Below are positions 1-64,000 of a stretch of 64,000 nucleotides of DNA, one piece after another. Source of the DNA: Kordia antarctica (GTDB lineage: Bacteria > Bacteroidota > Bacteroidia > Flavobacteriales > Flavobacteriaceae); contig NZ_CP019288.1 of the NCBI RefSeq assembly GCF_009901525.1, forward strand, positions 3,935,501-3,999,500, in the 5' to 3' direction. The notes under the pieces are model-generated. The model was not told the origin of the DNA. It made no database searches and saw only the letters and a program-made list of their open reading frames with translations. Each line of letters opens with the position of its first letter. Positions within the stretch are counted from its first letter, which is position 1. The position numbers and the translations under genes are program-made.

Positions 1-569
1 AATACATTGTAATCACAGCACATTACGATCATGAAGGAATCAAAAATGGGAAAGTGTATAATGGCGCTGATGATGATGCTTCTGGAATAAGTGCGTTATT
101 GGCTTTCGCCGAATACCTTCAGAAATATCCACCAAAGCATTCTGTACTATTAATCGCTTTTGATGCGGAAGAAAAAGGATTGTTAGGTTCGTATTACTAT
201 ATAGAAAATTCCATCGTTCCAAAAGAACAATTAAAGCTTAACATCAACATGGACATGATAAGTCGTAGTGATAAAAAAGAACTCTATGCAGTTGGTCCAC
301 AATACTATTCACAATACAAACCAATTATTGAAAACCTTGAAAAAAGTGGAGAAGTAACCTTACTAATTGGTCACAAAGAATGGACATATTCCAGCGATCA
401 CGCAGGATTTCACACAGCAAAAATTCCATTCATTTACTTTGGTGTAGAAGATCACAAAGATTATCACAAACCAACGGACGATTTCGAAAACATTCATCCA
501 ACGTTTTATACAAATGCGGTACAAACCATCATTTCGTTCTTCAAAGAAGTGGACAATCAGCAATTATAA
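1..569 (+). CDS. M28-family metallopeptidase, 3' part
   Basis: The reading frame is open from base 3, so the start lies outside the window; about 188 C-terminal residues are visible. Three M28 motifs can be read: AHYDH (zinc ligand His and Asp), NGADDDASG (bridging Asp) and FDAEEKGLLGS (catalytic Glu with adjacent zinc-ligand Glu), followed by NMDMISR and a late SSDHAGFH segment that supplies the remaining ligands. The family cleaves N-terminal residues from peptides with two zinc ions and in this group is usually exported, but the signal region is not in view. Internal GTG or ATG codons near base 54 are not credible starts because they would remove the first zinc ligand. Confidence 0.9.
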   Translation, partial: YIVITAHYDHEGIKNGKVYNGADDDASGISALLAFAEYLQKYPPKHSVLLIAFDAEEKGLLGSYYYIENSIVPKEQLKLNINMDMISRSDKKELYAVGPQYYSQYKPIIENLEKSGEVTLLIGHKEWTYSSDHAGFHTAKIPFIYFGVEDHKDYHKPTDDFENIHPTFYTNAVQTIISFFKEVDNQQL

Positions 570-667
570 GTTCGCTAAAACGTTAAAATTGATAACAATC
601 AGCGCCAATCTTCACATATAAATTATAATTTTTTGTTTCTTGGCGAGATATTTCTCAGAAACCTATC

Positions 668-2443
668 ATGCAACAACCGATTACTTTCTATACTTCACAA
701 AAAGCAAAATTTGAAGCGGAATTAAAAATTCAACGACGAAAACTCAATCAATCAAGTATTGTACGTTTTGTTGTTTTTTTAAGTATTGCTTTCGCGATAT
801 ATCTCTTCTTTGGACAATGGAATTATGTCATCATTTCATCAATTGTCGGAATGGGAAGCTTTCTATACTTAGTCTTTCGTCATGCGGATTTAGTCTATCA
901 ACGTAACAAACTAAAAGCGTTAATTGAATGCAATCAGGTAGAAATTGATGTGCTCAATGGCGATCTTTCTAAATTGCCAACAGGCGAAGAATTCTTAAAC
1001 ACAGAACACTATTTCAGTTACGACATTGATCTATTTGGAAAAGCTTCATTCTTTCAATATCTAAACAGAGCAACAACGCGCGAAGGAAAAAATGAATTGG
1101 CTAAATTATTAGCGAGTAACAATATTTCAGACATTTCAACACGACAAAAAGCAATCCAAGAATTGGCTGAAAAAGCAGATTGGCGACAACATTTCTCAGC
1201 AATTGCATTACTCATAAAAGTAGAAACGACTTCAAAAAATATCACAGATTGGTTAAGCGATTACAAAAGTTTCATTCCAAAAATCATGCGGTATATACCA
1301 ATTATTTTTTCGTTGTTATCAATTGCAGTCGTCATATTATCATTTATGGGAATAATTTCATTTCTCTATCTCTTACTTTGGATAGGAATTGGTTTGGGAA
1401 TCACAGGAAAATTTCTAAAAAACATCAACAAATTATCGTTTCATACAAGCAAAGCGAAAGATACATTTCAGCAATACGGACAACTCTTAAATCGTATTGA
1501 AGAAGCAATATTTACGTCAAAAGGCTTGTTAGAAAAACAACGAAACATTCACAGCGATGTACAAAAAGCGTCCACACTTGTTAGAGAATTTTCAAAACGA
1601 ATAGATGCCTTAGATAACAGAAATAATATCTTGGTGGCAATCTTCTTAAATGGACTTTTATTGTGGGACATTTCAAAATCATATCAAATAGAAATCTGGA
1701 TTGACAAACACAGCCAAAAAGTAGCGCAATGGTTTGATGTGGTTACCTTTTTTGATGCGTACAACAGTTTAGGAAACTTTGCGTTCAATCATCCAAAATT
1801 TGTGTATCCAACAATTACGAAAAACGGAAACCAGGTTTTAGACGCCAAACAATTAGGACATCCATTACTGCGAACAAAAAACAGAATTGACAACGATTTC
1901 AACATCGGAAACTCAGAATTTTTCATAATTACAGGCGCAAACATGGCAGGAAAAAGTACATTTCTCCGAACGGTTTCGTTAAGTATTGTCATGTCAAACA
2001 CAGGTTTGCCAATCTGTGCAGAAAACGCAAACTATTCGCCTATAAAACTCATTACAAGCATGCGTACAACGGATTCGTTGGCGGAAGGCGCTTCGTATTT
2101 CTTTTCGGAATTGCAACGCTTAAAAATGATTGTAGATCAAATCAAGGACGATACGTATTTTATCATTCTTGATGAAATTCTCAAAGGAACAAATAGTCAT
2201 GATAAAGCAATGGGTTCTAAAAAAATTGTGCAAAAACTCGCGTCACAAAATGCAGCAGGAATCATTGCAACACACGACTTAAGTTTGTGCGAACTTGACA
2301 AAGAAATTGATCAAGTCAAAAACTATTTCTTCGATGCAGAAATCATTGATGACGAACTATTTTTCGGCTATCAACTCAAAAAAGGAATCTGTTCCAACAT
2401 GAATGCTTCATTCTTATTGAAGAAGATGGAAATTGTGGAATAG
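668..2443 (+). CDS. membrane-anchored MutS-like ATPase
   Basis: The 591-residue protein ends in a MutS-type ABC ATPase domain: Walker A GANMAGKST at residues 423-431 and Walker B FIILDEI at about 498-504, with the MutS-specific STFLRT segment between. Unlike MutS or MutS2 it carries two hydrophobic blocks, at about residues 33-70 and 208-245, which look like paired transmembrane helices, and it has no mismatch-recognition or Smr domain. This matches the membrane-associated MutS-related proteins found in many Bacteroidota, whose substrate is unknown. The ATPase assignment is certain; a role in classical mismatch repair is unlikely. It is followed by a repeat-rich intergenic stretch and appears monocistronic. 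Confidence 0.88.
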   Translation: MQQPITFYTSQKAKFEAELKIQRRKLNQSSIVRFVVFLSIAFAIYLFFGQWNYVIISSIVGMGSFLYLVFRHADLVYQRNKLKALIECNQVEIDVLNGDLSKLPTGEEFLNTEHYFSYDIDLFGKASFFQYLNRATTREGKNELAKLLASNNISDISTRQKAIQELAEKADWRQHFSAIALLIKVETTSKNITDWLSDYKSFIPKIMRYIPIIFSLLSIAVVILSFMGIISFLYLLLWIGIGLGITGKFLKNINKLSFHTSKAKDTFQQYGQLLNRIEEAIFTSKGLLEKQRNIHSDVQKASTLVREFSKRIDALDNRNNILVAIFLNGLLLWDISKSYQIEIWIDKHSQKVAQWFDVVTFFDAYNSLGNFAFNHPKFVYPTITKNGNQVLDAKQLGHPLLRTKNRIDNDFNIGNSEFFIITGANMAGKSTFLRTVSLSIVMSNTGLPICAENANYSPIKLITSMRTTDSLAEGASYFFSELQRLKMIVDQIKDDTYFIILDEILKGTNSHDKAMGSKKIVQKLASQNAAGIIATHDLSLCELDKEIDQVKNYFFDAEIIDDELFFGYQLKKGICSNMNASFLLKKMEIVE

Positions 2444-2493
2444 ACTTTTTAGACTGACTTAGAAAGTTGGATTTTTAGATTTTTTATTTGAAA

Positions 2494-2522
2494 CGTCATT
2501 GCGAACGATAGTGAAGCAATCT
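2494..2522 (+). repeat. dispersed intergenic repeat, GTCATTGCGAAC type
   Basis: A short intergenic segment reading GTCATTGCGAACGA then AGTGAAGCAATCT. From memory, very similar strings recur between genes in Flavobacteriaceae genomes; only one copy is seen here, so the family assignment rests on recognition, not on a second copy in the window. Confidence 0.4.
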
Positions 2523-2525
2523 TTA

Positions 2526-2560
2526 TTTTTTTCAATTTTTCAATCATTTAATTTTTCAAT
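2526..2560 (+). repeat. 35-bp direct repeat, left copy
   Basis: This T-rich segment (seven T, then CAATTTTTCAATCATTTAAT and a TTTTTCAAT tail) is identical over 35 bases to 3153-3187. The two copies flank the GNAT gene, ending 12 bases before its start codon on the left. Confidence 0.85.
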
Positions 2561-2572
2561 AAATAAAATAAA

Positions 2573-3106
2573 ATGGAAGCATATAAAAATTTTGAAACAG
2601 AAAGACTTTTCATAAAACCAACTTCAGTTGAAGATGCTGAATTTATCTTTGAATTAATCAATTCTCCAAAATGGATTGAAAATATAGGCGACAGAAATAT
2701 TAGATCTGTTGAAGCTGCAAAAGATTATATCGTAACTAAAATGCGTCCTCAATTGGAAAGACTTGGATTTTCAAACTATACGCTTACACGAAAAATAGAC
2801 AACGTAAAAATTGGAACTTGTGGATTATATGACCGAGAAGGATTAGAAGGAATTGATATTGGTTTTGCTTTTTTGCCCGAATATGAAAGAAAAGGATTTG
2901 CTTTTGAAGCTGCCAATAAAATTAAAAATGTAGCATTCAATGAATTTGGAGTTAACGCAATAAGTGCCATTACATCAAAAAATAATACGTCGTCTCAAAA
3001 ACTATTGGAAAAGCTTGGTTTAAAACTTACAGGAACAACAAAATTGCCAAACGAAACGGAAGAATTACTTGTATATAAAATGTATCGAGAACAAACCCAA
3101 TATTGA
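2573..3106 (+). CDS. GNAT-family N-acetyltransferase (RimJ/RimL-like)
   Basis: The 177-residue protein opens with FETERLFIKPTSVEDAEFIF, the usual start of the RimL-like acetyltransferases, and contains the central beta strand IDIGFAFLPEYERKGFAFEA with the acetyl-CoA-binding loop in the form RKGFAFEA, followed by the late strand and helix AITSKNNTSSQKLLEKLGL. It should transfer an acetyl group from acetyl-CoA to an amine; the substrate cannot be read from sequence. It stands alone between two identical 35-bp repeats, which suggests it could have moved as a cassette by recombination, though its base composition is like its neighbours. Confidence 0.85.
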   Translation: MEAYKNFETERLFIKPTSVEDAEFIFELINSPKWIENIGDRNIRSVEAAKDYIVTKMRPQLERLGFSNYTLTRKIDNVKIGTCGLYDREGLEGIDIGFAFLPEYERKGFAFEAANKIKNVAFNEFGVNAISAITSKNNTSSQKLLEKLGLKLTGTTKLPNETEELLVYKMYREQTQY

Positions 3107-3152
3107 ACGAAATCGAAAAGAAATCTGCTTACTTATAAACTTCTTGCATTGG

Positions 3153-3187
3153 TTTTTTTCAATTTTTCAATCATTTAATTTTTCAAT
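3153..3187 (+). repeat. 35-bp direct repeat, right copy
   Basis: Identical over 35 bases to 2526-2560. It lies 47 bases after the GNAT stop codon and 68 bases before the hydrolase start, so the GNAT gene is bracketed by the pair. Confidence 0.85.
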
Positions 3188-3254
3188 TATTTAGTTTCAA
3201 CCTGTAATAAATCTCACGGAAGTGTACTAAAAGAGAAATACAAAATCACAAACG

Positions 3255-4133
3255 ATGAAAACTAAACTTTCAATTCTATTATTTCTTTTTGCTTTCGCGA
3301 ATCTACTCGGACAAGAAACCCAAAAAACACCTGCTTTTGAAGTTTCCGTTCATGGAAAAGGCGACACCATGTTCTTAATTCCTGGATTATCTTGTTCGGG
3401 AAATGTTTGGAATGAAACCGTTAAAACATACAAAGACAACTACGAAATTCATGTCATTACATTGGCAGGTTATGGTGGCGTGAAACCAATTGCTTCGGAG
3501 AACATTCTGCAAGAAGTCAAAACAGAATTAATCGGATATATCAAAAAGCATAAAACCAAAAACAGCATTTTAATTGGTCACAGTATTGGCGGATTTACAA
3601 GTTTATTAATCGCAATTGAAGATCAAAATCTAGTTTCAAAAATTATCATTGTAGATAGTTTACCGTTTTTGGCTGGTTCTTACAATGATGCAGTCACAGT
3701 AGAAGTTGTAAAATCTTCCTATGGAATGATGAAAGAAATGTACATGCCAATGGACAGTTTAACGTTGAGAAATACGCTAAAACAATCAATTAATGGAATG
3801 ATGCGCAACAAAGAAAATCTTGAATTTGTAGTAAATGACGCAGCAAAGTCAGACCGTAGAACACTTGGATTTACAGTATTTGAAATGTTAAGTACAGACA
3901 TTCGTGATGACATTCAACACATAAAAACGCCAACATTAGTTTTGACAAACTGGAACAAACCTATTCCACAATTTCCTAACTTTACACGTGCCGATAAGTT
4001 GAAAATGTATCAAAAACAATATGAAAATTGTAGTTCGTGCACAGTAAAAATTATAGACAAAGCAGAACATTTTATCATGCTCGATAATCCAACGGAATTT
4101 TACAAGGAAGTTTCTAATTTTATCAACGAATGA
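3255..4133 (+). CDS. secreted alpha/beta hydrolase
   Basis: The 292-residue protein has an N-terminal signal peptide (hydrophobic LSILLFLFAFANLLG, then QE). The alpha/beta-hydrolase fold shows an oxyanion-type strand FLIPGLSCSG, the nucleophile elbow GHSIGG with Ser110, and the late catalytic His272 in KAEHFIM; the acid is probably an Asp after the strand near residue 230. It likely cleaves an ester or a similar bond in the periplasm or outside the cell; the substrate is not predictable. An intergenic repeat of about 140 bp follows the gene. Confidence 0.87.
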   Translation: MKTKLSILLFLFAFANLLGQETQKTPAFEVSVHGKGDTMFLIPGLSCSGNVWNETVKTYKDNYEIHVITLAGYGGVKPIASENILQEVKTELIGYIKKHKTKNSILIGHSIGGFTSLLIAIEDQNLVSKIIIVDSLPFLAGSYNDAVTVEVVKSSYGMMKEMYMPMDSLTLRNTLKQSINGMMRNKENLEFVVNDAAKSDRRTLGFTVFEMLSTDIRDDIQHIKTPTLVLTNWNKPIPQFPNFTRADKLKMYQKQYENCSSCTVKIIDKAEHFIMLDNPTEFYKEVSNFINE

Positions 4134-4179
4134 TTGTAAAATTAACAGTGAATTTTTTTTCTGAAGTATAGAAAAGGTT

Positions 4180-4320
4180 TTGCGTTAAAAATTTTCGAAG
4201 CCTTGGAGAAAATTTAGCAAAAGTTTTTCGGTTTTAGTTTTCCGAAGAGAAAACTAAAAATACCTGCCAGAAAAATGCCTTTTCTTTTGTTTCTTTTCTT
4301 TGGGCAAGCAAAAAATAAGA
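4180..4320 (+). repeat. structured dispersed repeat, copy A
   Basis: About 140 bases that align, with substitutions and small gaps, to the reverse complement of 34391-34525. Shared landmarks in order: CGTTAA, GAAGCCTTGG, AAATTTAG, a hairpin that begins GGTTTTAG, an ACCT segment, then TTTCTTTTGTTTC and a GC-rich closing arm. In this copy the hairpin arms are 4231-4242 and 4249-4260 around CGAAGA. A second weaker pairing joins TGCC near 4276 to GGCA near 4303 across the pyrimidine tract. It occupies most of the gap between the hydrolase and the sigma factor genes. Confidence 0.7.
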
Positions 4321-4394
4321 AAGATCAAATAAATTAAATGTAATCAATGATTTTATCAGTTATTTCTAATTTATATAAAATGTAAAACACGCGC

Positions 4395-4886
4395 ATGCGA
4401 GAAGATTATTTCAAAGAAATCATCACACATCACAAAGACAAAATCTACCGAATTTGCTTTGCATATCTCTATGAAAAAGAATTGGTAGATGATTTGTATC
4501 AAGAAGTATTAATCAACGTATGGAATGGACTCAAAAATTTCAAAGGAAATTCAAAACTAACAACTTGGTTGTACAGAGTTACGCTAAATACAACAATTAC
4601 GTTCAACAGAAATACTAAAAAACACCTGTCACTTTTTAATAATGAATTGCCCGATACGTTTGAAGCAGCCATTGATACAGAACGGCAATCGCAAGAAAAT
4701 CGTGTGAATAAACTCATGCAATGTGTACAAAAACTCAAAAAAGACGAGCGGTTAATTATCAGTTTAGTTTTAGAAGAACTGAGTTACAAAGAAATTGCAG
4801 ACATCATCGGAATCGAAGCCAACAATGTTGGTGTTCGTATTAGTAGAATCAAAAAACGACTTTTAAAAATATACAATAATGAATGA
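4395..4886 (+). CDS. ECF-type RNA polymerase sigma factor
   Basis: The 163-residue protein has both sigma-70 regions of an extracytoplasmic-function factor: region 2 at about residues 5-75 (IYRICFAYLYEKELVDDLYQ, then the DNA-melting stretch NFKGNSKLTTWLYRVTLNT) and region 4 at about 105-160 with the helix-turn-helix LEELSYKEIADIIGI. It should direct RNA polymerase to a small regulon. Its last 8 bases overlap the next gene, which encodes a membrane protein, the usual layout for a sigma factor and its controlling partner. Confidence 0.92.
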   Translation: MREDYFKEIITHHKDKIYRICFAYLYEKELVDDLYQEVLINVWNGLKNFKGNSKLTTWLYRVTLNTTITFNRNTKKHLSLFNNELPDTFEAAIDTERQSQENRVNKLMQCVQKLKKDERLIISLVLEELSYKEIADIIGIEANNVGVRISRIKKRLLKIYNNE

Positions 4887-5484
4887 TTTCAACGATTTAC
4901 AAAACGATTGGAACTCAGTTTCTTCTAAAGAAATTGAACGAAAAGATGTGAGCGATTCATTATTTGGAAAGCTCAAAAAACTACAACGCAAAATTGTGTT
5001 TGGAAACGTATTAATGAGTATTTCTTTTGCAGTAATATTTGTAGTTTTTGGTTGGTTATGGAAGGCAAATCCGCTCAAAGAACGTTCGGATAATTTCTAT
5101 TTAGCATTAACATTTATGTTCATTCTATTAACTGTGACTTTAGCAATGATGTGGTATCGCGTATTATTTTGGCGTACGCCGAATGATATTTCGGAAAACA
5201 TGAAATCATTCGCGACGAAAATGCTGAAAAAACTAAAATATTTCAAGTGGATTACCAATTTTTTTATGCCAGTTTATTTGGTATTATTAGCTATTGGAAT
5301 GACGATTTATTTTCAAGATGTTTTGCATGAAGCAACGTTGCAATTTAAGTTGATAGCATACGGAATGACATATAGTTGGCTGTTAATTGTTGGATTTATC
5401 ATCGTTCGAAAAAAGCAACAAAAAAACAACAAAGACGTAGATCCGATTATTGAAAATTTAGAAGAAATTCTGGAGAATTTTTAA
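4879..5484 (+). CDS. membrane protein, probable anti-sigma partner
   Basis: The 201-residue protein has a charged N-terminal segment of about 38 residues followed by four hydrophobic helices (about 40-60, 72-92, 118-140, 152-170) and a charged tail. The start overlaps the end of the sigma factor gene by 8 bases, so the two are translationally coupled. In other Flavobacteriia the same position next to an ECF factor is held by proteins annotated as anti-sigma or hypothetical membrane proteins. No zinc-finger anti-sigma motif is visible, so the role is inferred from position only. Confidence 0.75.
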   Translation: MNDFNDLQNDWNSVSSKEIERKDVSDSLFGKLKKLQRKIVFGNVLMSISFAVIFVVFGWLWKANPLKERSDNFYLALTFMFILLTVTLAMMWYRVLFWRTPNDISENMKSFATKMLKKLKYFKWITNFFMPVYLVLLAIGMTIYFQDVLHEATLQFKLIAYGMTYSWLLIVGFIIVRKKQQKNNKDVDPIIENLEEILENF

Positions 5485-5530
5485 ATAGATAAAAGAGTCA
5501 AGAATATTGTTGTAAGATGTTTTGAATGGA

Positions 5531-5560
5531 TTTCGTCATGCTGAACTTGATTCAGCATCT
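5531..5560 (+). repeat. dispersed hairpin repeat, CATGCTGAA type
   Basis: The arms ATGCTGAA (5538-5545) and TTCAGCAT (5551-5558) pair perfectly around a 5-base loop. Strings of this form (CGTCATGCTGAACTTG and TTCAGCATCT) are familiar dispersed palindromes in Flavobacteriaceae; only one copy lies in the window. Confidence 0.5.
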
Positions 5561-5625
5561 CACTAGACATACAGAAATGCACTTTTTGTTCAATATTGAC
5601 GCTTTAATTTATTATGCTTAATTTT

Positions 5626-5681
5626 CAACAGACAACAGACAACAGACAACAGACAACAGACAACAGACAATAGACAACAGA
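5626..5681 (+). repeat. heptanucleotide tandem repeat, eight units
   Basis: Eight consecutive 7-bp units: six CAACAGA, one variant CAATAGA, one more CAACAGA. The array stops 5 bases before the aminotransferase ATG, so it occupies the place of the ribosome binding site and much of the leader. Confidence 0.95.
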
Positions 5682-5686
5682 CAATC

Positions 5687-6829
5687 ATGAACCACATTTC
5701 CAAACTTCCAAACATAGAAACCACGATTTTTACCGTGATGAGTCAATTAGCAGCACAGGAAAACGCAATTAATCTTTCTCAAGGATTTCCTAATTTTCCT
5801 TCTGATCCAAAATTGATTGAACTTGTTCAGCAAGCATTGCGTGAAAATTACAATCAATATGCGCCAATGCCAGGCGCGTTAATTTTACGCGAAGCAATTG
5901 CAGAAAAAATGGAATTATTGTATCAACGAGATTACAATCCGGCAACAGAAATTACGGTTACAGCAGGCGCAACACAAGCTATTTTTACCATTATAAGTGC
6001 ATTTGTACGACCAACTGACGAAGTCATCATATTTACGCCAGCATACGATTGTTACGCACCAGCGGTTGAGGTTCACGGTGGAAAAGTAATCCCGATTCAG
6101 CTGAAAGGAAAAGAATTTTCAGTGGATTGGAATGAAGTTCGAAGTAAAATTACGACGAAAACAAAGTTGCTAATTATCAATACGCCGCACAATCCAAGCG
6201 GAACGGTTTTGTCAAAAGCAGATATGTTAGAATTGTCGTCAATTCTAGAAAATACAAACATTATATTATTGAGTGATGAAGTCTACGAACACATCATTTT
6301 TGATGGCGCACAACATCAAAGTGCGGCTTTATATCCGAAACTTGCCGAACGCGCTTTTATTACAGCTTCTTTTGGGAAAACATTTCATAATACAGGTTGG
6401 AAAATGGGCTATTGCGTTGCGCCAAAAGCATTGATGCACGAATTTAAAAAAGTACATCAATTCAATGTGTTTTCAGTGAATCATCCGATGCAAATTGGAA
6501 TTGGAAAGTATTTAAAAAATCCAAAGAATTATTTGGGACTTCCGGCATTTTTCCAGCGAAAGCGAGATTATTTTCTAAATGAAATTAAAGATTCTCGTTT
6601 TACGTGGAAACCATCACAAGGAACGTATTTTCAGGTTTTATCTTATGAAAATATTACGGACGAATTTGATACCGAATTTGCCAAAAGATTAACGCGCGAA
6701 TACAAAATTGCGTCCATTCCGCTTTCTGTGTTTAACACGAATAAAGAAGATCATAAATTGTTGCGTTTCTGCTTTGCTAAAACAGAAGAAACGTTAGCAC
6801 AAGCTGCAAAAATTTTGAATAGAATATAA
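5687..6829 (+). CDS. PLP-dependent methionine-type aminotransferase (YbdL-like)
   Basis: The 380-residue class I aminotransferase shows the N-terminal NLSQGFPNFP segment and NQYAPMPG, the pyridoxal-phosphate anchoring strand NTPHNPSGTV, the cofactor Asp-Tyr pair LLSDEVYEHI, and the Schiff-base lysine Lys231 in SFGKTFHNTGWKMGY. These features match methionine aminotransferases (YbdL/kynurenine aminotransferase subfamily), which move the amino group of methionine or aromatic amino acids to 2-oxoacids. The ATG is preceded by only 5 non-repeat bases after a heptamer array, with no recognisable ribosome binding site. A terminator follows the stop directly. Confidence 0.93.
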   Translation: MNHISKLPNIETTIFTVMSQLAAQENAINLSQGFPNFPSDPKLIELVQQALRENYNQYAPMPGALILREAIAEKMELLYQRDYNPATEITVTAGATQAIFTIISAFVRPTDEVIIFTPAYDCYAPAVEVHGGKVIPIQLKGKEFSVDWNEVRSKITTKTKLLIINTPHNPSGTVLSKADMLELSSILENTNIILLSDEVYEHIIFDGAQHQSAALYPKLAERAFITASFGKTFHNTGWKMGYCVAPKALMHEFKKVHQFNVFSVNHPMQIGIGKYLKNPKNYLGLPAFFQRKRDYFLNEIKDSRFTWKPSQGTYFQVLSYENITDEFDTEFAKRLTREYKIASIPLSVFNTNKEDHKLLRFCFAKTEETLAQAAKILNRI

Positions 6830-6861
6830 AAAGGACACTTCGAGAGTCTCAGTGTCCTTTT
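6828..6861. terminator. bidirectional terminator
   Basis: The arms AAAAGGACACT and AGTGTCCTTTT pair perfectly around an 11-base loop with T-runs on both strands. It separates the aminotransferase from the converging precursor-peptide genes. Confidence 0.85.
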
Positions 6862-6884
6862 ATTTTACCTAAATAATTTTTTCA

Positions 6885-7022
6885 TTAATGTACTACACAA
6901 GAAGTGATGCAAATAGTTCTGAATGAACGTCCTCCACCATTTATTGTGTGTTGTTTTTTAGGATCTAAATTTGCAATTGATGCTTTTACTAATTTTAATG
7001 ATTTTGTTTTTTGAGTTTTCAT
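6885..7022 (-). CDS. lanthipeptide-type RiPP precursor 1
   Basis: The 45-residue peptide has a basic leader (MKTQKTKSLKLVKASIANLD) with the L-x-K-x-x-IA-x-L pattern of Bacteroidota class I lanthipeptide precursors. A Gly-Gly-Gly cleavage site at residues 29-31 is followed by a short core ending CITSCVVH. Cys and Ser/Thr in the core could form thioether rings after dehydration. It is the last of three tandem precursors (34-base gaps) and is closed by the terminator at 6828-6861. No dehydratase, cyclase or export gene is present in the window, so modification is inferred from family resemblance only. Confidence 0.75.
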   Translation of the reverse strand: MKTQKTKSLKLVKASIANLDPKKQHTINGGGRSFRTICITSCVVH

Positions 7023-7055
7023 AAGTTTTGGTTTAATGAGGTTAATGAATAAATT

Positions 7056-7211
7056 TTAGTGTGCGTGACAAGATGTAACACACATTGATGTTCTACTATT
7101 ACAATCGCCAATGCGTGTGCGTCCACCAACAACTTCTTGTTGTGTTTGTGGATCTAAATTTGCAATTGACGCCTTTACTAATTTTAGTGATTTTGTTTTT
7201 TGAGTTTTCAT
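7056..7211 (-). CDS. lanthipeptide-type RiPP precursor 2
   Basis: The 51-residue peptide has the same first 21 residues as precursor 1, then PQTQQEVVGG, a classical double-glycine leader end. The core of about 21 residues starts RTRIGDCNS and ends CVTSCHAH, with three Cys and five Ser/Thr. The leaders of precursors 1 to 3 are nearly identical while the cores differ, as expected of tandem duplication followed by core diversification. It is 34 bases from its neighbour on each side and probably co-transcribed with both. Confidence 0.78.
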   Translation of the reverse strand: MKTQKTKSLKLVKASIANLDPQTQQEVVGGRTRIGDCNSRTSMCVTSCHAH

Positions 7212-7245
7212 AAATTTTGGTTTAATAAAGTTAATAAGTTAATTT

Positions 7246-7407
7246 TTAGTGAGCGTGACAAGAAGTAGCGCATACAGAATATTCTATACTTCCGCAACCT
7301 GTCCAAGGGCTTGTTCTACCACCGATAACTTCTTGTTGTGTTTGTGGTTCCAAATTTGCAATGGAAGCTTTTACTAACTTCAGTGATTTTGCTTGTTGTT
7401 TTTTCAT
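7246..7407 (-). CDS. lanthipeptide-type RiPP precursor 3
   Basis: The 53-residue peptide is the first of the three tandem precursors in transcription order. The leader (KSLKLVKASIANLEPQTQQE, then VIGG) matches precursor 2 closely. The core begins RTSPWTGCGS and ends CATSCHAH, giving the same C-terminal pattern C-x-T-S-C-x-x-H as the other two. The promoter of the trio should lie in 7408-7600, where a run of A/T with GAATATTTG is close to, but not exactly, the TAnnTTTG box. Confidence 0.78.
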   Translation of the reverse strand: MKKQQAKSLKLVKASIANLEPQTQQEVIGGRTSPWTGCGSIEYSVCATSCHAH

Positions 7408-7600
7408 GGTTTAAAGTTTAAGATTGTTTAATAATTCACTTCTTATATAGGTTACAAATATTCCCTAATATTTCGCGATTTTTGTTTCTTAAAAGTATAC
7501 TAGAAATTGCGTCATTCAAAAGATTGTTAACGCAAGAAGCATAAAAATTGTAGCAATTGAGGTAAGAGAAATTATATGAAAATTAGAAAGTGAAGCATAA

Positions 7601-7629
7601 AAAAACCAGAAGCTAAACTTCTGGTTTTT
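7601..7629 (-). terminator. terminator of precursor 4
   Basis: The arms AAAAACCAGAAG and CTTCTGGTTTTT pair perfectly around a 5-base loop. It lies 26 bases downstream of the stop of precursor 4, so that gene has its own transcript end and is separate from the trio. Confidence 0.8.
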
Positions 7630-7654
7630 GAAAAATTATACGATATAATTACTG

Positions 7655-7816
7655 TTAATAACAAACAATGTCTCCACATTGTGTAGCCATTCCAGAATTT
7701 CCAAGTCCCGTATCTCCTTGGCGAGTTCCGCCTTTAAGTTGCATGGAAATTTTTTGATTAATTTGAGAGATAGTTGCTTTTGTAAGCTTCAATTTTTGTA
7801 ACTGCTTTACTTTCAT
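7655..7816 (-). CDS. lanthipeptide-type RiPP precursor 4
   Basis: The 53-residue peptide has a leader of the same type (MKVKQLQKLKLTKATISQIN) and a Gly-Gly end at residues 29-30. The core is different: glycine-rich, TRQGDTGLGNSGMATQ, then CGDIVCY, with two Cys and four Ser/Thr. It lacks the CxTSCxxH tail of precursors 1 to 3. It is followed by its own terminator and lies 90 bases downstream of the TPR-AraC regulator gene on the same strand, so it may be on that gene's transcript or have its own promoter in between. Confidence 0.72.
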   Translation of the reverse strand: MKVKQLQKLKLTKATISQINQKISMQLKGGTRQGDTGLGNSGMATQCGDIVCY

Positions 7817-7906
7817 AAATTAAGATTATTTAGTTAGAATAATGTGAAAGATAGCATATTCAAAAGCTAAAACATATAATGGTGTACTATGTAAACCTCA
7901 AATTAT

Positions 7907-9601
7907 TTAATTTGAGGTGTCATTTCCTAATGTATTCTCAAGATTCTTAATATAATAGGAAGGATACAATTTTGTATACGCTTTAAAATATTTTGTAAAC
8001 GAATTTGTACTCTTATATCCTATTTCTTCGGCAATATGCTTGATAGAATAGTTGCGAAATTTTGAATCTTCTTTGAGCCGTTTCAATACATATTCAATAC
8101 GTAATTCGTTGATATATTCGTAAAATTTTTTCTGCTTATACGTTGTAATAATTTTAGATAAATACGTCGTGTTGGTCTTTACTTTTTTTGAAATTGTTTG
8201 TAGCGTGCAATTACTATTTAGATAAAAAAGTGATTGTTCTAACTTATCCAAACGCTCTAAAATGGCTTGTACTTTTTTATCTTCAATAGTAAAATTAGCT
8301 TTCTTTTTTGGTACTTTTTTAGCTTCAATTTGTGAAACTAGTTTTTCAAAAATGACTTTATTTTGTTTTCTAACTTTGATGAATTTAAACAAGAAAAAGC
8401 CACACAATCCTAACACAAAAAATGTGAACATAATTACATAAACCAATCTATTTCTCAACTTAGATGTCAAGGAAGAAAGATCATCATTTTCTTTGCGAAC
8501 CGTTTCATATAAATCTTTAATAACTTCAATTTGTCTCGTTTCGTTGTATTTATTTAACTCTATATATTTTTGCGTATACGCTAAATAGTATTCGTTTTGT
8601 TGAAGTTGCTCATACGAATTTGCCAACGTACGATACGTTCCTAATAATTCTGGCGGATTGAAACTATCTACTTTTTCCGTATTTTTTGTAGCAACAATAG
8701 TTTCTACTTTTTTAAGAAATTCAACGGCTTTTTGATAAGATTTTAATTCGTAATATGATTTTCCTATATAATAATAGATTTCTGTTAATCGTTTTTGATT
8801 ATTGAGTCCTTTTGTAATCTTTTCTGCTTTGGTTAAATATTCAATAGCTACTTCAAAATCACCTTTGATAAAATAGGCAATTCCAAAATCGATATAAAAA
8901 TAACTCACACCTTCATCGTCGTTAATAGCCAAACTCTTTTGCAATCCAATTTTAGAATAATGCAAGGTAGAATCGGGTAGTTGTAAACGTAAAAACGTGC
9001 CGCCAACGCCCATATATGAATTAATTGCAATCAATGGATCTTCAAATTGATATTGATCGGCTAATTGCGCATTGTGTTTGTAAATTTCCAATGCTTCATC
9101 AAAAAATCCCATGCGCCTTTTTATCTTCGCAATATTGGCTTTTGCTTTAATTTTTAATTGAATATCGTTTCGTTGATTTGCAATGTCTAAGGCTTTTAGG
9201 TAACTCGCCAACGCTCTCTTATTATCGCCAAGATTTATAATTGCAGTACCTTTTGTAAGATATGATTCTGCCAGCGAAACGTCATTATTTAACTTCTTTG
9301 CAGTTACAATGGCGGAATCACAATAGTGAATAGCAAGCGAATAATTTCCTTCAATAGTAGCAATGCGTGCATTTTGAAAATGTGCATTAAAAACACCTTC
9401 TGTGTCGTTTGTATTTCTACTTTTTTCTAGCAGAATTTGTGTGTATTTTTTGGCTAAATCAGGATTGGAATGTTTCTGTTGAATGATAAATTCTAAGATT
9501 TCTTTTGAAGATGCATTTTCGGGCATTTCTTGCGCAAAGGTGTTTGAAGCAAATACTATGAAAACAATATAACTCCAAAACGTAACTACCTTTCGTATCA
9601 T
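7907..9601 (-). CDS. TPR-containing membrane AraC-type regulator
   Basis: The 564-residue protein has a signal peptide (about residues 1-23), a periplasmic stretch of five or more TPR units (about 60-320), one transmembrane helix near 385-407, and a cytoplasmic AraC-type double helix-turn-helix at the C-terminus (about 455-555, with SIKHIAEEIGYKSTNSFTKY). This hybrid architecture is common in Flavobacteriia: a periplasmic sensor linked directly to DNA binding. It lies among the RiPP precursor genes on the same strand, with precursor 4 next downstream and precursor 5 upstream, so a role in controlling them is a reasonable inference. No effector can be named. Confidence 0.88.
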   Translation of the reverse strand: MIRKVVTFWSYIVFIVFASNTFAQEMPENASSKEILEFIIQQKHSNPDLAKKYTQILLEKSRNTNDTEGVFNAHFQNARIATIEGNYSLAIHYCDSAIVTAKKLNNDVSLAESYLTKGTAIINLGDNKRALASYLKALDIANQRNDIQLKIKAKANIAKIKRRMGFFDEALEIYKHNAQLADQYQFEDPLIAINSYMGVGGTFLRLQLPDSTLHYSKIGLQKSLAINDDEGVSYFYIDFGIAYFIKGDFEVAIEYLTKAEKITKGLNNQKRLTEIYYYIGKSYYELKSYQKAVEFLKKVETIVATKNTEKVDSFNPPELLGTYRTLANSYEQLQQNEYYLAYTQKYIELNKYNETRQIEVIKDLYETVRKENDDLSSLTSKLRNRLVYVIMFTFFVLGLCGFFLFKFIKVRKQNKVIFEKLVSQIEAKKVPKKKANFTIEDKKVQAILERLDKLEQSLFYLNSNCTLQTISKKVKTNTTYLSKIITTYKQKKFYEYINELRIEYVLKRLKEDSKFRNYSIKHIAEEIGYKSTNSFTKYFKAYTKLYPSYYIKNLENTLGNDTSN

Positions 9602-9812
9602 AAAAACTTGATTTTGAGAAAATGGAATGCTCTTTTTTGAAAAGTACGTTAAAAACTGTGGTAGGGCATTTTTAATTATGACTTTTCATGAAAGAAGATA
9701 AAGAGTTAAAAATAATAATAATAAAATATATACATCTTGTTTTGAGTTTTATTTAATCTTAAAAAGGAAGAATGTAAAAAACAGCAATAAAATTTTTGCA
9801 TCATTTCAATAA

Positions 9813-9839
9813 AAAAAGCTTCTCGTCGAGAAGCTTTTT
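9813..9839. terminator. bidirectional terminator after precursor 5
   Basis: Perfect long palindrome: AAAAAGCTTCTCG facing CGAGAAGCTTTTT with almost no loop. It lies 31 bases after the stop of precursor 5 and upstream of the regulator start, insulating the two. Confidence 0.82.
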
Positions 9840-9869
9840 CATATACATTGTTCTTAAAACAATCTTTTA

Positions 9870-10010
9870 TTAATGGTGTTGGCAACATGGAGCTGCTGGT
9901 CCATCAGAGGTTGTCGGACGGAGACCTTTTCCTTTAATTTGATCTAAACTCTCCAAACGTGCAATTGCCATTTTTGCTAATGCTAACTTTTTGATGCTTT
10001 TTACTTTCAT
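9870..10010 (-). CDS. lanthipeptide-type RiPP precursor 5 (divergent)
   Basis: The 46-residue peptide has a leader of related pattern (KSIKKLALAKMAIARLESLD) but the leader end is GKG, not GG. The core RPTTSDGPAAPCCQHH has vicinal Cys and two terminal His with few dehydratable residues on the left. Vicinal Cys with His-His may favour metal binding or a disulfide; equally it may be a lanthipeptide with two rings to the Thr-Thr-Ser cluster. Start and stop are clear and the gene has its own terminator. Confidence 0.65.
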   Translation of the reverse strand: MKVKSIKKLALAKMAIARLESLDQIKGKGLRPTTSDGPAAPCCQHH

Positions 10011-10178
10011 GGTTATAAATTTTTAAATTGGTTATGATCTAAATATAACTATTAAATAAGAACAAAGCAATTTTGCTCAAAAAAAAATAAGTATTTGCGG
10101 ATAGAATAGACAAAGAATTAACTTTGTTTTTTATCATACTCAAGTTAAAATAATTTTTGTGCTCCAGTGTCTAAACAC

Positions 10179-10219
10179 AAAAAGCAACGCCAAATCTCAC
10201 ATGGAGAAGCGTTGCTTTT
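10179..10219 (-). terminator. terminator of the thioredoxin-TPR gene
   Basis: The arms AAAAGCAACGC and GCGTTGCTTTT pair perfectly around an 18-base loop; it is 29 bases after the stop codon at 10248. Confidence 0.78.
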
Positions 10220-10247
10220 CTAAACAAACTTTGCGTTGAAATTAGTA

Positions 10248-11132
10248 TCACTGCATTTTGGCTAACATTGTCTTAGCATTTGTATCATTCGCATCCAACT
10301 CCAATACTTTGTGGTAGTTTTCCGTTGCTTTTTCATAATTTTTTGCAACAAAATAGGCTTCTGCCAAACTATCATAACAGTTTTTATCTGTTGGAAATAA
10401 TTTTGTATTTATAGTAAAAACGGTAATCGCTTTTGATGTCGCTTTCGCGCGAAGCAACACATAACCATATGTATTTAATTCACTTAAACTTTTTGAATAC
10501 GCCTGTAGTTTGGAAGTCACTTTTTCTAAATTTTCAGTTACGTAAGAAGCGCCTTTTTTAGTGAAAATATGATCCAATTGCGAAACAACTTGATACTTAT
10601 GTTCGTATGATTTTCCACGACAAATTTTCAACAAATCGGCTTCCAAACTTTCCACAGGATGTTCTACAATACGTCCAACTTCCTTTCCTCTTTTATTGTA
10701 TACAATAAAGGTTGGAACTCGATGAATATTCAAGTCTTTTTCTTCACCATTTGGTCCTTGTTTATAAGATTCTCGAACATTATTAAGTCCGACAACGCGT
10801 AAGTTGCTTTCAGGAAAATTGGCAGCTTCTAACACTTTATAAAGCTTTGGTACTTCACTTTTGCTATCGCCACACCAAGTTCCCATAAATACTGTAATTG
10901 TATATTTTTTAAGGGTTCGCTTGAGTTTTTTCACAATAACTTCATCAGGTTTGTACGCTTCGTAATTTGGTGTAAACCAGGAATTAAAAGTGTTCGACGT
11001 AAAACCATCTTTGGTAATTTCGCCCAACATTTTTTCACGACCTTTTGCATCTTTGGTAACCTGATTCACTTCTTGCGAAAGCGAAATTTGACATAGTAAA
11101 AGAAATGTAATTGCGATGATAATTCTGTTCAT
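10248..11132 (-). CDS. secreted thioredoxin-like protein with TPR tail
   Basis: The 294-residue protein has a signal peptide ending near SLSQ (residue 20). The thioredoxin fold spans about residues 60-175, with the active-site segment FMGTWCGDSKSEVP. The motif keeps the first cysteine (Cys87) but has Asp-Ser in place of the second, so it cannot form the usual intramolecular disulfide. A cis-Pro segment RVPTFIVYN follows. The C-terminal 80 residues form about two TPR units. WCGDS proteins of this kind are common in Bacteroidota as periplasmic proteins of uncertain function. It is monocistronic, with its own terminator. Confidence 0.85.
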   Translation of the reverse strand: MNRIIIAITFLLLCQISLSQEVNQVTKDAKGREKMLGEITKDGFTSNTFNSWFTPNYEAYKPDEVIVKKLKRTLKKYTITVFMGTWCGDSKSEVPKLYKVLEAANFPESNLRVVGLNNVRESYKQGPNGEEKDLNIHRVPTFIVYNKRGKEVGRIVEHPVESLEADLLKICRGKSYEHKYQVVSQLDHIFTKKGASYVTENLEKVTSKLQAYSKSLSELNTYGYVLLRAKATSKAITVFTINTKLFPTDKNCYDSLAEAYFVAKNYEKATENYHKVLELDANDTNAKTMLAKMQ

Positions 11133-11354
11133 TTTTTGATTGTTTTAAATTGATGATTCAAAACTTCAACAATTAAGAATAATACACTAAAAAAGTGTAC
11201 AACACGTTCAAAAAATAGTATGAAATACATGGAATCGTGCAACACATTTCTTGTAGTTAAAACAGACGTTTGTACAGCAAAACGCGTATTTTATCCGCTA
11301 ATATTTGAAGAACGCTGCGTTTATTAGTACTTTGAATGCTTGTAATAACCGCAC

Positions 11355-12323
11355 ATGAATTTTTTTAGCCATAAAATTTCTAAAATACTGATTCATATTC
11401 TGTTTTGGATTTTGTTCACTTTTGTTTCTTTATTTTACTTTTCAGATTATTATTGGGCAGAAAATCCGTTTCTACAATACTTATCTATTTTAGTCATTAT
11501 TGTGTATGCGAATGACTTTATTTTGTTGCCTTTTTTTGAAAAAAGAAAATGGTATACAATCTACATTCTCATCATTGCATTGATTAGTTTTTTAGCCACA
11601 CAATTGTATTGTTATGCTTTTGCAGAATGCGGTTGTAGCGTTGTAAAATGCTTGTCAGATTATGTGTGGCAAACCATTGTTCCGATTATCTTTTTCTCCT
11701 TTATTTGGATGTTGTTTCGGTATTTGGAGAAGAAAGATGAAGTAGAAGCAATTCAGCTAAAACACACGGAAATGGAGTTAAAATTCCTTAAATCGCAGAT
11801 AAATCCGCATGTATTATTTAATAATTTAAACACGATTTATTCGTATTCATTAGAAAAACCTGCGCAAGTACCTGAGTTGATTTTGATGTTGTCCAATAAT
11901 TTAAAACATGTGTTATATGAAAGCAATGCAACGTTTGTTTCGCTTGAAAAAGAACTCACATTTATAGACAATTATATTGCGTTTCAAGAAATTAGAACCG
12001 AAGGAATTAAAACGATTCACTACAAAAAAGAAGTTTCCCAATTCAATTATGAAATTGCACCTTTGTTATTGATTACTATTATTGAAAACGCTTTTAAACA
12101 TAGCACAATAGACACACATATTCATATAAAAATCAAAGTAGAAAATGACACGTTAGCATGTGTTTGTACGAATGATTTTGATGCAACAAAAATAGGTGCA
12201 GTCGATCAAATTGGTTTGCAAAACCTTAAAAAACGATTGGATTTAATTTATAAAGACACCTACGAATTGAAGATTGAAGAGAAAGAAAAGTATTGTGTAA
12301 CGTTAAAATTACAATTGAAATGA
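11355..12323 (+). CDS. LytS/YehU-type sensor histidine kinase
   Basis: The 322-residue kinase has four hydrophobic helices in the first 125 residues, a short coiled coil, and a His_kinase domain with phospho-acceptor His152 in SQINPHVLFNNLNTIYSYS. A compact ATPase domain follows, with N-box TIIENAFKHS and a late DQIGLQNLKKRLDLIY segment. The stop codon overlaps the start of the response regulator gene (ATGA), so the two proteins are made together. The signal sensed by the membrane part is unknown. Confidence 0.92.
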   Translation: MNFFSHKISKILIHILFWILFTFVSLFYFSDYYWAENPFLQYLSILVIIVYANDFILLPFFEKRKWYTIYILIIALISFLATQLYCYAFAECGCSVVKCLSDYVWQTIVPIIFFSFIWMLFRYLEKKDEVEAIQLKHTEMELKFLKSQINPHVLFNNLNTIYSYSLEKPAQVPELILMLSNNLKHVLYESNATFVSLEKELTFIDNYIAFQEIRTEGIKTIHYKKEVSQFNYEIAPLLLITIIENAFKHSTIDTHIHIKIKVENDTLACVCTNDFDATKIGAVDQIGLQNLKKRLDLIYKDTYELKIEEKEKYCVTLKLQLK

Positions 12324-13042
12324 AGGAGTTGAATAAGCTGAAATGTATTATTATTGAAGATGAAATTCCTGCACAACGCATTCTGAAAAGTTATATTGAA
12401 AAAGTATCACATTTGGAATTAGTGGCAACATTTAATGCTGCTTTAAAAGCATATGACACGTTATACACAGAAGATATTGACTTGATTTTTTTAGACATTA
12501 ATTTACCCGATATTTCTGGATTGAGTTTTCTGCGAACGCTCAAAAATCCGCCAACAATTATTATGACAACTGCGTATCCTGATTATGCAGTAGAAAGTTT
12601 TGAGTTTGAAACCATTATTGATTATTTAGTGAAGCCGTTTTCGTTGGAACGTTTCCTAAAGGCAATTCAAAAAACACAGCGGAATCAACCCAGAGTTACT
12701 TCTGCGGAAGCGACAAAAGCAGTTTCGGACACCTTATTTTTAAACGTTGATAAAACCTTTTATAAAATTCAGTTTCAGGATATTTTTTATGTCGAATCCG
12801 AACGAAATTACCTCACATTAGTAAGCAAACCGCAAAAACTATCTTTTATAGGAACATTGCGCACTTGGAAAGATAAATTGCCTGAAAATCAATTTGTTCA
12901 AATTCATAAATCGTTTGTGATTAATAAAGATCATGTTGATAAAATCACGGGAAACGAAGTGTATATTCACGACAAACGCATTCCGATTGGAAGAACTTTC
13001 AAAGCGAGATTGTTTGAAGTGTTGGATATTACTGGGAAATAA
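12320..13042 (+). CDS. LytTR-family response regulator
   Basis: The 240-residue protein has a receiver domain (IIEDEIPAQRILKSYIEK; phospho-acceptor Asp59 in LIFLDINLPDISG; conserved Lys in YLVKPF) and a LytTR DNA-binding domain (about 140-238) with FYVESERNYLTLV and FVQIHKSFVINKDHV. The ATG at 12320 overlaps the kinase stop as ATGA; a TTG nine codons upstream is less likely because it lacks this coupling and adds residues absent from the family. Confidence 0.93.
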   Translation: MKELNKLKCIIIEDEIPAQRILKSYIEKVSHLELVATFNAALKAYDTLYTEDIDLIFLDINLPDISGLSFLRTLKNPPTIIMTTAYPDYAVESFEFETIIDYLVKPFSLERFLKAIQKTQRNQPRVTSAEATKAVSDTLFLNVDKTFYKIQFQDIFYVESERNYLTLVSKPQKLSFIGTLRTWKDKLPENQFVQIHKSFVINKDHVDKITGNEVYIHDKRIPIGRTFKARLFEVLDITGK

Positions 13043-13045
13043 CCT

Positions 13046-13154
13046 TTCGACTCCGCTCAAGGTACTACAAATAGATTTTTAATTAGTCATTTAATATCAT
13101 TTGGATTCGTGTTTTTTTGTAAATTACAAACCTGTCACATTGAGCGGAGTCGAA
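13046..13154. repeat. 15-bp inverted repeat pair, TTCGACTCCGCTCAA
   Basis: TTCGACTCCGCTCAA at 13046-13060 and its exact reverse complement at 13140-13154 bracket an 80-base intergenic stretch. The sequence is one I recognise as a widespread dispersed repeat of Flavobacteriaceae (ACATTGAGCGGAGTCGAAATG type). The right copy runs into the region just before the nitrilase start and would be translated if an earlier TTG/GTG-type start were used, which argues for the ATG at 13169. Confidence 0.75.
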
Positions 13155-13168
13155 ATGAAAATACCAAC

Positions 13169-13951
13169 ATGCAAAACCAACAACTAAAAATAGCGTTACT
13201 ACAAACCAATCTTATTTGGGAAAACCCTGCGCAAAATCGGGTGCAATTAGCCAAAAAAATCAACGCAATTACGGAAACTATCGATTTAATTGTTTTGCCA
13301 GAAATGTTCACTTCTGGTTTTACCATGAAACCCGAAGTTGTTGCCGAAACCATGAACGGCGAAACGATGACTTGGATAAAAGCATTAGCAAAAGCCAAAA
13401 ATGCCGCGATTACGGGAAGTTTAGTCATTACAGAAAATGGAAATTATTTCAATAGGTTGGTATTTGTGCTTCCTTCCGGAGCAATTGAAACGTATGATAA
13501 ACGACATACATTTACCTTAGCTGGGGAACATAAAGTATATACAGCAGGAACGGAAAAGAAGCTCATTAACTTTAAAGGTTGGAAAATTTGCCCGCTAATT
13601 TGTTACGATTTACGCTTTCCTGTTTGGGCAAGAAACGTGGAGAATTATGATGTTTTATTGTATGTGGCAAATTGGCCAAAACCGCGAATTAATGCTTGGG
13701 ACGCATTGTTAAAAGCACGTGCTATTGAAAATATGAGTTATTGTATTGGCGTGAATAGAGTTGGACTTGACGCGAATTCGAATGAATATCCTGGACATTG
13801 CGCAACGTATGATGTTTTGGGCGAAAAAATCACGAATATAACACCAAATAAAGAGGAAACAGAAATTGTTACACTCACGAAACCGCACATAGAAACGTAT
13901 AGAAATAAATTGAAATTTTTAGATGATAAAGATGCGTTTAAATTAAATTAA
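13169..13951 (+). CDS. nitrilase-family amidohydrolase (omega-amidase type)
   Basis: The 260-residue enzyme has the catalytic triad of the carbon-nitrogen hydrolase superfamily: Glu45 in LPEMFTSGF, Lys111 in YDKRHTF and Cys145 in CPLICYDLRFP. The pattern and length match YafV-like omega-amidases, which hydrolyse 2-oxoglutaramate or 2-oxosuccinamate, the by-products of glutamine- and asparagine-dependent transamination; this would complement the methionine-type aminotransferase at 5687-6829, although the genes are not adjacent. The start was set at the ATG after the dispersed repeat because the upstream extension encodes repeat sequence. Confidence 0.9.
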   Translation: MQNQQLKIALLQTNLIWENPAQNRVQLAKKINAITETIDLIVLPEMFTSGFTMKPEVVAETMNGETMTWIKALAKAKNAAITGSLVITENGNYFNRLVFVLPSGAIETYDKRHTFTLAGEHKVYTAGTEKKLINFKGWKICPLICYDLRFPVWARNVENYDVLLYVANWPKPRINAWDALLKARAIENMSYCIGVNRVGLDANSNEYPGHCATYDVLGEKITNITPNKEETEIVTLTKPHIETYRNKLKFLDDKDAFKLN

Positions 13952-14040
13952 TAATATCTAAATTTGCGCTGATTTCAATTTTTCTCTAGAAAAATTAATA
14001 TAACTTCATTCCTCCAAAATTTAATTTAAAAAATAATTTA

Positions 14041-15120
14041 ATGGCAGAATTAATTCAAGCATTTGATTCTTATAATGAATTTGAAAGAACTTCATATTTT
14101 ACTGTTTGTTTTGGCAAGTTAGCTTCAAAACTCCTCTTGGAAACTCCACTTGAAGGAAGTAAATCCAATATGGAAGACATTGTGGATACTATTGATTTTA
14201 AATCACAAAAAATAGAAGTGATTTTTAAACATTGGAGTACAGAAGATGCTAAAGATGCTGATTTTACAAAGGATTTCCCGTTTCAATATCTCCTAAAAAG
14301 CACCTCAGAAGAACTCATAATTTGGGTGTCATTAGAAAATGATGAGTTAACAGTCGATTTTCTTTATGATAATTCAGATCTAGAACTAGAGAAATGGGTA
14401 ATTGCTACAAACCATAAATTGAGAACAAAATTTGGATTGAACCGAACGCCAGTATTTAAAGTATTATCAAGAAATAAAAGTAATTTTTATACTAAAGATG
14501 TAAGAACTGAAAATTTTGAATGTGATATACAAAGTATGTATAATGATGATTTTAAACAAGTTAATGATATTATTGAAGAATCATTAGCTATTGAAAAAGC
14601 AGGACTCATTTTGTTGCATGGAATTCCTGGAACTGGGAAAACATCTTATATTAAAAGCCTCATTAGCAAACATGATAAAAAGAGTTTTATTTTTATTCAG
14701 AATGAATTTGTCAATGAATTACTTCACCCAGATTTTATTTCATTCTTACTAAAAAATCAAAATGCTGTATTAATAATTGAAGATGCAGAGAAAGTGTTGA
14801 CAAGTAGAGAACAACAGAATGAAAGTTCGGTTGTTTCAACAATTTTGCAATTAACAGACGGATTATTTAGTGATTATTTAAACATAAAAATAATTTGTAC
14901 GTTTAACACAAGTATCAATAAGATTGATAGTGCACTTTTACGAAAAGGAAGAATGATTGCCTACTACGAATTTAAGGCATTAGTGAAACAAAAAGCGAAT
15001 GAACTTTTGAAGACATTGAATGATGATTCAACTGCAACTACTGATATGACGTTGGCAGCTATTTTTAATTACCAAAACAAAAATTTTAATCAGACTGAAA
15101 AAACAAAAATTGGTTTCTAA
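14041..15120 (+). CDS. AAA-family ATPase
   Basis: The 359-residue protein has an N-terminal region of about 160 residues without recognised motifs and a C-terminal AAA domain: Walker A HGIPGTGKTS at about 196-205, Walker B VLIIEDAEKVL at about 244-254, a sensor-1 type NTS segment and an arginine-bearing LLRKGRM segment near 306. It resembles the BCS1-like/AAA ATPases of unknown function that occur singly in Bacteroidota. It ends 8 bases before the convergent lipoprotein gene. Substrate and partner are unknown. Confidence 0.82.
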   Translation: MAELIQAFDSYNEFERTSYFTVCFGKLASKLLLETPLEGSKSNMEDIVDTIDFKSQKIEVIFKHWSTEDAKDADFTKDFPFQYLLKSTSEELIIWVSLENDELTVDFLYDNSDLELEKWVIATNHKLRTKFGLNRTPVFKVLSRNKSNFYTKDVRTENFECDIQSMYNDDFKQVNDIIEESLAIEKAGLILLHGIPGTGKTSYIKSLISKHDKKSFIFIQNEFVNELLHPDFISFLLKNQNAVLIIEDAEKVLTSREQQNESSVVSTILQLTDGLFSDYLNIKIICTFNTSINKIDSALLRKGRMIAYYEFKALVKQKANELLKTLNDDSTATTDMTLAAIFNYQNKNFNQTEKTKIGF

Positions 15121-15127
15121 TTTAATG

Positions 15128-16744
15128 TTACTTTAAACCTATAAGATCTTCAATAACGTCCCAATTGGCTCTGATTTCCACTCTTTTAGGAAAGTATTTG
15201 ATAACTTCTGGTTGAATCTTTTTTAGATAATTTCCAGTGTCCCATTTTCCATTTTTATTTGTATCAAAAATAACTCGGAAATAAACATTTTGAGGATCAA
15301 TGAACGGAAAATTATAGAAAGGTTTTGCTTCGGTTACATATTCTTCAGCAATCAACTCTAACTTTTCATTTACTATTTGAATAATTACGGGAAACTCAGT
15401 GCCATTATATGTTAATTGAATGTTTCCGTAATCTTTATTTGCTTTAGTAGTTAATGCGTATTTCAACGTATCATTGACTTCGCCATAAAAATCGGTAATG
15501 GTTTTTGGCAACATTGTAATGTTGTAACGTTGGCTTTCTTTCTTCTCAAAGAAAAGATCCAAACTATTGTCTTTTTTATTGAATTTTGAAGTAAATTTTA
15601 CTGGAATTGAATCTTTATTTTGAATAGAAATTGTAGCATCATCCACAGCAACAATTGGTGTATTTGCAGTTATTTTAAAATCGCGATTTGGCGGAATGTT
15701 TCCTCTGTAATTTACCGAAATTTTCATTGAATCTCTCTCTAATTCTTTCAACTTTACCGTAAAATCGTTGCTATATGCACCTTTAGAAACTGTAAATACT
15801 AAAGAATCTGTTGCTGGTTTTAAGTTTTCAAACCAATACCGAAGTGTATCTTTTTCGGGATCTTTCATGGTTTTGTAACGGAAATTTTCCGCAACTTCCG
15901 AATTGACTGTAATTTTCATACTATCAACTTCGCCTTCATACCCAAAAGCAATCATTCCTTTGGAAATTTGCGCTGGACGCGTAGCTCTAAATGCTGGAAT
16001 TTCTTTAAACATTGTAATTTCATACATAGAATCTGTCGGAACTGTTACTTCTTGCTCCACATATCCAATTTTGTCAGATAGCGGATTAAAAGCATAATTG
16101 TTGGAAGTTTCTTTTAAAGCAACCATTTTATAGGTTCCTGCGCGCAAATTGGAAAGTTTAAATTCAGTCAAACTATCCAATGTATTTGTGATATATGTTG
16201 GGGTTTTATTATAAACTGTGGAATCGGTATACGTAGAATCAATTTCATACAACATCACAGAAACAAATTTTTCTGGACTTCTGTTTACTGCATCTTTAAT
16301 GGTTCCGCCAACTTCTAAAGAATCAATATACGAACCTGTGGAAAACACATATTTAAAATAATCGTACGGAATACCTTCATTATTATCTACAATACTTTTT
16401 CCAAAGTTGAACGAATACGTCGTATTTGGCTGCAATGTGTCTAAAATTTGAATATCAATATATTTACTGGCGCTTCCTTGCGGATAAATAATATAGCCGC
16501 CTTCTTTAATTGGAGGCGAAATAATTAATTGCTTCTGAATATCTTTTACTTTGATATATTCATCGAAATAAATTCGAATTCGTTTTTTGTCAAAATTAGT
16601 ACTGAATTCTTCTGGTTGCGCTTTCACCAATTTTGGTGGCGTTTTGTCTGCATCGCCGCCAGTTGGAGTTCCACGTTTGGCACAATTGACAAATGACAAA
16701 AGTAAGAGTGTAACTAAAAAGAAAAATATAAAACGTTGTTTCAT
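15128..16744 (-). CDS. lipoprotein with Ig-like (Big_5) domain
   Basis: The 538-residue protein starts with a hydrophobic signal (FIFFFLVTLLLLSFVNC) whose Cys is likely lipidated although Asn at -1 is unusual. The next part, TPPKLVKAQPEEFSTNFD with IRIYFDEYIKVKD, is the SbsA/Big_5 Ig-like domain typical of Bacteroidota surface proteins. The rest is beta-rich and repetitive, ending in a segment FDTNKNGKWDTGNYL that looks like a calcium-binding loop. Such proteins are probably anchored at the outer membrane. An ATG nine codons upstream of 16744 is rejected because it would bury the signal peptide. Confidence 0.82.
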   Translation of the reverse strand: MKQRFIFFFLVTLLLLSFVNCAKRGTPTGGDADKTPPKLVKAQPEEFSTNFDKKRIRIYFDEYIKVKDIQKQLIISPPIKEGGYIIYPQGSASKYIDIQILDTLQPNTTYSFNFGKSIVDNNEGIPYDYFKYVFSTGSYIDSLEVGGTIKDAVNRSPEKFVSVMLYEIDSTYTDSTVYNKTPTYITNTLDSLTEFKLSNLRAGTYKMVALKETSNNYAFNPLSDKIGYVEQEVTVPTDSMYEITMFKEIPAFRATRPAQISKGMIAFGYEGEVDSMKITVNSEVAENFRYKTMKDPEKDTLRYWFENLKPATDSLVFTVSKGAYSNDFTVKLKELERDSMKISVNYRGNIPPNRDFKITANTPIVAVDDATISIQNKDSIPVKFTSKFNKKDNSLDLFFEKKESQRYNITMLPKTITDFYGEVNDTLKYALTTKANKDYGNIQLTYNGTEFPVIIQIVNEKLELIAEEYVTEAKPFYNFPFIDPQNVYFRVIFDTNKNGKWDTGNYLKKIQPEVIKYFPKRVEIRANWDVIEDLIGLK

Positions 16745-16804
16745 TAAAAAGTCTAAAATGATGTGATACAAATTAACTAATTATTTTTGGTACTAGCGCA
16801 GACT

Positions 16805-17494
16805 TTAACTTGCTATTGACATTGTTGCAATACTAATCTTGATATTTGGGATATTTTTAAGCGTTTGTGCGCATGCTTCCAACGTTGCGCCAGTGGTTAT
16901 TATATCATCAATGAGTAAAATATGCTGTCCTTCCAATTTTTCTGCATTAGTAATCTCAAACGAATGTTGTGTGTTGAGCCAGCGCGCAGCACGTTTTTTA
17001 AATGCTTGTGTTTTGGTGTTATTTATTTTGACAAGAATGTCGTCTGCATATTCCGCTTCTAAATGTTGTGCTAATTGTTCGCCAAAAGTTGTCACTTGAT
17101 TATAACCACGTTTTCGCAATCGTTTTTTGTGCAACGGAACAGGAATAATATGTGTAATAGTACTGTAAGATGCTTCTTGTTGTAATGCGTTGCCTAATAA
17201 TTTTCCTAAAACGGTGCCAACTTCTTGTCTTCCTTTATATTTTAGTTGATGTAATAATTGTTGCACCATTCCATTCTTTTTATAATGTAGTAATGCAGTT
17301 GCGTTTTCTATATGAACACGCCCATAAAAAGTGTTTAGTACAGGATTTTGATGATGTTTATGAAATGATGTAAATGGAAGATCGTGACGACATTTCGTGC
17401 AAATATGCGCCTCTTGATGCATTAATTTAGCATTGCAACCCAAGCAAATTCTTGGAAAAATGGAAGTAATAATATTATTTAATATATTTGTCAA
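16805..17494 (-). CDS. ComF-family phosphoribosyltransferase
   Basis: The 229-residue protein has an N-terminal four-cysteine zinc site (CLGC and CTKC, about 25 residues in) and a C-terminal type I phosphoribosyltransferase fold with the PRPP loop HILLIDDIITTGATLEAC. ComF proteins act in DNA uptake and recombination in transformable bacteria; in this phylum the function is untested. The start is a TTG (17494) because the frame has no upstream ATG before a stop and the next ATG would cut into the zinc site. Confidence 0.9.
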   Translation of the reverse strand: MTNILNNIITSIFPRICLGCNAKLMHQEAHICTKCRHDLPFTSFHKHHQNPVLNTFYGRVHIENATALLHYKKNGMVQQLLHQLKYKGRQEVGTVLGKLLGNALQQEASYSTITHIIPVPLHKKRLRKRGYNQVTTFGEQLAQHLEAEYADDILVKINNTKTQAFKKRAARWLNTQHSFEITNAEKLEGQHILLIDDIITTGATLEACAQTLKNIPNIKISIATMSIAS

Positions 17495-17546
17495 CTGGAA
17501 ACGTTAATTTTTTTAACACATTAAATATAAAAGTACTACTTTTTTC

Positions 17547-17951
17547 ATGAGTGGCGTAACAAAAAATACAATACAAAAAATATTATTAATTGCACTCTCT
17601 GCAATGACTGTAGCTATGGTGCTAATTTCTGTATTTAATTATAAAGATAACAGGCAAAAAAGTGAGTATCTAGACAAAGAGAATGTTTTGGTGCAAGAAG
17701 AATTGACAGAAATCATTAAAAGTTACGATCATTTAACGAAGCATAACAATATTGACTCAGAAGAAGTTATTGCAGAAAAAACCAAAGCAAAAGAATTACT
17801 CAAAAAAATACGCCAAACGGTTTTAAATTACGAAACCATCATAACATATCGGAAGCAATTGCTTGTATTGCGAAAAAGTAACCAGCAACTGCAACATAAT
17901 TTTGACGATGACAGCATATCATTTGGTAAATTGAACACTTTCGATAAGTAG
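17547..17951 (+). CDS. small membrane-anchored coiled-coil protein
   Basis: The 134-residue protein has one transmembrane helix (about residues 10-28, ILLIALSAMTVAMVLISVF) followed by an acidic/basic heptad-rich segment to the end. No catalytic motif is visible. The gene is divergent from comF with a 52-base gap. It resembles hypothetical proteins of Flavobacteriia; the function is unknown. Confidence 0.75.
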   Translation: MSGVTKNTIQKILLIALSAMTVAMVLISVFNYKDNRQKSEYLDKENVLVQEELTEIIKSYDHLTKHNNIDSEEVIAEKTKAKELLKKIRQTVLNYETIITYRKQLLVLRKSNQQLQHNFDDDSISFGKLNTFDK

Positions 17952-18067
17952 CCTTTCCAATTACATCCTTTAGATACTCATAATTCGATAACGCAAAGAA
18001 TACTATAAAAAAGACAGTAGTTAATGAATATTTTCTTTACTTCGCGTCATATTAAAAATCTCCAAAA

Positions 18068-18622
18068 TTGGACAAATTAAATTTTTTTAGAGAAGCAATA
18101 CGCGATATTAAAACTTCGGGAACAATCTTTCCAAGTTCACGATTTCTATCTCGAAGAATTGTAAAAAATATTGACTTTTCAACGGTTAAAGTAATTGTTG
18201 AATTTGGTTCAGGAAATGGAATTATCACCAAAGAGATTTTAAAAAGAATACAACCACACACAAAACTAATTACGTTTGAAATTAACGAAAAGTTTTTTCA
18301 ATCTTTAGAAAAAATAAAACATTCGCAATTAATTATAGAAAAAGTTTCGGCAGAAGATATTATGCCAATTCTTAAAAAACACGGTTTCGAAAAGGCAGAT
18401 TGTATCATTTCAAGTTTGCCACTCACCAATATTCCTAAAGAAATAAGCGATAAAATATTAGCCAACGCATACGAAGCAATGGTTGATGATAGTTTATATG
18501 TACAATACCAATACAGTCTTACCTATTACAAAAAATTAAAGGAAGTTTTCAATGATAAAGTAAAGTTATCTTTTGAAGCATTCAACATTCCACCAGCTTT
18601 TGTATACATCGCACAAAAATAG
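18068..18622 (+). CDS. SAM-dependent methyltransferase (phospholipid/rRNA-methylase type)
   Basis: The 184-residue protein has the glycine-rich SAM-binding motif VEFGSGNGIITKEIL at about residues 40-54, and a post-motif segment DCIISSLPLTNIP in the place of the NPPF/Y catalytic motif. Family members of this length are annotated as phospholipid N-methyltransferases or rRNA adenine dimethylase-like. Only a TTG at 18068 fits as start: an in-frame stop lies 15 bases upstream and the family begins with DKLNFFREAI. The gene ends 35 bases before glyS. Confidence 0.82.
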   Translation: MDKLNFFREAIRDIKTSGTIFPSSRFLSRRIVKNIDFSTVKVIVEFGSGNGIITKEILKRIQPHTKLITFEINEKFFQSLEKIKHSQLIIEKVSAEDIMPILKKHGFEKADCIISSLPLTNIPKEISDKILANAYEAMVDDSLYVQYQYSLTYYKKLKEVFNDKVKLSFEAFNIPPAFVYIAQK

Positions 18623-18623
18623 C

Positions 18624-18654
18624 TTGTAGCTAATCTACAAACGTTTTATATTTG
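18624..18654 (+). promoter_or_regulatory. predicted glyS promoter, possibly leaderless
   Basis: A -33 TTG at 18624-18626 and a -7 box TATATTTG at 18647-18654 (consensus TAnnTTTG for Bacteroidota) are separated by 20 bases. The -7 box ends 3 bases before the glyS ATG, so transcription would start at or very near the A of the start codon. Confidence 0.6.
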
Positions 18655-18657
18655 CGC

Positions 18658-20199
18658 ATGGCAAAACAAGACGATCAATTTAAGAAGGTAGTATCGCACG
18701 CAAAAGAATACGGTTATATATTTCAATCAAGTGAAATTTATGACGGATTGAGTGCTGTATACGATTATGCTCAAAATGGAGCAGAGTTAAAGAAAAATAT
18801 ACGCGACTATTGGTGGAAAGCAATGGTGCAAATGAACGAAAATATTGTTGGGATTGATGCTGCAATATTAATGCATCCGACCACTTGGAAAGCTTCTGGC
18901 CACGTTGACGCGTTTAATGATCCTTTAATTGATAACAAAGATTCAAAAAAACGCTATCGCGCCGATGTTTTGGTTGAAGACTACTGTCTTAAAATTGAAA
19001 ACAAGATTGAAAAAGAAGTCAAAAAGGCAGAAAAACGTTTTGGCGATGCATTCAATAAAGAAGAATTTGTGTCTACAAACGGACGCGTTGTTGGCTATCA
19101 AGAAAAAATAAATACCATTCTTTCTCGTTTAGGGAAATCGTTAGAAAACGAAGACTTAGCAGACGTAAAATTATTAATAGAAGAGTTGGAAATTGCAGAT
19201 CCGATGACAGGTTCTAGAAACTGGACAGAAGTGAAGCAATTCAACCTTATGTTTGGTACGAAGCTTGGCGCTTCCGCAGATAGTGCAATGGACTTATATT
19301 TACGACCAGAAACGGCACAAGGTATTTTTGTAAATTTCTTGAATGTGCAAAAAACTGGTCGAATGAAAATTCCTTTCGGAATTGCACAAACAGGAAAAGC
19401 ATTCCGTAATGAAATTGTAGCGCGTCAATTTATCTTTAGACAGCGTGAATTTGAACAAATGGAAATGCAATTCTTTGTAAAACCAGGAACGCAAAAAGAA
19501 TGGTACGAGCAATGGAAAGAAAATCGTATGAAGTGGCATTTATCACTTGGAATAGGAGCAGAAAATTACCGTTTTCACGATCATGAAAAATTAGCGCATT
19601 ATGCAGATGCTGCTACAGATATTGAGTTCAAATTTCCATTCGGTTTCAAAGAATTAGAAGGAATTCATTCGCGTACAGATTTTGATTTAAAAGCACACGA
19701 AAAACATTCAGGTAAAAAATTACAATACTTCGATCATGAAGCCAAAGAAAGCTATGTGCCATATGTAGTAGAAACTTCAATTGGATTGGATCGTATGTTT
19801 TTAGCAATCTTCTCAAACTCATTAGTAGATGAAACTTTGGAAGATGGTTCAGAACGAACAGTTTTACGTTTGCCAGCAGTATTAGCACCAACAAAAGCGG
19901 CGGTTTTACCATTGGTAAAGAAAGATGGTTTACCAGAAATTGCTCATAAAATCATGGACGATTTAAAATTCGATTTCAACGTAACATACGATGAAAAAGA
20001 TGCTGTCGGACGTCGTTACCGAAGACAAGATGCAGCAGGAACGCCTTTCTGTATTACGGTAGATCATGATACTTTGGAAGACAATATGGTAACTATTCGT
20101 CACAGAGATACTATGGAACAACAACGTGTAAAAATTGAAGATGTACGCGGTATTATTTTGAAAGAAGTTGATATGCGTAACTGGTTGATGAAAATGTAA
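18658..20199 (+). CDS. glyS: glycyl-tRNA synthetase (class II, alpha2 type)
   Basis: The 513-residue enzyme charges tRNA-Gly with glycine. Class II motifs are visible: YLRPETAQGIFVNFLN (glycine pocket, motif 1 region), IAQTGKAFRNEIVARQFIFR QREFEQ (motif 2) and VVETSIGLDRMFLAI (motif 3), followed by the C-terminal anticodon-binding domain. The initial ATG at 18658 is chosen over an in-frame TTG two codons earlier; the TTG lies inside the predicted -7 box. A terminator follows. Confidence 0.97.
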   Translation: MAKQDDQFKKVVSHAKEYGYIFQSSEIYDGLSAVYDYAQNGAELKKNIRDYWWKAMVQMNENIVGIDAAILMHPTTWKASGHVDAFNDPLIDNKDSKKRYRADVLVEDYCLKIENKIEKEVKKAEKRFGDAFNKEEFVSTNGRVVGYQEKINTILSRLGKSLENEDLADVKLLIEELEIADPMTGSRNWTEVKQFNLMFGTKLGASADSAMDLYLRPETAQGIFVNFLNVQKTGRMKIPFGIAQTGKAFRNEIVARQFIFRQREFEQMEMQFFVKPGTQKEWYEQWKENRMKWHLSLGIGAENYRFHDHEKLAHYADAATDIEFKFPFGFKELEGIHSRTDFDLKAHEKHSGKKLQYFDHEAKESYVPYVVETSIGLDRMFLAIFSNSLVDETLEDGSERTVLRLPAVLAPTKAAVLPLVKKDGLPEIAHKIMDDLKFDFNVTYDEKDAVGRRYRRQDAAGTPFCITVDHDTLEDNMVTIRHRDTMEQQRVKIEDVRGIILKEVDMRNWLMKM

Positions 20200-20222
20200 A
20201 TTCAGGATTTAGTAGATATACC

Positions 20223-20247
20223 AAAAGCGACTTTCGAGTCGTTTTTT
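20223..20247 (+). terminator. glyS terminator
   Basis: The arms AAAAGCGACT and AGTCGTTTTTTT pair around TTCG, followed by T's; 24 bases after the stop codon. Confidence 0.88.
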
Positions 20248-20553
20248 TGTTTGTAAGAGGTTGATTAAGTTCGATTTAAAAAATATTTTAATAAAATGAT
20301 ATCAGCTGTTTTTAAAGGTTTAATTAATTTTAAATCAATAAGTTATAATTTTTATCACTTAGGTGAATAAACCTTTTTGTGTAAAAATTGTATTTAAAAA
20401 GATATATAGATTATTCATATTTGTAATTATACTGCTTATCTTCAAAATTTAGAAGAAGCCACACAAATGAACATATTTCTGTTTGTAAAAAAGAACCAAC
20501 TAAGAAGCAATATAAGTTAGGCAATTTATACTGCAATTATATTTATAACGACT
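20248..20553. other. intergenic stretch without a recognised gene
   Basis: 306 bases between the glyS terminator and the DUF2339 gene. Only a 24-codon ATG frame without family resemblance is present. It presumably carries the promoter of the next gene; no exact TAnnTTTG box was found near the start. Confidence 0.6.
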
Positions 20554-22932
20554 ATGCAAGATCATTCTGAAAGTATCCAACAACTTTTAATGCGACTCGA
20601 AATACTGTCTAAAAAGCAAGATCAATTTTCTAAAGAAATTAACGATTTACGTTTTCAAATAGAAATATTAAGAGCTTCAAAATGGTCAGCTATTGCTAAT
20701 GAATCTATAGAAACAGCGCAACCTATACCGAAAGAATCAATTGAAGTTTCAGCAACAGCTCCAGAGGAAATCATCGAATCTAACGTTAAGGTTTCAGCTC
20801 CAAAAATTGAAACACCAACAACGAAGCCAACACATATTGCTACAGATAAACCAAAAAATTCAAATCAAAAATCGGATTTGGAGAAATTCATCGGAGAAAA
20901 TTTATTAAATAAAATAGGAATTATCATTACCGTAATTGGTGTTTCAATTGGTGTAAAATATTCAATAGATAATGAATTAATTAGTCCGTTAATGCGAATT
21001 ATCTTAGGATATTTAAGCGCAGTTGCATTGTTAGGTTTTGGAATTAAACTAAAAAAGAAATACGAAAATTACAGTGCAGTATTAGTCAGTGGCTCAATAG
21101 CAATTATGTATTTCATTACGTACGCAGCGTATTACTTTTATGGGCTAATTCCGCAAATGCCAGCATTTATTTTAATGGTTTTATTTACTGTATTTGGAGT
21201 GTTTACCGCCATAAAATATGATAGGCAAGTCATTGCGCATATTGGTTTGGTTGGCGCGTATGCGATTCCATTTTTATTGAGTAACGACTCAGGAAATGTA
21301 CTTGTATTATTTTCATATATGATGATAATTAACATTGGAATCTTAGTAATTGCTTATAAAAAATACTGGAAATCATTATATGGTTCTGCATTTGGATTGA
21401 CATGGTTGATTTACTTTTCATGGTATTTTTCGGAATATTCAATGGAAGCGCATTTCGGATTGGCATTGTTGTTTGTTACCATCTTCTTTGTCATATTTTA
21501 TGTAATGCTTTTAGCGTATAAAGTGCTCAAAAAAGAAACCTATTCAGGAATTGATATTGTATTACTCTTATTAAATACATTCTTCTTTTATGCGATTGGA
21601 TATTCTATTTTAAACAGTCATCCAGTTGGAGAAGAATTTTTAGGCGTTTTCACACTTATAAATGCAGGATTACATAGTATTGTGTGTTTAATTCTATTTA
21701 AACAAAAAGGAGTAGATAAAAATTTATTGTATTTAATTATTGGTTTGGCAATCACTTTCATAACGATTGCTATTCCTGTACAATTAGATGGAAATTGGGT
21801 AACAATGTTGTGGGTTTTTGAAGCCGCATTGCTATTCTGGATTGGTCGCACAAAAAATAAAGCGATTTACGAAAAACTTGCGTATCCATTAATGTTATTG
21901 GCTTTCTTGAGTATTATCCACGATTGGACAACGCTTTATCCCGACACGTATTCTTATACTAAAGAAGCGTATCTCACGCCACTATTCAATATGAATTTTG
22001 TAAACTCACTATTCTTTATAGCTGCTTTTGGATTTATTACAAAACTGAATTTCAACAAAGAACATTCGTCTTCGCTGAAACTCGGAAAATCGGTTGCAGA
22101 ATTACTTTCGTTTGCAATTCCAGGAATTTTATTAATTACGATATACTGTGCTTTTAGAGTAGAAATAGAAAGTTATTGGAATCAATTATATACAAATTCA
22201 AGTACTACAATTGATTCAGAATTTGGGGCAATTAAAAATCTAAATTACAATTTATTAGAATTCAAAACAACATGGGTTATCAATTACACATTGCTTTTCT
22301 TGTCGATATTATCTTTTGTAAATATCAAAAAAATCAAAAATGAAACCTTAGGATATCTTAATCTTGGATTAAACATATTCACAATTTTGGTCTTTTTAAC
22401 ACAAGGATTATATGCATTAAGCAAACTTAGAGGTTCGTATATGCGCGAAGCTTTGGGCAAGTATGAACATGTTGGATTATATGCAATTTCCATTCGCTAT
22501 ATTTCGTATCTCTTTTTGGCACTTATGTTAGTGGTTACCTATACATACATTCGTCAAAAATTTATCAAAAAAGACTTCAAAATGATTTTTGATTGTATCT
22601 TACACATCACAATTCTATGTGTACTGAGTAGCGAATTGATTCATTGGTTAGATTTAGCATTAATTACAAAATCATACAAACTCGGATTAAGTATTCTATG
22701 GGGAATTTACGCGCTATTCGTAATTGTTTTAGGAATCTGGAAACAGAAACAATACTTGCGAATTGGAGCTATTGGACTCTTTGGAATCACACTTGTCAAG
22801 CTATTCTTTTATGATATTGCACACTTGTCTACACTATCTAAAACGATTGTATTTGTATCTCTAGGAGTATTGCTCCTGATTATTTCATTCTTATACAACA
22901 AATACAAAAGCAACATATTTGAGGAAGAATAA
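20554..22932 (+). CDS. DUF2339 polytopic membrane protein
   Basis: The 792-residue protein has a coiled-coil N-terminus (residues 1-40), a proline/threonine-rich linker (about 50-105), a conserved segment LEKFIGENLLNKIGIIITVI that marks DUF2339, and about 20 hydrophobic helices to the end. The function of the family is unknown. It is a single gene, closed by its own terminator. Confidence 0.88.
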   Translation: MQDHSESIQQLLMRLEILSKKQDQFSKEINDLRFQIEILRASKWSAIANESIETAQPIPKESIEVSATAPEEIIESNVKVSAPKIETPTTKPTHIATDKPKNSNQKSDLEKFIGENLLNKIGIIITVIGVSIGVKYSIDNELISPLMRIILGYLSAVALLGFGIKLKKKYENYSAVLVSGSIAIMYFITYAAYYFYGLIPQMPAFILMVLFTVFGVFTAIKYDRQVIAHIGLVGAYAIPFLLSNDSGNVLVLFSYMMIINIGILVIAYKKYWKSLYGSAFGLTWLIYFSWYFSEYSMEAHFGLALLFVTIFFVIFYVMLLAYKVLKKETYSGIDIVLLLLNTFFFYAIGYSILNSHPVGEEFLGVFTLINAGLHSIVCLILFKQKGVDKNLLYLIIGLAITFITIAIPVQLDGNWVTMLWVFEAALLFWIGRTKNKAIYEKLAYPLMLLAFLSIIHDWTTLYPDTYSYTKEAYLTPLFNMNFVNSLFFIAAFGFITKLNFNKEHSSSLKLGKSVAELLSFAIPGILLITIYCAFRVEIESYWNQLYTNSSTTIDSEFGAIKNLNYNLLEFKTTWVINYTLLFLSILSFVNIKKIKNETLGYLNLGLNIFTILVFLTQGLYALSKLRGSYMREALGKYEHVGLYAISIRYISYLFLALMLVVTYTYIRQKFIKKDFKMIFDCILHITILCVLSSELIHWLDLALITKSYKLGLSILWGIYALFVIVLGIWKQKQYLRIGAIGLFGITLVKLFFYDIAHLSTLSKTIVFVSLGVLLLIISFLYNKYKSNIFEEE

Positions 22933-22952
22933 TACTGCATAAAGCATAAGGG

Positions 22953-22977
22953 AAGCGACTTTTGAGTCGCTTTTTTT
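22953..22977 (+). terminator. terminator of the DUF2339 gene
   Basis: The arms AAGCGACT and AGTCGCTT pair around TTTG, then T's. The 260 bases that follow are AT-rich, hold no convincing frame and lead to the crystallin lipoprotein gene. Confidence 0.85.
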
Positions 22978-23237
22978 ATACACTACATTTTAAAGCCATA
23001 AAACAGTGCATTTCAAATGTTTACAATTGACTTGTTTTTCATTTTTACGGAAAAGACTTATATAAAGTATGGTTTATATTTAAATAATAAAAGAAAATAT
23101 AATATTTTATATATGTAAATAGAATTTATATTGTAGTCTTTTACGGATTAAACTTATAAAATGTACGGTGTTTACGTATGAAATAAAACCAAATCGTTTG
23201 TAATTTTAACTTATTAATAACCAAAACACTAATCAAC

Positions 23238-24065
23238 ATGAAAAGATTTAAAATGTATTTAGGTGTGTTATTTATAACTGCCTTGACAATTACTGGCTGT
23301 CAAACTGATAGCGTGAATGAAAGCCCAGAAGAGCAGGCTAAATTTGAAACTTCTGAACGTACAGCTGTAGCAAGCAACACAACGGAAGTAAAACATGTGT
23401 ATAATTACAATAGGGAAACCTTTTCTGTAAGTTATATTATTAACAATGAAACTGGAGACGTTTTAAATACTACTGGAGACGCTGGTCGTGCTGAAGAATT
23501 ATTCAGTACTGATGAGCGAGCTAGTTCAGTATTAATCACAGAACTTGAAGAGTATGATGGAGCAGATGCGTCAGCAGATACAGCGAACTCAGTAGTAATC
23601 AATTTGGAAGTGTTTGATTCTGAAGATGAAATGAATGCATTTGTAGAAGAAGATGGCGGACGCATTCCTACAGGAGATGGGGAATATGCCGCTAATGCTG
23701 AAGGTCCATGTAGTGACTATGATATTTGGGGACAAGGAAGATTTTATTTCTACAAACATTGGTATTATGGAGCTGAAATGACACCATTACGAAGAACAAA
23801 TAGATTCTATTATAGAGACTACACATTTGGTTCTTACAATGATCAAATGTCATCATTAATAGTCTTGAAACCTGCCAATAAAAGATCGTATACGGTATTA
23901 TATCAACATTCTTGTTTTAATGGAAGAAGATTGGCATTCTACCAAAGACCAGGATATTCAGGATTTGGAGTTCCAAACTTACGTTGGTATACTTTATACA
24001 GATGGTGGTTTTGGAGAGTTTCTTGGAACGATCAAGTATCATCTAGCTTAGGAGTTGTTTATTAA
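23238..24065 (+). CDS. lipoprotein with beta/gamma-crystallin-like domain
   Basis: The 275-residue protein has a lipobox LTITGC with lipidated Cys21, an acidic linker region (about 22-155) and a C-terminal aromatic domain (about 158-275). That domain contains NDQMSS at 201-206 and NDQVSS at 264-269, both fitting the N/D-N/D-x-x-S/T-S calcium clamp of microbial beta/gamma-crystallins, and YQHSCFNG at 222-229, fitting the (Y/F/W)xxxx(Y/F)xG Greek-key signature. Two Cys (158, 226) may pair. This suggests a calcium-stabilised surface lipoprotein. The domain call rests on motifs read by eye. Confidence 0.75.
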   Translation: MKRFKMYLGVLFITALTITGCQTDSVNESPEEQAKFETSERTAVASNTTEVKHVYNYNRETFSVSYIINNETGDVLNTTGDAGRAEELFSTDERASSVLITELEEYDGADASADTANSVVINLEVFDSEDEMNAFVEEDGGRIPTGDGEYAANAEGPCSDYDIWGQGRFYFYKHWYYGAEMTPLRRTNRFYYRDYTFGSYNDQMSSLIVLKPANKRSYTVLYQHSCFNGRRLAFYQRPGYSGFGVPNLRWYTLYRWWFWRVSWNDQVSSSLGVVY

Positions 24066-24107
24066 TATATGATGCAACGAAAGTAAAACCCATTTTTTTC
24101 ATAAAAG

Positions 24108-24145
24108 AAAGCCTATTGTCGTTAATATAATCGACAATAGGCTTT
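24108..24145. terminator. bidirectional terminator
   Basis: The arms AAAGCCTATTGTCG and CGACAATAGGCTTT pair perfectly around a 10-base loop between two convergent genes. Confidence 0.85.
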
Positions 24146-24170
24146 TATGTGCTTTAAAAATAATGTTTAT

Positions 24171-24743
24171 TTAAAATCTATAACCTAATGAAACGCCACC
24201 TCTAAAAGTGAAATCTGGAGAATTATCATCCAATCCGATATTTCGTCCGCCACCAAGTGAAATTTCTAACATAAATCCTCTTCTATTTACCCACTTTTTT
24301 CCGATTGCCAAACCAAGTGCAGCATCAAAATAATCTACTTCGTTCTCTACATCGTCAAAAATATTATCAAAATTTTCTCCAGAAGCAAACTTCGAAAACA
24401 CCTCTACAAAAAGTCCTTTAGCTCCGTAATCTTCTTTATTAAAAAAGTAAAATCTAAAAAATGGCGTAAATGCAAATTTCTCATAATAAGAACCATCGTC
24501 ACCGCTTCTAAAATTTAAAAATAAGGAAGCTCCATAACCATAAGCGGCATCATTTACACGCTCATAACTTAGATCAATTGCAGAGAAAAATGCAGCATCA
24601 AAGACATCTAAACGAATTTCGTGTTTACGATCGCCAACATTAAATTGGTCATCTTTTTTTTGCGAATCTTCGTCTTGTGCGTACGATTGAAATCCTATCA
24701 AAAGGAAAAGAGCTAATAATGCTCGAGTAAAATTGTTTTTCAT
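24171..24743 (-). CDS. outer-membrane beta-barrel protein
   Basis: The 190-residue protein has a signal peptide (ALLALFLLIGFQSYAQ) and a mature part of alternating hydrophobic strands ending in GVSLGYRF, the C-terminal Phe that BAM recognises. About eight strands would fit an OmpX/OmpW-size barrel. The ATG at 24743 is preferred to one eleven codons upstream because it places the signal peptide at the terminus. Ligand and role are unknown. Confidence 0.8.
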   Translation of the reverse strand: MKNNFTRALLALFLLIGFQSYAQDEDSQKKDDQFNVGDRKHEIRLDVFDAAFFSAIDLSYERVNDAAYGYGASLFLNFRSGDDGSYYEKFAFTPFFRFYFFNKEDYGAKGLFVEVFSKFASGENFDNIFDDVENEVDYFDAALGLAIGKKWVNRRGFMLEISLGGGRNIGLDDNSPDFTFRGGVSLGYRF

Positions 24744-24850
24744 AATAAGTACTGGTTTTGTTGTTGTATGTTGCATGATTTAGCAATAATTATACCATAA
24801 ATAGATTCAAGAAGTATAAAAAGGTTGCGTCGCCATACTGTTAATAATAG

Positions 24851-27800
24851 TTAAAAGAATGCTTTCAGTTGCACATTTCCTGTGTGAATGGTGCGTGAGT
24901 CCTTACTTTTTCTACCAAAATAAGAAAGATTTAAATCTAAAAACTTTGTCAATTTCTTTTGAATTAAAATATTCCACGTAAGGTTTGTGCCAGGTTGCAA
25001 GCCTTCTAACATTTGATAACCAACTGGCGAGAATGCATTTCCAGAAAAATCATTCTTAAAATAATTAAACTCGCCATTCAACGCTACTTTTTGTTGATTG
25101 CTATACGCGAACGAAACACCAACCTTTTGCTGTGTCAACGATTCCATATCACCAATGCTATTCTCTTTATTCTCAAACTTATAAAACACGCTAAAACGAC
25201 TATTTCTATTAAATAAATACGAAAGTGTCGGCGCTACTTTAAATAAATTAATCTCAAAGTTTTTATTCAAGAAATTCTCTGAAATACTCTCTGTTTTTCC
25301 ACTACTACTAATAAAATCGGTCAACCAGAATTTACCAATCTTATGTGTAAACTGAAGTTGATGCGACGTATTAATATTTTCCTGTGAACCAATAGAAAGC
25401 AAATTCTTAGACTTTGCATTCAAATACGTATACGAAGTTGTATATTTTTGCTTCCCGCGATTAAAAAAGAGCGCATTTCGCAGACTCTGATTCAATCCTA
25501 AAACATTGGCATCTTCAGCATCATCAAACGGATTAAAATTAAAATTATCATTCTCACGACGAATCTTTCGATCTATCAAAAAAGATGCTTGATTGTAAAA
25601 ATGCGATAAAAATTTCTTCATGCCAGAAGCTGCATTCCATTGCGTAGGATTCAAGGTTACAACTTGACTAAATTTATTCTGATGCGTCTTAATAAAAATT
25701 TGATTCGGCAACAACACACGTACATAAATTGCTTCATCAGGAAACTGCGCCAATTCAAACTCGTCCAACTCCTGAATTCCATTATCATTATAATCATTCC
25801 ACGTGTAAACGCCTTGACCTTGATCTACTTGTACATACGTAAATTCCTGTTGTGGCAACGTTCCAGAATTGGTTTCGTACACAGTATTTAACGTAATCAT
25901 TTTATCAAATAATCGCTGCTGAAACACCAAACGTGAATTCAATGATTTCTCATCAGAAATATTTTCATCTTCTTGTTTCAAGGTTCTATAATTCACAAAC
26001 AATGATAACTGTGTGCTTTTATTCTGAACCAATTTTGACTTCAAAAAGTAGGTGTTTGAAGTGTTTACGCGCTCCAAATTATTAGTCCGCAAACTATCGT
26101 TCACACGATACGTAAAGCCAATTTCGGCATGAATCTTCAAGCTATCGCCAACACCAACAAATCCTGTATAGGCTTTAAAACGTTGACTCAATGGCGTAAA
26201 TGTTTCTGTAGCAATTTCTTTTTGTTCGTTGCTTTCCAAGTTTAATTGCGCACCAATCCAGCTTTTGGTAAAACTATACGTAGAACGCGCGAACAATCGT
26301 AAAAAATCGGAAGTTGAGGTTACGGTTTCATTAGTTAAATAACTTCCGTTAGACTGTACTTTGAGTTTTCCAAATTTCAAATTAGAAGAAATAATATGAC
26401 GATTTCCAGTGGCATTATTCTTAAAATCTAAATACTCAAAACTATACCGAGCAGTTCCGTTTTTCTCGTTAGAAAAATCCAAACCTGTCGCTAAAAACTG
26501 CTGATTTCCTGCATTAAAAATGTTATCTAAATTCCAATCACGATTAAATTCAATCGAATACAAACGCTCAATAGTTTGAAACTTTTCATCGATATAATTA
26601 AAATTTGCAAAACTTTTAATCTTCCATTTCTTATCTAACAATTGCTGTTGTACGCTAATTTTTGCAGCCAAACCTTGATTATTATCATCGTCCAAAGACG
26701 AAAACAAATTCTCATCATTATTGCTAAAACCAACTTCAAATTGTACGTCCGTTTTTTCACTTGGCGTATAACTTCCGTTCAAAACGGCAACTTGTGTTTT
26801 AGTTGGCGAAACCAACTGAATAATAGGTTCGTAATTACCTTGTAAAATGCCAGAAATTGGCGAAACATATTCGTAAATACGTCCGTTTGAAGCCGTATTA
26901 GACAACATATAATTTCCTTGATTTTCGCCAACAAGCGAGAAACGAACATCAAATAAAGTATCATCAGGATTGTTTGAAAACACAAAAACTTCCATGCCGT
27001 CAATGATTTCTTTTTTATATAAAATTCGGTTCTCAGAAAACTCCTGTTCCACCGCAGAAGGCGCAGACATTAATTGTTGATTATCTCCAGCTTCGCGTAA
27101 AATGGCGACTTGTTCTTCAGATAAATTTTGTTGAATTGGCTGATTTTTAGAATCATTTTCAGAATAAATATGCCCTGCAAGTTTGAATTTTTCATGTTCG
27201 TATTTTGCGCCGCCATACGTTACAAAACGTGTATAATTATTATCTGTAAACTGATATTCAATCGTAATTCGCATTTCAGAAGTAATCGGATATTTGGACG
27301 TAAACGTGATTTCTCCCGCGTTATAATCAATCACATAATCGTTGTTTTCGCCGCGTTCTACGGGCAAACCGTTGACGAAAACCGTTTCACTTCCAGAAAC
27401 AATTAAAATAAACAATTCTTCGTTCGGACCTGTCAATTTATACGGACCTTGATTTCCTTCCTGTCCTTGAAATCTACTTTGCGTATAGCGACCTCTAACG
27501 AGCGCGGCAGCAGCAAAAAGGGTAGTTTTGCTATTTTCATGTGGCAACGTTGCGGTAACGCCAACTCCTTGTACCTTTTTTTGAAAACGCATAAAATCAG
27601 TTTCTGTATTTTCAAGATTTACGTCTCCAGCACGGATTTTCCAGTTTTTACTTTCGAGTTCAATAAAAACCTGATCAAATTCGTCCAAGCGTTGTGAATA
27701 TCCGCTTTCTTGAATCGGAATATTTGCGTCTTGAATTGAAGCTCGCAACGTAATAGTTTCCGAGATTTTACCAGAAATCTGTAAATCGAGTTCGGAATTC

Positions 27801-28264
27801 AAAACAGTATTCTGATTATTTCCAACGGTAACGCCACGCGAAATGCTTCCAGACGTATTCAAACCATCAAACAAACGTGTATTGGCAACTTCTTTATTCG
27901 ATCTAAGCGAGATAATTTTATCAATATCAATCGGATTCTGAACAATAGAATTCTTATTAAAACCGCTATATTTTTTCGTCAAAAATTCTGGATATTTGGT
28001 ATAGCTTACGCGAATAGAATCTGTGTTAATTTTGGCAAGATTCAAATACAAAATACCTTTCTCAAAGTCAATTCGATATGCGGTAGAATCAATCGGAATA
28101 TTCTTTTTATCGGTAAGTTTAAATTGAAACGGATTGATGCTGACAGAATCCAACACAATAGAATCTTTGACTGCTACTTTTTTGATACGACGATTTTTTG
28201 TTTGTCCCTGAAGATTTACAGTGAAAAACAAGCCGATACAAAAAAATGCAAAGAGTGACTTCAT
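24851..28264 (-). CDS. very large outer-membrane barrel protein of unknown function
   Basis: The 1,137-residue protein has a signal peptide (about residues 1-20), an N-terminal part in which a repeated strand pattern is typical of Bacteroidota proteins of this size (SISRGVTVGNNQ; VFVNGLPVERGENNDYVIDY, then NAGEITFTSKYPIT), and a long C-terminal region of alternating beta strands ending LKAFF. This architecture, a periplasmic plug-like part and a large barrel, recalls gliding or export-associated outer-membrane proteins, but no specific family could be named with confidence. It is monocistronic and lies 120 bases downstream of a tetranucleotide tract. Confidence 0.75.
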   Translation of the reverse strand: MKSLFAFFCIGLFFTVNLQGQTKNRRIKKVAVKDSIVLDSVSINPFQFKLTDKKNIPIDSTAYRIDFEKGILYLNLAKINTDSIRVSYTKYPEFLTKKYSGFNKNSIVQNPIDIDKIISLRSNKEVANTRLFDGLNTSGSISRGVTVGNNQNTVLNSELDLQISGKISETITLRASIQDANIPIQESGYSQRLDEFDQVFIELESKNWKIRAGDVNLENTETDFMRFQKKVQGVGVTATLPHENSKTTLFAAAALVRGRYTQSRFQGQEGNQGPYKLTGPNEELFILIVSGSETVFVNGLPVERGENNDYVIDYNAGEITFTSKYPITSEMRITIEYQFTDNNYTRFVTYGGAKYEHEKFKLAGHIYSENDSKNQPIQQNLSEEQVAILREAGDNQQLMSAPSAVEQEFSENRILYKKEIIDGMEVFVFSNNPDDTLFDVRFSLVGENQGNYMLSNTASNGRIYEYVSPISGILQGNYEPIIQLVSPTKTQVAVLNGSYTPSEKTDVQFEVGFSNNDENLFSSLDDDNNQGLAAKISVQQQLLDKKWKIKSFANFNYIDEKFQTIERLYSIEFNRDWNLDNIFNAGNQQFLATGLDFSNEKNGTARYSFEYLDFKNNATGNRHIISSNLKFGKLKVQSNGSYLTNETVTSTSDFLRLFARSTYSFTKSWIGAQLNLESNEQKEIATETFTPLSQRFKAYTGFVGVGDSLKIHAEIGFTYRVNDSLRTNNLERVNTSNTYFLKSKLVQNKSTQLSLFVNYRTLKQEDENISDEKSLNSRLVFQQRLFDKMITLNTVYETNSGTLPQQEFTYVQVDQGQGVYTWNDYNDNGIQELDEFELAQFPDEAIYVRVLLPNQIFIKTHQNKFSQVVTLNPTQWNAASGMKKFLSHFYNQASFLIDRKIRRENDNFNFNPFDDAEDANVLGLNQSLRNALFFNRGKQKYTTSYTYLNAKSKNLLSIGSQENINTSHQLQFTHKIGKFWLTDFISSSGKTESISENFLNKNFEINLFKVAPTLSYLFNRNSRFSVFYKFENKENSIGDMESLTQQKVGVSFAYSNQQKVALNGEFNYFKNDFSGNAFSPVGYQMLEGLQPGTNLTWNILIQKKLTKFLDLNLSYFGRKSKDSRTIHTGNVQLKAFF

Positions 28265-28384
28265 TTACAACTAAACTAATTCCAACCAAAAATATTTCAA
28301 TTTTCGCAGGAAAAGAAGCTTTTTAGTAGAAACGATGGAAATCTAGGTCTAATATTTCTTTATGAATGATATTTTATATTTTTT

Positions 28385-28421
28385 ACAAACAAACAAACAA
28401 ACAAACAAACAAACAAACAAA
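28385..28421. repeat. tetranucleotide tract (ACAA)n, nine units
   Basis: Nine perfect ACAA units plus one base. It lies between the arsC stop and the start of the 1,137-residue outer-membrane gene, about 120 bases upstream of that start on its strand. Confidence 0.95.
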
Positions 28422-28436
28422 TCAACAAAAAGAAAA

Positions 28437-28853
28437 CTACAATTCCTCCGCCACAAACTCCTCACAAAACGCTCTAATCTGACCTCTAGTCTTCTTAAAC
28501 GCATTAAAAATTTGCTCTTCCGAACCTTTTACTTTCGACGGATCAAAGAAGTCTTGATGAATACGTTTGGCGTTTTTACTTGGAATATGCGGACAGTTTT
28601 CCTGCGCGTGATCGCAAACCGTGATGATAAAATCAAAGTCAATATCTAGGTATTCGGAAACGTTATTGGAAGTATTTTGAGAAATATCAATTCCATCTAA
28701 CTTCATAATCGCAACTGCTCTTGGATTTACGCCATGTGTTTCAATTCCAGCACTATATATAGTTGCTTTTTCTTTGGCAAAATATTTTAAATAACCGTCA
28801 GCCATTTGACTACGACAGGAATTTCCAGTACAAAGTACAAGTACATTTTTCAT
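28437..28853 (-). CDS. arsC: arsenate reductase / low-molecular-weight phosphatase type
   Basis: The 138-residue protein has the LMW-PTP P-loop CTGNSCR (Cys8 to Arg14), the late acid DP at Asp104, and two further Cys (80 and 87) in VCDHAQENC, the triple-Cys redox arrangement of thioredoxin-coupled ArsC. It reduces arsenate to arsenite. It lies directly downstream of an arsR gene on the same strand (63-base gap), which supports the arsenic role over a protein phosphatase. No arsenite exporter follows; the next genes are unrelated. Confidence 0.92.
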   Translation of the reverse strand: MKNVLVLCTGNSCRSQMADGYLKYFAKEKATIYSAGIETHGVNPRAVAIMKLDGIDISQNTSNNVSEYLDIDFDFIITVCDHAQENCPHIPSKNAKRIHQDFFDPSKVKGSEEQIFNAFKKTRGQIRAFCEEFVAEEL

Positions 28854-28916
28854 AATTTTGGTAAGAGTTTATGATTGTTGATTTAACATCTAGTAAACTT
28901 GTGAATCCACAGTTAT

Positions 28917-29249
28917 TTAGCTTTTATTTTGACAGCTTACTTGAAGTTTCACAAAGAAATCATTAATTTTTCTTCGATATTGATTCAACAAATCGACATC
29001 AATTGTGTAAAACGTATTTTTCCCTTTACTTTTTTGCTTGAGTAACTTTATTCTTTTGATTTCGGAAAGATGTTGCGAAATCGTTGGTTGCGCTAATCCT
29101 GTGGCTTTTACCAAATCGTTACAATTGCAGTATTCGTTTTCGCTAATGTATTGCAATATCGCAATTCGTGCAGGATGCCCTAATACTTTTGTGATGGATG
29201 CAGTTTCGTTTTGATAGTCATCAAAAATGTGATTTTTTGTAATTCCCAT
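28917..29249 (-). CDS. arsR: ArsR-family metalloregulator
   Basis: The 110-residue winged-helix protein has the ArsR core LGHPARIAILQYI, the metal-binding-type segment EYCNCNDLV (Cys41, Cys43) and the recognition helix GLAQPTISQHLSEIKR. Binding of arsenite or a similar thiophilic ion would release it from DNA and allow arsC expression. A palindrome 15 bases upstream of its start is a candidate operator. Confidence 0.9.
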   Translation of the reverse strand: MGITKNHIFDDYQNETASITKVLGHPARIAILQYISENEYCNCNDLVKATGLAQPTISQHLSEIKRIKLLKQKSKGKNTFYTIDVDLLNQYRRKINDFFVKLQVSCQNKS

Positions 29250-29264
29250 GAGATATGTTTGTAA

Positions 29265-29276
29265 CGCACTAATGCG
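29265..29276. promoter_or_regulatory. candidate ArsR operator
   Basis: CGCACTAATGCG: arms CGCA/TGCG around a 4-base centre, 15 bases upstream of the arsR ATG. The position suits autorepression; the sequence has not been matched to a known ArsR site. Confidence 0.35.
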
Positions 29277-29321
29277 ATAAAGATAAAGAAGTTGAAAATG
29301 TTTTGCAGCTTTTCATGTTTT

Positions 29322-30014
29322 TTATTTTCCAAATAAACGTTGAAAGAAACTTTTCGTTTTCTTCGTAGCTTCTTCAATTGTTTCTTTGGCTTCCTCGGTA
29401 AAGTCTTCAATGCGTTCGCCAGCTTCTTCGGCAAATTCGCTAACTTTTTCTTTTACATCTCCGTAAACTTCTTTTGCTTCTTCAGATAATTCACTTGCTT
29501 TTTCTTTGGCAACTTCGCTGTATTCTCCAAATTTCTCTTTTGCTTCTTCTGCGAAATCGGCAGCTTTTTCACTAGCGACATCAGCGTATTCACTAATTTT
29601 TTCTTTGGCTTCGCCAGCAAATTCAGAAGCTTTCTCTTTCGCTTTTCCAAAAGTTTCTTTCGCTTCTTCGGCAAAATCTGCGGCTTTTTCCTGTGCGGTT
29701 TCTGTAAACTCGCTCAATTTTTCTTTTGCAGTATGTAGCGTTTCTTTTACTTCAGCTTTTAGTTCGTCTACTTTGCTTTCTTTGGCTTGTGTAGTTTCTT
29801 CTTTTGCATACTCCGTTTTTGCATCGACAGCTTCCTTAGCATCTTCTATTGTATCGTTGATTTCTTCTACTGTATTTTCTTTAGCTTCAATAGTTTCCTC
29901 CTTTATCTCTTCTGCTTTTTCACTAATAGTTTCCTTTGCATCTTCCATATTTTCTGAAACTTCGTTGGAAGTAGTTTCTATTTTTTTCTCTAAGTCGTCT
30001 TTTTTATCATCCAT
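29322..30014 (-). CDS. LEA-like / apolipoprotein-like repeat protein
   Basis: The 230-residue protein consists almost wholly of Lys/Glu/Ala repeats of about 11 residues, such as EKAADFAEEAKE and KEKASEFAGEAKE, from about residue 20 to 215, ending in a short hydrophobic/aromatic tail FFQRLFGK. The 11-mer pattern and high charge resemble group 3 LEA proteins and YtxH-type stress proteins, which are unfolded in water and helical on drying or at membranes. No signal peptide is present. The gene is alone on its strand, 72 bases upstream of arsR. Confidence 0.78.
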   Translation of the reverse strand: MDDKKDDLEKKIETTSNEVSENMEDAKETISEKAEEIKEETIEAKENTVEEINDTIEDAKEAVDAKTEYAKEETTQAKESKVDELKAEVKETLHTAKEKLSEFTETAQEKAADFAEEAKETFGKAKEKASEFAGEAKEKISEYADVASEKAADFAEEAKEKFGEYSEVAKEKASELSEEAKEVYGDVKEKVSEFAEEAGERIEDFTEEAKETIEEATKKTKSFFQRLFGK

Positions 30015-30169
30015 AATTGAACCTTTTCGATTGGAATCTTAAATGTAACGGTTTTTTTTGAATTTTTTATTTAACTTTAGTTAGATATCATTATTATTTA
30101 AAATTGCAAGTTGCTACATAACAATTGTGTAGCTGTTTATTTGAGCAACACTTGTATCGTAATTTGAAT

Positions 30170-30595
30170 TTATTCTGGAAGATTCAATTGCCATGAAATA
30201 CCAAATTTATCTTCACACCATCCGAATTTTTTACCAAAACCGTAATTCTCTGAAGTGTAGTTATCAAGAGGAATCATAATTTTGCCACCATTTGAAGAAA
30301 GTTTTTCAAATAAAGTTAGAATCTCATTTTCTGAATCACAATCAACAAATATTGATACTCCTGGTGTAAATGACCAATTATGATTGTAATTACTTTCGGA
30401 AACCATGTATTCTGTGCCATTTAAGGTAAATACTCCATATTTGATAAGCGCTGGTGTTCCTCCAGGTTCTCCTTTTTGGTATCTTGTGATGCTTTTAATT
30501 TCCGAATTTGGAAAGATAGAAGTGTAGAAATTTATTGCTTCTTCAGCCTTTCCGCATTGCTCACCTACAAATGTTAGAAATGTTGTTGTTTTCAT
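30170..30595 (-). CDS. VOC-family PhnB-like protein
   Basis: The 141-residue protein opens with TTTFLTFVGEQCGKAEEAIN, then FYTSIFPNS, the typical start of the PhnB/DUF family of the vicinal-oxygen-chelate superfamily, and ends FGWCEDKFGISWQL. Metal ligands of canonical glyoxalases are not all recognisable. The substrate is unknown. Confidence 0.85.
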   Translation of the reverse strand: MKTTTFLTFVGEQCGKAEEAINFYTSIFPNSEIKSITRYQKGEPGGTPALIKYGVFTLNGTEYMVSESNYNHNWSFTPGVSIFVDCDSENEILTLFEKLSSNGGKIMIPLDNYTSENYGFGKKFGWCEDKFGISWQLNLPE

Positions 30596-30665
30596 GTTTT
30601 TAATTTTAGTTTAAACCTAAAATAGTTGATTTGGTAATTAAGGTATTTATTGAAAGTTGAAGTTA

Positions 30666-31160
30666 TTAATTGTCAATAAAATGTTTAACTATAATTCCAA
30701 TTATAAAAGCACTAATTGTGATGTACCACCTAAATCTAATATCCCAATTCCCAAGCCTTAAATTATCTTTTGTTAATTCTAGTATCTCTTCCTCTTTGAT
30801 TCTATTAGACTTTTGGTAATCTGAATTTTCTTTTTGTATTTTAAGATTTTCCAATTCTAAAATTTCTTTTTCTTTCAAGGATTCAGATTCAGAATTTGTT
30901 TCAGATTCTAATTTAGTAAAACCTCCGTTTTTTAAAGTAATTTCAGAAAAACCTTTATCCATAACTATAGCATCATATCTAGTAAATTCAAATTTTGGAG
31001 TATCAAGATGTGATTCGTCCATTTCTTTCAATAAACACAAAACTTCCTCTATTGATTTTTCGGGGAATAATTCCTCATTTATACTAGTTCCTTTTCTTAA
31101 AGAATTTTCTTCTCTAACTATAGCTTTTAATATTAAATCTTTTTCTTCTCCTTTAGTCAT
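30666..31160 (-). CDS. tail-anchored coiled-coil protein, unknown function
   Basis: The 164-residue protein has no recognised domain. The first 80 residues are mixed, residues about 85-130 are a Glu/Lys-rich coiled coil (ESESLKEKEILELENLKIQK), and the C-terminus is a single hydrophobic helix (WYITISAFIIGIIVKHFI) with no following domain, consistent with a tail anchor. No signal peptide. No link with the neighbours can be read. Confidence 0.65.
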   Translation of the reverse strand: MTKGEEKDLILKAIVREENSLRKGTSINEELFPEKSIEEVLCLLKEMDESHLDTPKFEFTRYDAIVMDKGFSEITLKNGGFTKLESETNSESESLKEKEILELENLKIQKENSDYQKSNRIKEEEILELTKDNLRLGNWDIRFRWYITISAFIIGIIVKHFIDN

Positions 31161-31358
31161 TTTTCAGATTGTGATTGGTAATGGTTGTCAAACTTATATA
31201 ACAAAAATTCCTGTTATTTCTATTATAACCAAATCTATATTAATTCAGTTATCCATAAAATTACAACATTCTTATCTAAAGTAAAAACCATCCAACGCGT
31301 TTTATATTTGAAAAACTACTGTCTATCAAATAGTTAGCAATAAGTCTTTATTCTTGAT

Positions 31359-31377
31359 TCTAAAAGCGTAGCGGTCT
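31359..31377 (-). repeat. dispersed repeat, AGACCGCT type
   Basis: Its reverse complement reads AGACCGCTACGCTTTTAGA, related to the two copies at 40071-40090 and 40095-40113. It lies in the 241-base gap between two minus-strand genes. Confidence 0.6.
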
Positions 31378-31401
31378 AACATCTTTTTTCAGACACTTTT
31401 T

Positions 31402-31788
31402 CTACTTAAAAGCTTCATCAATAGGTTCCCAAAGTTCAATTTTATTTCCTTCAGGATCTAAAATCCAGCCGAACTTTCCGTATTCGTATTCTTCAATTTT
31501 GCCAACAACAGTAACGCCTTCTTCTTTTAAAACGGCTAGTAATTCTACCAAATTTTCTACTCTGAAATTCATCATGAATTGCTTCTCGCTTGGCTGAAAG
31601 TATTTTGTGTCGTTTGGAAACGTACTCCATTGTGTAGAACAGTCTTTTCCTTCTTTATCTTTCCACCAAAAAGTACATCCGTAATCGTCCACAGGCAAAC
31701 CTAAATGTTTTCCATACCAATTTTTAAGTCCTTTTGGATCTTCTGTTTTAAAGAAGAATCCGCCTAAACCTGTTACTCTATTTTTCAT
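31402..31788 (-). CDS. VOC-family (glyoxalase-like) protein
   Basis: The 128-residue protein has the beta-alpha-beta-beta-beta halves of the VOC fold: GGFFFKTEDPKGLKNWYGKH with LGLPV, and a late EYEYGKFGWILDPEGNKIEL segment with the usual DPxGN(x)IELW end. It is the last gene of an operon (GNAT, cupin, dehydrogenase, DUF4199, VOC); its start is 18 bases from the DUF4199 stop. The substrate is unknown. Confidence 0.85.
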   Translation of the reverse strand: MKNRVTGLGGFFFKTEDPKGLKNWYGKHLGLPVDDYGCTFWWKDKEGKDCSTQWSTFPNDTKYFQPSEKQFMMNFRVENLVELLAVLKEEGVTVVGKIEEYEYGKFGWILDPEGNKIELWEPIDEAFK

Positions 31789-31806
31789 ATTTTTCTTTTT
31801 TAAGGT

Positions 31807-32322
31807 TTAATTTTTCTTGTGTAGCATAAATGCTGAAAGTAAGGAAACTATCACGCCAAGTACAAATACCATCATCGTCATTACAAAAAAGACAATGAAT
31901 GGATTTCCAAAAGCTTCACTTCGTTTGAGTAAAGATAGCTTTTCATAGTTCATTTCTCCAGGAGTTAAATTTGTACGAGCAGCTAAAAGTTTATTCTCAT
32001 AGGTAAGATATTGTGCTGTATAATCGGGATTAATTTCACTAATGTAGATTGCATCTGTAAGTCCGAAACCAACTGCGGCAAAAATGGAAATAAGCGCACC
32101 AATTATAAATGCTGTTTTGAAATCAATTTCGCCATTTAATTCCTCATTTTTATAGTGTTTGATGCCAAAGTAGACATAATATAACGAAAGAAACATTGCT
32201 ACATATCCTAGAATTGATTGTGTTTGAAACGAGAATCTTTCGCCAGCATAGAATACAATTAAAAAAAGTCCTGATGCCAGTAAAAAACTATACATTCCGT
32301 ATCTTAACACTGTATTTTTCAT
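31807..32322 (-). CDS. DUF4199 membrane protein
   Basis: The 171-residue protein has four hydrophobic helices (about 9-27, 38-55, 70-92, 143-165) and the sequence pattern of DUF4199, a Bacteroidota family of unknown function. It is the fourth gene of the operon, 11 bases after the dehydrogenase stop. Confidence 0.85.
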   Translation of the reverse strand: MKNTVLRYGMYSFLLASGLFLIVFYAGERFSFQTQSILGYVAMFLSLYYVYFGIKHYKNEELNGEIDFKTAFIIGALISIFAAVGFGLTDAIYISEINPDYTAQYLTYENKLLAARTNLTPGEMNYEKLSLLKRSEAFGNPFIVFFVMTMMVFVLGVIVSLLSAFMLHKKN

Positions 32323-32333
32323 GTTTTCAAAGT

Positions 32334-33278
32334 TTAGAATTTGTGAAAATGGCGCTTTATTTTATCTACAATAGTTTGTGCTAATTTCTCTTTACTTTCT
32401 TTTGTCCAACCTGCGACATGCGGCGATAATAACACGTTTTCTGACTGAATTAAATATTTAAAAGCTGCTGGCATTTGATTGTCATTGAATAAGTTTTCAA
32501 ACGAACTTTTTTCATATTCTAACACATCTAATCCTGCGCCGAGTATTTTTCCAGATTTTAGAGCTTCTACCAAATCTTGCGTGACAACACTTTTTCCGCG
32601 TGCTGTATTTAGCAACCAAAACGAGTGTTTAAATTTTTTGATGAATTTCTCATTTATCATATTCAGCGTACGCGAAGTTTGCGGCGTATGTAAACTGAGT
32701 ACAGTTGCACGTTCTTGCAATTCTGAAAGGGAAACTTGTGTCGCATTTTTGTCGCCTATATTTTCTTTTAAATCATAAAAAATTACATCAACATCAAAAC
32801 CGCGTAATTTTTTCGCAAATGCTTTTCCCATGTTTCCGTAACCAATAATTCCAACGGTTTGTCCGTCTAACTCAATTCCTCTATTGGCTTCGCGCAACCA
32901 TTTTCCGTTCCGAACTTCTCGGTCGGCTTTGTTTAGTTTATTAAACAATGATAACAACATGCCAAGTGCGTGTTCGCCAACTGCATTTCGGTTGCCTTCT
33001 GGCGCAGAAATTAGTTTGATTCCTTGTTGTTCAGCAAATTCACAATCTATATTTTCTAAACCTGCGCCAACGCGTCCAATGAATTTTAAATTGGTTGCTT
33101 TCGCTAGAAAATTGGCATCAATCTGGAATCGGCTGCGAATGATAAATCCGTTGTATTCGTGAATTTTTGCTTCAATTTCTGCTTTGGAAGACGTATAATC
33201 TTCATGATTTGTATGTCCTAATTCCGCTAATTGTTCAATTAATAATGAGTGATTTTCATCAAGATGTAAAATGTTCAC
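32334..33278 (-). CDS. D-2-hydroxyacid dehydrogenase
   Basis: The 314-residue protein has the NAD-binding motif TVGIIGYGNMGKAFA (about residues 140-154) and the catalytic set of the D-isomer dehydrogenases: Arg in LNTARGKSV, Glu near LDVLE and His in LSPHVAGWT. It could be a phosphoglycerate dehydrogenase-like enzyme, but it lacks the C-terminal ACT domain, so the exact substrate is open. The start is GTG; the upstream cupin gene stops 5 bases before it. Confidence 0.9.
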   Translation of the reverse strand: MNILHLDENHSLLIEQLAELGHTNHEDYTSSKAEIEAKIHEYNGFIIRSRFQIDANFLAKATNLKFIGRVGAGLENIDCEFAEQQGIKLISAPEGNRNAVGEHALGMLLSLFNKLNKADREVRNGKWLREANRGIELDGQTVGIIGYGNMGKAFAKKLRGFDVDVIFYDLKENIGDKNATQVSLSELQERATVLSLHTPQTSRTLNMINEKFIKKFKHSFWLLNTARGKSVVTQDLVEALKSGKILGAGLDVLEYEKSSFENLFNDNQMPAAFKYLIQSENVLLSPHVAGWTKESKEKLAQTIVDKIKRHFHKF

Positions 33279-33283
33279 GTGTA

Positions 33284-33649
33284 TTATATTTTTGGATATT
33301 CGGTTTGAGTTTTTTCATGTTGTACTTTGCCTGTATGCGCCGTGGATAGTTTTTCGAATAGTAAAACGTGTACTTCTTCGCCATCTTTCGTTTCAGGACA
33401 ATGTTCAACACCTTTTGGAACTACAATAATTTCGCCTTCGTTTACCGTGACTGTTTTATCGCGAAATTTCATAAATAAGGTTCCTTTCACGACTTGAAAC
33501 AATTCGTCTTCATTGTCATGCGAATGCCAGACAAATTCTCCTTGAATTTTTGCAAAAAGAACTTGCATATCGTCTACAACAGCAACTTGATGTGGATGCC
33601 ATTGTTTGTTTACAAGTTTAAATTTTTCGTTGATGTTGATTGCTTTCAT
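33284..33649 (-). CDS. cupin-domain protein
   Basis: The 121-residue single-domain cupin has both conserved motifs: FVWHSHDNEDELFQVVKG (motif 1, metal ligands His-His-Glu) and PKGVEHCPET (motif 2, His). Function beyond small-molecule or metal binding cannot be assigned. It is translationally close to the dehydrogenase. Confidence 0.88.
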   Translation of the reverse strand: MKAININEKFKLVNKQWHPHQVAVVDDMQVLFAKIQGEFVWHSHDNEDELFQVVKGTLFMKFRDKTVTVNEGEIIVVPKGVEHCPETKDGEEVHVLLFEKLSTAHTGKVQHEKTQTEYPKI

Positions 33650-33672
33650 ACGTCTAAAATACGAGGAATTTT

Positions 33673-34194
33673 TTAGAATGTCTTCATCATAATATTAAAG
33701 ACAAAATCTTCTTTTTCGATACTAAAGCTATGAGAATCGTATTTATGAAAGTTATGTGTTCTATAAAAATTTAGTGTTTTTTCGTTTATATATATTTCTC
33801 TGAGCCACACACGATGAATTTGTAGTTGTTGAATTTCTTTAAAAAAGTCAGCTTTCAGTTGTCTGCCGTTACTTTCTATGATATATTCTTTCAGGATACA
33901 TACTTTTTGTAATTCAGCGGCATTGTTGAAGTTTGTATTAGGAACAGGCGAATTCTTTTTCAGTTTGGCATATCCGACAGGAAGATCGCCAACAAAAGCA
34001 ATCCAAAATATATTTTCTTCTTTTTCGAGTGAAGTCTTTATTTTTTCTATTGAAAATACGTTGTTTATATACGTCCGTAGTTTTTTTTTGGAATGGAATA
34101 AATTTCCATACGCTTCTGAAAAGTTGATTTTAGCCAATAACGAAATAAATTTCGCATCCGCTGTAACTGCTTTTCTGATGGTATGATTTTCCAT
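33673..34194 (-). CDS. GNAT-family acetyltransferase
   Basis: The 173-residue protein has the GNAT strand and acetyl-CoA region only weakly: FWIAFVGDLPVGYAKLKKN and a helix-strand end LREIYINEKTLNFYRTHNFHKY. It is first in the operon with cupin and dehydrogenase (23-base gap). Its frame contains an uninterrupted run of nine A on the coding strand (34081-34089) and is intact there. Confidence 0.75.
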   Translation of the reverse strand: MENHTIRKAVTADAKFISLLAKINFSEAYGNLFHSKKKLRTYINNVFSIEKIKTSLEKEENIFWIAFVGDLPVGYAKLKKNSPVPNTNFNNAAELQKVCILKEYIIESNGRQLKADFFKEIQQLQIHRVWLREIYINEKTLNFYRTHNFHKYDSHSFSIEKEDFVFNIMMKTF

Positions 34195-34390
34195 ATATCT
34201 GTAAACCTTTGTGTCAATTAGTGTGTTGAATTAGACGCAATTGTAACGTTTGTTTACAGGTAATTCGTATGTAGAGTATGTTTTTTCCAACACATTTAAT
34301 GCGAGTTAGCTATAAATTTCCTCAAAAATCATTATAATTTATTAAGAAAATATATTTATAATCATCTCATTTTCAAATTATTATTTTCAT

Positions 34391-34525
34391 TTTCTTTGCT
34401 CGCACAAAGAAAACAGAAACAAAAGAAAGTGCGCTTTTCCAGAGGTGTTTTTAGCTGAAAAAGCTAAAACCGCATTCATTTTTCTAAATTTTTTCCAAGG
34501 CTTCAAAAATTCTTAACGAAAAATG
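34391..34525 (-). repeat. structured dispersed repeat, copy B
   Basis: The reverse complement aligns to 4180-4320. The hairpin arms are 34447-34456 and 34461-34470 (GTTTTTAGCT and AAGCTAAAAC) around GAAA. The outer arms GCGCAC and GTGCG flank the conserved TTTCTTTTGTTTC tract. It fills the 395-base gap between the GNAT and mgtE genes; nothing else is seen there. Confidence 0.7.
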
Positions 34526-34589
34526 CTTGCTACACTGCGGAAAAGGAATGGATTGCGTAAGAGAACCAATTATATCGAATTGATCTTTT

Positions 34590-35942
34590 TTATATCCCAA
34601 TAATAAGTTTTGCGATCATAAAATAGATTAAAATTCCAAAGATATCATTGCTCGTAGTTATAAATGGACCTGTTGCAATTGCAGGATCAATTCCTCTTTT
34701 ATCTAAAAATAACGGAATAAACGTTCCGATGATTCCAGCAACAATGATAACAATGACTAAAGAAACGGAGATTGCTAAAGCTGCATTTATATCATCTTTC
34801 CAAAAATAAACTACAATCAAAAGAATTATTGCTAGTATAATACCATTTAACATGGCTAAAAGCATTTCTTTGATCAATCGGTTTTTAATGCTTCCTTTAA
34901 TATCGTCATTTGCCAAACCTTGTACAATAATAGCGCTCGATTGTACACCAACATTTCCTGCCATTGCGGCAATTAGTGGTGTGAAGAAGAAAAGAATAGC
35001 GTATTTACTAATCATTTCTTCAAATCCTTCCATAATAGCTGCTGCGCCAATTCCTCCAAGTAATCCTAAGAAAAGCCACGGTAAACGTGCGCGCGTGAGT
35101 TGCCAAATACTATCATCAGCTTCTACATCTTGTGTAATACCTGCGGCAAGTTGGTAATCTTTTTCAGCTTCTTCTCTAATAACATCTACAATATCATCAA
35201 TGGTAATACGACCCACCAAACGGTGCATTTCGTCTACAACAGGAATGGCTTCTAAATCGTATTTCGACATAATTTTAGCAACATCTTCCGCTTTCTCGCC
35301 AACACTTACATAATCTACTTTCGGAATGTATAACTCCTTGATATGCGTACGTGTAGACGTTGTCAATAAATCTTTCAATGACAATCTTCCTTTTAAAATA
35401 TCATCATCATCAACTACATAAATTGAATGTACGCGCGATACTTCTTCTGCTTGTTTTCGCATTTCTTTTACGCAAGTAAGTACATTCCAGTTTTCGTTGA
35501 CTTTGACCAATTCTTTTGCCATTAATCCACCAGCAGTATCTTCATCATAGCGAAGTAATTCTACAATTTCTTTGGCGTGTTCTCTATCTTCTAGTTCAAA
35601 AATTACTTCTTGTTTTCGCTCTTCAGGAAGTTCAGAAATGATATCTGCGGCATCATCCGTATCAAGTTCATCAATTTCTTCGGCGATTTCTTTGGCAGAA
35701 AGATTCTCCAGTATTTTTTCACGAACATCATCGTCAACTTCCGTAAGAATGTCAGATGTTTTTTCACTATCGAGGAGTTTGATGATGTATGTAGCTTCCT
35801 CAAGATTTAGCTCATCAATAATTTCTGCGATATCCGCATAGTGAATCTCTTCTAGGAGTTCTAGAAGTACAGCATCATTTTTTATTTCAATGAGCTTTTC
35901 TACTTGCTCGATGAGCTCATCACTGAGTTTGAATGGAATCAT
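34590..35942 (-). CDS. mgtE: magnesium transporter MgtE
   Basis: The 450-residue protein has the N-terminal superhelical domain ([20 protein letters not shown] and similar repeats), two CBS domains (about 135-255, with [19 protein letters not shown] and [20 protein letters not shown]) and five transmembrane helices with the pore motifs, including [15 protein letters not shown]. The CBS and N domains sense cytoplasmic magnesium and close the pore. The gene overlaps the end of rsmA by 23 bases. Confidence 0.95.
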
Positions 35943-36711
35943 TTGCTATCTTGATGGTTAATTCTACAAATCGCTGAACGCTTAATTGTTCAGGTCGCAG
36001 TCCAAAGATAGTATCTTCTTTTAAATTATCGGAAAGATTGAATGTTTTTAAACTGTTACGAAGTGTTTTTCTTCGTTGTTGAAACGCCGTTTTTACCACT
36101 CTGAAGAATAGTTTTTCATCACACGGAAGTGAATAGTCTTTTTTTCTAGTGAGTCGCATTACGCCAGATTCTACTTTTGGTGGCGGATTGAATACTTCTG
36201 GTGGCACCGTAAAAAGGTATTCCGCTTCGTAAAAAACTTGCGTTAATACAGACAATATTCCATACGTTTTGTTTCCGTGTGGCGCGCAAATACGTTGTGC
36301 AACTTCTTTTTGAAACATACCGCTAAATTCTGGAACTTGATCGCGAAGTTCCAACGTTTTGAATACGATTTGTGTAGAAATGTTATACGGAAAGTTTCCA
36401 ATAATGGCAAATTGTTCTTGCTTGAAGGTTTCCGATACATCGTATTTTAGAAAATCTTTTTCAATAATTTTATCTGAAAGCTGTAAATAGTGCGCTCGCA
36501 AGTAGGTGACTGATTCTGAGTCAATTTCGCATACAAAAGTTGTTACAGGTTTTTTTAGTAAGTATTTCGTTAAAACACCTGTTCCTGGACCAATTTCTAG
36601 GATCTTTTTATAGCCGTTTAACGAAAGCGTATCTGCAATTTTTTCTGCAATTTCTTCATCTTTTAGAAAATGTTGTCCTAAGTGTTTTTTTGCTCTTACT
36701 TTATCTTTCAT
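35920..36711 (-). CDS. rsmA: 16S rRNA dimethyladenosine transferase RsmA (KsgA)
   Basis: The 263-residue methyltransferase dimethylates two adjacent adenosines in helix 45 of 16S rRNA. SAM motif [15 protein letters not shown], start [18 protein letters not shown] and catalytic IGNFPYNIS (N-F-P-Y in place of NPPY) are present. It overlaps mgtE by 23 bases and follows a small membrane-protein gene by 9 bases, in the order usual for the phylum (DUF4286, membrane protein, rsmA, mgtE). Confidence 0.95.
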
Positions 36712-36720
36712 CTACTAAAA

Positions 36721-37161
36721 TTATATCGTTGCAACGCGTTCTTTGATAAATGCTTCTATTTCTTTTTGATCTTTCTTAGAAAACCACGAAAGTTCAAGGT
36801 CGTATTGTTTTCCTTCATGAGAGATTACATACGGTTCGCTTCCACCTTTACCAGGATGATATGATTTTAGCTGCGCAAAATCTTTTTTGAAACGATTGGT
36901 TCGTAATGTTGTGTGACTTAAAGTTACTGCTGGTTTCCCTCTGAGAAGAATCAATGCTATTGAAGCTAAAGCAATTAATCCAAAAATACCATTAACTACA
37001 TATTCAATGATGACCATGTTTTTACGCAGTTTAATGCTGATTTCTTGTGCTATTTTGTCAGAGAATTGTGTGATTATGAAAAAGGTAACTCCAATCACAA
37101 TAATGACTAAAATTGCTTTCATAAAATATAAAGCTTGCGAATAGTATTTTTTCTGTTTCAT
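36721..37161 (-). CDS. small membrane protein, unknown function
   Basis: The 146-residue protein has two hydrophobic helices (about 13-31 and 50-70) and a soluble C-terminal part. No family recognised. It sits between DUF4286 and rsmA with gaps of 6 and 9 bases, so it is in the same operon. Confidence 0.7.
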   Translation of the reverse strand: MKQKKYYSQALYFMKAILVIIVIGVTFFIITQFSDKIAQEISIKLRKNMVIIEYVVNGIFGLIALASIALILLRGKPAVTLSHTTLRTNRFKKDFAQLKSYHPGKGGSEPYVISHEGKQYDLELSWFSKKDQKEIEAFIKERVATI

Positions 37162-37167
37162 TATTTT

Positions 37168-37482
37168 TTACGCTTTAAAATCTTCAATAACTCTTAATTC
37201 CGTGCGGAAACCAAGCATTTTATCAGCAAATTTTTTCATGCCTTCTTCGCGCAATTTTGCAGCGTCTTCTGTATAATACGCTTCTAAATGTTCTTTTGAT
37301 TTTGCAGTGTATTGAACAGCATATGTTGTTCCGCCCATTTCTTCTTCAACTAATACTTGCACAAGTCGTGCTTCCGTAAATTTCCCTGTGGCTAATACTT
37401 GCGGAATGTGCGCTTTGATCCATGTTGAAAATTCTTCATGAATACTCTCGTCAATGTTAATAGTAACGTTATAAATGTACAT
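37168..37482 (-). CDS. DUF4286 family protein
   Basis: The 104-residue protein starts MYIYNVTINIDESIHEEFST and ends GFRTELRVIEDFKA, typical of DUF4286, a short family in Bacteroidota encoded near rsmA. The function is unknown. First gene of the operon. Confidence 0.88.
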   Translation of the reverse strand: MYIYNVTINIDESIHEEFSTWIKAHIPQVLATGKFTEARLVQVLVEEEMGGTTYAVQYTAKSKEHLEAYYTEDAAKLREEGMKKFADKMLGFRTELRVIEDFKA

Positions 37483-37602
37483 GTAAGTGCTTTCTAAATA
37501 GAGTGCAAAATTACGCTTTTATGCTGAATTACACATTATTGAAGAATAGTTTAATTCTTCTAATTTGTTTGAGTTTGAAGTAAATTTAATCGCTCAATTT
37601 TT

Positions 37603-38148
37603 TTAATATTCTTTCTTTTTTTTAATTTTTCCGTTATCATAATAAGTTGTCCAAACCCCTTTTTTCTTTCCGTTAACTCTTTCACCTTCTTTATGTAGAT
37701 AACAATTCCCCGATTTTCTTAAACATTTGTAAAGTCGGTTGTATCTTTTGAATTTAGTATCCGTTGTAGAGTTAAAAAGCTCAGTTAGACTTTCAGCATC
37801 CGAATCGATTTCTGTTGTTACAGATTCTATAGTTTTGTTTCCATTTCGATCAAACCCTTTCCATGACAGTATATTTCCGTATTTATCCAAGTAACTTTCA
37901 TTAGCTAGTTGACCATTTTTGTAGTATTGAACCTGTCTTCCAGAACCAGTTGAGTATTCCTCGGAATTATATTCATAAGTTATCCAAGACTCAATCCACC
38001 GAATATTTCCGTTTTTATAATAAGTTGTATCAGTTTTACAACCGATTTCTTTTAAGTCCTTGACAAATTCTAAAAACCGTTCGGAATGTTGAGAGTTACA
38101 TATGTTGTAAATTAGGACAAAAAATATGATTGTTAAATTACGTTTCAT
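37603..38148 (-). CDS. secreted MORN-like (YwqK-type) repeat protein
   Basis: The 181-residue protein has a signal peptide (first 19 residues) and repeated YKNGNIRW, YYKNGQLAN, FDRNGNKTIES and YYDNGKIKK units, the MORN-type beta hairpins of the YwqK/toxin-antitoxin-annotated family. The function is unknown. It is more A/T-biased at third positions than the housekeeping genes around it, and may be a late insertion between the TPR gene and the DUF4286 operon. Confidence 0.78.
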   Translation of the reverse strand: MKRNLTIIFFVLIYNICNSQHSERFLEFVKDLKEIGCKTDTTYYKNGNIRWIESWITYEYNSEEYSTGSGRQVQYYKNGQLANESYLDKYGNILSWKGFDRNGNKTIESVTTEIDSDAESLTELFNSTTDTKFKRYNRLYKCLRKSGNCYLHKEGERVNGKKKGVWTTYYDNGKIKKKKEY

Positions 38149-38220
38149 TAAAGTATTCTATAAATGTATCTATGACATCAATTTCTGTAACTAACCCTAT
38201 TTTTTTATATAGAATTGGTA

Positions 38221-40005
38221 TTAATTTAAGTTATCACCACGCAATTTCCGATACGCTTTTTGCGCTTCTACGTAATGAATACTGTCTTGATGATTGAAAA
38301 TGATTTCCTCAAAGAATTGTTTGGCTTTTTCAGGATCGTCAAAGTGATTTAGATATAATTGTGCCATTGCAAAATAGGCATCATCGACTAAAATATCTTC
38401 TTTGTAGAATTCGATGATTTTCTTGTAATTGAGGCGTGCTTTGTCAAATTCTGCCCGCTTTTCATACAATTTTGCTTGCATCAATAAAGCTTCATCTTCA
38501 ATTTTTTCTCCTTTGTGATTTTGCAGAATATCTTCTAAGGTTTCAATCGCTTCAGTTTCTTTAAATTGATACGCTAACAAATCTGCTTTTGCATATTTTT
38601 TTAATGCCGTTTGTGTAGAATCTTCTAAAGAATTATCAGAAATAATTAATTTTAACCTTAAAGCGTCATTCGCAATTAATTGAGAAACAGACGATTTCAA
38701 TACTTTCAGTTGCGTTTCTGCCCATTCAAAATCACCTTTATAATAACTTGTACGCGCTACACGAAAACGCGCTTCCTGACCAATGACATCATTTTTTAAG
38801 GCTTTTTGCACTTGCGAAAAGTAAATTAATGCTTGGTTAAATTGTTCTTTATACACCAAAATATCGCCCAATGCTAATTTCACAACTGCTTGCTGACGTA
38901 TTGTTAGTTTTTGCTCTAATGTTTCTTTGAGATATGTGATTGCATTTTCCGAATTATTTTTCTGAAAAGCTAAAAAATTGGCATAATCGCGTTGTAATAA
39001 AACGGTTCGGTAATTGCGTTCGTAATTCGCGAATAATGCATCAAATCGTGCTTGAATTTCATCGTAATTTCCATCTGTAATCGCTTCAATATCTAATTGA
39101 ATTAAGTTTTGAGATGCGCGAATTTTTGTAGAATCTTGATTCGAGTTTTCAATAATATACGTCAAAATTTCACGCGCCGTTTCTTTTTCACCATCTTCAA
39201 TACTCATGCTTGCCAAGTCAAAAATGCGTTGCAAAGAAGCGTCGCCATTCATGTAAATTGCTTTTTCTTGAATAAAAGCTCTTTTGTATTGCTTTTGTTG
39301 AATGAATAACCAACTTAAGAGTTCATTCCACAACAAATTTGGTTCTTCTTGATTTCTTTTGAGCAATAATTTTCGGAACAGCGTATTGTTTTTCTCTTCT
39401 GGATCGTTTCGTAAAAACTGACTGATTATTCGTTGCGCATATCCTTTTTGTTCAACTCTGTCTTTTATAAGATCTAAATAGCTAGAAAACATTTTTTCAA
39501 TCTCTCCTTTTTCGCCGTAAATTCTAGCAATATTGTTTAAAAAGTTATAGTTAGGATTTTCAATCATTGCATGTTGATATACATTTAATGCATAATCTAA
39601 CAACGATTTCTTTTCAAATGAACGTCCAATTATATAGGAAGCGGAAGCTTTTTCTTTTGTAAAAGCAACTGCCTTTTCATAGTATTTTTTTGCGTTGACG
39701 GAATCTTTTTTTAATTCGTAATTAAAACCAGTTTCCACCAATAAAATAGGATTTGATTTTGGCACTTCAATCGCTTCCAATAATAATTTCTGAGGAGTTT
39801 CAAAATCTTCCAATTGCTGATAACTAGCTATCATTGCAATAAAGTAATTTACTTTTCGTGGCGAATTTTTATAGAGTTTTTCAAAAGCAACTATTGCTTT
39901 TTTGTATTCTCCTTTTTCGTAATATTGTTGCGCCAAAGCATCTGTTTGTGCAAATGTAGTTCCGTACATTGCCAAGCTGATGATTAAAAATAAAATGTAA
40001 CGCAT
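38221..40005 (-). CDS. secreted TPR-repeat protein
   Basis: The 594-residue protein has a signal peptide (RYILFLIISLAMYGTTFAQ) and TPR units through most of its length, e.g. AQQYYEKGEYKKAIVAFEKL and a late block around LLMQAKLYEKRAEFDKARLN. It is probably a periplasmic scaffold. Start set at the ATG at 40005 because the upstream nine codons precede the signal peptide. In this phylum it commonly neighbours serS. Confidence 0.88.
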   Translation of the reverse strand: MRYILFLIISLAMYGTTFAQTDALAQQYYEKGEYKKAIVAFEKLYKNSPRKVNYFIAMIASYQQLEDFETPQKLLLEAIEVPKSNPILLVETGFNYELKKDSVNAKKYYEKAVAFTKEKASASYIIGRSFEKKSLLDYALNVYQHAMIENPNYNFLNNIARIYGEKGEIEKMFSSYLDLIKDRVEQKGYAQRIISQFLRNDPEEKNNTLFRKLLLKRNQEEPNLLWNELLSWLFIQQKQYKRAFIQEKAIYMNGDASLQRIFDLASMSIEDGEKETAREILTYIIENSNQDSTKIRASQNLIQLDIEAITDGNYDEIQARFDALFANYERNYRTVLLQRDYANFLAFQKNNSENAITYLKETLEQKLTIRQQAVVKLALGDILVYKEQFNQALIYFSQVQKALKNDVIGQEARFRVARTSYYKGDFEWAETQLKVLKSSVSQLIANDALRLKLIISDNSLEDSTQTALKKYAKADLLAYQFKETEAIETLEDILQNHKGEKIEDEALLMQAKLYEKRAEFDKARLNYKKIIEFYKEDILVDDAYFAMAQLYLNHFDDPEKAKQFFEEIIFNHQDSIHYVEAQKAYRKLRGDNLN

Positions 40006-40070
40006 AGTGTAGCTTTTGCTCAAAGATAACAATAAAGTGTGTTAATTAAATGATAATGTTAGTAGATAAT

Positions 40071-40113
40071 AGACCGCTAACGCTATTAGAATTGAGACCG
40101 CTTTGCTGTTAGA
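40071..40113 (+). repeat. paired AGACCGCT dispersed repeats
   Basis: AGACCGCTAACGCTATTAGA (40071-40090) is followed after four bases by AGACCGCTTTGCTGTTAGA (40095-40113), two related units in tandem in the 441-base gap before serS. A third copy in the opposite direction is at 31359-31377. Confidence 0.65.
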
Positions 40114-40379
40114 TCTATAATGAAACCTATTTGAATTTTTTATTGTCGATTGCGTTAAACGTCAGATCGAGTAAAATTTCAAAGAAATTTTGTATCGAGA
40201 TCTACTTAGGAATTTAAAACTGCTTCTCGACACAAATTTTCTTCATTTCATTCAAAAAAATAACTCGAAGTTACGTTTAGCATTTTGCACTTTAATTTGG
40301 TATTAAATATATGTATATGAGTTTCATTAAAAACAAAAAACACCAACAAAATAGATTGTCAATGCTTTATTTTTTTAAT

Positions 40380-40440
40380 TTGAACCTTGAACCTTGAACC
40401 TTGAACCTTGAACCTTGAACCTTGAACCTTGAACCTTGAA
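40380..40440 (+). repeat. heptanucleotide tandem repeat TTGAACC, eight full units
   Basis: Eight uninterrupted 7-bp units plus a partial unit, ending 6 bases before the serS stop codon on the opposite strand. The remainder of the gap 40006-40446 holds dispersed repeats and no gene. Confidence 0.95.
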
Positions 40441-40446
40441 CACGAA

Positions 40447-41718
40447 CTAAGAGATCATATCAAAACCTGTATATCTGCGTAAAACTTCTGGAATTTCAAT
40501 ACCGTTTTCTGTTTGGTAATTTTCTAAAATTCCCGCTAAAACTCTTGGCAATGCTAATGAACTTCCGTTTAATGTATGCGCCAATTGCTTATTTCCGTCT
40601 TTGTCTTTAATTCTTAATTTTAAACGATTTGCCTGAAATGTCTCAAAGTTAGAAACCGAACTAATTTCCAACCAACGATCTTGCGCTGTAGAAAACAATT
40701 CAAAATCATGCGTCAATGCCGCTGTAAATCCTAAATCGCCACCGCACAAACGTAAAATTCTATATGGAAGTTTCAATTCATCCAAAATTCCTTTAATATG
40801 TGCTTCCATTCCGTCAAAAGCTGTATATGAATTTTCAGGACATTCAATACGAACAATTTCCACTTTGTCAAACTGATGCAAACGATTCAATCCACGAACA
40901 TGCGCGCCATAACTTCCAGCTTCGCGTCGAAAACATGGTGTGTAGGCTGTGCAACAAATTGGTAAATCTTCTGCTTTTAGCAAATCGCCACGAAACATAT
41001 TCGTCACCGGAACTTCCGCTGTTGGAATTAAATATAAATCGTCTTCCGTTGCATGATACATTTGCCCTTCTTTATCTGGCAATTGCCCAGTTGCCAGAGC
41101 AGAAGCTTCGTTTACCAAATGCGGAACTTGATATTCTGTATAACCTGCATCGACGTTTTTATCCAAGAAATATTGAATCAACGCACGTTGCAAACGCGCA
41201 CCTTTTCCTTTATACACAGGAAATCCTGCGCCAGTAATTTTATTTCCAAGTTCAAAATCAATAATGTCGTATTTTTTTGCCAATTCCCAATGCGGTTGCG
41301 CTTCTGCATGCAATGTTGGAATGTCGCCAGCGCGAAATATTTCTTCATTATCATCTTCGCTATTTCCGCTAGGAACTAACGCATTTGGCACATTTGGAAT
41401 TGTATATAAAAGTTCTGAAAGGGCATCTTCTTTTTCCTTTAAATCAGTTTTTAAAACTTCTGATTTTGCTTTGAGTTGTGTTCCTTTTTCGCGTAAAATT
41501 GCTGCTTTTTTCGGCTGACCACTTTTAAACAATTGCCCAATTTCTTTGGCTAATTTATTAGAGGAAGCTAAAATATTGTCCAACTCAACTTGCAAACTTC
41601 TGCGCGTTTCGTCTAGCAAAACTACTTCGTTTACAACTTCAGTAGCATCAAAATTCCGTTTCTTCAAAGCCTCAATAATTTGGGCTTTATTGTCTCTAAT
41701 AAATTGTAATTGTAACAT
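40447..41718 (-). CDS. serS: seryl-tRNA synthetase
   Basis: The 423-residue enzyme charges tRNA-Ser. The N-terminal antiparallel coiled coil (about 30-105, e.g. LAKEIGQLFKSGQPKKAA) binds the long tRNA arm; class II motif 2 FRREAGSYGAHVRGLNRLHQ and motif 3 LNGSSLALPRVLAGILENYQ form the active site. The gene ends a block of translation and cofactor genes running from prs at 46651. Confidence 0.97.
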   Translation of the reverse strand: MLQLQFIRDNKAQIIEALKKRNFDATEVVNEVVLLDETRRSLQVELDNILASSNKLAKEIGQLFKSGQPKKAAILREKGTQLKAKSEVLKTDLKEKEDALSELLYTIPNVPNALVPSGNSEDDNEEIFRAGDIPTLHAEAQPHWELAKKYDIIDFELGNKITGAGFPVYKGKGARLQRALIQYFLDKNVDAGYTEYQVPHLVNEASALATGQLPDKEGQMYHATEDDLYLIPTAEVPVTNMFRGDLLKAEDLPICCTAYTPCFRREAGSYGAHVRGLNRLHQFDKVEIVRIECPENSYTAFDGMEAHIKGILDELKLPYRILRLCGGDLGFTAALTHDFELFSTAQDRWLEISSVSNFETFQANRLKLRIKDKDGNKQLAHTLNGSSLALPRVLAGILENYQTENGIEIPEVLRRYTGFDMIS

Positions 41719-41780
41719 GTTTTTCTATTTTTGGCGTTCCCTACGGTCAGGCTTTCGGCAGTCGCTTTTTGCAAACTGTC

Positions 41781-41800
41781 ATTCCTGCGAAGGCAGGAAT
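41781..41800. repeat. dispersed palindrome ATTCCTGC/GCAGGAAT
   Basis: Arms of 8 bases around GAAG, as in the TCATTCCTGCGAAGGCAGGAATCC repeats common in many bacterial genomes. One copy in the window. Confidence 0.55.
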
Positions 41801-41903
41801 CCATTTTACAAAAGAGCTTCAACAAATGCCTCAATCCTTAACGCACTGATTATTGAAGATGCAAAAATAATCAAATTAAGATAACTGTCGTATTATTTTT
41901 GAC

Positions 41904-41915
41904 CTTTCGCGAAAG
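41904..41915. repeat. palindrome CTTTCGCGAAAG
   Basis: Perfect 12-base palindrome within CCTTTCGCGAAAGCGG, between serS and the HTTM gene, near the repeat at 41781. Confidence 0.5.
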
Positions 41916-41926
41916 CGGACTGAAAA

Positions 41927-43273
41927 TTATTTTTTTGAAGTCGATTTTAGATGCTGGTATTTACTTTTAAAAGGCAAAATCCAAGTGTGATGTGAGAAGT
42001 GTGACCATTCTTCAGCGGCTAAATCTACTGTCGGATCAAAAAGTTGTTGATACGAATGATTGTTCACTTTGGCGCGACCTTCTGCATAAATACGTACTTC
42101 TTTGCCTTCTTTGGCAAATTCTTCTTCAACAAATTGTACAAATTGCCACAACATATCAGGTTTTACAGCAATTCTTTGCGATTGTTTTGGCGTTGTATAG
42201 CTTGCTGGATTTACATACGTAGTGACGCCCGAATTTTTATCGACAATTCTGAGTTGTACATATCCTGTTTTTGAGCGTAACATCATGCGCCAACTGAGTC
42301 GATGTCCTTCTTCTGTCCATAAAACATCATCTTGAAATGTCCAATGACGCAATGGTAAAAGAATTTGTGAGATAAAATACAGCGCGAATATTGGAATTAT
42401 GATGTTTCTGTACGGAGACAAAATGACTTCATTTCCTGTATAGATTTCTTTTTTCTTTAGGAAGATGTTTCGAATGGTTTCTGGTTCAAAAAAGAAAATA
42501 CACAACGCTAATGACAGATACGGAAAGATTCCGATGTGTAATATAAACGAGTTGAATAAGTGAAAAACAACCGCGCAGCAAAAGATAAATACGCGTGTAC
42601 GTTTCCAAAGCAACAGCGGAATTATCAATAAATCAAACGCAATTCCGACGTACGTCAATACATAGTAAATCCAGTTTTGTTGTAGAAATTCGCCAACAAT
42701 TGGCAAGTTTCTTCTTCCGCCGATTAAGTTTTTAGGAACTTCTCCCGAAATCCAATCTGGATACATTTTCGCAACAGAAGCATATGTATACACAATAAAT
42801 AATTGTAGAATAAAAATCCACAGACACCAATTGGGTATGTAATTTTTTTTGATTGCCGGATTTCGTTTCGCATCTACCGAAAGGTAATGATGCGCAGGAA
42901 CTATCCACATAAAAATGCACAACAATATTAATAAGTAATAGTGATTGTTATACGACGTTTTTTGCATCAAATAAGCGCATGTCCACATGATTGTAAAAAT
43001 TCCCATGTTCCAACGATATTTGTAGCCAATCATGACGAAAAAACCACAAATTCCCATGAGAGCAAAGTAGAAATACATGCCGTTTCCTGGAAGTGGTTGC
43101 AACCATTCAAAACCGATAAATGTAAATGTGAAATCAGGATCGATAAACGTACGTTTTACCCAACCTGTGAGAATGGCACCAAATCCTTCTAAACAAATTA
43201 GTAAGCCAAAAAACACTCGAAACAGCACGAGCGATGTATTGTCTACTTGTTTAAAAAGAAATTTGTTAAGCAT
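41927..43273 (-). CDS. HTTM-domain (gamma-carboxylase-like) membrane protein
   Basis: The 448-residue protein has about eight hydrophobic helices in the first 320 residues and a soluble C-terminal part. The N-terminal pattern DNTSLVLFRVFFGLLICLEG is that of the HTTM domain, shared with vitamin K-dependent gamma-carboxylase. Whether bacterial members carboxylate anything is not established here. The start overlaps the ribF stop by 8 bases, so it is cotranscribed with ribF. Confidence 0.85.
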   Translation of the reverse strand: MLNKFLFKQVDNTSLVLFRVFFGLLICLEGFGAILTGWVKRTFIDPDFTFTFIGFEWLQPLPGNGMYFYFALMGICGFFVMIGYKYRWNMGIFTIMWTCAYLMQKTSYNNHYYLLILLCIFMWIVPAHHYLSVDAKRNPAIKKNYIPNWCLWIFILQLFIVYTYASVAKMYPDWISGEVPKNLIGGRRNLPIVGEFLQQNWIYYVLTYVGIAFDLLIIPLLLWKRTRVFIFCCAVVFHLFNSFILHIGIFPYLSLALCIFFFEPETIRNIFLKKKEIYTGNEVILSPYRNIIIPIFALYFISQILLPLRHWTFQDDVLWTEEGHRLSWRMMLRSKTGYVQLRIVDKNSGVTTYVNPASYTTPKQSQRIAVKPDMLWQFVQFVEEEFAKEGKEVRIYAEGRAKVNNHSYQQLFDPTVDLAAEEWSHFSHHTWILPFKSKYQHLKSTSKK

Positions 43274-44195
43274 TGTAATTTTGAATTAAGTCTAACGAAG
43301 CGACTTTGTCTTTTTGTAATTGTTCTTGTAGTTTTTCTACCGAATTAAATTTTTGTTCTTCGCGCAGGCGTTTTATTAAATGCACTTGTATTTTTTTATC
43401 ATATAAATCTTGATCGAAGTCAAAAAAGTGTACTTCTATCGTTTGTTTTTTTCCTGCAACCGTAGGATTCGTGCCAATATTCATCATTCCAAAAACGGTA
43501 ACAGTATCAATGATACTTTTTACAAAGTATACACCTTGTTTCGGAATGAGTTTGTAGGTTTCTTTGATGTGAATGTTTGCTGTTGGAAAGTTGATTTTTT
43601 TGCCTAATCCTTTTCCAGAAACGACAGTTCCAGTCATCATAAATTCGTATCCAAGATATTTGTTTGCAGTAGTAATATAGCCTTCGTTGAGTGCTTTTCT
43701 AATTTTTGTAGAACTGATAGCGACATCGTCAATTTCTTTGGCTTTAATTTCTTCTACTTTAAAATCGAACGCTGCACCAAATTCACGTAAATCATTTATG
43801 TTTGCTGTTCTGTTTCTTCCAAAACGATGATCGTAGCCAATGATTATTTTTTTTAGATTTAGTTGTTCTATTAGTAAATCGCGAACAAAATCACGCGCTT
43901 TTAGACGTGAAAATTCTTTGTTGAAAGGATAAATAATCAACGTATCTAGTTTGGTAGTTTCTAAGAGTTGGATGCGTTCATCGATGGTATTGATGAGTTT
44001 TATGGTTGAATCTTGTTGCAAAACCATTCGCGGATGCGGAAAAAATGTCAACAAAGTTGTAGACAAACCGTCTGCTTTTTCGATGAGGTTTTCTATTATC
44101 TTTTTATGTCCAAGATGAACACCATCAAAGGTTCCGATGGTTATTGCGGATGGATTTTCGGCTTTGTATGTGTCAAAAAAATCTATGGTATTCAC
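43266..44195 (-). CDS. ribF: bifunctional riboflavin kinase / FAD synthetase
   Basis: The 309-residue enzyme makes FMN from riboflavin, then FAD. The N-terminal nucleotidyltransferase has TIGTFDGVHLGHKKII and YDHRFGRNR; the C-terminal kinase domain has SGKGLGKKINFPTANI. The start is GTG (44195), 26 bases after the pth stop. Confidence 0.95.
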   Translation of the reverse strand: MNTIDFFDTYKAENPSAITIGTFDGVHLGHKKIIENLIEKADGLSTTLLTFFPHPRMVLQQDSTIKLINTIDERIQLLETTKLDTLIIYPFNKEFSRLKARDFVRDLLIEQLNLKKIIIGYDHRFGRNRTANINDLREFGAAFDFKVEEIKAKEIDDVAISSTKIRKALNEGYITTANKYLGYEFMMTGTVVSGKGLGKKINFPTANIHIKETYKLIPKQGVYFVKSIIDTVTVFGMMNIGTNPTVAGKKQTIEVHFFDFDQDLYDKKIQVHLIKRLREEQKFNSVEKLQEQLQKDKVASLDLIQNYNA

Positions 44196-44221
44196 TGTTC
44201 GTTGGTTTTTTACAAAGCTAT

Positions 44222-44863
44222 TTATTTTCCGTTAAAGTTGTTCATAGTATTTGAAATTCCTGCGGTTCCAAATGATTTTATGAGTTCGGCACTTTTTTCA
44301 AGTCGTTCAGAAAGCTTGTCATTTTCTTCGGTATTCCATTCGCCTAACACATAATTTACTTGTCTTCCTTTGCCAAATTCGGAACTAATTCCAAATCGGA
44401 ATCTTGGATATTTTGTGGTCATGAGTTGTTCTTGCGTACTTTTTAAGCCATTGTGTCCGCCATCGCTTCCTTTCATTTTTACACGAATGGTTCCAAATTC
44501 AAGATTTAGATCGTCCGTAATAATTAATATATTATCGATTGGAATTTTTTCTTTCGTCATCCAATAGCGAATTGCTTTTCCGCTAAGATTCATATACGTG
44601 CTAGGTTTTAACAGCATAAATGTTCTTCCTTTGAATTTGTACGTAGCTACATCACCTAGTTTGTCTGTTTGAAACTTGACAGCTTCTTTTTTGGCAAAAA
44701 AGTCTAGTATTTTGAAGCCGATATTATGTCGCGTGTTTTCATATTCACTTCCAATGTTTCCTAAACCTACAATGAGAAATTTTTTCATAGGATCTGTTTC
44801 TTCTATGTTTCGTGCTATTTTTTCGGGAGATGAACTCCATAATTTTTTTAAAAATTGAAACAT
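44222..44863 (-). CDS. pth: peptidyl-tRNA hydrolase
   Basis: The 213-residue enzyme releases peptides from peptidyl-tRNA. The catalytic domain starts at about residue 26 (KKFLIVGLGNIGSEYENTRH, with the catalytic His in the NTRHNIGF segment). The family domain is about 185 residues; the 25-residue extension FQFLKKLWSSSPEKIARNI is common in flavobacterial versions, but an internal ATG at residue 26 would also give a full enzyme. Confidence 0.95.
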   Translation of the reverse strand: MFQFLKKLWSSSPEKIARNIEETDPMKKFLIVGLGNIGSEYENTRHNIGFKILDFFAKKEAVKFQTDKLGDVATYKFKGRTFMLLKPSTYMNLSGKAIRYWMTKEKIPIDNILIITDDLNLEFGTIRVKMKGSDGGHNGLKSTQEQLMTTKYPRFRFGISSEFGKGRQVNYVLGEWNTEENDKLSERLEKSAELIKSFGTAGISNTMNNFNGK

Positions 44864-45005
44864 TCTTTTTTGTAAAATTTTATGTAAAAATAGAACCTAT
44901 TAATTCTTATGGCAAGTCTGAGTCGTAAAAATTGACATAAGTTTGAAATTTCAGTAGGATTCGTGCAACTTGCAATTTTCTCAAAATGGAGTTTCACTGA
45001 AAATA

Positions 45006-45034
45006 AAAAAGCATTCCGATGTGGAATGCTTTTT
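45006..45034 (-). terminator. terminator downstream of rplY
   Basis: The arms AAAAAGCATTCC and GGAATGCTTTTT pair perfectly around 5 bases, 24 bases after the rplY stop, so pth and the genes beyond have a separate or read-through transcript. Confidence 0.85.
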
Positions 45035-45057
45035 ATAGATCAGAAGATCAATTATTT

Positions 45058-45684
45058 TTATTCTGCTGCAGGAGTAGCAGGAGTAGTACCAGCGGCAACT
45101 TTTTCTTCTTTTACAGCATCTTGCGCAGCTTTCATTGCAGCACGCGAGATTCTTACTTGACAAACTACGGTGTTATCCGTATGTAATAATTTGTAGTTTT
45201 CATTTGCAAAAGCAGTTACATACAATTTATCTCCAATTTTTAATTCAGAAATGTCTGCTTCAATAAAGTCAGGTAAATTTTTTGGTAATGCTTTAATTCT
45301 AAGTTTACGCTTGTTTAAACGTAAAGCTCCACCATTCATAACACCTGGAGATTTTCCTTTGATAGTAACAGGAATACTCATTGTAAGTTCTTTATCTTCA
45401 AATGAACGATAAAAATCTACGTGTAAAATTTTGTCACTTACTGGGTGAAATTGAAGGTCTTGCAAAATTGCATTGTGTGTTGTACCGTCTTCTAATGCAA
45501 TCACAACTGTGTGCGCATTTGGAGTATACACTAATTTAGAAAATGATAATTCTTCTGCTGAAAAGTGTAATGGTTTGTCTCCTCCGTATAATACGCAAGG
45601 AACCTTTCCAGCATTACGTAAGGCTTTTGTTGATACTTTGCCCACGCTTTCTCTTTGAGATCCGTTAATTGTAATTGATTTCAT
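45058..45684 (-). CDS. rplY: 50S ribosomal protein L25/general stress protein Ctc
   Basis: The 208-residue protein has the L25 domain (about 1-90; [20 protein letters not shown] and VPCVLYGG) that binds 5S rRNA, and the C-terminal TL5/CTC beta domain (about 95-185). The last 20 residues are Ala/Pro/Thr-rich. It is 25 bases downstream of prs, as in many bacteria. Confidence 0.96.
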
Positions 45685-45709
45685 TCTTTTAATTTATATT
45701 AATATTTAA

Positions 45710-46651
45710 TTACATTAAAAATTTTGAGCTGATAGAAGTGTTGTTTTGTACTCTTTGCATCACATCTGCAAATAAATGCGCACAACTTACTACTTTTATC
45801 TTGCTTGATTTTTGGCGTAAAGGAATAGAATCGGTTACGATTAACTCTTCTAATGGTGAGTTTTCTATTCGTTCATACGCTTGTCCTGATAGAATTGGGT
45901 GTGTACATATTGCACGTACAGATAAAGCACCTTTTTCCATCATTACTTCTGCGGCCTTTGTTAATGTTCCAGCAGTGTCTACCATATCATCCACTAAGAC
46001 TACATTTTTTCCTGTTACATCACCAATGAGTTCCATGTGTGAAATTACGTTGGCTTTTTTTCGTTGTTTGTAACAGATAACAACGTCGCATTCTAAAAAT
46101 TTAGAATATGCATATGCTCTTTTAGATCCTCCCATGTCTGGAGAAGCAATCATTAGATTATCTAAGTTCAGTTTTCTTAGGTAAGGTAAAAACACGGTAG
46201 AAGCAAATAAGTGATCTACTGGTTTTTCAAAGAAACCTTGAATTTGATCCGCATGTAAATCCATCGTAATGATGCGTGTTGCTCCTGCTACTTCTAGCAT
46301 TTTGGCTATTAGTTTTGCGCCTATTGGAACTCTTGGTTTGTCTTTACGATCTTGTCTTGCCCAACCGAAGTAAGGAAGTACTGCTGTAATATGACGCGCT
46401 GAGGCTCTTTTGGCAGCATCAAGCATGAGAAGCATTTGCATTAGATGATCTGAGTTTGGAAACGTAGATCCTATGATAAATACTCTTGCGCCACGAACCG
46501 ACTCTTCAAAGGAAGGTTGGAATTCACCATCACTATATGTTGAGAATGTTACTTTTCCTAAATCTGTTCCGTAGTGTTTTGCAATCTTTTCTGCAAGCTC
46601 TTCACTCTGCGTACAGGCGAAAATCTTTGGTTCGGGGACAGTATAGTTCAT
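45710..46651 (-). CDS. prs: ribose-phosphate pyrophosphokinase
   Basis: The 313-residue enzyme makes PRPP from ribose 5-phosphate and ATP. It shows the nucleotide-binding segment WARQDRKDKPRVPIGAKLIA, the metal-binding MDLHADQIQGFF, and the PRPP loop VVLVDDMVDTAGTLTKAA. A -7 box at 46704-46711 lies 52 bases upstream of its start. Confidence 0.97.
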   Translation of the reverse strand: MNYTVPEPKIFACTQSEELAEKIAKHYGTDLGKVTFSTYSDGEFQPSFEESVRGARVFIIGSTFPNSDHLMQMLLMLDAAKRASARHITAVLPYFGWARQDRKDKPRVPIGAKLIAKMLEVAGATRIITMDLHADQIQGFFEKPVDHLFASTVFLPYLRKLNLDNLMIASPDMGGSKRAYAYSKFLECDVVICYKQRKKANVISHMELIGDVTGKNVVLVDDMVDTAGTLTKAAEVMMEKGALSVRAICTHPILSGQAYERIENSPLEELIVTDSIPLRQKSSKIKVVSCAHLFADVMQRVQNNTSISSKFLM

Positions 46652-46703
46652 TTAATATTCTGTTTAGTAGTTACTTAATTGTTATGTTGCGCTAAATGAG
46701 GTG

Positions 46704-46711
46704 CAAATTTA
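46704..46711 (-). promoter_or_regulatory. -7 box of the prs-rplY transcript
   Basis: Minus-strand TAAATTTG fits the TAnnTTTG consensus and lies 52 bases before the prs start. No good TTG -33 element at the usual spacing was found. Confidence 0.45.
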
Positions 46712-46774
46712 GAAATTTATTACAACTCTAAAAGCTTTTATTTCTTTTTTTAACCGAGAATTGAAAATATTTTC

Positions 46775-46782
46775 TAAATTTG
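46775..46782 (+). promoter_or_regulatory. -7 box of the tRNA-Leu gene
   Basis: TAAATTTG, ending 13 bases before the mature tRNA 5' end. Same box as the divergent prs promoter. Confidence 0.5.
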
Positions 46783-46795
46783 CACTCCTTAAATA

Positions 46796-46877
46796 GCTCG
46801 AGTGGCGGAATTGGTAGACGCGCTGGATTCAAAATCCAGTTCTTTCGGGAGTGTGGGTTCGATTCCCATCTCGAGTA
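46796..46877 (+). tRNA. tRNA-Leu (anticodon CAA)
   Basis: Cloverleaf drawn by hand: acceptor stem GCTCGAG with CTCGAGT (one G-U pair at the end), D arm GGCGGAATTGGTAGACGC, anticodon stem CTGGA/TCCAG with loop TTCAAAA giving anticodon CAA (codon UUG), variable arm TTCTTTCGGGAG, and T arm GTGGGTTCGATTCCCAT. The long variable arm is diagnostic for leucine. CCA is not encoded. The tRNA is followed by a terminator and by the accessory region. Confidence 0.95.
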
Positions 46878-46885
46878 CAGCAACG

Positions 46886-46916
46886 AAAAGCCGAAGTTTT
46901 ATACTTCGGCTTTTTT
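46886..46916 (+). terminator. tRNA-Leu terminator
   Basis: The arms AAAAGCCGAAGT and ACTTCGGCTTTT pair perfectly around a short T/A loop, followed by T's. Confidence 0.9.
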
Positions 46917-47012
46917 ATTTGGGTAAAACATAGGTAAAACAATTCTTTGTTTACTAAAATCTATAAATTGAACTATTATTTAGGCTTTTGATTTGGGTTT
47001 AACTGTTTTTCT

Positions 47013-47111
47013 CTATTTTCCTTGATTTTTGTCATGGGTTTTATTTGTACCGTCCGTTCCCTTATTAGGATTCTTAATTTCTGCTTGGTGATCTCCTTTT
47101 TTCTTTCTCAT
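47013..47111 (-). CDS. small basic hydrophilic protein (32 aa)
   Basis: Start and stop define 32 residues starting MRKKKGDHQAEIKNPNKGTD and ending THDKNQGK. Very similar short Lys/Asn/Gly proteins with KNPNKGT and NQGN-type strings are, as I recall, annotated in other Flavobacteriaceae; a purine-rich GAGA-type leader precedes the ATG. No domain or function is known. It is the only gene supported in 46,917-47,440. Confidence 0.5.
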   Translation of the reverse strand: MRKKKGDHQAEIKNPNKGTDGTNKTHDKNQGK

Positions 47112-47440
47112 GATGTTTGTTTTATATATAAACAATAACAGGCTTCTGTTTTAATAATCTTTACGGCTTTCCGTAATTGATGCAAAGTTTGAATAATAAA
47201 GACACACACGTAATATTATTTCTAAGGTGTTTTTTGTTCGTAAAATCATTCATTTAATTTACATATATGAATTCCTTAATGAACTTTTAAGGGTAAAATT
47301 TGCCGCCTTCTCTATAAATACTAAAGCATTTTGAAGTAACTATTCTTTGCTCCCCTGAATTCAAAAAAAACTATTCCGATGAGATAAATTTTATATCGAT
47401 AAATTAAGAAAAAAGCAGTGCTGTAAACTTCTAAAATGAA
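47112..47440. other. intergenic stretch, nothing recognised
   Basis: 329 AT-rich bases between the small basic protein gene and the end of the NACHT gene fragment. No frame, hairpin terminator or repeat stood out. If a genomic island begins after the tRNA, its left junction should be here or in 46,917-47,012. Confidence 0.5.
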
Positions 47441-48313
47441 TCACTGACCTAAATTTTTATGGAGTTCTTTATTTTCTTGTAGAAGATTATCAAATTTTTC
47501 TGGGTTAAATTCTTCTTTGTTTATAAGTCTTTGATTGATTAAGTCTATTAGTTCTTTATAAAATAAATCCCCTAAAACAGGTTTGAATTTATTAACTTCT
47601 TTCATTTCAATACCATAATACTTGTTTTTAGTAAATTCAATTAAATTATCAAGAATTATAGTTTTTGCTCCAACTTCTTTATTTATTTTCTCATAAATAT
47701 TAATTTCTATTAAAAACTCTTTCAAAACAGGATTGTAAAAATAGAAAAGGATATAGGTCAATAAATAAAATACAGGAGTCAAGTCGTGTACTTCATAATA
47801 ACAAAGTTTTAATACTTTCTTATCTAACAAAATTTTCTCTATTAAACTCAAGATTTTATGCTTGAGATCTATATTTTCAACCCATTTAAGAATAAGTAAA
47901 ATTTGAGAGATAAACTCTAAAAGTTCACCTTTAATTTGATCAGTTCTTATTTTAGAAAAGTTTTTTTTATTTTCAAACAAATCTAAAAAAACGACTATTA
48001 GCCTAGTATGATTTGATTCAAATAAAAACAATTCGTGATTTTTTAAAAAAGGTAACACAATGTTTATGTCCCAATTATTTTTTTCGAAGTGATCTCTGAA
48101 AAGATCCCAATATGTGTCTTCATAAAAAATAAAGTCAGCAGCTATAGTTTTTAAAATAATTCCATTATTAACATTATAAATTGCAGATAAATTATTTTTA
48201 AAAATCTGATCTAAGATAAATTTTTTATTATAATTTTTTTCAGAAATATTTATGATGTCTGTCAGTTGATTAATAATTTTTTTAAAAGTTTGTAAGCCTT
48301 CGGTAAACTGCAT
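47441..48313 (-). pseudogene. distal C-terminal fragment of the NACHT gene
   Basis: 290 codons, of which the last native ones begin at the target site (48291). The first seven codons, including the ATG at 48313, come from the left end of IS66. The rest is helical, with Asn/Lys/Leu-rich segments and no motif, ending KELHKNLGQ. An ATG nineteen codons upstream also lies inside the IS. If the IS end has promoter activity the fragment could be expressed; this is unproven. Confidence 0.75.
48284..48291. repeat. IS66 target-site duplication, left copy
   Basis: AAAAGTTT, directly before the left terminal repeat, identical to 50779-50786. Confidence 0.95.
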
Positions 48314-48349
48314 ATTGCAGAGAATCTTTGAGTGGATTATTTTAGTCAG

Positions 48350-48700
48350 ATGAAAAACTCCAAGAAACAAGAGCGTATGTTTGCCTTGATAGAAATGATG
48401 TACTTAGAAGATATCGATCAGAAATATTTTTGTGAGCGTGAAGATATCAAGCTGGCTACTTTAAAATATTGGCTGAAACACTATCATCTTGAAAAGAAAT
48501 TAGATCAAGCGGAAATTCATCCTAGAGAAGAACCATCTTGGAGTAAATTTATTCCTATTGAAGTTGATATGCCCATGACTACTTCTGATTCATCAATTAA
48601 AATTGAATATCCAAACGGTGTTCGTCTACATTTAGATACCTGTTTATTAAATCAAAAGACTCTTTGCTCATTAACTCAACTTATATCATGTTTGGACTAG
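48350..48700 (+). CDS. tnpA: IS66 accessory protein TnpA
   Basis: The 116-residue protein has a helix-turn-helix-like N-terminal segment (FALIEMMYLEDIDQKYFCER, then LATLKYWLKHY) and an end IKIEYPNGVRLHLDTCLLN, the typical pattern of IS66 Orf1. The ATG at 48350 is chosen over a GTG six codons upstream. Its end overlaps tnpB by 13 bases. Confidence 0.88.
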   Translation: MKNSKKQERMFALIEMMYLEDIDQKYFCEREDIKLATLKYWLKHYHLEKKLDQAEIHPREEPSWSKFIPIEVDMPMTTSDSSIKIEYPNGVRLHLDTCLLNQKTLCSLTQLISCLD

Positions 48701-49041
48701 GAATTTCACACCGTTATCATTTATATAGTCACCCCACCGATATGCGTAAGAGTTTTGATGGTCTAGCAGGTATTATCCAAAAAGAACTCAACGGCTCTGC
48801 TCTGGATGGAACTGCATATATATTTATCAACAAATCACGTGATAAAGTAAAAATATTACATTGGGAAGATGGTGGTTTTGTGTTGTATTATAAACGCTTG
48901 GAATCTGGTCGCTTTGAGTTGCCTGTATATGATGCTTCTGTGATGGGTATTACTCTTAGTTATTCGCAATTGGTGTTACTTATCGATGGTATTTCAATCT
49001 CTCATATTCGTAGAAAAAAGCGATATCAAATACCTGCATAA
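48688..49041 (+). CDS. tnpB: IS66 Orf2 protein TnpB
   Basis: The 117-residue protein shows the IS66 Orf2 signature: RYHLYSHPTDMRKSFDGLAG and FINKSRDKVKILHWEDGGFV followed by YKRLESGRFELP. It is required, with TnpA, for transposition of IS66 elements. The ATG at 48688 overlaps the end of tnpA; an in-frame TTG eight codons upstream is unlikely. Confidence 0.93.
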   Translation: MFGLGISHRYHLYSHPTDMRKSFDGLAGIIQKELNGSALDGTAYIFINKSRDKVKILHWEDGGFVLYYKRLESGRFELPVYDASVMGITLSYSQLVLLIDGISISHIRRKKRYQIPA

Positions 49042-49090
49042 ATTGTTGTAAAACATTGTTTTTTCTAAGGAGTATTTGTATTTTTAACAT

Positions 49091-50578
49091 GTGAAAACAT
49101 CCTTATCTACAGTGGTTATCGATCAAGATTATGTTCAGATTCCTAAATCAGAATATGAACAGTTACTCTCTAACTATCAAAATTTAGAATTACAGTTATC
49201 TGAGTTAAAACGCCTTATTTTTGGTAGTAAAAGCGAACGATTTGTTCCTAACACAGATGCACTTCAATTAGGACTATTTACAGAAGAAACTTCTGAGCAG
49301 ACAGCGGTAGTACAACAGCAGATTAGTTACAATCGGTCAAAAACAAAAAAGCATCCTATTCGTTTACCATTAGCTTCGCATTTACCAAGAGTTGAAGAAA
49401 TAGTAGAACCTGTGCATATTGCTCAAGGTAGTATTAAAATAGGTGAAGAAATTACAGAAGTATTGGAGTATACGCCTTCTAGGGTCTATGTTCGTAAAAT
49501 TATTCGTCCAAAATATGCATTACCAAATGATGCAGGAATCGTTATTGCTTCACTTCCTAGCATGATCTTGCCAAAATCCAATGTTGGAGCTGGATTATTA
49601 GCCCATATTTGTGTCAGCAAGTTCGTGGATCATCTTCCTTTTTATCGTCAGATACAAATTTTAAAAAGAGAAGACGTTGTTGTAGCAATGTCATCAATGA
49701 CAGGTTGGTTTTCTAAAGGAGTAACACAATTGGAGGTATTATATGAAGTCCTACAAAAAGTAGTATTACAAAGTCAGTACCTCCAAGGGGACGAGTCGCC
49801 GATCAAAGTTCAAGACAATCATAAAAACGGAAGCTTGCATACAGGATATCATTGGGTATTCCATGCACCAGTGGAACGATTAGTATTATTTAAGTACGAT
49901 CCTAGCAGGTCAGCAAAAGTTCCAAAAGATTTTTTACAACAGTTTAGCGGAACATTGCAAACTGATGGATATAGAGCATACCAAAATCTAAGTACCAAAC
50001 ATCCGATAAAGCTCTTGGCTTGCATGGCACATGCCAGGCGCTATTTTGAAAAAGCACTTGATAATGATAACGCAAGAGCCAGCCATGCTATGGGGCAAAT
50101 CCAAAAACTATATGCCATAGAGCGAAAAATAAAAGAGCGTACTACAAATACACAGACCATAAAACGCTATAGAGAGTTATGTGCGAAGCCTATTTTAGAA
50201 AAGCTTCATACTTGGATGCAACAAGAGTACAGTAAAGTATTGCCTAAAAGCGCTATTGGAAAGGCTTTTGCGTATAGTTTAAACTTGTGGGATAAGCTAA
50301 GCGCTTACACACAAGATGGAAAGTATCTGATTGATAACAACCTAATAGAAAATGCAATTAGACCACTGGCACTCGGGCGCAAAAATTATCTCTTCGCGGG
50401 ATCTCACAAGGCTGCACAACATGCAGCTATCATGTATTCTTTCTTTGCTACTTGTAAAATCAATGATGTAAATCCGTATCTGTGGCTACATGATGTCTTT
50501 AAAAGATTACCTGAGCATAAAGCCAATAAATTAGAAGAATTACTACCACAAAATTGGAAAAATCCAGCAGTAGTTTAA
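49091..50578 (+). CDS. tnpC: IS66-family transposase TnpC
   Basis: The 495-residue protein has an N-terminal coiled coil and LKRLIFGSKSERF segment (leucine-zipper/HTH), the DDE nuclease with Asp in YLQGDESPIKV, Asp in GTLQTDGYRAY and Glu in LIDNNLIENAIRPLALGRKN, and a C-terminal IS66 tail DVNPYLWLHDVFKRLP. The start is GTG. The protein is full length, without stops. Confidence 0.96.
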   Translation: MKTSLSTVVIDQDYVQIPKSEYEQLLSNYQNLELQLSELKRLIFGSKSERFVPNTDALQLGLFTEETSEQTAVVQQQISYNRSKTKKHPIRLPLASHLPRVEEIVEPVHIAQGSIKIGEEITEVLEYTPSRVYVRKIIRPKYALPNDAGIVIASLPSMILPKSNVGAGLLAHICVSKFVDHLPFYRQIQILKREDVVVAMSSMTGWFSKGVTQLEVLYEVLQKVVLQSQYLQGDESPIKVQDNHKNGSLHTGYHWVFHAPVERLVLFKYDPSRSAKVPKDFLQQFSGTLQTDGYRAYQNLSTKHPIKLLACMAHARRYFEKALDNDNARASHAMGQIQKLYAIERKIKERTTNTQTIKRYRELCAKPILEKLHTWMQQEYSKVLPKSAIGKAFAYSLNLWDKLSAYTQDGKYLIDNNLIENAIRPLALGRKNYLFAGSHKAAQHAAIMYSFFATCKINDVNPYLWLHDVFKRLPEHKANKLEELLPQNWKNPAVV

Positions 50579-50763
50579 ATTGTTAAAGAAATACCATTTT
50601 CTTAGCAGAATCTCTCCAATACTAAGAATAGCTTAAAATCAGACACCTATCTAAGAACTAGAAATACTAAGCTTGCTAACTATCAGTGTAATACGGTTTT
50701 TCATAACTCCTTTTATGTAAAATACAGTCTTACAAAATCATCCTGAAATATGCAATACGGGTT

Positions 50764-52119
50764 TTACCGAGTGCTTACAAAAGTTTCACTTTTTTTATTT
50801 TCTTTCACTAAAAGATCAAAATTATCATTAATCAATAGTTTAAATAATTTGAAGATACTCTCTCTGAAAAATAAATAATTATATCTAATGTTGGGAGCAG
50901 ATTTAAGTATAATGATTAGCTTGTTAATTAACTTGTTATCAGATGTTTTAAAAACATCTTCGAAAATTAGATTTACATAGTTGTTAAATGTTGTTTCATT
51001 GTTCATCGATGAAAAAATAAATGCATCAAACTCTTCAGAGATACTAAAAAGAAAATTATATGCTTCAACAGTATTTATTTTAGCTAAGGATATAATAATA
51101 ACATCTATAAGATGACCTATAAAGAAGTCATTTATATATGAATAACTGTTAGGGGTGAAAAGGTAGTTGGTGAAAAATTCAAAAAAATCATGAAACACTT
51201 TTTTCTCTCTTGAAGAAAAAGTTTTTTCATGGTTAATGAATACATATAGATTTTCTGCAAGTTTGAGTATTTCTTCAAAATAAGCTTCTTGAGTGTCTTC
51301 TAATTTGATTATATTTTTTATTTGGAAATTTTTTAGTGATTCATACTGTTGTTCTAATTCCACCAGGCTCCAAACAGAAATAATTCTTGAAATTATATTT
51401 TTCAATATAGAAAAATGAGTATTCTCGTCATTATAGATAGCTAAAATTTCAGCCCTATACAATGCTAATTCTTTATCAGAAAAAGATGTTAAATCACTAA
51501 ACAGACTAGCTAAAGTGTTTCTTCCCCAAGTTTCTTTTTCATTCAATGTGTAATATATTGAAATTTGATTTTGATCTTCGGTATTAATATCTTCTTCTAT
51601 AGCTATGGCTTGATTACTTAATTCGCTAACTTGATCTTTAAGTGTTGTCAAAACAGGTATAAGAATATTAAGAATATCTTTTTGACCGTAGTTTGATGCA
51701 ATTTCTATTAAATTAGATAGATAATAGAAATTTTCGTGTTTCATTATTTTCTTATTCAATATACTTGCTACTCTAGGTAACTCTTCATTTATGGAATTTA
51801 CAAACTCCTTTTGAAAATGATATGATGATTTATAAATGATTTTTTCTATTGATTCATAGATAGTCGTACTCCAAAAATTATCAAAATAAGCTTTTTTATA
51901 AAATATAATCATCAAGTTAATATTTTGACGATTCATGATTTTAGAAATGATATCATGATCACATTCTGCTAATAGCATATAATAGGCAAGACCATAATAT
52001 TGTTGATCTTTTTCTGAATATATTTTATATAGAGATTCTAAAGTGTTTATTAGTGTTTCAGAATATTGATTTCTACTATTTAAATCATGTTTATTACTAG
52101 ATAGCATTCCTATTAGCAT
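50764..52119 (-). pseudogene. middle fragment of the NACHT gene
   Basis: 451 codons, helical and leucine/isoleucine-rich, without recognised motif; the stop codon and the last residues (VSTR) are provided by the right IS66 end. The ATG at 52119 is internal to the original gene: upstream of it the frame continues (FLVSDSFFWNLCLM) back to the T7 run, so translation from 52119 would be fortuitous. The region probably forms the sensor part of the NACHT protein. Confidence 0.75.
50779..50786. repeat. IS66 target-site duplication, right copy
   Basis: AAAAGTTT, directly after the right terminal repeat, identical to 48284-48291. Confidence 0.95.
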
Positions 52120-52144
52120 TAAACATAAATTCCAAAAAAAAGAA

Positions 52145-53704
52145 TCAGATACTAAAAAAACAATTGACTCTGAATTTATTTTTTAAATATCGTGCTGCTA
52201 AAAACTCCTGAAAAGTGATAGTGTTAAAACTGAACTGCCATTGAAATCCAAAACTATTTAATTCTCTTTGGCTTCCTAATCCAATTGCAGATAATTTTTC
52301 TACTGTACTTTCAAACGGATCTTCAAAATCACCCAAATATTTAAGTTTTTTATGAATTTGCATGTTATATGCAAACTCTTCTATGCTATGTTTTATTTTG
52401 TTCCGTCCAATACTTTTCTTTTTTATAGCATAAGATAAAACCCAGCTATACACTTTTTCTTGTAAGTCATATATAGATTTAATAGATGATAAATCTTTTT
52501 TAATGTTTTTACTAGTTAAGTAAATTAAAGACATAAATGAAAGCATCAAAGGTGTACTGGCATAATCTTTTAAGACTCTATTTTGTTCTACTAATTTTAG
52601 GAAATTTTTCTTTTTTCTTTTACTTTTAAGAATATTATCTAAATAATATTCTATACCTGAACTATTAAACCCATCTATTTGGATGGAAATATCGTGATTT
52701 AAATCATGATTAATTAGACCATAAGGGCGTGATAAAATTATATAGTTATGACGTTTTATTCTTGATATAAGTAATATTTGATTCTCAAAAGTTAACTCAT
52801 CAAATCCATCTAAAATTAATTGAAAATTTTCAAGGGCATTCAATGAAAATAATTTACTATCTATAGCACTGAAGTATTGTCTATTTATAAAACTTACTAA
52901 GTAACTTTCTTCCTCAAAATTTAAATATCTTAATTGTATATATATTATAATTCTTTCGCTTTTTGAATTTTTATATTCCTTAGCCCATTTATAACATAGA
53001 TTTTTTGCATAAGTAGATTTTCCAACTCCTGGGTTTCCAATAATTAAAACTTTATTATTAAAAATAATATTTTTAGCCACATAATCTTTTGCAAGATTAC
53101 TTTTGTAAAAGCTGTTTTTGTTTTTATTAATTTTAGAATAAGAGTATTCTTTTTCTAGTTTTAATAAGCTATCCTGATTGCATATATCTTTATAAGAAGT
53201 GTACGAGAGTTGAATATAATAATCTTCCATTGATAGTATTCCTAATTTACTATCCAAATCTCCATTAATTTTGATAGTGGTAAATTCAGAATCAGTTAAG
53301 TAGAACTCTTTTATTTTTTCTCTAAATAGATTATTAGTAATAAATGGGGCTTTAAGGTTTTTTTGAATTTTTTTTAGTTCTTGTCCCAATTGTATATCAA
53401 ACTCTAATAGTATTTTTGTTAAAGGGAAAATGCCATGTCTACTCGGACTTGTTTCTAGATTTAAAAATCCTATTATAGGTTTAAAATCATCAGCTTTACA
53501 AACACGTATTACTTGATTAATCGTTTTAACATCTTGAGAATAATAGTTGATTATTTTTTTTTGGTGAGCTTCATTACATTCTGAACTACCTAAAAAGTCT
53601 TTAAGACAATTCATGATTTGCCCTTTATGCAAATCTTTAAAATATACTAATACCCCTTTTTCTTTCGCTTTTCGATAGACATTAATAATTGGATTTTGAT
53701 TCAT
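52145..53704 (-). CDS. NACHT-domain NTPase, N-terminal ORF (frameshifted end)
   Basis: The 519-codon frame has an uncharacterised N-terminal region (about 1-205), then a NACHT ATPase: Walker A GNPGVGKST at 223-231, Walker B LILDGFDEL at 296-304, a sensor-like YIILSRP and a winged-helix end with the FNTITFQEFLAARYL segment typical of NACHT proteins. The last seven residues after ARYLKNKF are shared with the broken continuation only up to CF; the stop appears just after the A7/T7 tract. NACHT proteins in bacteria are STAND NTPases, several with anti-phage activity. As written, this truncated product lacks the sensor domain. Confidence 0.9.
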   Translation of the reverse strand: MNQNPIINVYRKAKEKGVLVYFKDLHKGQIMNCLKDFLGSSECNEAHQKKIINYYSQDVKTINQVIRVCKADDFKPIIGFLNLETSPSRHGIFPLTKILLEFDIQLGQELKKIQKNLKAPFITNNLFREKIKEFYLTDSEFTTIKINGDLDSKLGILSMEDYYIQLSYTSYKDICNQDSLLKLEKEYSYSKINKNKNSFYKSNLAKDYVAKNIIFNNKVLIIGNPGVGKSTYAKNLCYKWAKEYKNSKSERIIIYIQLRYLNFEEESYLVSFINRQYFSAIDSKLFSLNALENFQLILDGFDELTFENQILLISRIKRHNYIILSRPYGLINHDLNHDISIQIDGFNSSGIEYYLDNILKSKRKKKNFLKLVEQNRVLKDYASTPLMLSFMSLIYLTSKNIKKDLSSIKSIYDLQEKVYSWVLSYAIKKKSIGRNKIKHSIEEFAYNMQIHKKLKYLGDFEDPFESTVEKLSAIGLGSQRELNSFGFQWQFSFNTITFQEFLAARYLKNKFRVNCFFSI

Positions 53705-53862
53705 CTTATAAACGTGTTTTTTAAAATTTCAGATAAAAAAAGAACAATCAGGGCTTTTTAGGACTTTACAGGGCATAATGTTTAATTATCTGTTACTCAT
53801 GTACATATTTGTCTTGTATTTCAAGAGGGAAATACTCCTCGTACAAGGACGCATTGTTTAAC

Positions 53863-53898
53863 TAGTTTGAGTTGCGACCTCAAACTAACCTGATCAGG
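53863..53898. promoter_or_regulatory. adjacent palindromes in the divergent NACHT/lipoprotein spacer
   Basis: A 9-bp inverted repeat (TAGTTTGAG 53863-53871, CTCAAACTA 53879-53887, 7-base loop) is followed directly by the 10-bp palindrome CCTGATCAGG (53889-53898). They lie between the NACHT start and the small lipoprotein ATG (21 bases away). They could be operator or leader RNA structures; there is no T-run for a terminator. Confidence 0.4.
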
Positions 53899-53918
53899 AC
53901 ACTAATACTTAATGTGTC

Positions 53919-54086
53919 ATGAGAAAGTTTTTAATTCTCATCCCTTTAGCATTTACTTTAGGAATGACATCTTGCTCAGTTGAAGAGCTTGATGATGAGC
54001 AAACAAATATTTCTGCTACTGACAACGCTTCTGAATCTCCATCAGAGAATACTGGAGAAGAGGAAGAGTTAGAGCCAAACGAATAA
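53919..54086 (+). CDS. small lipoprotein (55 aa)
   Basis: Starts MRKFLILIPLAFTLGMTSCS: signal with lipobox MTSC and lipidation Cys at residue 19. The remaining 36 residues are acidic and Ser/Thr/Asn-rich and end LEPNE. No domain. A short stem-loop terminator follows. Small acidic lipoproteins of this type are frequent in Flavobacteriaceae; function unknown. Confidence 0.75.
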   Translation: MRKFLILIPLAFTLGMTSCSVEELDDEQTNISATDNASESPSENTGEEEELEPNE

Positions 54087-54097
54087 TTTGTTTAACT

Positions 54098-54126
54098 AGG
54101 GTGCTGAGTTTTTTAGCACCCTTTTT
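54098..54126 (+). terminator. terminator of the small lipoprotein gene
   Basis: The arms AGGGTGCT and AGCACCCT pair around a 9-base T-rich loop, followed by TTTTT; located just before the stop of the convergent response regulator gene. Confidence 0.85.
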
Positions 54127-54129
54127 AAT

Positions 54130-54798
54130 TTATATAGATTTAAAAGGAGGAATAGTTTCTTCTACATTTTCCCTATTAGAACCCCTATATTTTATGTATT
54201 TCACAATCAACTCTGTTGTTTTTTTTACTTTAAACTTTTCAAATAAATTTCTAATATGTTTTTCAACGGTTCTAGGGCTGATGAATAGTTGTTCTGCTAT
54301 TTCTAGTTGTGTTAATCCTTCAGCTAATAAAGAAATAATTTGTTTTTCTCGTTTAGTAGTTTTTATCCAACGACTATTTTCAAGAATTTTTTCTACTTCT
54401 ATATCGGTATAAGTATTCCCTTTTATAATTTCATTTATTGCAGTAAAAGTTTCTTTTATATCTGATCTTTTGTCGATATAAGCATCAACATGGCATTCAT
54501 TGAATAGTTGTTCATGTAAATATGTTTTTATGTTTTCAGTAAGCACAATAATTTTTTTCTTTGAATGTTGCTGTTTTATTTTTTTAGCAATATCAATCCC
54601 GTCATATTCTGATGTTCCTAAATTTAAATCTAGAATTATAATATCAACAGAACACTCTTTTAACTGTATTAGAGCTTCATTTCTATTTGTTGCAATAAAA
54701 ACTTGATCAATTATAGAATTTTGAAGTAGTAATGCTTCTAGTCCTTGTGCAAAGGATTTTGAATCTTCAACGATTAAAATATTTATTTTTTTATTCAT
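54130..54798 (-). CDS. NarL/LuxR-type response regulator
   Basis: The 222-residue protein has a receiver domain (ILIVEDSKSFAQGLEALL; phospho-acceptor Asp57 in IIILDLNLG) and a C-terminal LuxR-type helix-turn-helix (about 145-205: REKQIISLLAEGLTQLEIAE then FISPRTVEKHIRNLF). It is 8 bases downstream of the kinase gene and is its likely partner. Confidence 0.94.
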   Translation of the reverse strand: MNKKINILIVEDSKSFAQGLEALLLQNSIIDQVFIATNRNEALIQLKECSVDIIILDLNLGTSEYDGIDIAKKIKQQHSKKKIIVLTENIKTYLHEQLFNECHVDAYIDKRSDIKETFTAINEIIKGNTYTDIEVEKILENSRWIKTTKREKQIISLLAEGLTQLEIAEQLFISPRTVEKHIRNLFEKFKVKKTTELIVKYIKYRGSNRENVEETIPPFKSI

Positions 54799-54806
54799 AC
54801 TAAATT

Positions 54807-56792
54807 TTATTTAAGAGGAATTATAATCGTTATAGAAACCCCTTTGTCTGAACTTTCAACGATATGTGTTCCTCCAAGAAGTGAAACTCTATTCTTTATA
54901 TTCATAAGACCTATGCCGCTGTTGTCAGACTTTAAAATACCAATTCCATTATCAGAAATACTTATATTTAAAAACCCGTCTTTATCTGTAAAATGAGTAA
55001 TCACTACTTCAGTTGCTTGGGCATGCCTTCCTATATTATTTATGATTTCTAAAAAAACAGCATAAAAGTTAGTTTGCGCATCTATACTTATTTCATCTAA
55101 TTCTTCAGGTAATGGTGGGTCAATATCAACTAAAGTTTTAGAATAGAGTTGAAACTCCGATAGATGTGAGATTAGAATTTCCCTGAAAGGAATATGTTTT
55201 ATGCGATCTCTTAATGGAGATAATCTGTGAGAAATAAGTCGTATTTGCTTACTACTTTCTTTTAATTCATTAACAATATTAGTTATATAAGATTGATTAT
55301 TTTCTAATGTAGGGATAGCTTGCATTTTTAAACGAATACCATTAAGGTTTGAAGCAATTAAATCATGTAAATCTTTACTAATACCATCTTTTATGACTTC
55401 TTGCGCTTTGAAAATATCGTGCAATTTTTTTAACTCAAAATCTCGCTGTTTTATCTTTTGTTGTTGTCGGAGATAAAAGTAAATTCCAATAGAAAAAAGC
55501 AATAAAACTCCTAGAAGGATCAAAAAAACATCTTTTCTTCTAAGATTTTTTTCTTGCAAATTAATAACCTTTTCTTGTGTTTTTTTATCCGTTGATAGCC
55601 CTACAATTTGCTTATCCTTTATCTCAGTATGAAATTGTTGTTGTAATTGTTGAGTATTTTGATCTTGATTATCATTAAAGACAGTTGTATATAATTTTTT
55701 ATACTTTGTATGATACACAATACTTTCTTTAAAGTCTTCAATAGATTCATAATAAAGCGCGTTGATTTCAAGGTTTCTAAGGAGTACATCTTTATTATTT
55801 ATTGAAGAAATCACTGTTTTAATAGTATCTAAATAATTCTTAGCATGGATATGATCTTTTTTTTCTAGATAAATAAACGCAAGTTCATTTAATGTATCTG
55901 CGATAGCAATACTATCTTGCTCTTTACGTTTTTCTGTAAGAGCTTTTTTATAAGTAGCTAATGCAGCTGTATACTTTTCTTGTTTGTGATAAATAGAAGC
56001 TAAATTACTAAGCATTCGACCTATTTCTTTTTTTCTAGATAAAGGTTCTTGAATTTTAATGGCTTTTTGATAGTAATGTTCCGCAGAATCGTATCTTTTG
56101 AAATCTTTATAAAAATTTCCCATATTATTATAACTGTAAGAAATTTTTAAAGAATCCTTTTGTTGAATTCTTAATTTCAAACTCTCTTTATAATATATTT
56201 CAGCGATATCTAGATGTCCTAAAAGGCGTTGTGTGTCTGCTATTGTGTTAGCAGTAGAAGCTTTTTTTTCATTCATCTGGAGTTTGTCAAACCCTTTGTA
56301 TGCTTTAATAAGGTATCGAATAGCTTCATTGTAAACTCCTGCATTTTTATATAATATTCCAGCTTTTAAATAAGTTAGAAATTGATCTTTTGAAGAAGGT
56401 AGTTTATTATATATAAAAAGAGATTTTTCTAAACAATATAAAACACTATCCTGCTCATGTTGTTTTCTATATAAGAGGGAAAGGTTTAAATATGAATCTG
56501 CTGAATGTTTGGTAACAGGATTGGCTGTAATACTCTGTTTAAAGAACCTTTTAGCTTTTTTATACTTTTTTCTTTTATAATATATAAGTCCTATTTTTTT
56601 ATAAATAAAGCTGGCATCATCAGTTAACTCATGTTTTGCCGCAATTTCTAAGGCTTTGGAATATATCGTTATTGCATCTTCGTACTTAGATTCCAATTCT
56701 AGTTTTTTTGCCTCTGCTAATAATTCGGTTATTTCTGAATTGAAGACCAAATTAAATGCATTGCTTTCATATCCCCAAAATAGAGTTAACAA
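54807..56792 (-). CDS. TPR sensor histidine kinase (HisKA_3 type)
   Basis: 661 codons from a TTG at 56792. Six or more TPR units fill about 25-350, then a coiled coil and transmembrane helix (about 420-440), HisKA_3 with His476 in SKDLHDLIASNLNGIRLKMQ, and an ATPase domain with N-box EIINNIGRHAQA and G-boxes SDNGIGI and GIGLMNIKNRVSLLGG. It phosphorylates the following regulator. The start is uncertain: a GTG at 56819-56821 followed by A9 would give a perfect signal peptide start (MKKKICTILLLLTLFWG) if the run were A10 (671 codons). As sequenced that GTG is out of frame, so the product may lack part of its signal. Confidence 0.85.
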   Translation of the reverse strand: MLTLFWGYESNAFNLVFNSEITELLAEAKKLELESKYEDAITIYSKALEIAAKHELTDDASFIYKKIGLIYYKRKKYKKAKRFFKQSITANPVTKHSADSYLNLSLLYRKQHEQDSVLYCLEKSLFIYNKLPSSKDQFLTYLKAGILYKNAGVYNEAIRYLIKAYKGFDKLQMNEKKASTANTIADTQRLLGHLDIAEIYYKESLKLRIQQKDSLKISYSYNNMGNFYKDFKRYDSAEHYYQKAIKIQEPLSRKKEIGRMLSNLASIYHKQEKYTAALATYKKALTEKRKEQDSIAIADTLNELAFIYLEKKDHIHAKNYLDTIKTVISSINNKDVLLRNLEINALYYESIEDFKESIVYHTKYKKLYTTVFNDNQDQNTQQLQQQFHTEIKDKQIVGLSTDKKTQEKVINLQEKNLRRKDVFLILLGVLLLFSIGIYFYLRQQQKIKQRDFELKKLHDIFKAQEVIKDGISKDLHDLIASNLNGIRLKMQAIPTLENNQSYITNIVNELKESSKQIRLISHRLSPLRDRIKHIPFREILISHLSEFQLYSKTLVDIDPPLPEELDEISIDAQTNFYAVFLEIINNIGRHAQATEVVITHFTDKDGFLNISISDNGIGILKSDNSGIGLMNIKNRVSLLGGTHIVESSDKGVSITIIIPLK

Positions 56793-56983
56793 TAGTAAGA
56801 TGGTGCAAATTTTTTTTTCACTTTAAGAATTTATATTGTTACTAAAGTAGTTCATTTTCTTCTTAGTAAGAAAGATGTGTTTAAAAATACAGGAATTTAC
56901 GCATAGAATTACACTTTTTTTTTAACCAAATTTGTTTCAGATAAAATGATGACAATTTAATTATCAGTCTAAAACCTGATTAA

Positions 56984-57232
56984 AAAATACTTTCTCTAGA
57001 TGATATTCAAGTCTTTGCTAAAAAACATAAACACTTGTAAGGAGTTCCTTCGTCTAAAGATATTGAGGCAACAGTAGGTGTTTTGGTCAATAGAGCAACA
57101 GAAATAAATTTGGGAAAAATAGAAGAACTTTTTTACACCTTATAGAGCTTAAAAAAAGGAAATGAGAAATTAAAAGCGAAAATAGAAACTCTTGATATCA
57201 AATGTGATGAAACTTTCGCTATAAAAAATTAA
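56984..57232 (+). pseudogene. decayed gene remnant
   Basis: One frame can be read for about 80 codons as protein-like sequence, IQVFAKKHKHL then VPSSKDIEATVGVLVNRATE then INLGKIEELFYTL then KGNEKLKAKIETLDIKCDE, but is broken by TAA at 57038 and TAG at 57143 and has no upstream start. The charged, helical content suggests a former gene of a mobile or toxin-type system; no family was recognised. The stretch 56793-56983 before it holds no gene. Confidence 0.35.
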
Positions 57233-57238
57233 TGATTT

Positions 57239-58167
57239 ATGATTGATAATGTTTTTTTAAATGAAGATTATATTGGTACAATAAAAGAGAAATTAAAAAT
57301 TCAAAAAATATTAAAATCTAAGCGAGAATCAATACCTAATAGATTCAAAAATTATATTTCATTAGAAGAATTAATGGATAAGAAAATAATTTCAGAAGAT
57401 TTTTTTTAGAAAAGATTAATCTTGTTAAGCTTTTAATTAGATCAACATATAGTATGTTTAATTTCATCCCATTCGACCGTTATTTAGTTTCAATGCCGGA
57501 AAGTGATAAATTAGGAGGTTTTTATGACGAAAAAGGAGGAGGTTTTTATTATTTTAACTTAATGGCATTCACAACTCTTCTCAACATCGAAATAGTTGGT
57601 TGTGAAAAATTAGTTGTAGCGGAACTTTTACGGAATTATATTCATGACTGTATTCATTTTTCTACTTATAGAACTTTTAGACTAGTAGATGATGGGAAAA
57701 ACAACTTTACTATCTATAGAGAACAATATGGAATTAATTATAGAAATCAATATGGAGACTCCTATTCAAGTAAAGATTTATCGAAATCAATACCTAAAGC
57801 TATTAATCTCAATTTATTAATGGATGGTGTTAATGCAGTTTATACAAGTTATATAATTGATTCAATCTTTAAAAAAGATAGCTTTAAAACTAAAAACTTA
57901 TTAAATAAAGAGATACTGTTAGATTTGACCAAATTAAAGATAAGTAACTTTCAATTGTTTGATAGTTGTCCAATTATGTTTTATAATGAGGTTATTAATC
58001 CTTGTAAAGAATTTATTAATTATTGGGGAGGGTTTCCTTTTATTTGCATATGTCTTAAAGCAATGTTTGGAGGAGAACCAAATTTACTAAATGAGTACTA
58101 TGAGTATAAAACTCAAGATAAAAACTATTGGATAAACAATTTTAAACAAGCAAACTTTAAAATATAA
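57239..58167 (+). pseudogene. gene of unknown function, split by a T8 frameshift
   Basis: An ATG at 57239 opens 56 codons (MIDNVFLNEDYIGTIKEKLK onward) that end at TAG 57407, directly after eight T. With one more T, or a -1 slip on T TTT TTT, the frame continues as LEKINLVKLLIRSTYSMFNF into the 237-codon frame at 57454-58167, giving 309 residues in total. The downstream part has an HDCIHFSTYRTFRL segment near its residue 69-82 and an aromatic end; no family recognised. The gene for the M15 peptidase starts 5 bases later. The 57454 frame has its own ATG and could be made alone. Confidence 0.6.
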
Positions 58168-58172
58168 CTAAT

Positions 58173-59132
58173 ATGGCGGTATATAAATTTTCAAATAAAT
58201 TAAAAAAGAATGATGTTGATAAAACAACTTATGAAAGACACCTAACCGGAGAAGAAGATTCTAATGTGTTAGATAAAAATTATATACATAAAATTCAAGA
58301 AAGGTTTCATGAATTGGGTTTTGGATATATGGTTGGAAATATAAATGGTTGTTTCAATATAAAGCTTTATGCCACAATTTTAGCATTTCAAATTCAAGCT
58401 AAAAGTCAAAAAAGAAATATTTATAATTTTTTTAGTGAAAAAGAATATACAGAAAAAATAAATATTACTTTTTTAGGTCAAGTGAACGGAGTATTTGATA
58501 ATGAAACGGCTAAAGAGTTAAGTTTGTGGCTCGAAAATAACTATAGAAATTCTTGTGATGTTCCTTTGGTAAAATGGGGAAAAACATGGATTCGATCAGA
58601 AACCTCAGAAAAAATTGAGAAAATTAAATCTAAGGTTTTAGGGTTGGGAGGAATCTTTCCTATAAATAGTATAGCGTGTTTTAGGAATCCTGCTAATACA
58701 ACAATTTCAAAAGGGATGAAGAAAACGAGCTTACATCTAGCTGCCTTAGCTATTGATTTAGATGAATGGCGAGGAATGCAAGATCCCGACACAGACTATT
58801 ATTATATAGCAGACAGAGATGGAGAGTATTGGGATGTTTTTGTGAAAAGCAAATTGAAAAATAATACTCTTAAAAAAGATTTTACTTTTTATGATTTTGA
58901 TAAAAGACAATATTATAATAAAACTTTAGAAGGGGGATTTATAAATATTTCAAAATTATTCGAAGAACAAGCAATGATTCCTATTAGAAGGAAAATGGGC
59001 TGGGAAAGAGAATATTATTTAACCGAATGGTGGCATTTTCAACGTATCAATACTGATGATTCAATTTGGCAAAAAGAGATGAATAAAATAGGCTATATCA
59101 ATAAGTTTCTTAAAAAGCAAAATTATATATAA
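58173..59132 (+). CDS. peptidoglycan-binding / M15-like peptidase protein
   Basis: The 319-residue protein has two PG_binding-like helical repeats (about 38-73 and 95-125; IQERFHELGFGYMVGNINGC and VNGVFDNETAKELSLWL). They are followed by a domain with SLHLAALAID (His188, Asp195), matching the SxHxxGxAxD motif with Ala for Gly, and TEWWHF (Glu285, His288), the second motif of zinc DD/LD-carboxypeptidases (M15). It should cleave peptidoglycan stem peptides. No signal peptide or transmembrane helix is present, so export must use another route, as for phage endolysins or injected effectors. It lies 5 bases after the unknown gene. Confidence 0.8.
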   Translation: MAVYKFSNKLKKNDVDKTTYERHLTGEEDSNVLDKNYIHKIQERFHELGFGYMVGNINGCFNIKLYATILAFQIQAKSQKRNIYNFFSEKEYTEKINITFLGQVNGVFDNETAKELSLWLENNYRNSCDVPLVKWGKTWIRSETSEKIEKIKSKVLGLGGIFPINSIACFRNPANTTISKGMKKTSLHLAALAIDLDEWRGMQDPDTDYYYIADRDGEYWDVFVKSKLKNNTLKKDFTFYDFDKRQYYNKTLEGGFINISKLFEEQAMIPIRRKMGWEREYYLTEWWHFQRINTDDSIWQKEMNKIGYINKFLKKQNYI

Positions 59133-59332
59133 ACTCTTAATGAATAGTAACAGTCGCAAGATTACAAGATTAAGTTAAGCTGTCGTTATAACGGAAACTT
59201 GCATCTTGTTGAGGACTTTCCTTAAACTACTTTATGCATAATAATGCTATATCCTGATCTTAAGAAAAAATAAGGGTTTTTACGTATTTTTCCTCCCATA
59301 AAATTATTGTATTTTAATCGTAAATATTATTC

Positions 59333-60229
59333 ATGAACTTCAACCATATCTTAGCAATTATTAAGCCTAAAGTATTATTGTGGTTTACTGTATCTACTTG
59401 TCTTGGATTTTCTGCAATGATCCTTCAGAAAGTACCTGATTATAACTTTGTTTTTCTTGTTGTTGTAATTAGCTTGGTAAATATTGGAGCAATTCTTATC
59501 AATGATATTGGTGATATTGATGTTGATATGGCAAGCCCTGAACTCTCAAAAAGGGACAGGTTAATTGCTTCAGGAAAGATTTCTGAAAAAACAGCTTGGA
59601 GTTATGTCTGTATAGTGTTTTTACTAGCACTTGTCATTTCTATATTTCACAGCATTTATGCTTTTGTTTTTGTCATGATAATTATGGTCTTTAGTTATGT
59701 GTATTCTATCCCACCTCTTCGCTTTTGTGAACGTCCTTATGGGAGCATTTTATACTGGATTATCCTTATCGGGACATGTTATATTATGATGTATATTACC
59801 CTAAATGAAAGTATCGAAGTGAGCATTATTTCTCAATTTTCTAGTGTTGTATTTACTTCGGGAGTTGTATTTTTCATAGGGATTGCCGAGATTATTGCTA
59901 AGGATTTGAGAGATTATAAGAATGATATAATTGGAGGTAGAAATACTTTTGTTAATCACCTTGGTATTAGAAAAGTGTGCTGGGTAATGATTGTCACTGC
60001 GTGGATAGGTATTATTTTATGGGGATTATCCTTTTTTATTTCATCAAATCCTATAAATATTTTTTCATCTATGTGTATTGTTGTAGGGATTATCTGGTGT
60101 ATAAGAGTTACCACAAGAGGAATTTCTTTAATTAAAAAATATCATCAACCTCTAGCAAAAACTCTTCATGCTGACTGGACAATGATTTATGCTATCATGC
60201 AAATATTAACTTTCCTTGCTTTTATTTAA
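59333..60229 (+). CDS. UbiA-family prenyltransferase
   Basis: The 298-residue protein has about nine helices and the two Asp-rich motifs of the family: NDIGDIDVDMASPELSKRDR (Asn57, Asp58 and following) and DLRDYKND (Asp191 to Asp198). These chelate magnesium-diphosphate and transfer a prenyl group to an aromatic or lipid acceptor. The acceptor cannot be read. It ends 8 bases inside the convergent methyltransferase gene. Confidence 0.9.
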   Translation: MNFNHILAIIKPKVLLWFTVSTCLGFSAMILQKVPDYNFVFLVVVISLVNIGAILINDIGDIDVDMASPELSKRDRLIASGKISEKTAWSYVCIVFLLALVISIFHSIYAFVFVMIIMVFSYVYSIPPLRFCERPYGSILYWIILIGTCYIMMYITLNESIEVSIISQFSSVVFTSGVVFFIGIAEIIAKDLRDYKNDIIGGRNTFVNHLGIRKVCWVMIVTAWIGIILWGLSFFISSNPINIFSSMCIVVGIIWCIRVTTRGISLIKKYHQPLAKTLHADWTMIYAIMQILTFLAFI

Positions 60230-60698
60230 TCAGTCTTAACCAACGAGGGGTTCGTTCTGTATACTTCCGGTATTCATCTCCAAATACTTGTTTCATATAG
60301 TACTCTTCTCGATATTTTACCCACCAGTTACATAAAATAAAAGATACTATCCACATTAAGATACCACTTATGGTTCCAATAAAAACAAGACATCCAAGAA
60401 AGATGAGTAAAATTCCAATATACAGAGGATTTCTTGAAACGCTAAAGAATCCTTCTGTAATAAGCACGTGTTGAGCCTTTAAGGTTAAAATAGAAACTTG
60501 TTTGCGGTAAAACTCAAGTGATGGTAGAAGCCTGAAAAACCCTCCTATTATCATTATGGTTAATCCATATCCGCGACTTATTGAACTATAGTATCCTGAA
60601 AAATTAAAAAAAGTATCTATGTCAACTGATAGTTTGGCTAAATAGACAGATATACTAATGATAAGTAAGTTTAGTAGAAACAAATATATGTATTTCAT
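60222..60698 (-). CDS. isoprenylcysteine carboxyl methyltransferase-like protein
   Basis: The 158-residue protein has four to five helices and the ICMT/PEMT C-terminal signature: RNPLYIGILLIFLGCLVF and EEYYMKQVFGDEYRKYTER. Such enzymes methylate isoprenoid-linked or phospholipid substrates with SAM in the membrane. The ATG at 60698 is chosen because the upstream extension covers the inverted repeat at 60721-60786 and has no hydrophobic character. Confidence 0.85.
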   Translation of the reverse strand: MKYIYLFLLNLLIISISVYLAKLSVDIDTFFNFSGYYSSISRGYGLTIMIIGGFFRLLPSLEFYRKQVSILTLKAQHVLITEGFFSVSRNPLYIGILLIFLGCLVFIGTISGILMWIVSFILCNWWVKYREEYYMKQVFGDEYRKYTERTPRWLRLIK

Positions 60699-60720
60699 AA
60701 TAGTATAGAATATACCTCCT

Positions 60721-60799
60721 TGGCAAGATTGCAAGTTCCTACAAATTTTCACTTCGTTACAATTTTTAGAACTTGCGATCTTGCCAAAGTGCACTTTGG
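60721..60799. repeat. 18-bp inverted repeat and adjacent 16-bp palindrome
   Basis: TGGCAAGATTGCAAGTTC (60721-60738) and GAACTTGCGATCTTGCCA (60769-60786) are inverted with 17 of 18 positions paired, 30-base loop. The right arm joins the perfect palindrome CCAAAGTGCACTTTGG (60784-60799). Together they fill the gap between the methyltransferase gene and the relaxase terminator. Confidence 0.8.
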
Positions 60800-60814
60800 A
60801 ATCCTTTAAACCTA

Positions 60815-60847
60815 AAAAAGCTATTCCTTTTACAGAAATAGCTTTTT
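60815..60847 (-). terminator. terminator of the mobilization operon
   Basis: The arms AAAAAGCTATT and AATAGCTTTTT pair perfectly around 11 bases, directly after the relaxase stop at 60852-60854. Confidence 0.82.
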
Positions 60848-60851
60848 CTCG

Positions 60852-61702
60852 TTATCGCTCTAATCCACGATTTTTGCGATTACCTTTTGACTTTTTGAGA
60901 CTCCCCAATCGTTCCTGTTCTTTTGATAGCTGGCGCAAATGTTCTTTTCCAACGCCAAGCGTGGTAAGACGAAACTTTTTATTACCCGACCAAACACCAG
61001 TCAATGTTCCATATCGATAATATGGTTCAATTTTTTTGTGAACTAACTTTGTATGAAGTTCCGTAAAATTTTTACACGTCTGAGCAATCTTACTTACTTC
61101 GATGGCTAGTTGTTCTTTTTGAGAAAGTACGCCACGAGATTGTTTTATATGCTGTTCTTTCTGTGAAAGCTTGAGGCTTAAACTTTTTTTTTAGAATGTT
61201 CAACGATAGAATGACTCAATTGTGGATACTTCTCTTGCTGAAATTCCTGCAACTTAATCTTGAAGCTTTTAAACTCATTTCGTGAAATTCTTGTTGATTT
61301 TGAATCAATCCCAACACCCGAAATAATAAAATGGATATGAATAGCTTCATCATAATGGACTCCGCAAACTCCTAGAGATTTTACAGATCGATGTTTCAAA
61401 TAATACTTAGCGAAGTCTTTTAACATATCTCGTGATAATAACTTGTTGTCTTCTGGAGAAAATGAAATAATCTCGTGTCTGAGTACCGTTCTTTTACTAT
61501 GGTTAAAGCTTCGCTTATTGTCATTTTCTATAAACATATCTGACCATTGTTCGATGTCATATCCACGAAGATATTTCTTAACGATAAGTTGTTTTCTTTC
61601 CAAAGCATCATAATTCATTTTCTTTGGGTCAAATACATATCGTATCAACTTTTGAATGTTTGACCGTTTCGTGGACGTGTGAGAAATAGTTTTTACAATC
61701 AT
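60852..61702 (-). pseudogene. mobilization relaxase, split by an A9 frameshift
   Basis: The first 174 codons (61702-61178) form a relaxase domain with the three-His metal site GVHYDEAIHIHFIISG (His116, His122, His124) and an N-terminal tyrosine region. The frame stops at 61178 just after nine A on the coding strand (61184-61192). With one added A, or a -1 slip there, it continues as SLSLKLSQKEQHIKQSRGV to a stop at 60852, giving 283 residues. It should nick an origin of transfer. The stop at 61178 leaves the catalytic part intact, so activity of the short form is not excluded. Confidence 0.75.
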
Positions 61703-62115
61703 GGTAAGAGTTCATATATCGTTATCAATTGTTGTAATACTTCTGTGAGTTGTATTGTTTCATCTTCATGAATGGCTTCTTCAATGTTATCTAGGAGGCT
61801 AAGTAACGATTCTCTTATCGCTCCGACGTCATTAGAAGCCTGTTGCTGTTGTATGGCTCGTTGTTTAAGAAGCGCGGTCACTTTGATGTTCTTCTGTTTG
61901 GCAATTTCTATAAACATATCGTGGACACTTTTATCAACTCTAAAGGTAACTTGTACATACTGTTCCCGATACCTTTTACGATATCGGGATTGGTATATCT
62001 TTCTGTACTCAGCTTTTGCTTGTTTTACCATTTCTGGAGTAACATTCTGTTCTTTTGAAAAACAGTATTCAAGATACAATTGAAGATTAGAAAAGTGCTG
62101 TTTAGTCTGTTCCAT
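61699..62115 (-). CDS. mobilization accessory (relaxosome) protein
   Basis: The 138-residue protein has a basic central segment (YQSRYRKRYREQYVQVTFRV) and a helix-rich end typical of MobC/ribbon-helix-helix relaxosome proteins (FRVDKSVHDMFIEIAKQ). It overlaps the relaxase start by 4 bases (ATGA), which is strong evidence of coupling. It probably binds the transfer origin and helps the relaxase. Confidence 0.78.
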   Translation of the reverse strand: MEQTKQHFSNLQLYLEYCFSKEQNVTPEMVKQAKAEYRKIYQSRYRKRYREQYVQVTFRVDKSVHDMFIEIAKQKNIKVTALLKQRAIQQQQASNDVGAIRESLLSLLDNIEEAIHEDETIQLTEVLQQLITIYELLP

Positions 62116-62882
62116 TATCGTTCGTGATCTTGCTTTGGATTATTTTTATCCACCATCCTTTTTAGTGCTTCTATTCTTTGATGTGGTACGTGTTCGATAG
62201 CTTTTTGAGTCATTTTCTTTATCGTTCTCATCTCTCGAAGAAGCGAAAACAAAGATGTTATCTTTTCAAATTGTGGCTCATCTTGATATCTGAGTTTCAC
62301 CTCTGGATTATCAGGCAGACTAAAAGCAATTCCTTTCATATTATCTCCCATAGGAACATGAGCGGTAAAATTTCTATATAAATCATAGATGATTTTCTTT
62401 TGTTTTTTCGTTTCTTGTTTAAACAAATTTTCATCATCAATATCATGGTGCTGTTTTAAATAATGAATAACACTTTCTCTACTAATGTCATCGACTTCTT
62501 TTGGTGGAAGAATTATATCTTCGGAAAAAGAGGGCTGTTTTGTATCTTGATGAATATCACGCCTTAATTCATAGCTTTGGTTTAATCGATCAATAGCTAA
62601 AAGGAGGCTAAGCGGAGTCTTGATATCCTCTAGAGATGTTGTTTCAGTTAGAAATAAGGATTCATTTTGCATTTTTTTTGAAAAGACTTTATATTCTCGA
62701 TCATAGTCAAAACCTGTAAATTTTTTGATAGTAGTAAGTGCAAATACCTCTCTTTGTGATCTGTCCTCAAATACTGATTTCAAGTCATCTAAATGGGGAT
62801 ATTTTTCATATAAGAAGCCAATAGTTTCTTTGTGCTTTTCGTAAACTTCTCGCCTTAATTTGTCTAAATTATTATCTTTCAT
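62115..62882 (-). CDS. mobilization-region protein of unknown function
   Basis: The 255-residue protein is hydrophilic, highly charged and predicted helical (KDNNLDKLRREVYEKHKETI). No motif recognised. Its stop shares one base with the start of the accessory protein, so it is part of the same operon. Similar positions in Bacteroidota mobilizable elements hold uncharacterised proteins. Confidence 0.7.
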   Translation of the reverse strand: MKDNNLDKLRREVYEKHKETIGFLYEKYPHLDDLKSVFEDRSQREVFALTTIKKFTGFDYDREYKVFSKKMQNESLFLTETTSLEDIKTPLSLLLAIDRLNQSYELRRDIHQDTKQPSFSEDIILPPKEVDDISRESVIHYLKQHHDIDDENLFKQETKKQKKIIYDLYRNFTAHVPMGDNMKGIAFSLPDNPEVKLRYQDEPQFEKITSLFSLLREMRTIKKMTQKAIEHVPHQRIEALKRMVDKNNPKQDHER

Positions 62883-62972
62883 AGTATCGTTTTTATCGTT
62901 CTTAATTTTGTTGTAATACTTCAGCGAAGCGTTGTATGAGTTCTTTGGTTATGAGTTTCATAATTTCGATGT

Positions 62973-63335
62973 TTAATGTTCACGTGTATATTCTTTTGTT
63001 AGTTGCTGTAATGCTTTGATTTCAGTCAATCGCTCTTTCTTTCGTTGCATACTGACTTTGACATGTTCAAAGTCTCGTATGGCATCTTGTTCTTCTCCAA
63101 TCTCTCTAAACTTTTTTCGCTGTGATTTCTTCTGAATCCTTTCAGTGGATTTATCCTTAATCACTTGTTCCGTTTTTTCAATAAGCGTGGAAAGTGACGT
63201 TTCCACATCTTCAATAATCTTAGAATAGTTACCGTTTTTAATATGTGTAGCCACTCGTTCTATTCCTCCAATGGATTTAGATATAACAGTTCGAGTTATC
63301 GCAAAAAAACGATTCATGTAGTTGCGCCACTTCAT
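62973..63335 (-). CDS. coiled-coil protein of the mobilization region
   Basis: The 120-residue protein is basic and Lys/Arg/Glu-rich with heptad-like order (RKKFREIGEEQDAIRDFEHV), and has a start RNYMNRFFAITRTVISKSIG without clear membrane helix. It overlaps the next gene upstream (stop of the coupling protein) by 4 bases. Function unknown. Confidence 0.65.
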   Translation of the reverse strand: MKWRNYMNRFFAITRTVISKSIGGIERVATHIKNGNYSKIIEDVETSLSTLIEKTEQVIKDKSTERIQKKSQRKKFREIGEEQDAIRDFEHVKVSMQRKKERLTEIKALQQLTKEYTREH

Positions 63336-64000
63336 GACTCATTCTTGTTTTGTTGATACGCATCAAGTGGTAAGTATTGTGCTAGATAGTTCGCTGTCAG
63401 AGATGGTGTATCTTCCTCTAATAATTTGGTGTTGAGATACCGCATGTACTTACCAACCTTGTAAAAAGGCTTCACCTTACAATACAAGGGAAGCAGTCCA
63501 CCGTTAGGAATGACTATCACACGATCTTTGGGCATCGTTCTAATCTCACTACTACTCATCAGTGGTCGAGTACGCAACATCTTCTTTTCTTTATCCGCAT
63601 AGTATTCATATTCTCCAAGTGCCTTTGAAATCCGCTCACATTCGTCGTTTAATCCTGTCATATATACGCGACAGGCATTGTTAAGAATAGTTTTTGCATT
63701 GTACTCACCATAGCTTTGGTAGAGCTGATTTTCGCTCTGGAGGATTCCCAAGATGGAAAAGTACTTCCTAGCGTTGGAGATTACTTTTGAAAGGCTTGGA
63801 ATAGGAATGGAGGATAATTCATCAATAAGGAGATACAAATGATTGTCTGATGCTTTAGGAATTGATCGAAATAATTCAGTAAATAACTGTTCAAAAAACA
63901 AACCCAATAAAGGACTATAATATTCCATCTCTGCCGTTCCGCAATTTAGAAACAAGACAATCTTTTCCTTTGCCATGTTGGAGAAATCAAAAGTATCTAC
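63332..64000 (-). CDS. TraG/VirD4-type coupling protein, 3' part
   Basis: The frame is open to the window edge (DTFDFSNMAKEKIVLFLNCG), so the true start is outside. The visible 222 codons include the Walker B strand LYLLIDELSSIPIPS and the segment ARKYFSILGILQSENQLYQS then YGEYNAKTILNNACRVYMTG of the type IV coupling ATPase. It would link the relaxosome to a secretion channel. The ATG at 63976 is internal. Confidence 0.85.
   Translation of the reverse strand, partial: VDTFDFSNMAKEKIVLFLNCGTAEMEYYSPLLGLFFEQLFTELFRSIPKASDNHLYLLIDELSSIPIPSLSKVISNARKYFSILGILQSENQLYQSYGEYNAKTILNNACRVYMTGLNDECERISKALGEYEYYADKEKKMLRTRPLMSSSEIRTMPKDRVIVIPNGGLLPLYCKVKPFYKVGKYMRYLNTKLLEEDTPSLTANYLAQYLPLDAYQQNKNES

Follow-up and report, generated by a model that had tools for sequence, protein, structure and literature searches.

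The window analysed here is the whole stretch of 64,000 nucleotides comprising positions 3935501–3999500 of the Kordia antarctica genome (5.50 Mb, one contig). It contains two members of a dispersed repeat of approximately 170 bp. Copy 1 occupies positions 4156–4324 of the window on the plus strand and copy 2 positions 34383–34545 on the minus strand; both match the covariance model R1 described below at model positions 1–168, with 169.9 and 172.8 bits respectively. The original prediction had pointed out two long look-alike stretches in inverted orientation (4180–4320 and the reverse complement of 34391–34525). Alignment of the whole element bears this out, the limits given by the model being slightly wider.

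In the predicted architecture helix P1 closes a three-way junction with P2 and P3 and hairpin P4 comes next. P2 has an internal loop (CGTTAA/TTTAG) and an apical loop of GAAGCCTTGGA or a close variant, while the loop of P3 is variable. In copy 1 (all parts on the plus strand) the 5’ strand of P1 is located at 4156–4163 and pairs with the 3’ strand at 4268–4275, and all 8 P1 pairs are compensated in the large alignment A4 (see below). The P2 arm extends from 4170 to 4229 with a stem (4170–4183/4217–4229), an upper stem (4188–4196/4208–4215) and the highly conserved loop GAAGCCTTGGA at 4197–4207. P3 follows at 4230–4264. Directly downstream of P1 lies the 5’ arm of pseudoknot stem 1 (S1; TGCC, 4276–4279), which pairs with the loop sequence GGCA at 4303–4306 of the P4 hairpin and is supported by covariation of S1. 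The third-strand tract TTTTCTTTTG is found at 4280–4289. P4 (4294–4319) consists of the strand W (4294–4302), the loop and a purine strand from 4309. The latter is mutated, reading CAAAAAATA and not CAAAGAAAA, so that the 3’ hairpin of copy 1 is decayed.

In copy 2 (all parts on the minus strand) the 5’ strand of P1 at 34538–34545 pairs with 34434–34441, the P2 arm covers 34472–34530 with the loop GAAGCCTTGGA at 34494–34504, and P3 is located at 34444–34471. The 5’ arm of S1 is GCGCAC (34429–34434), of which the internal CGCA pairs with the loop TGCG at 34401–34404. It is followed by the third-strand tract TTTCTTTTG (34420–34428) and an intact P4 hairpin (34390–34413) with W TTTTCTTTG at 34405–34413 and the purine strand CAAAGAAAA at 34390–34398. 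Both copies contain GAAGCCTTGGA exactly, and no other exact site exists in the window. A central hairpin that differs between the copies with its pairing kept had been described before. It corresponds to P3, in which a T-A pair is replaced by C-G, the loop being shortened as well. The “second stem” of the original prediction (TGCC/GGCA and GCAC/GTGC) involves real pairing, which however does not close a simple hairpin but joins an upstream arm to the loop of the next hairpin, as stem 1 of a pseudoknot. Taken alone, copy 1 shows unexceptional folding (z = -1.32; 20 of 200 shuffles fold equally well). For an intact copy (L012) folding is significant both as RNA (z = -3.12) and as DNA (z = -4.11).

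A search of the K. antarctica genome with copy 1 yielded 44 places, 40 of them at E ≤ 1e-32. Thirty loci from this search (copy 1 included) were aligned together with copy 2 in its correct orientation, and 22 aligned sequences gave rise to the covariance model R1 with 168 positions and 54 pairs (alignment A2). Among these copies of a single genome compensatory changes occur in 10 of 46 predicted pairs. Alignment A4 comprises 87 matches, mostly from other genera and some from the same genus, with 79 distinct rows. Here 96.2% of 4035 pair cells are paired and changes on both sides are found in 51 of the 54 pairs. The covariation score is 0.640 compared to 0.168 for shuffles, none of 500 reaching the real value. 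Fitting A4 to the model biases the pair counts in favour of the latter. When the partners were slid by one to three columns in the same alignment, the score was at most 0.149 and thus nowhere near the real one. Selection for structure, as inferred in the original prediction, is therefore supported computationally; further copies with uncompensated arm changes had been named as evidence that would refute it, and the opposite was found. G-U cells are much more frequent than A-C cells (221 versus 24), which identifies the strand as drawn as the folding strand. This strand is more often the gene-sense strand.

Three-strand covariation predicts that the 3’ part of the element is an H-type pseudoknot with a triple helix. 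Stem 1, formed by the upstream arm and the P4 loop, occurs in different variants (TGCC/GGCA, GCAC/GTGC, GTCC/GGAC, TGTC/GACA, CTTGAA/TTCAAG and others). In rows readable by the parser, 33 of 36 distinct arm-loop pairs have a stem 1 of 3 bp or more (16.6 on average when loops are permuted, maximum 25) and 22 of 36 one of 4 bp or more (3.9 on average, maximum 12; 2000 permutations in both cases). By the parallel Hoogsteen rule, which places U on A and C on G, the linker that connects arm and hairpin (TTTCTTTT) matches the 3’ strand of P4 (AAAGAAAA). The pyrimidine tract that had been noted as conserved covaries with the purine strand of the hairpin. Elsewhere the strands also change in concert: TTTTCTTT with AAAAGAAA, TTTTTTT with AAAAAAA, TTTCTCTT with AAAGAGAA and TTTCCTTT with AAAGGAAA.

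A non-circular test of the linker was carried out on 434 sequences (2.9 Mb), searching for stem 1 and hairpin only and leaving the linker letters free. A perfect Hoogsteen linker (7/7) was present in 169 of 249 unique entries, compared to 12.7 with shuffled linkers; in this count the same element may appear twice, in different registers. Counting each place once and omitting the fixed-pattern loci, 36 of 65 match (mean 3.3, maximum 9 in 1000 shuffles). If the purine strand is non-canonical (n = 36), its own matching linker is found in 14 entries, and the canonical linker would match none; the remaining 22, as judged by eye, mostly resemble chance hairpins. Loci L404–L433 were fetched by a pattern fixing the pyrimidine and purine places with C and G positions free. 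This pattern is present in 15 of 395 genomes of the same phylum, and the reversed control pattern occurred at one place. One genome (G553) is an exception to the linker rule, being one position off. An antiparallel third strand likewise gave 7/7 in 91 of 249 entries, a control that does not discriminate because the commonest purine strands are mirror-symmetric. Many loci share source genomes and are not independent. H-DNA, i.e. a mirror repeat in duplex DNA, was also considered and rejected: it fits the symmetry of linker and hairpin, but neither stem 1 nor a purine arm on the same strand. In the open-access literature, supplements excluded, we found no description of the pseudoknot or its sequence. 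The same predicted triplex pseudoknot was seen in another family (L404, L413, L332, L414 and L428) with a stem 1 of 6–7 bp (CTTGAY/RTCAAG). Its upstream context differs and includes ..GCCTTGAY.. in most of these loci.

A pseudoknot-hairpin pattern was found in at least 119 stretches of the genome collection. According to our reading of the record titles, the 80 titles listed include Pseudomonadota, Bacillota, Desulfobacterota and Bacteroidota. The pattern had been shaped by a proteobacterial palindrome and required neither the upstream arm nor the TTT preceding the tract. TTT is nevertheless present in 128 of 130 matches, though not asked for. In the named genomes 77 of 82 distinct arm-loop pairs form a stem 1 of 3 bp or more (37.6 on average after permutation, never above 50), and 63 form one of 4 bp or more (10.3 on average, never above 20).

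Searching with R1 we found at least 112 copies of the whole element in the K. antarctica genome at E ≤ 2.5e-13. Of 131 matches at E ≤ 1, 19 were excluded as weak, short or lying on the opposite strand of a copy (E 7e-8 to 0.6). The number is a lower bound since only 150 of 10,888 first-look candidates were scored. Among 40 related genomes (K. antarctica included) 16 have a match at E ≤ 0.001: K. antarctica itself, 9 of 10 congeners, 3 of 14 genera elsewhere in the family and 3 of 15 families elsewhere in the order, one of the latter (G032) comprising essentially the 3’ part only. Within the genus copy numbers range from 0 (G007) over at least 54 (G006) and at least 73 (G005) to the at least 112 of K. 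antarctica. A covariance-model search across the family, proposed with the original prediction as a check, gave matches at E ≤ 1e-6 in 88 of 299 genomes and 76 of 236 genera; in this draw stricter filters were used and weak matches were lost. Viral contigs gave no match for the exact core pattern, and blastn with one element copy gave no match in plasmids or phages. For E. coli we did not find a match for a 36-mer of the pseudoknot hairpin, a query that may have been weakened by the low-complexity filter.

We then compared the sites of the two window copies with the congeners. At the site of copy 1 the same neighboring genes adjoin without the element in G005, G009 and G008; G006 contains about 100 bp of other DNA and G007 a different upstream gene. 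At the site of copy 2 the same two genes are found without the element in G009. In the block comparable with G005, none of 6 K. antarctica copies and none of 7 G005 copies (one of the seven being a weak match) is shared; 6 and 4 further copies, respectively, lie in a non-comparable stretch and were left out. Empty sites in congeners and complete turnover (0 of 13 comparable sites shared) agree with the mobile non-autonomous element that the original prediction had considered. It had also suggested a search for insertion scars in sister strains. Element-free sites do exist, but exact insertion points relative to G005 are unreadable because the intergenic DNA is too diverged (about 70–88% identity in aligned blocks). 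The comparison of a further species pair (G078 and G297) was confounded by tandem copies. In one locus of G078 (L354, G078:C5:14000-30000, positions 9063–12089) copies in tandem are about 360–390 bp apart with a similar spacer, their P4 loops being short in some and containing an inserted hairpin in others.

In seven other genomes the copies are alike across the fold from P1 to P4. Four of them (G166, G116, G070 and G065) show little likeness beyond the fold. In the other three (G312, G277 and G291) some pairs of copies share longer flanks, and the unit is therefore not always the bare fold. Its ends coincide with those of the fold in K. antarctica and in part of the other genomes. In K. antarctica 51 of 112 copies lack a recognisable terminal repeat on either side (mismatches at 6 or more of 18 positions on each side), and their consensus fades out within a few bases of the fold. 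Of the 112 copies, 35 are located within a unit of 268–368 bp with terminal inverted repeats (TIRs) AACSTGAGTTCGAYATAA; with another threshold 38 copies have both TIRs and 23 partial ones. Target duplications of 3, 4 and 5 bp were observed 12, 11 and 8 times compared to 3.3, 1.9 and 0.6 expected by chance. TIRs on both sides and duplications above chance indicate that these copies moved as DNA. By eye, no TIRs were detected in the copy comparisons of the seven other genomes. It seems that a MITE has picked up the element in K. antarctica, and that the element as such does not generally include TIRs.

The K. antarctica genome contains 119 sites of AACSTGAGTTCGAYATAA at up to 3 mismatches (control: 21), belonging to a MITE family of about 295 bp with 3–5 bp target duplications. 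Among the listed sites no pair brackets a gap of transposase size. In 32 of 112 copies a REP-like palindrome (around CTTGATTCAG) replaces part of the 5’ strand of P4, e.g. at G000:C1:5015950-5016101 and 3421109-3421260 (L212 and L211). These copies have several different backgrounds, so that chimeric copies propagate. A second small module (TCGAAGATTCATGARYTCC..GAACTAAA) is inserted after TGGAAA, at a site within the P2 arm in some copies and between P1 and pseudoknot in others (G000:C1:1594517-1594737, 773907-774110 and 1215927-1216119). Its sequence GATTCATGA is found in 13 of 112 copies, and it looks like another mobile element nested in the repeat.

At E ≤ 1e-5 matches to RVT_1 (PF00078) are present in 5 of 11 genomes of the genus including two in K. 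antarctica, but are absent from G005 and G006 despite their many copies; reverse transcriptases outside PF00078 are not covered. Y1_Tnp (PF01797, E ≤ 1e-5) was also found in 5 of 11 genomes, and has no match in K. antarctica, the genome with the most copies counted. Neither protein tracks copy number within the genus, and an RVT_1 protein or Y1 transposase of the same genome is therefore not supported as driver of the copies. The view of the clusters as gene-cassette arrays was dropped, since the five inspected are not such arrays; attC core sites and integrases were outside the scope of this inspection.

The element favours the 3’ ends of genes in sense orientation. Using simple ORF calls, 82 of 111 copies in K. 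antarctica have a co-directional upstream gene and 62 of 112 a co-directional downstream gene. Between tandem genes 49 copies are sense and 17 antisense (p = 1e-4). The median distance past the stop codon of a co-directional upstream gene is 49–67 nt, and 5 copies overlap an ORF (≥70 aa) by at least 40 bases. Outside the genus tandem contexts contain 22 sense and 9 antisense copies (56 copies, p = 0.03). In named genomes from several phyla, the pseudoknot pattern gives 38 and 17 (92 places, p = 0.006). One copy (L359, 3079–3238) is located between two genes inside a co-directional gene run. Along the K. antarctica chromosome the copies show a strand bias: the minus strand prevails at 1.5–3.0 Mb (22 versus 7) and the plus strand at 3.5–5.5 Mb (32 versus 8).

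The calculations establish the fold with its compensatory evolution, the covariation of three strands, the folding strand, the turnover of sites in two species and the preference for sense 3’ ends. As the fold is maintained and all compared sites were lost, this suggests that the fold is kept for the persistence or spread of the element and not for one host gene. The folding strand, the G-U pairs and the position at 3’ ends point to RNA. For these reasons we favour, with moderate confidence, a mobile non-autonomous chromosomal element whose RNA fold has a triplex-guarded 3’ end and is recognised in trans, although a transcript, the triplex and an enzyme have not been shown. The gene-sense strand would fold as RNA into the three-way junction (P1–P3) followed by the H-type pseudoknot, and the pseudoknot would carry a pyrimidine-motif triple helix (U.A-U, C+.G-C) in its major groove. 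We infer that the element sits in transcribed 3’ UTRs, that the triplex may guard the 3’ end of the folded RNA against exonucleases, and that the folded RNA may be the form which some trans-acting machinery recognises to spread it further. In K. antarctica about a third of the copies would in addition have been taken up by the TIR-bearing DNA MITE and moved as DNA. We count against this explanation that the searches for RVT_1 and Y1_Tnp gave no mobilising protein, that folded single-stranded DNA explains much of the same evidence, that 35 of 112 copies have TIRs, and that loop 3 of the pseudoknot, with about 2 nt, is tight.

A host module of the 3’ UTR and a folded single-stranded DNA remain open. 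In the former case the triplex pseudoknot would block 3’-to-5’ exonucleases and stabilise the upstream message, mobility being incidental and copies being kept because they are helpful; REP elements are thought to stabilise upstream messages in a similar way. The sense orientation just past stop codons in K. antarctica, the like preference seen in other genera as well as with the pseudoknot pattern in several phyla, and the L359 copy within a co-directional run are all compatible with it. We consider it possible but rather doubtful, since none of the 13 comparable sites is common to the two congeners, so that no site there was kept over that time, and since P4 is broken in one of the two copies of the window. 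Alternatively, the folded sense strand of the DNA could be the substrate of an HUH-like transposase or recombinase, comparable to IS200/IS605 ends, REPs and attC sites. The copies without recognisable TIRs, whose likeness ends near the fold, the significant stability of the folded DNA and the strand bias along the chromosome would suit such a substrate. However, the frequent G-U pairs suit RNA better, Y1_Tnp has no match in the very genome with the highest copy count, and the inspected clusters are not cassette arrays, which in our view makes this reading unlikely.

That the element is merely an ordinary MITE, a TIR-bearing remnant of a DNA transposon whose inside folds by chance, was already disfavoured and appears the least probable of these readings. 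It draws on the TIR units of 268–368 bp and the excess of target duplications, but would not account for the 51 of 112 copies lacking a recognisable TIR or for the seven other genomes without any by eye; moreover, nearly every pair covaries across genera, which one would not expect for the filling of a MITE. The implications depend on the role of the pseudoknot. Should it protect the 3’ ends of RNA, it would represent a portable stability element of bacteria; should it serve as the handle for spread, bacteria would possess mobility through folded RNA.

Several known systems resemble the element in form. The pseudoknot of telomerase RNA is of the H-type, and the major groove of its stem 2 accommodates U.A-U triples with the U-rich loop 1. 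The pseudoknot of the element has the same topology, and no homology is claimed; unlike telomerase RNA, the element is a dispersed bacterial repeat without template or telomerase protein. The same topology is also shared by the triplex pseudoknots of the SAM-II, SAM-V and preQ1-II riboswitches, again in form and not by kinship. These riboswitches are located upstream of fixed genes and bind ligands, whereas the element is mobile and repeated, follows gene ends and has no known ligand. REP/RAYT systems, MITEs, IS200/IS605 ends and attC sites are short, dispersed, folded and non-autonomous, as is the element, but its multi-helix fold is larger and includes a predicted pseudoknot and triplex. It further differs from MITEs in the large fraction of K. 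antarctica copies without recognisable TIRs, and from REP/RAYT systems in the absence of a Y1 (TnpA_REP) transposase match (PF01797, E ≤ 1e-5) in that genome.

The domains upstream of the pseudoknot differ. In several gammaproteobacterial loci this domain resembles TwoAYGGAY RNA (RF01731), which has been known since 2010. Among 15 hand-picked pseudoknot-bearing genomes 8 match RF01731 at E ≤ 0.01, 5 of them over the cut-off, compared to 0 of 14 controls. In 5 of 30 TwoAYGGAY loci scanned (four genomes) a canonical pseudoknot follows 29–62 nt after the match. By eye, clear variants of the pseudoknot are present in L375 and L379 and partial ones in L374 and L376; the flanks were incomplete in 8 of the 30 loci and the remainder were not read by eye. 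This suggests that the Rfam model of TwoAYGGAY stops short of a conserved 3’ domain. TwoAYGGAY resembles the element in that both are repeats with a structured RNA (predicted in the case of the element) whose outer stem encloses two hairpins, but its loops are unlike those of the window element and the pseudoknot lies outside the Rfam match. AYGGAY loops on two hairpins are absent from the element, in which the P2 loop is GAAGCCTTGGA or nearly so and the P3 loop varies. At the gathering score the window has no match to RF01731 or to any other Rfam 15 family for the element. RF01731 is also absent from the six matches listed at E ≤ 5 for 4100–4420, and six loci searched at E ≤ 0.5 gave neither an RF01731 match nor an Rfam family for the element.

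TwoAYGGAY is a family of unknown function for which CsrA binding has been proposed (PMC4333381), is listed for Rfam 15 among the structures improved by R-scape (PMC11701678) and appears as a table row (PMC2864571). The last source also contains a GUCCY-hairpin motif from Bacteroidetes and Proteobacteria, whose name and taxa are suggestive as stem 1 is often GUCC/GGAC. The table gives no Rfam number for it, and the possible likeness rests on name and taxa alone.

Several findings were absent from the original prediction, namely the pseudoknot and its predicted triple helix, the occurrence in several phyla, the number of copies and the connection to TwoAYGGAY. We put forward only tentatively, and with clear doubts, an unrecognised superfamily of mobile bacterial RNAs in at least four phyla, with a telomerase-like triple-helix pseudoknot at the 3’ end and interchangeable upstream domains (the three-way junction of the window element, TwoAYGGAY and others), which would move through RNA and thus be a counterpart of SINEs. 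In the open-access literature we found no work that brings together a bacterial repeat of high copy number, a triple-helix pseudoknot supported by three-strand covariation, and TwoAYGGAY.

Two Rfam families of sRNAs overlap copies of the pseudoknot hairpin, RF02421 in L083 and RF02902 in L107. These overlaps give no more than a hint of transcription of relatives; our literature search did not find a paper naming RF02902. In L107 (Pasteurella testudinis) the pseudoknot copy is located at 3971–4098 with an interrupted purine strand, and the match to RF02902 (AaHKsRNA22) at 4000–4098 overlaps it. In L083 (Paraburkholderia haematera, 4272–4787) two outward-facing pseudoknots end a unit of about 500 bp with long inverted repeats, and a pair of pseudoknots on opposite strands is also found in several other Paraburkholderia loci.
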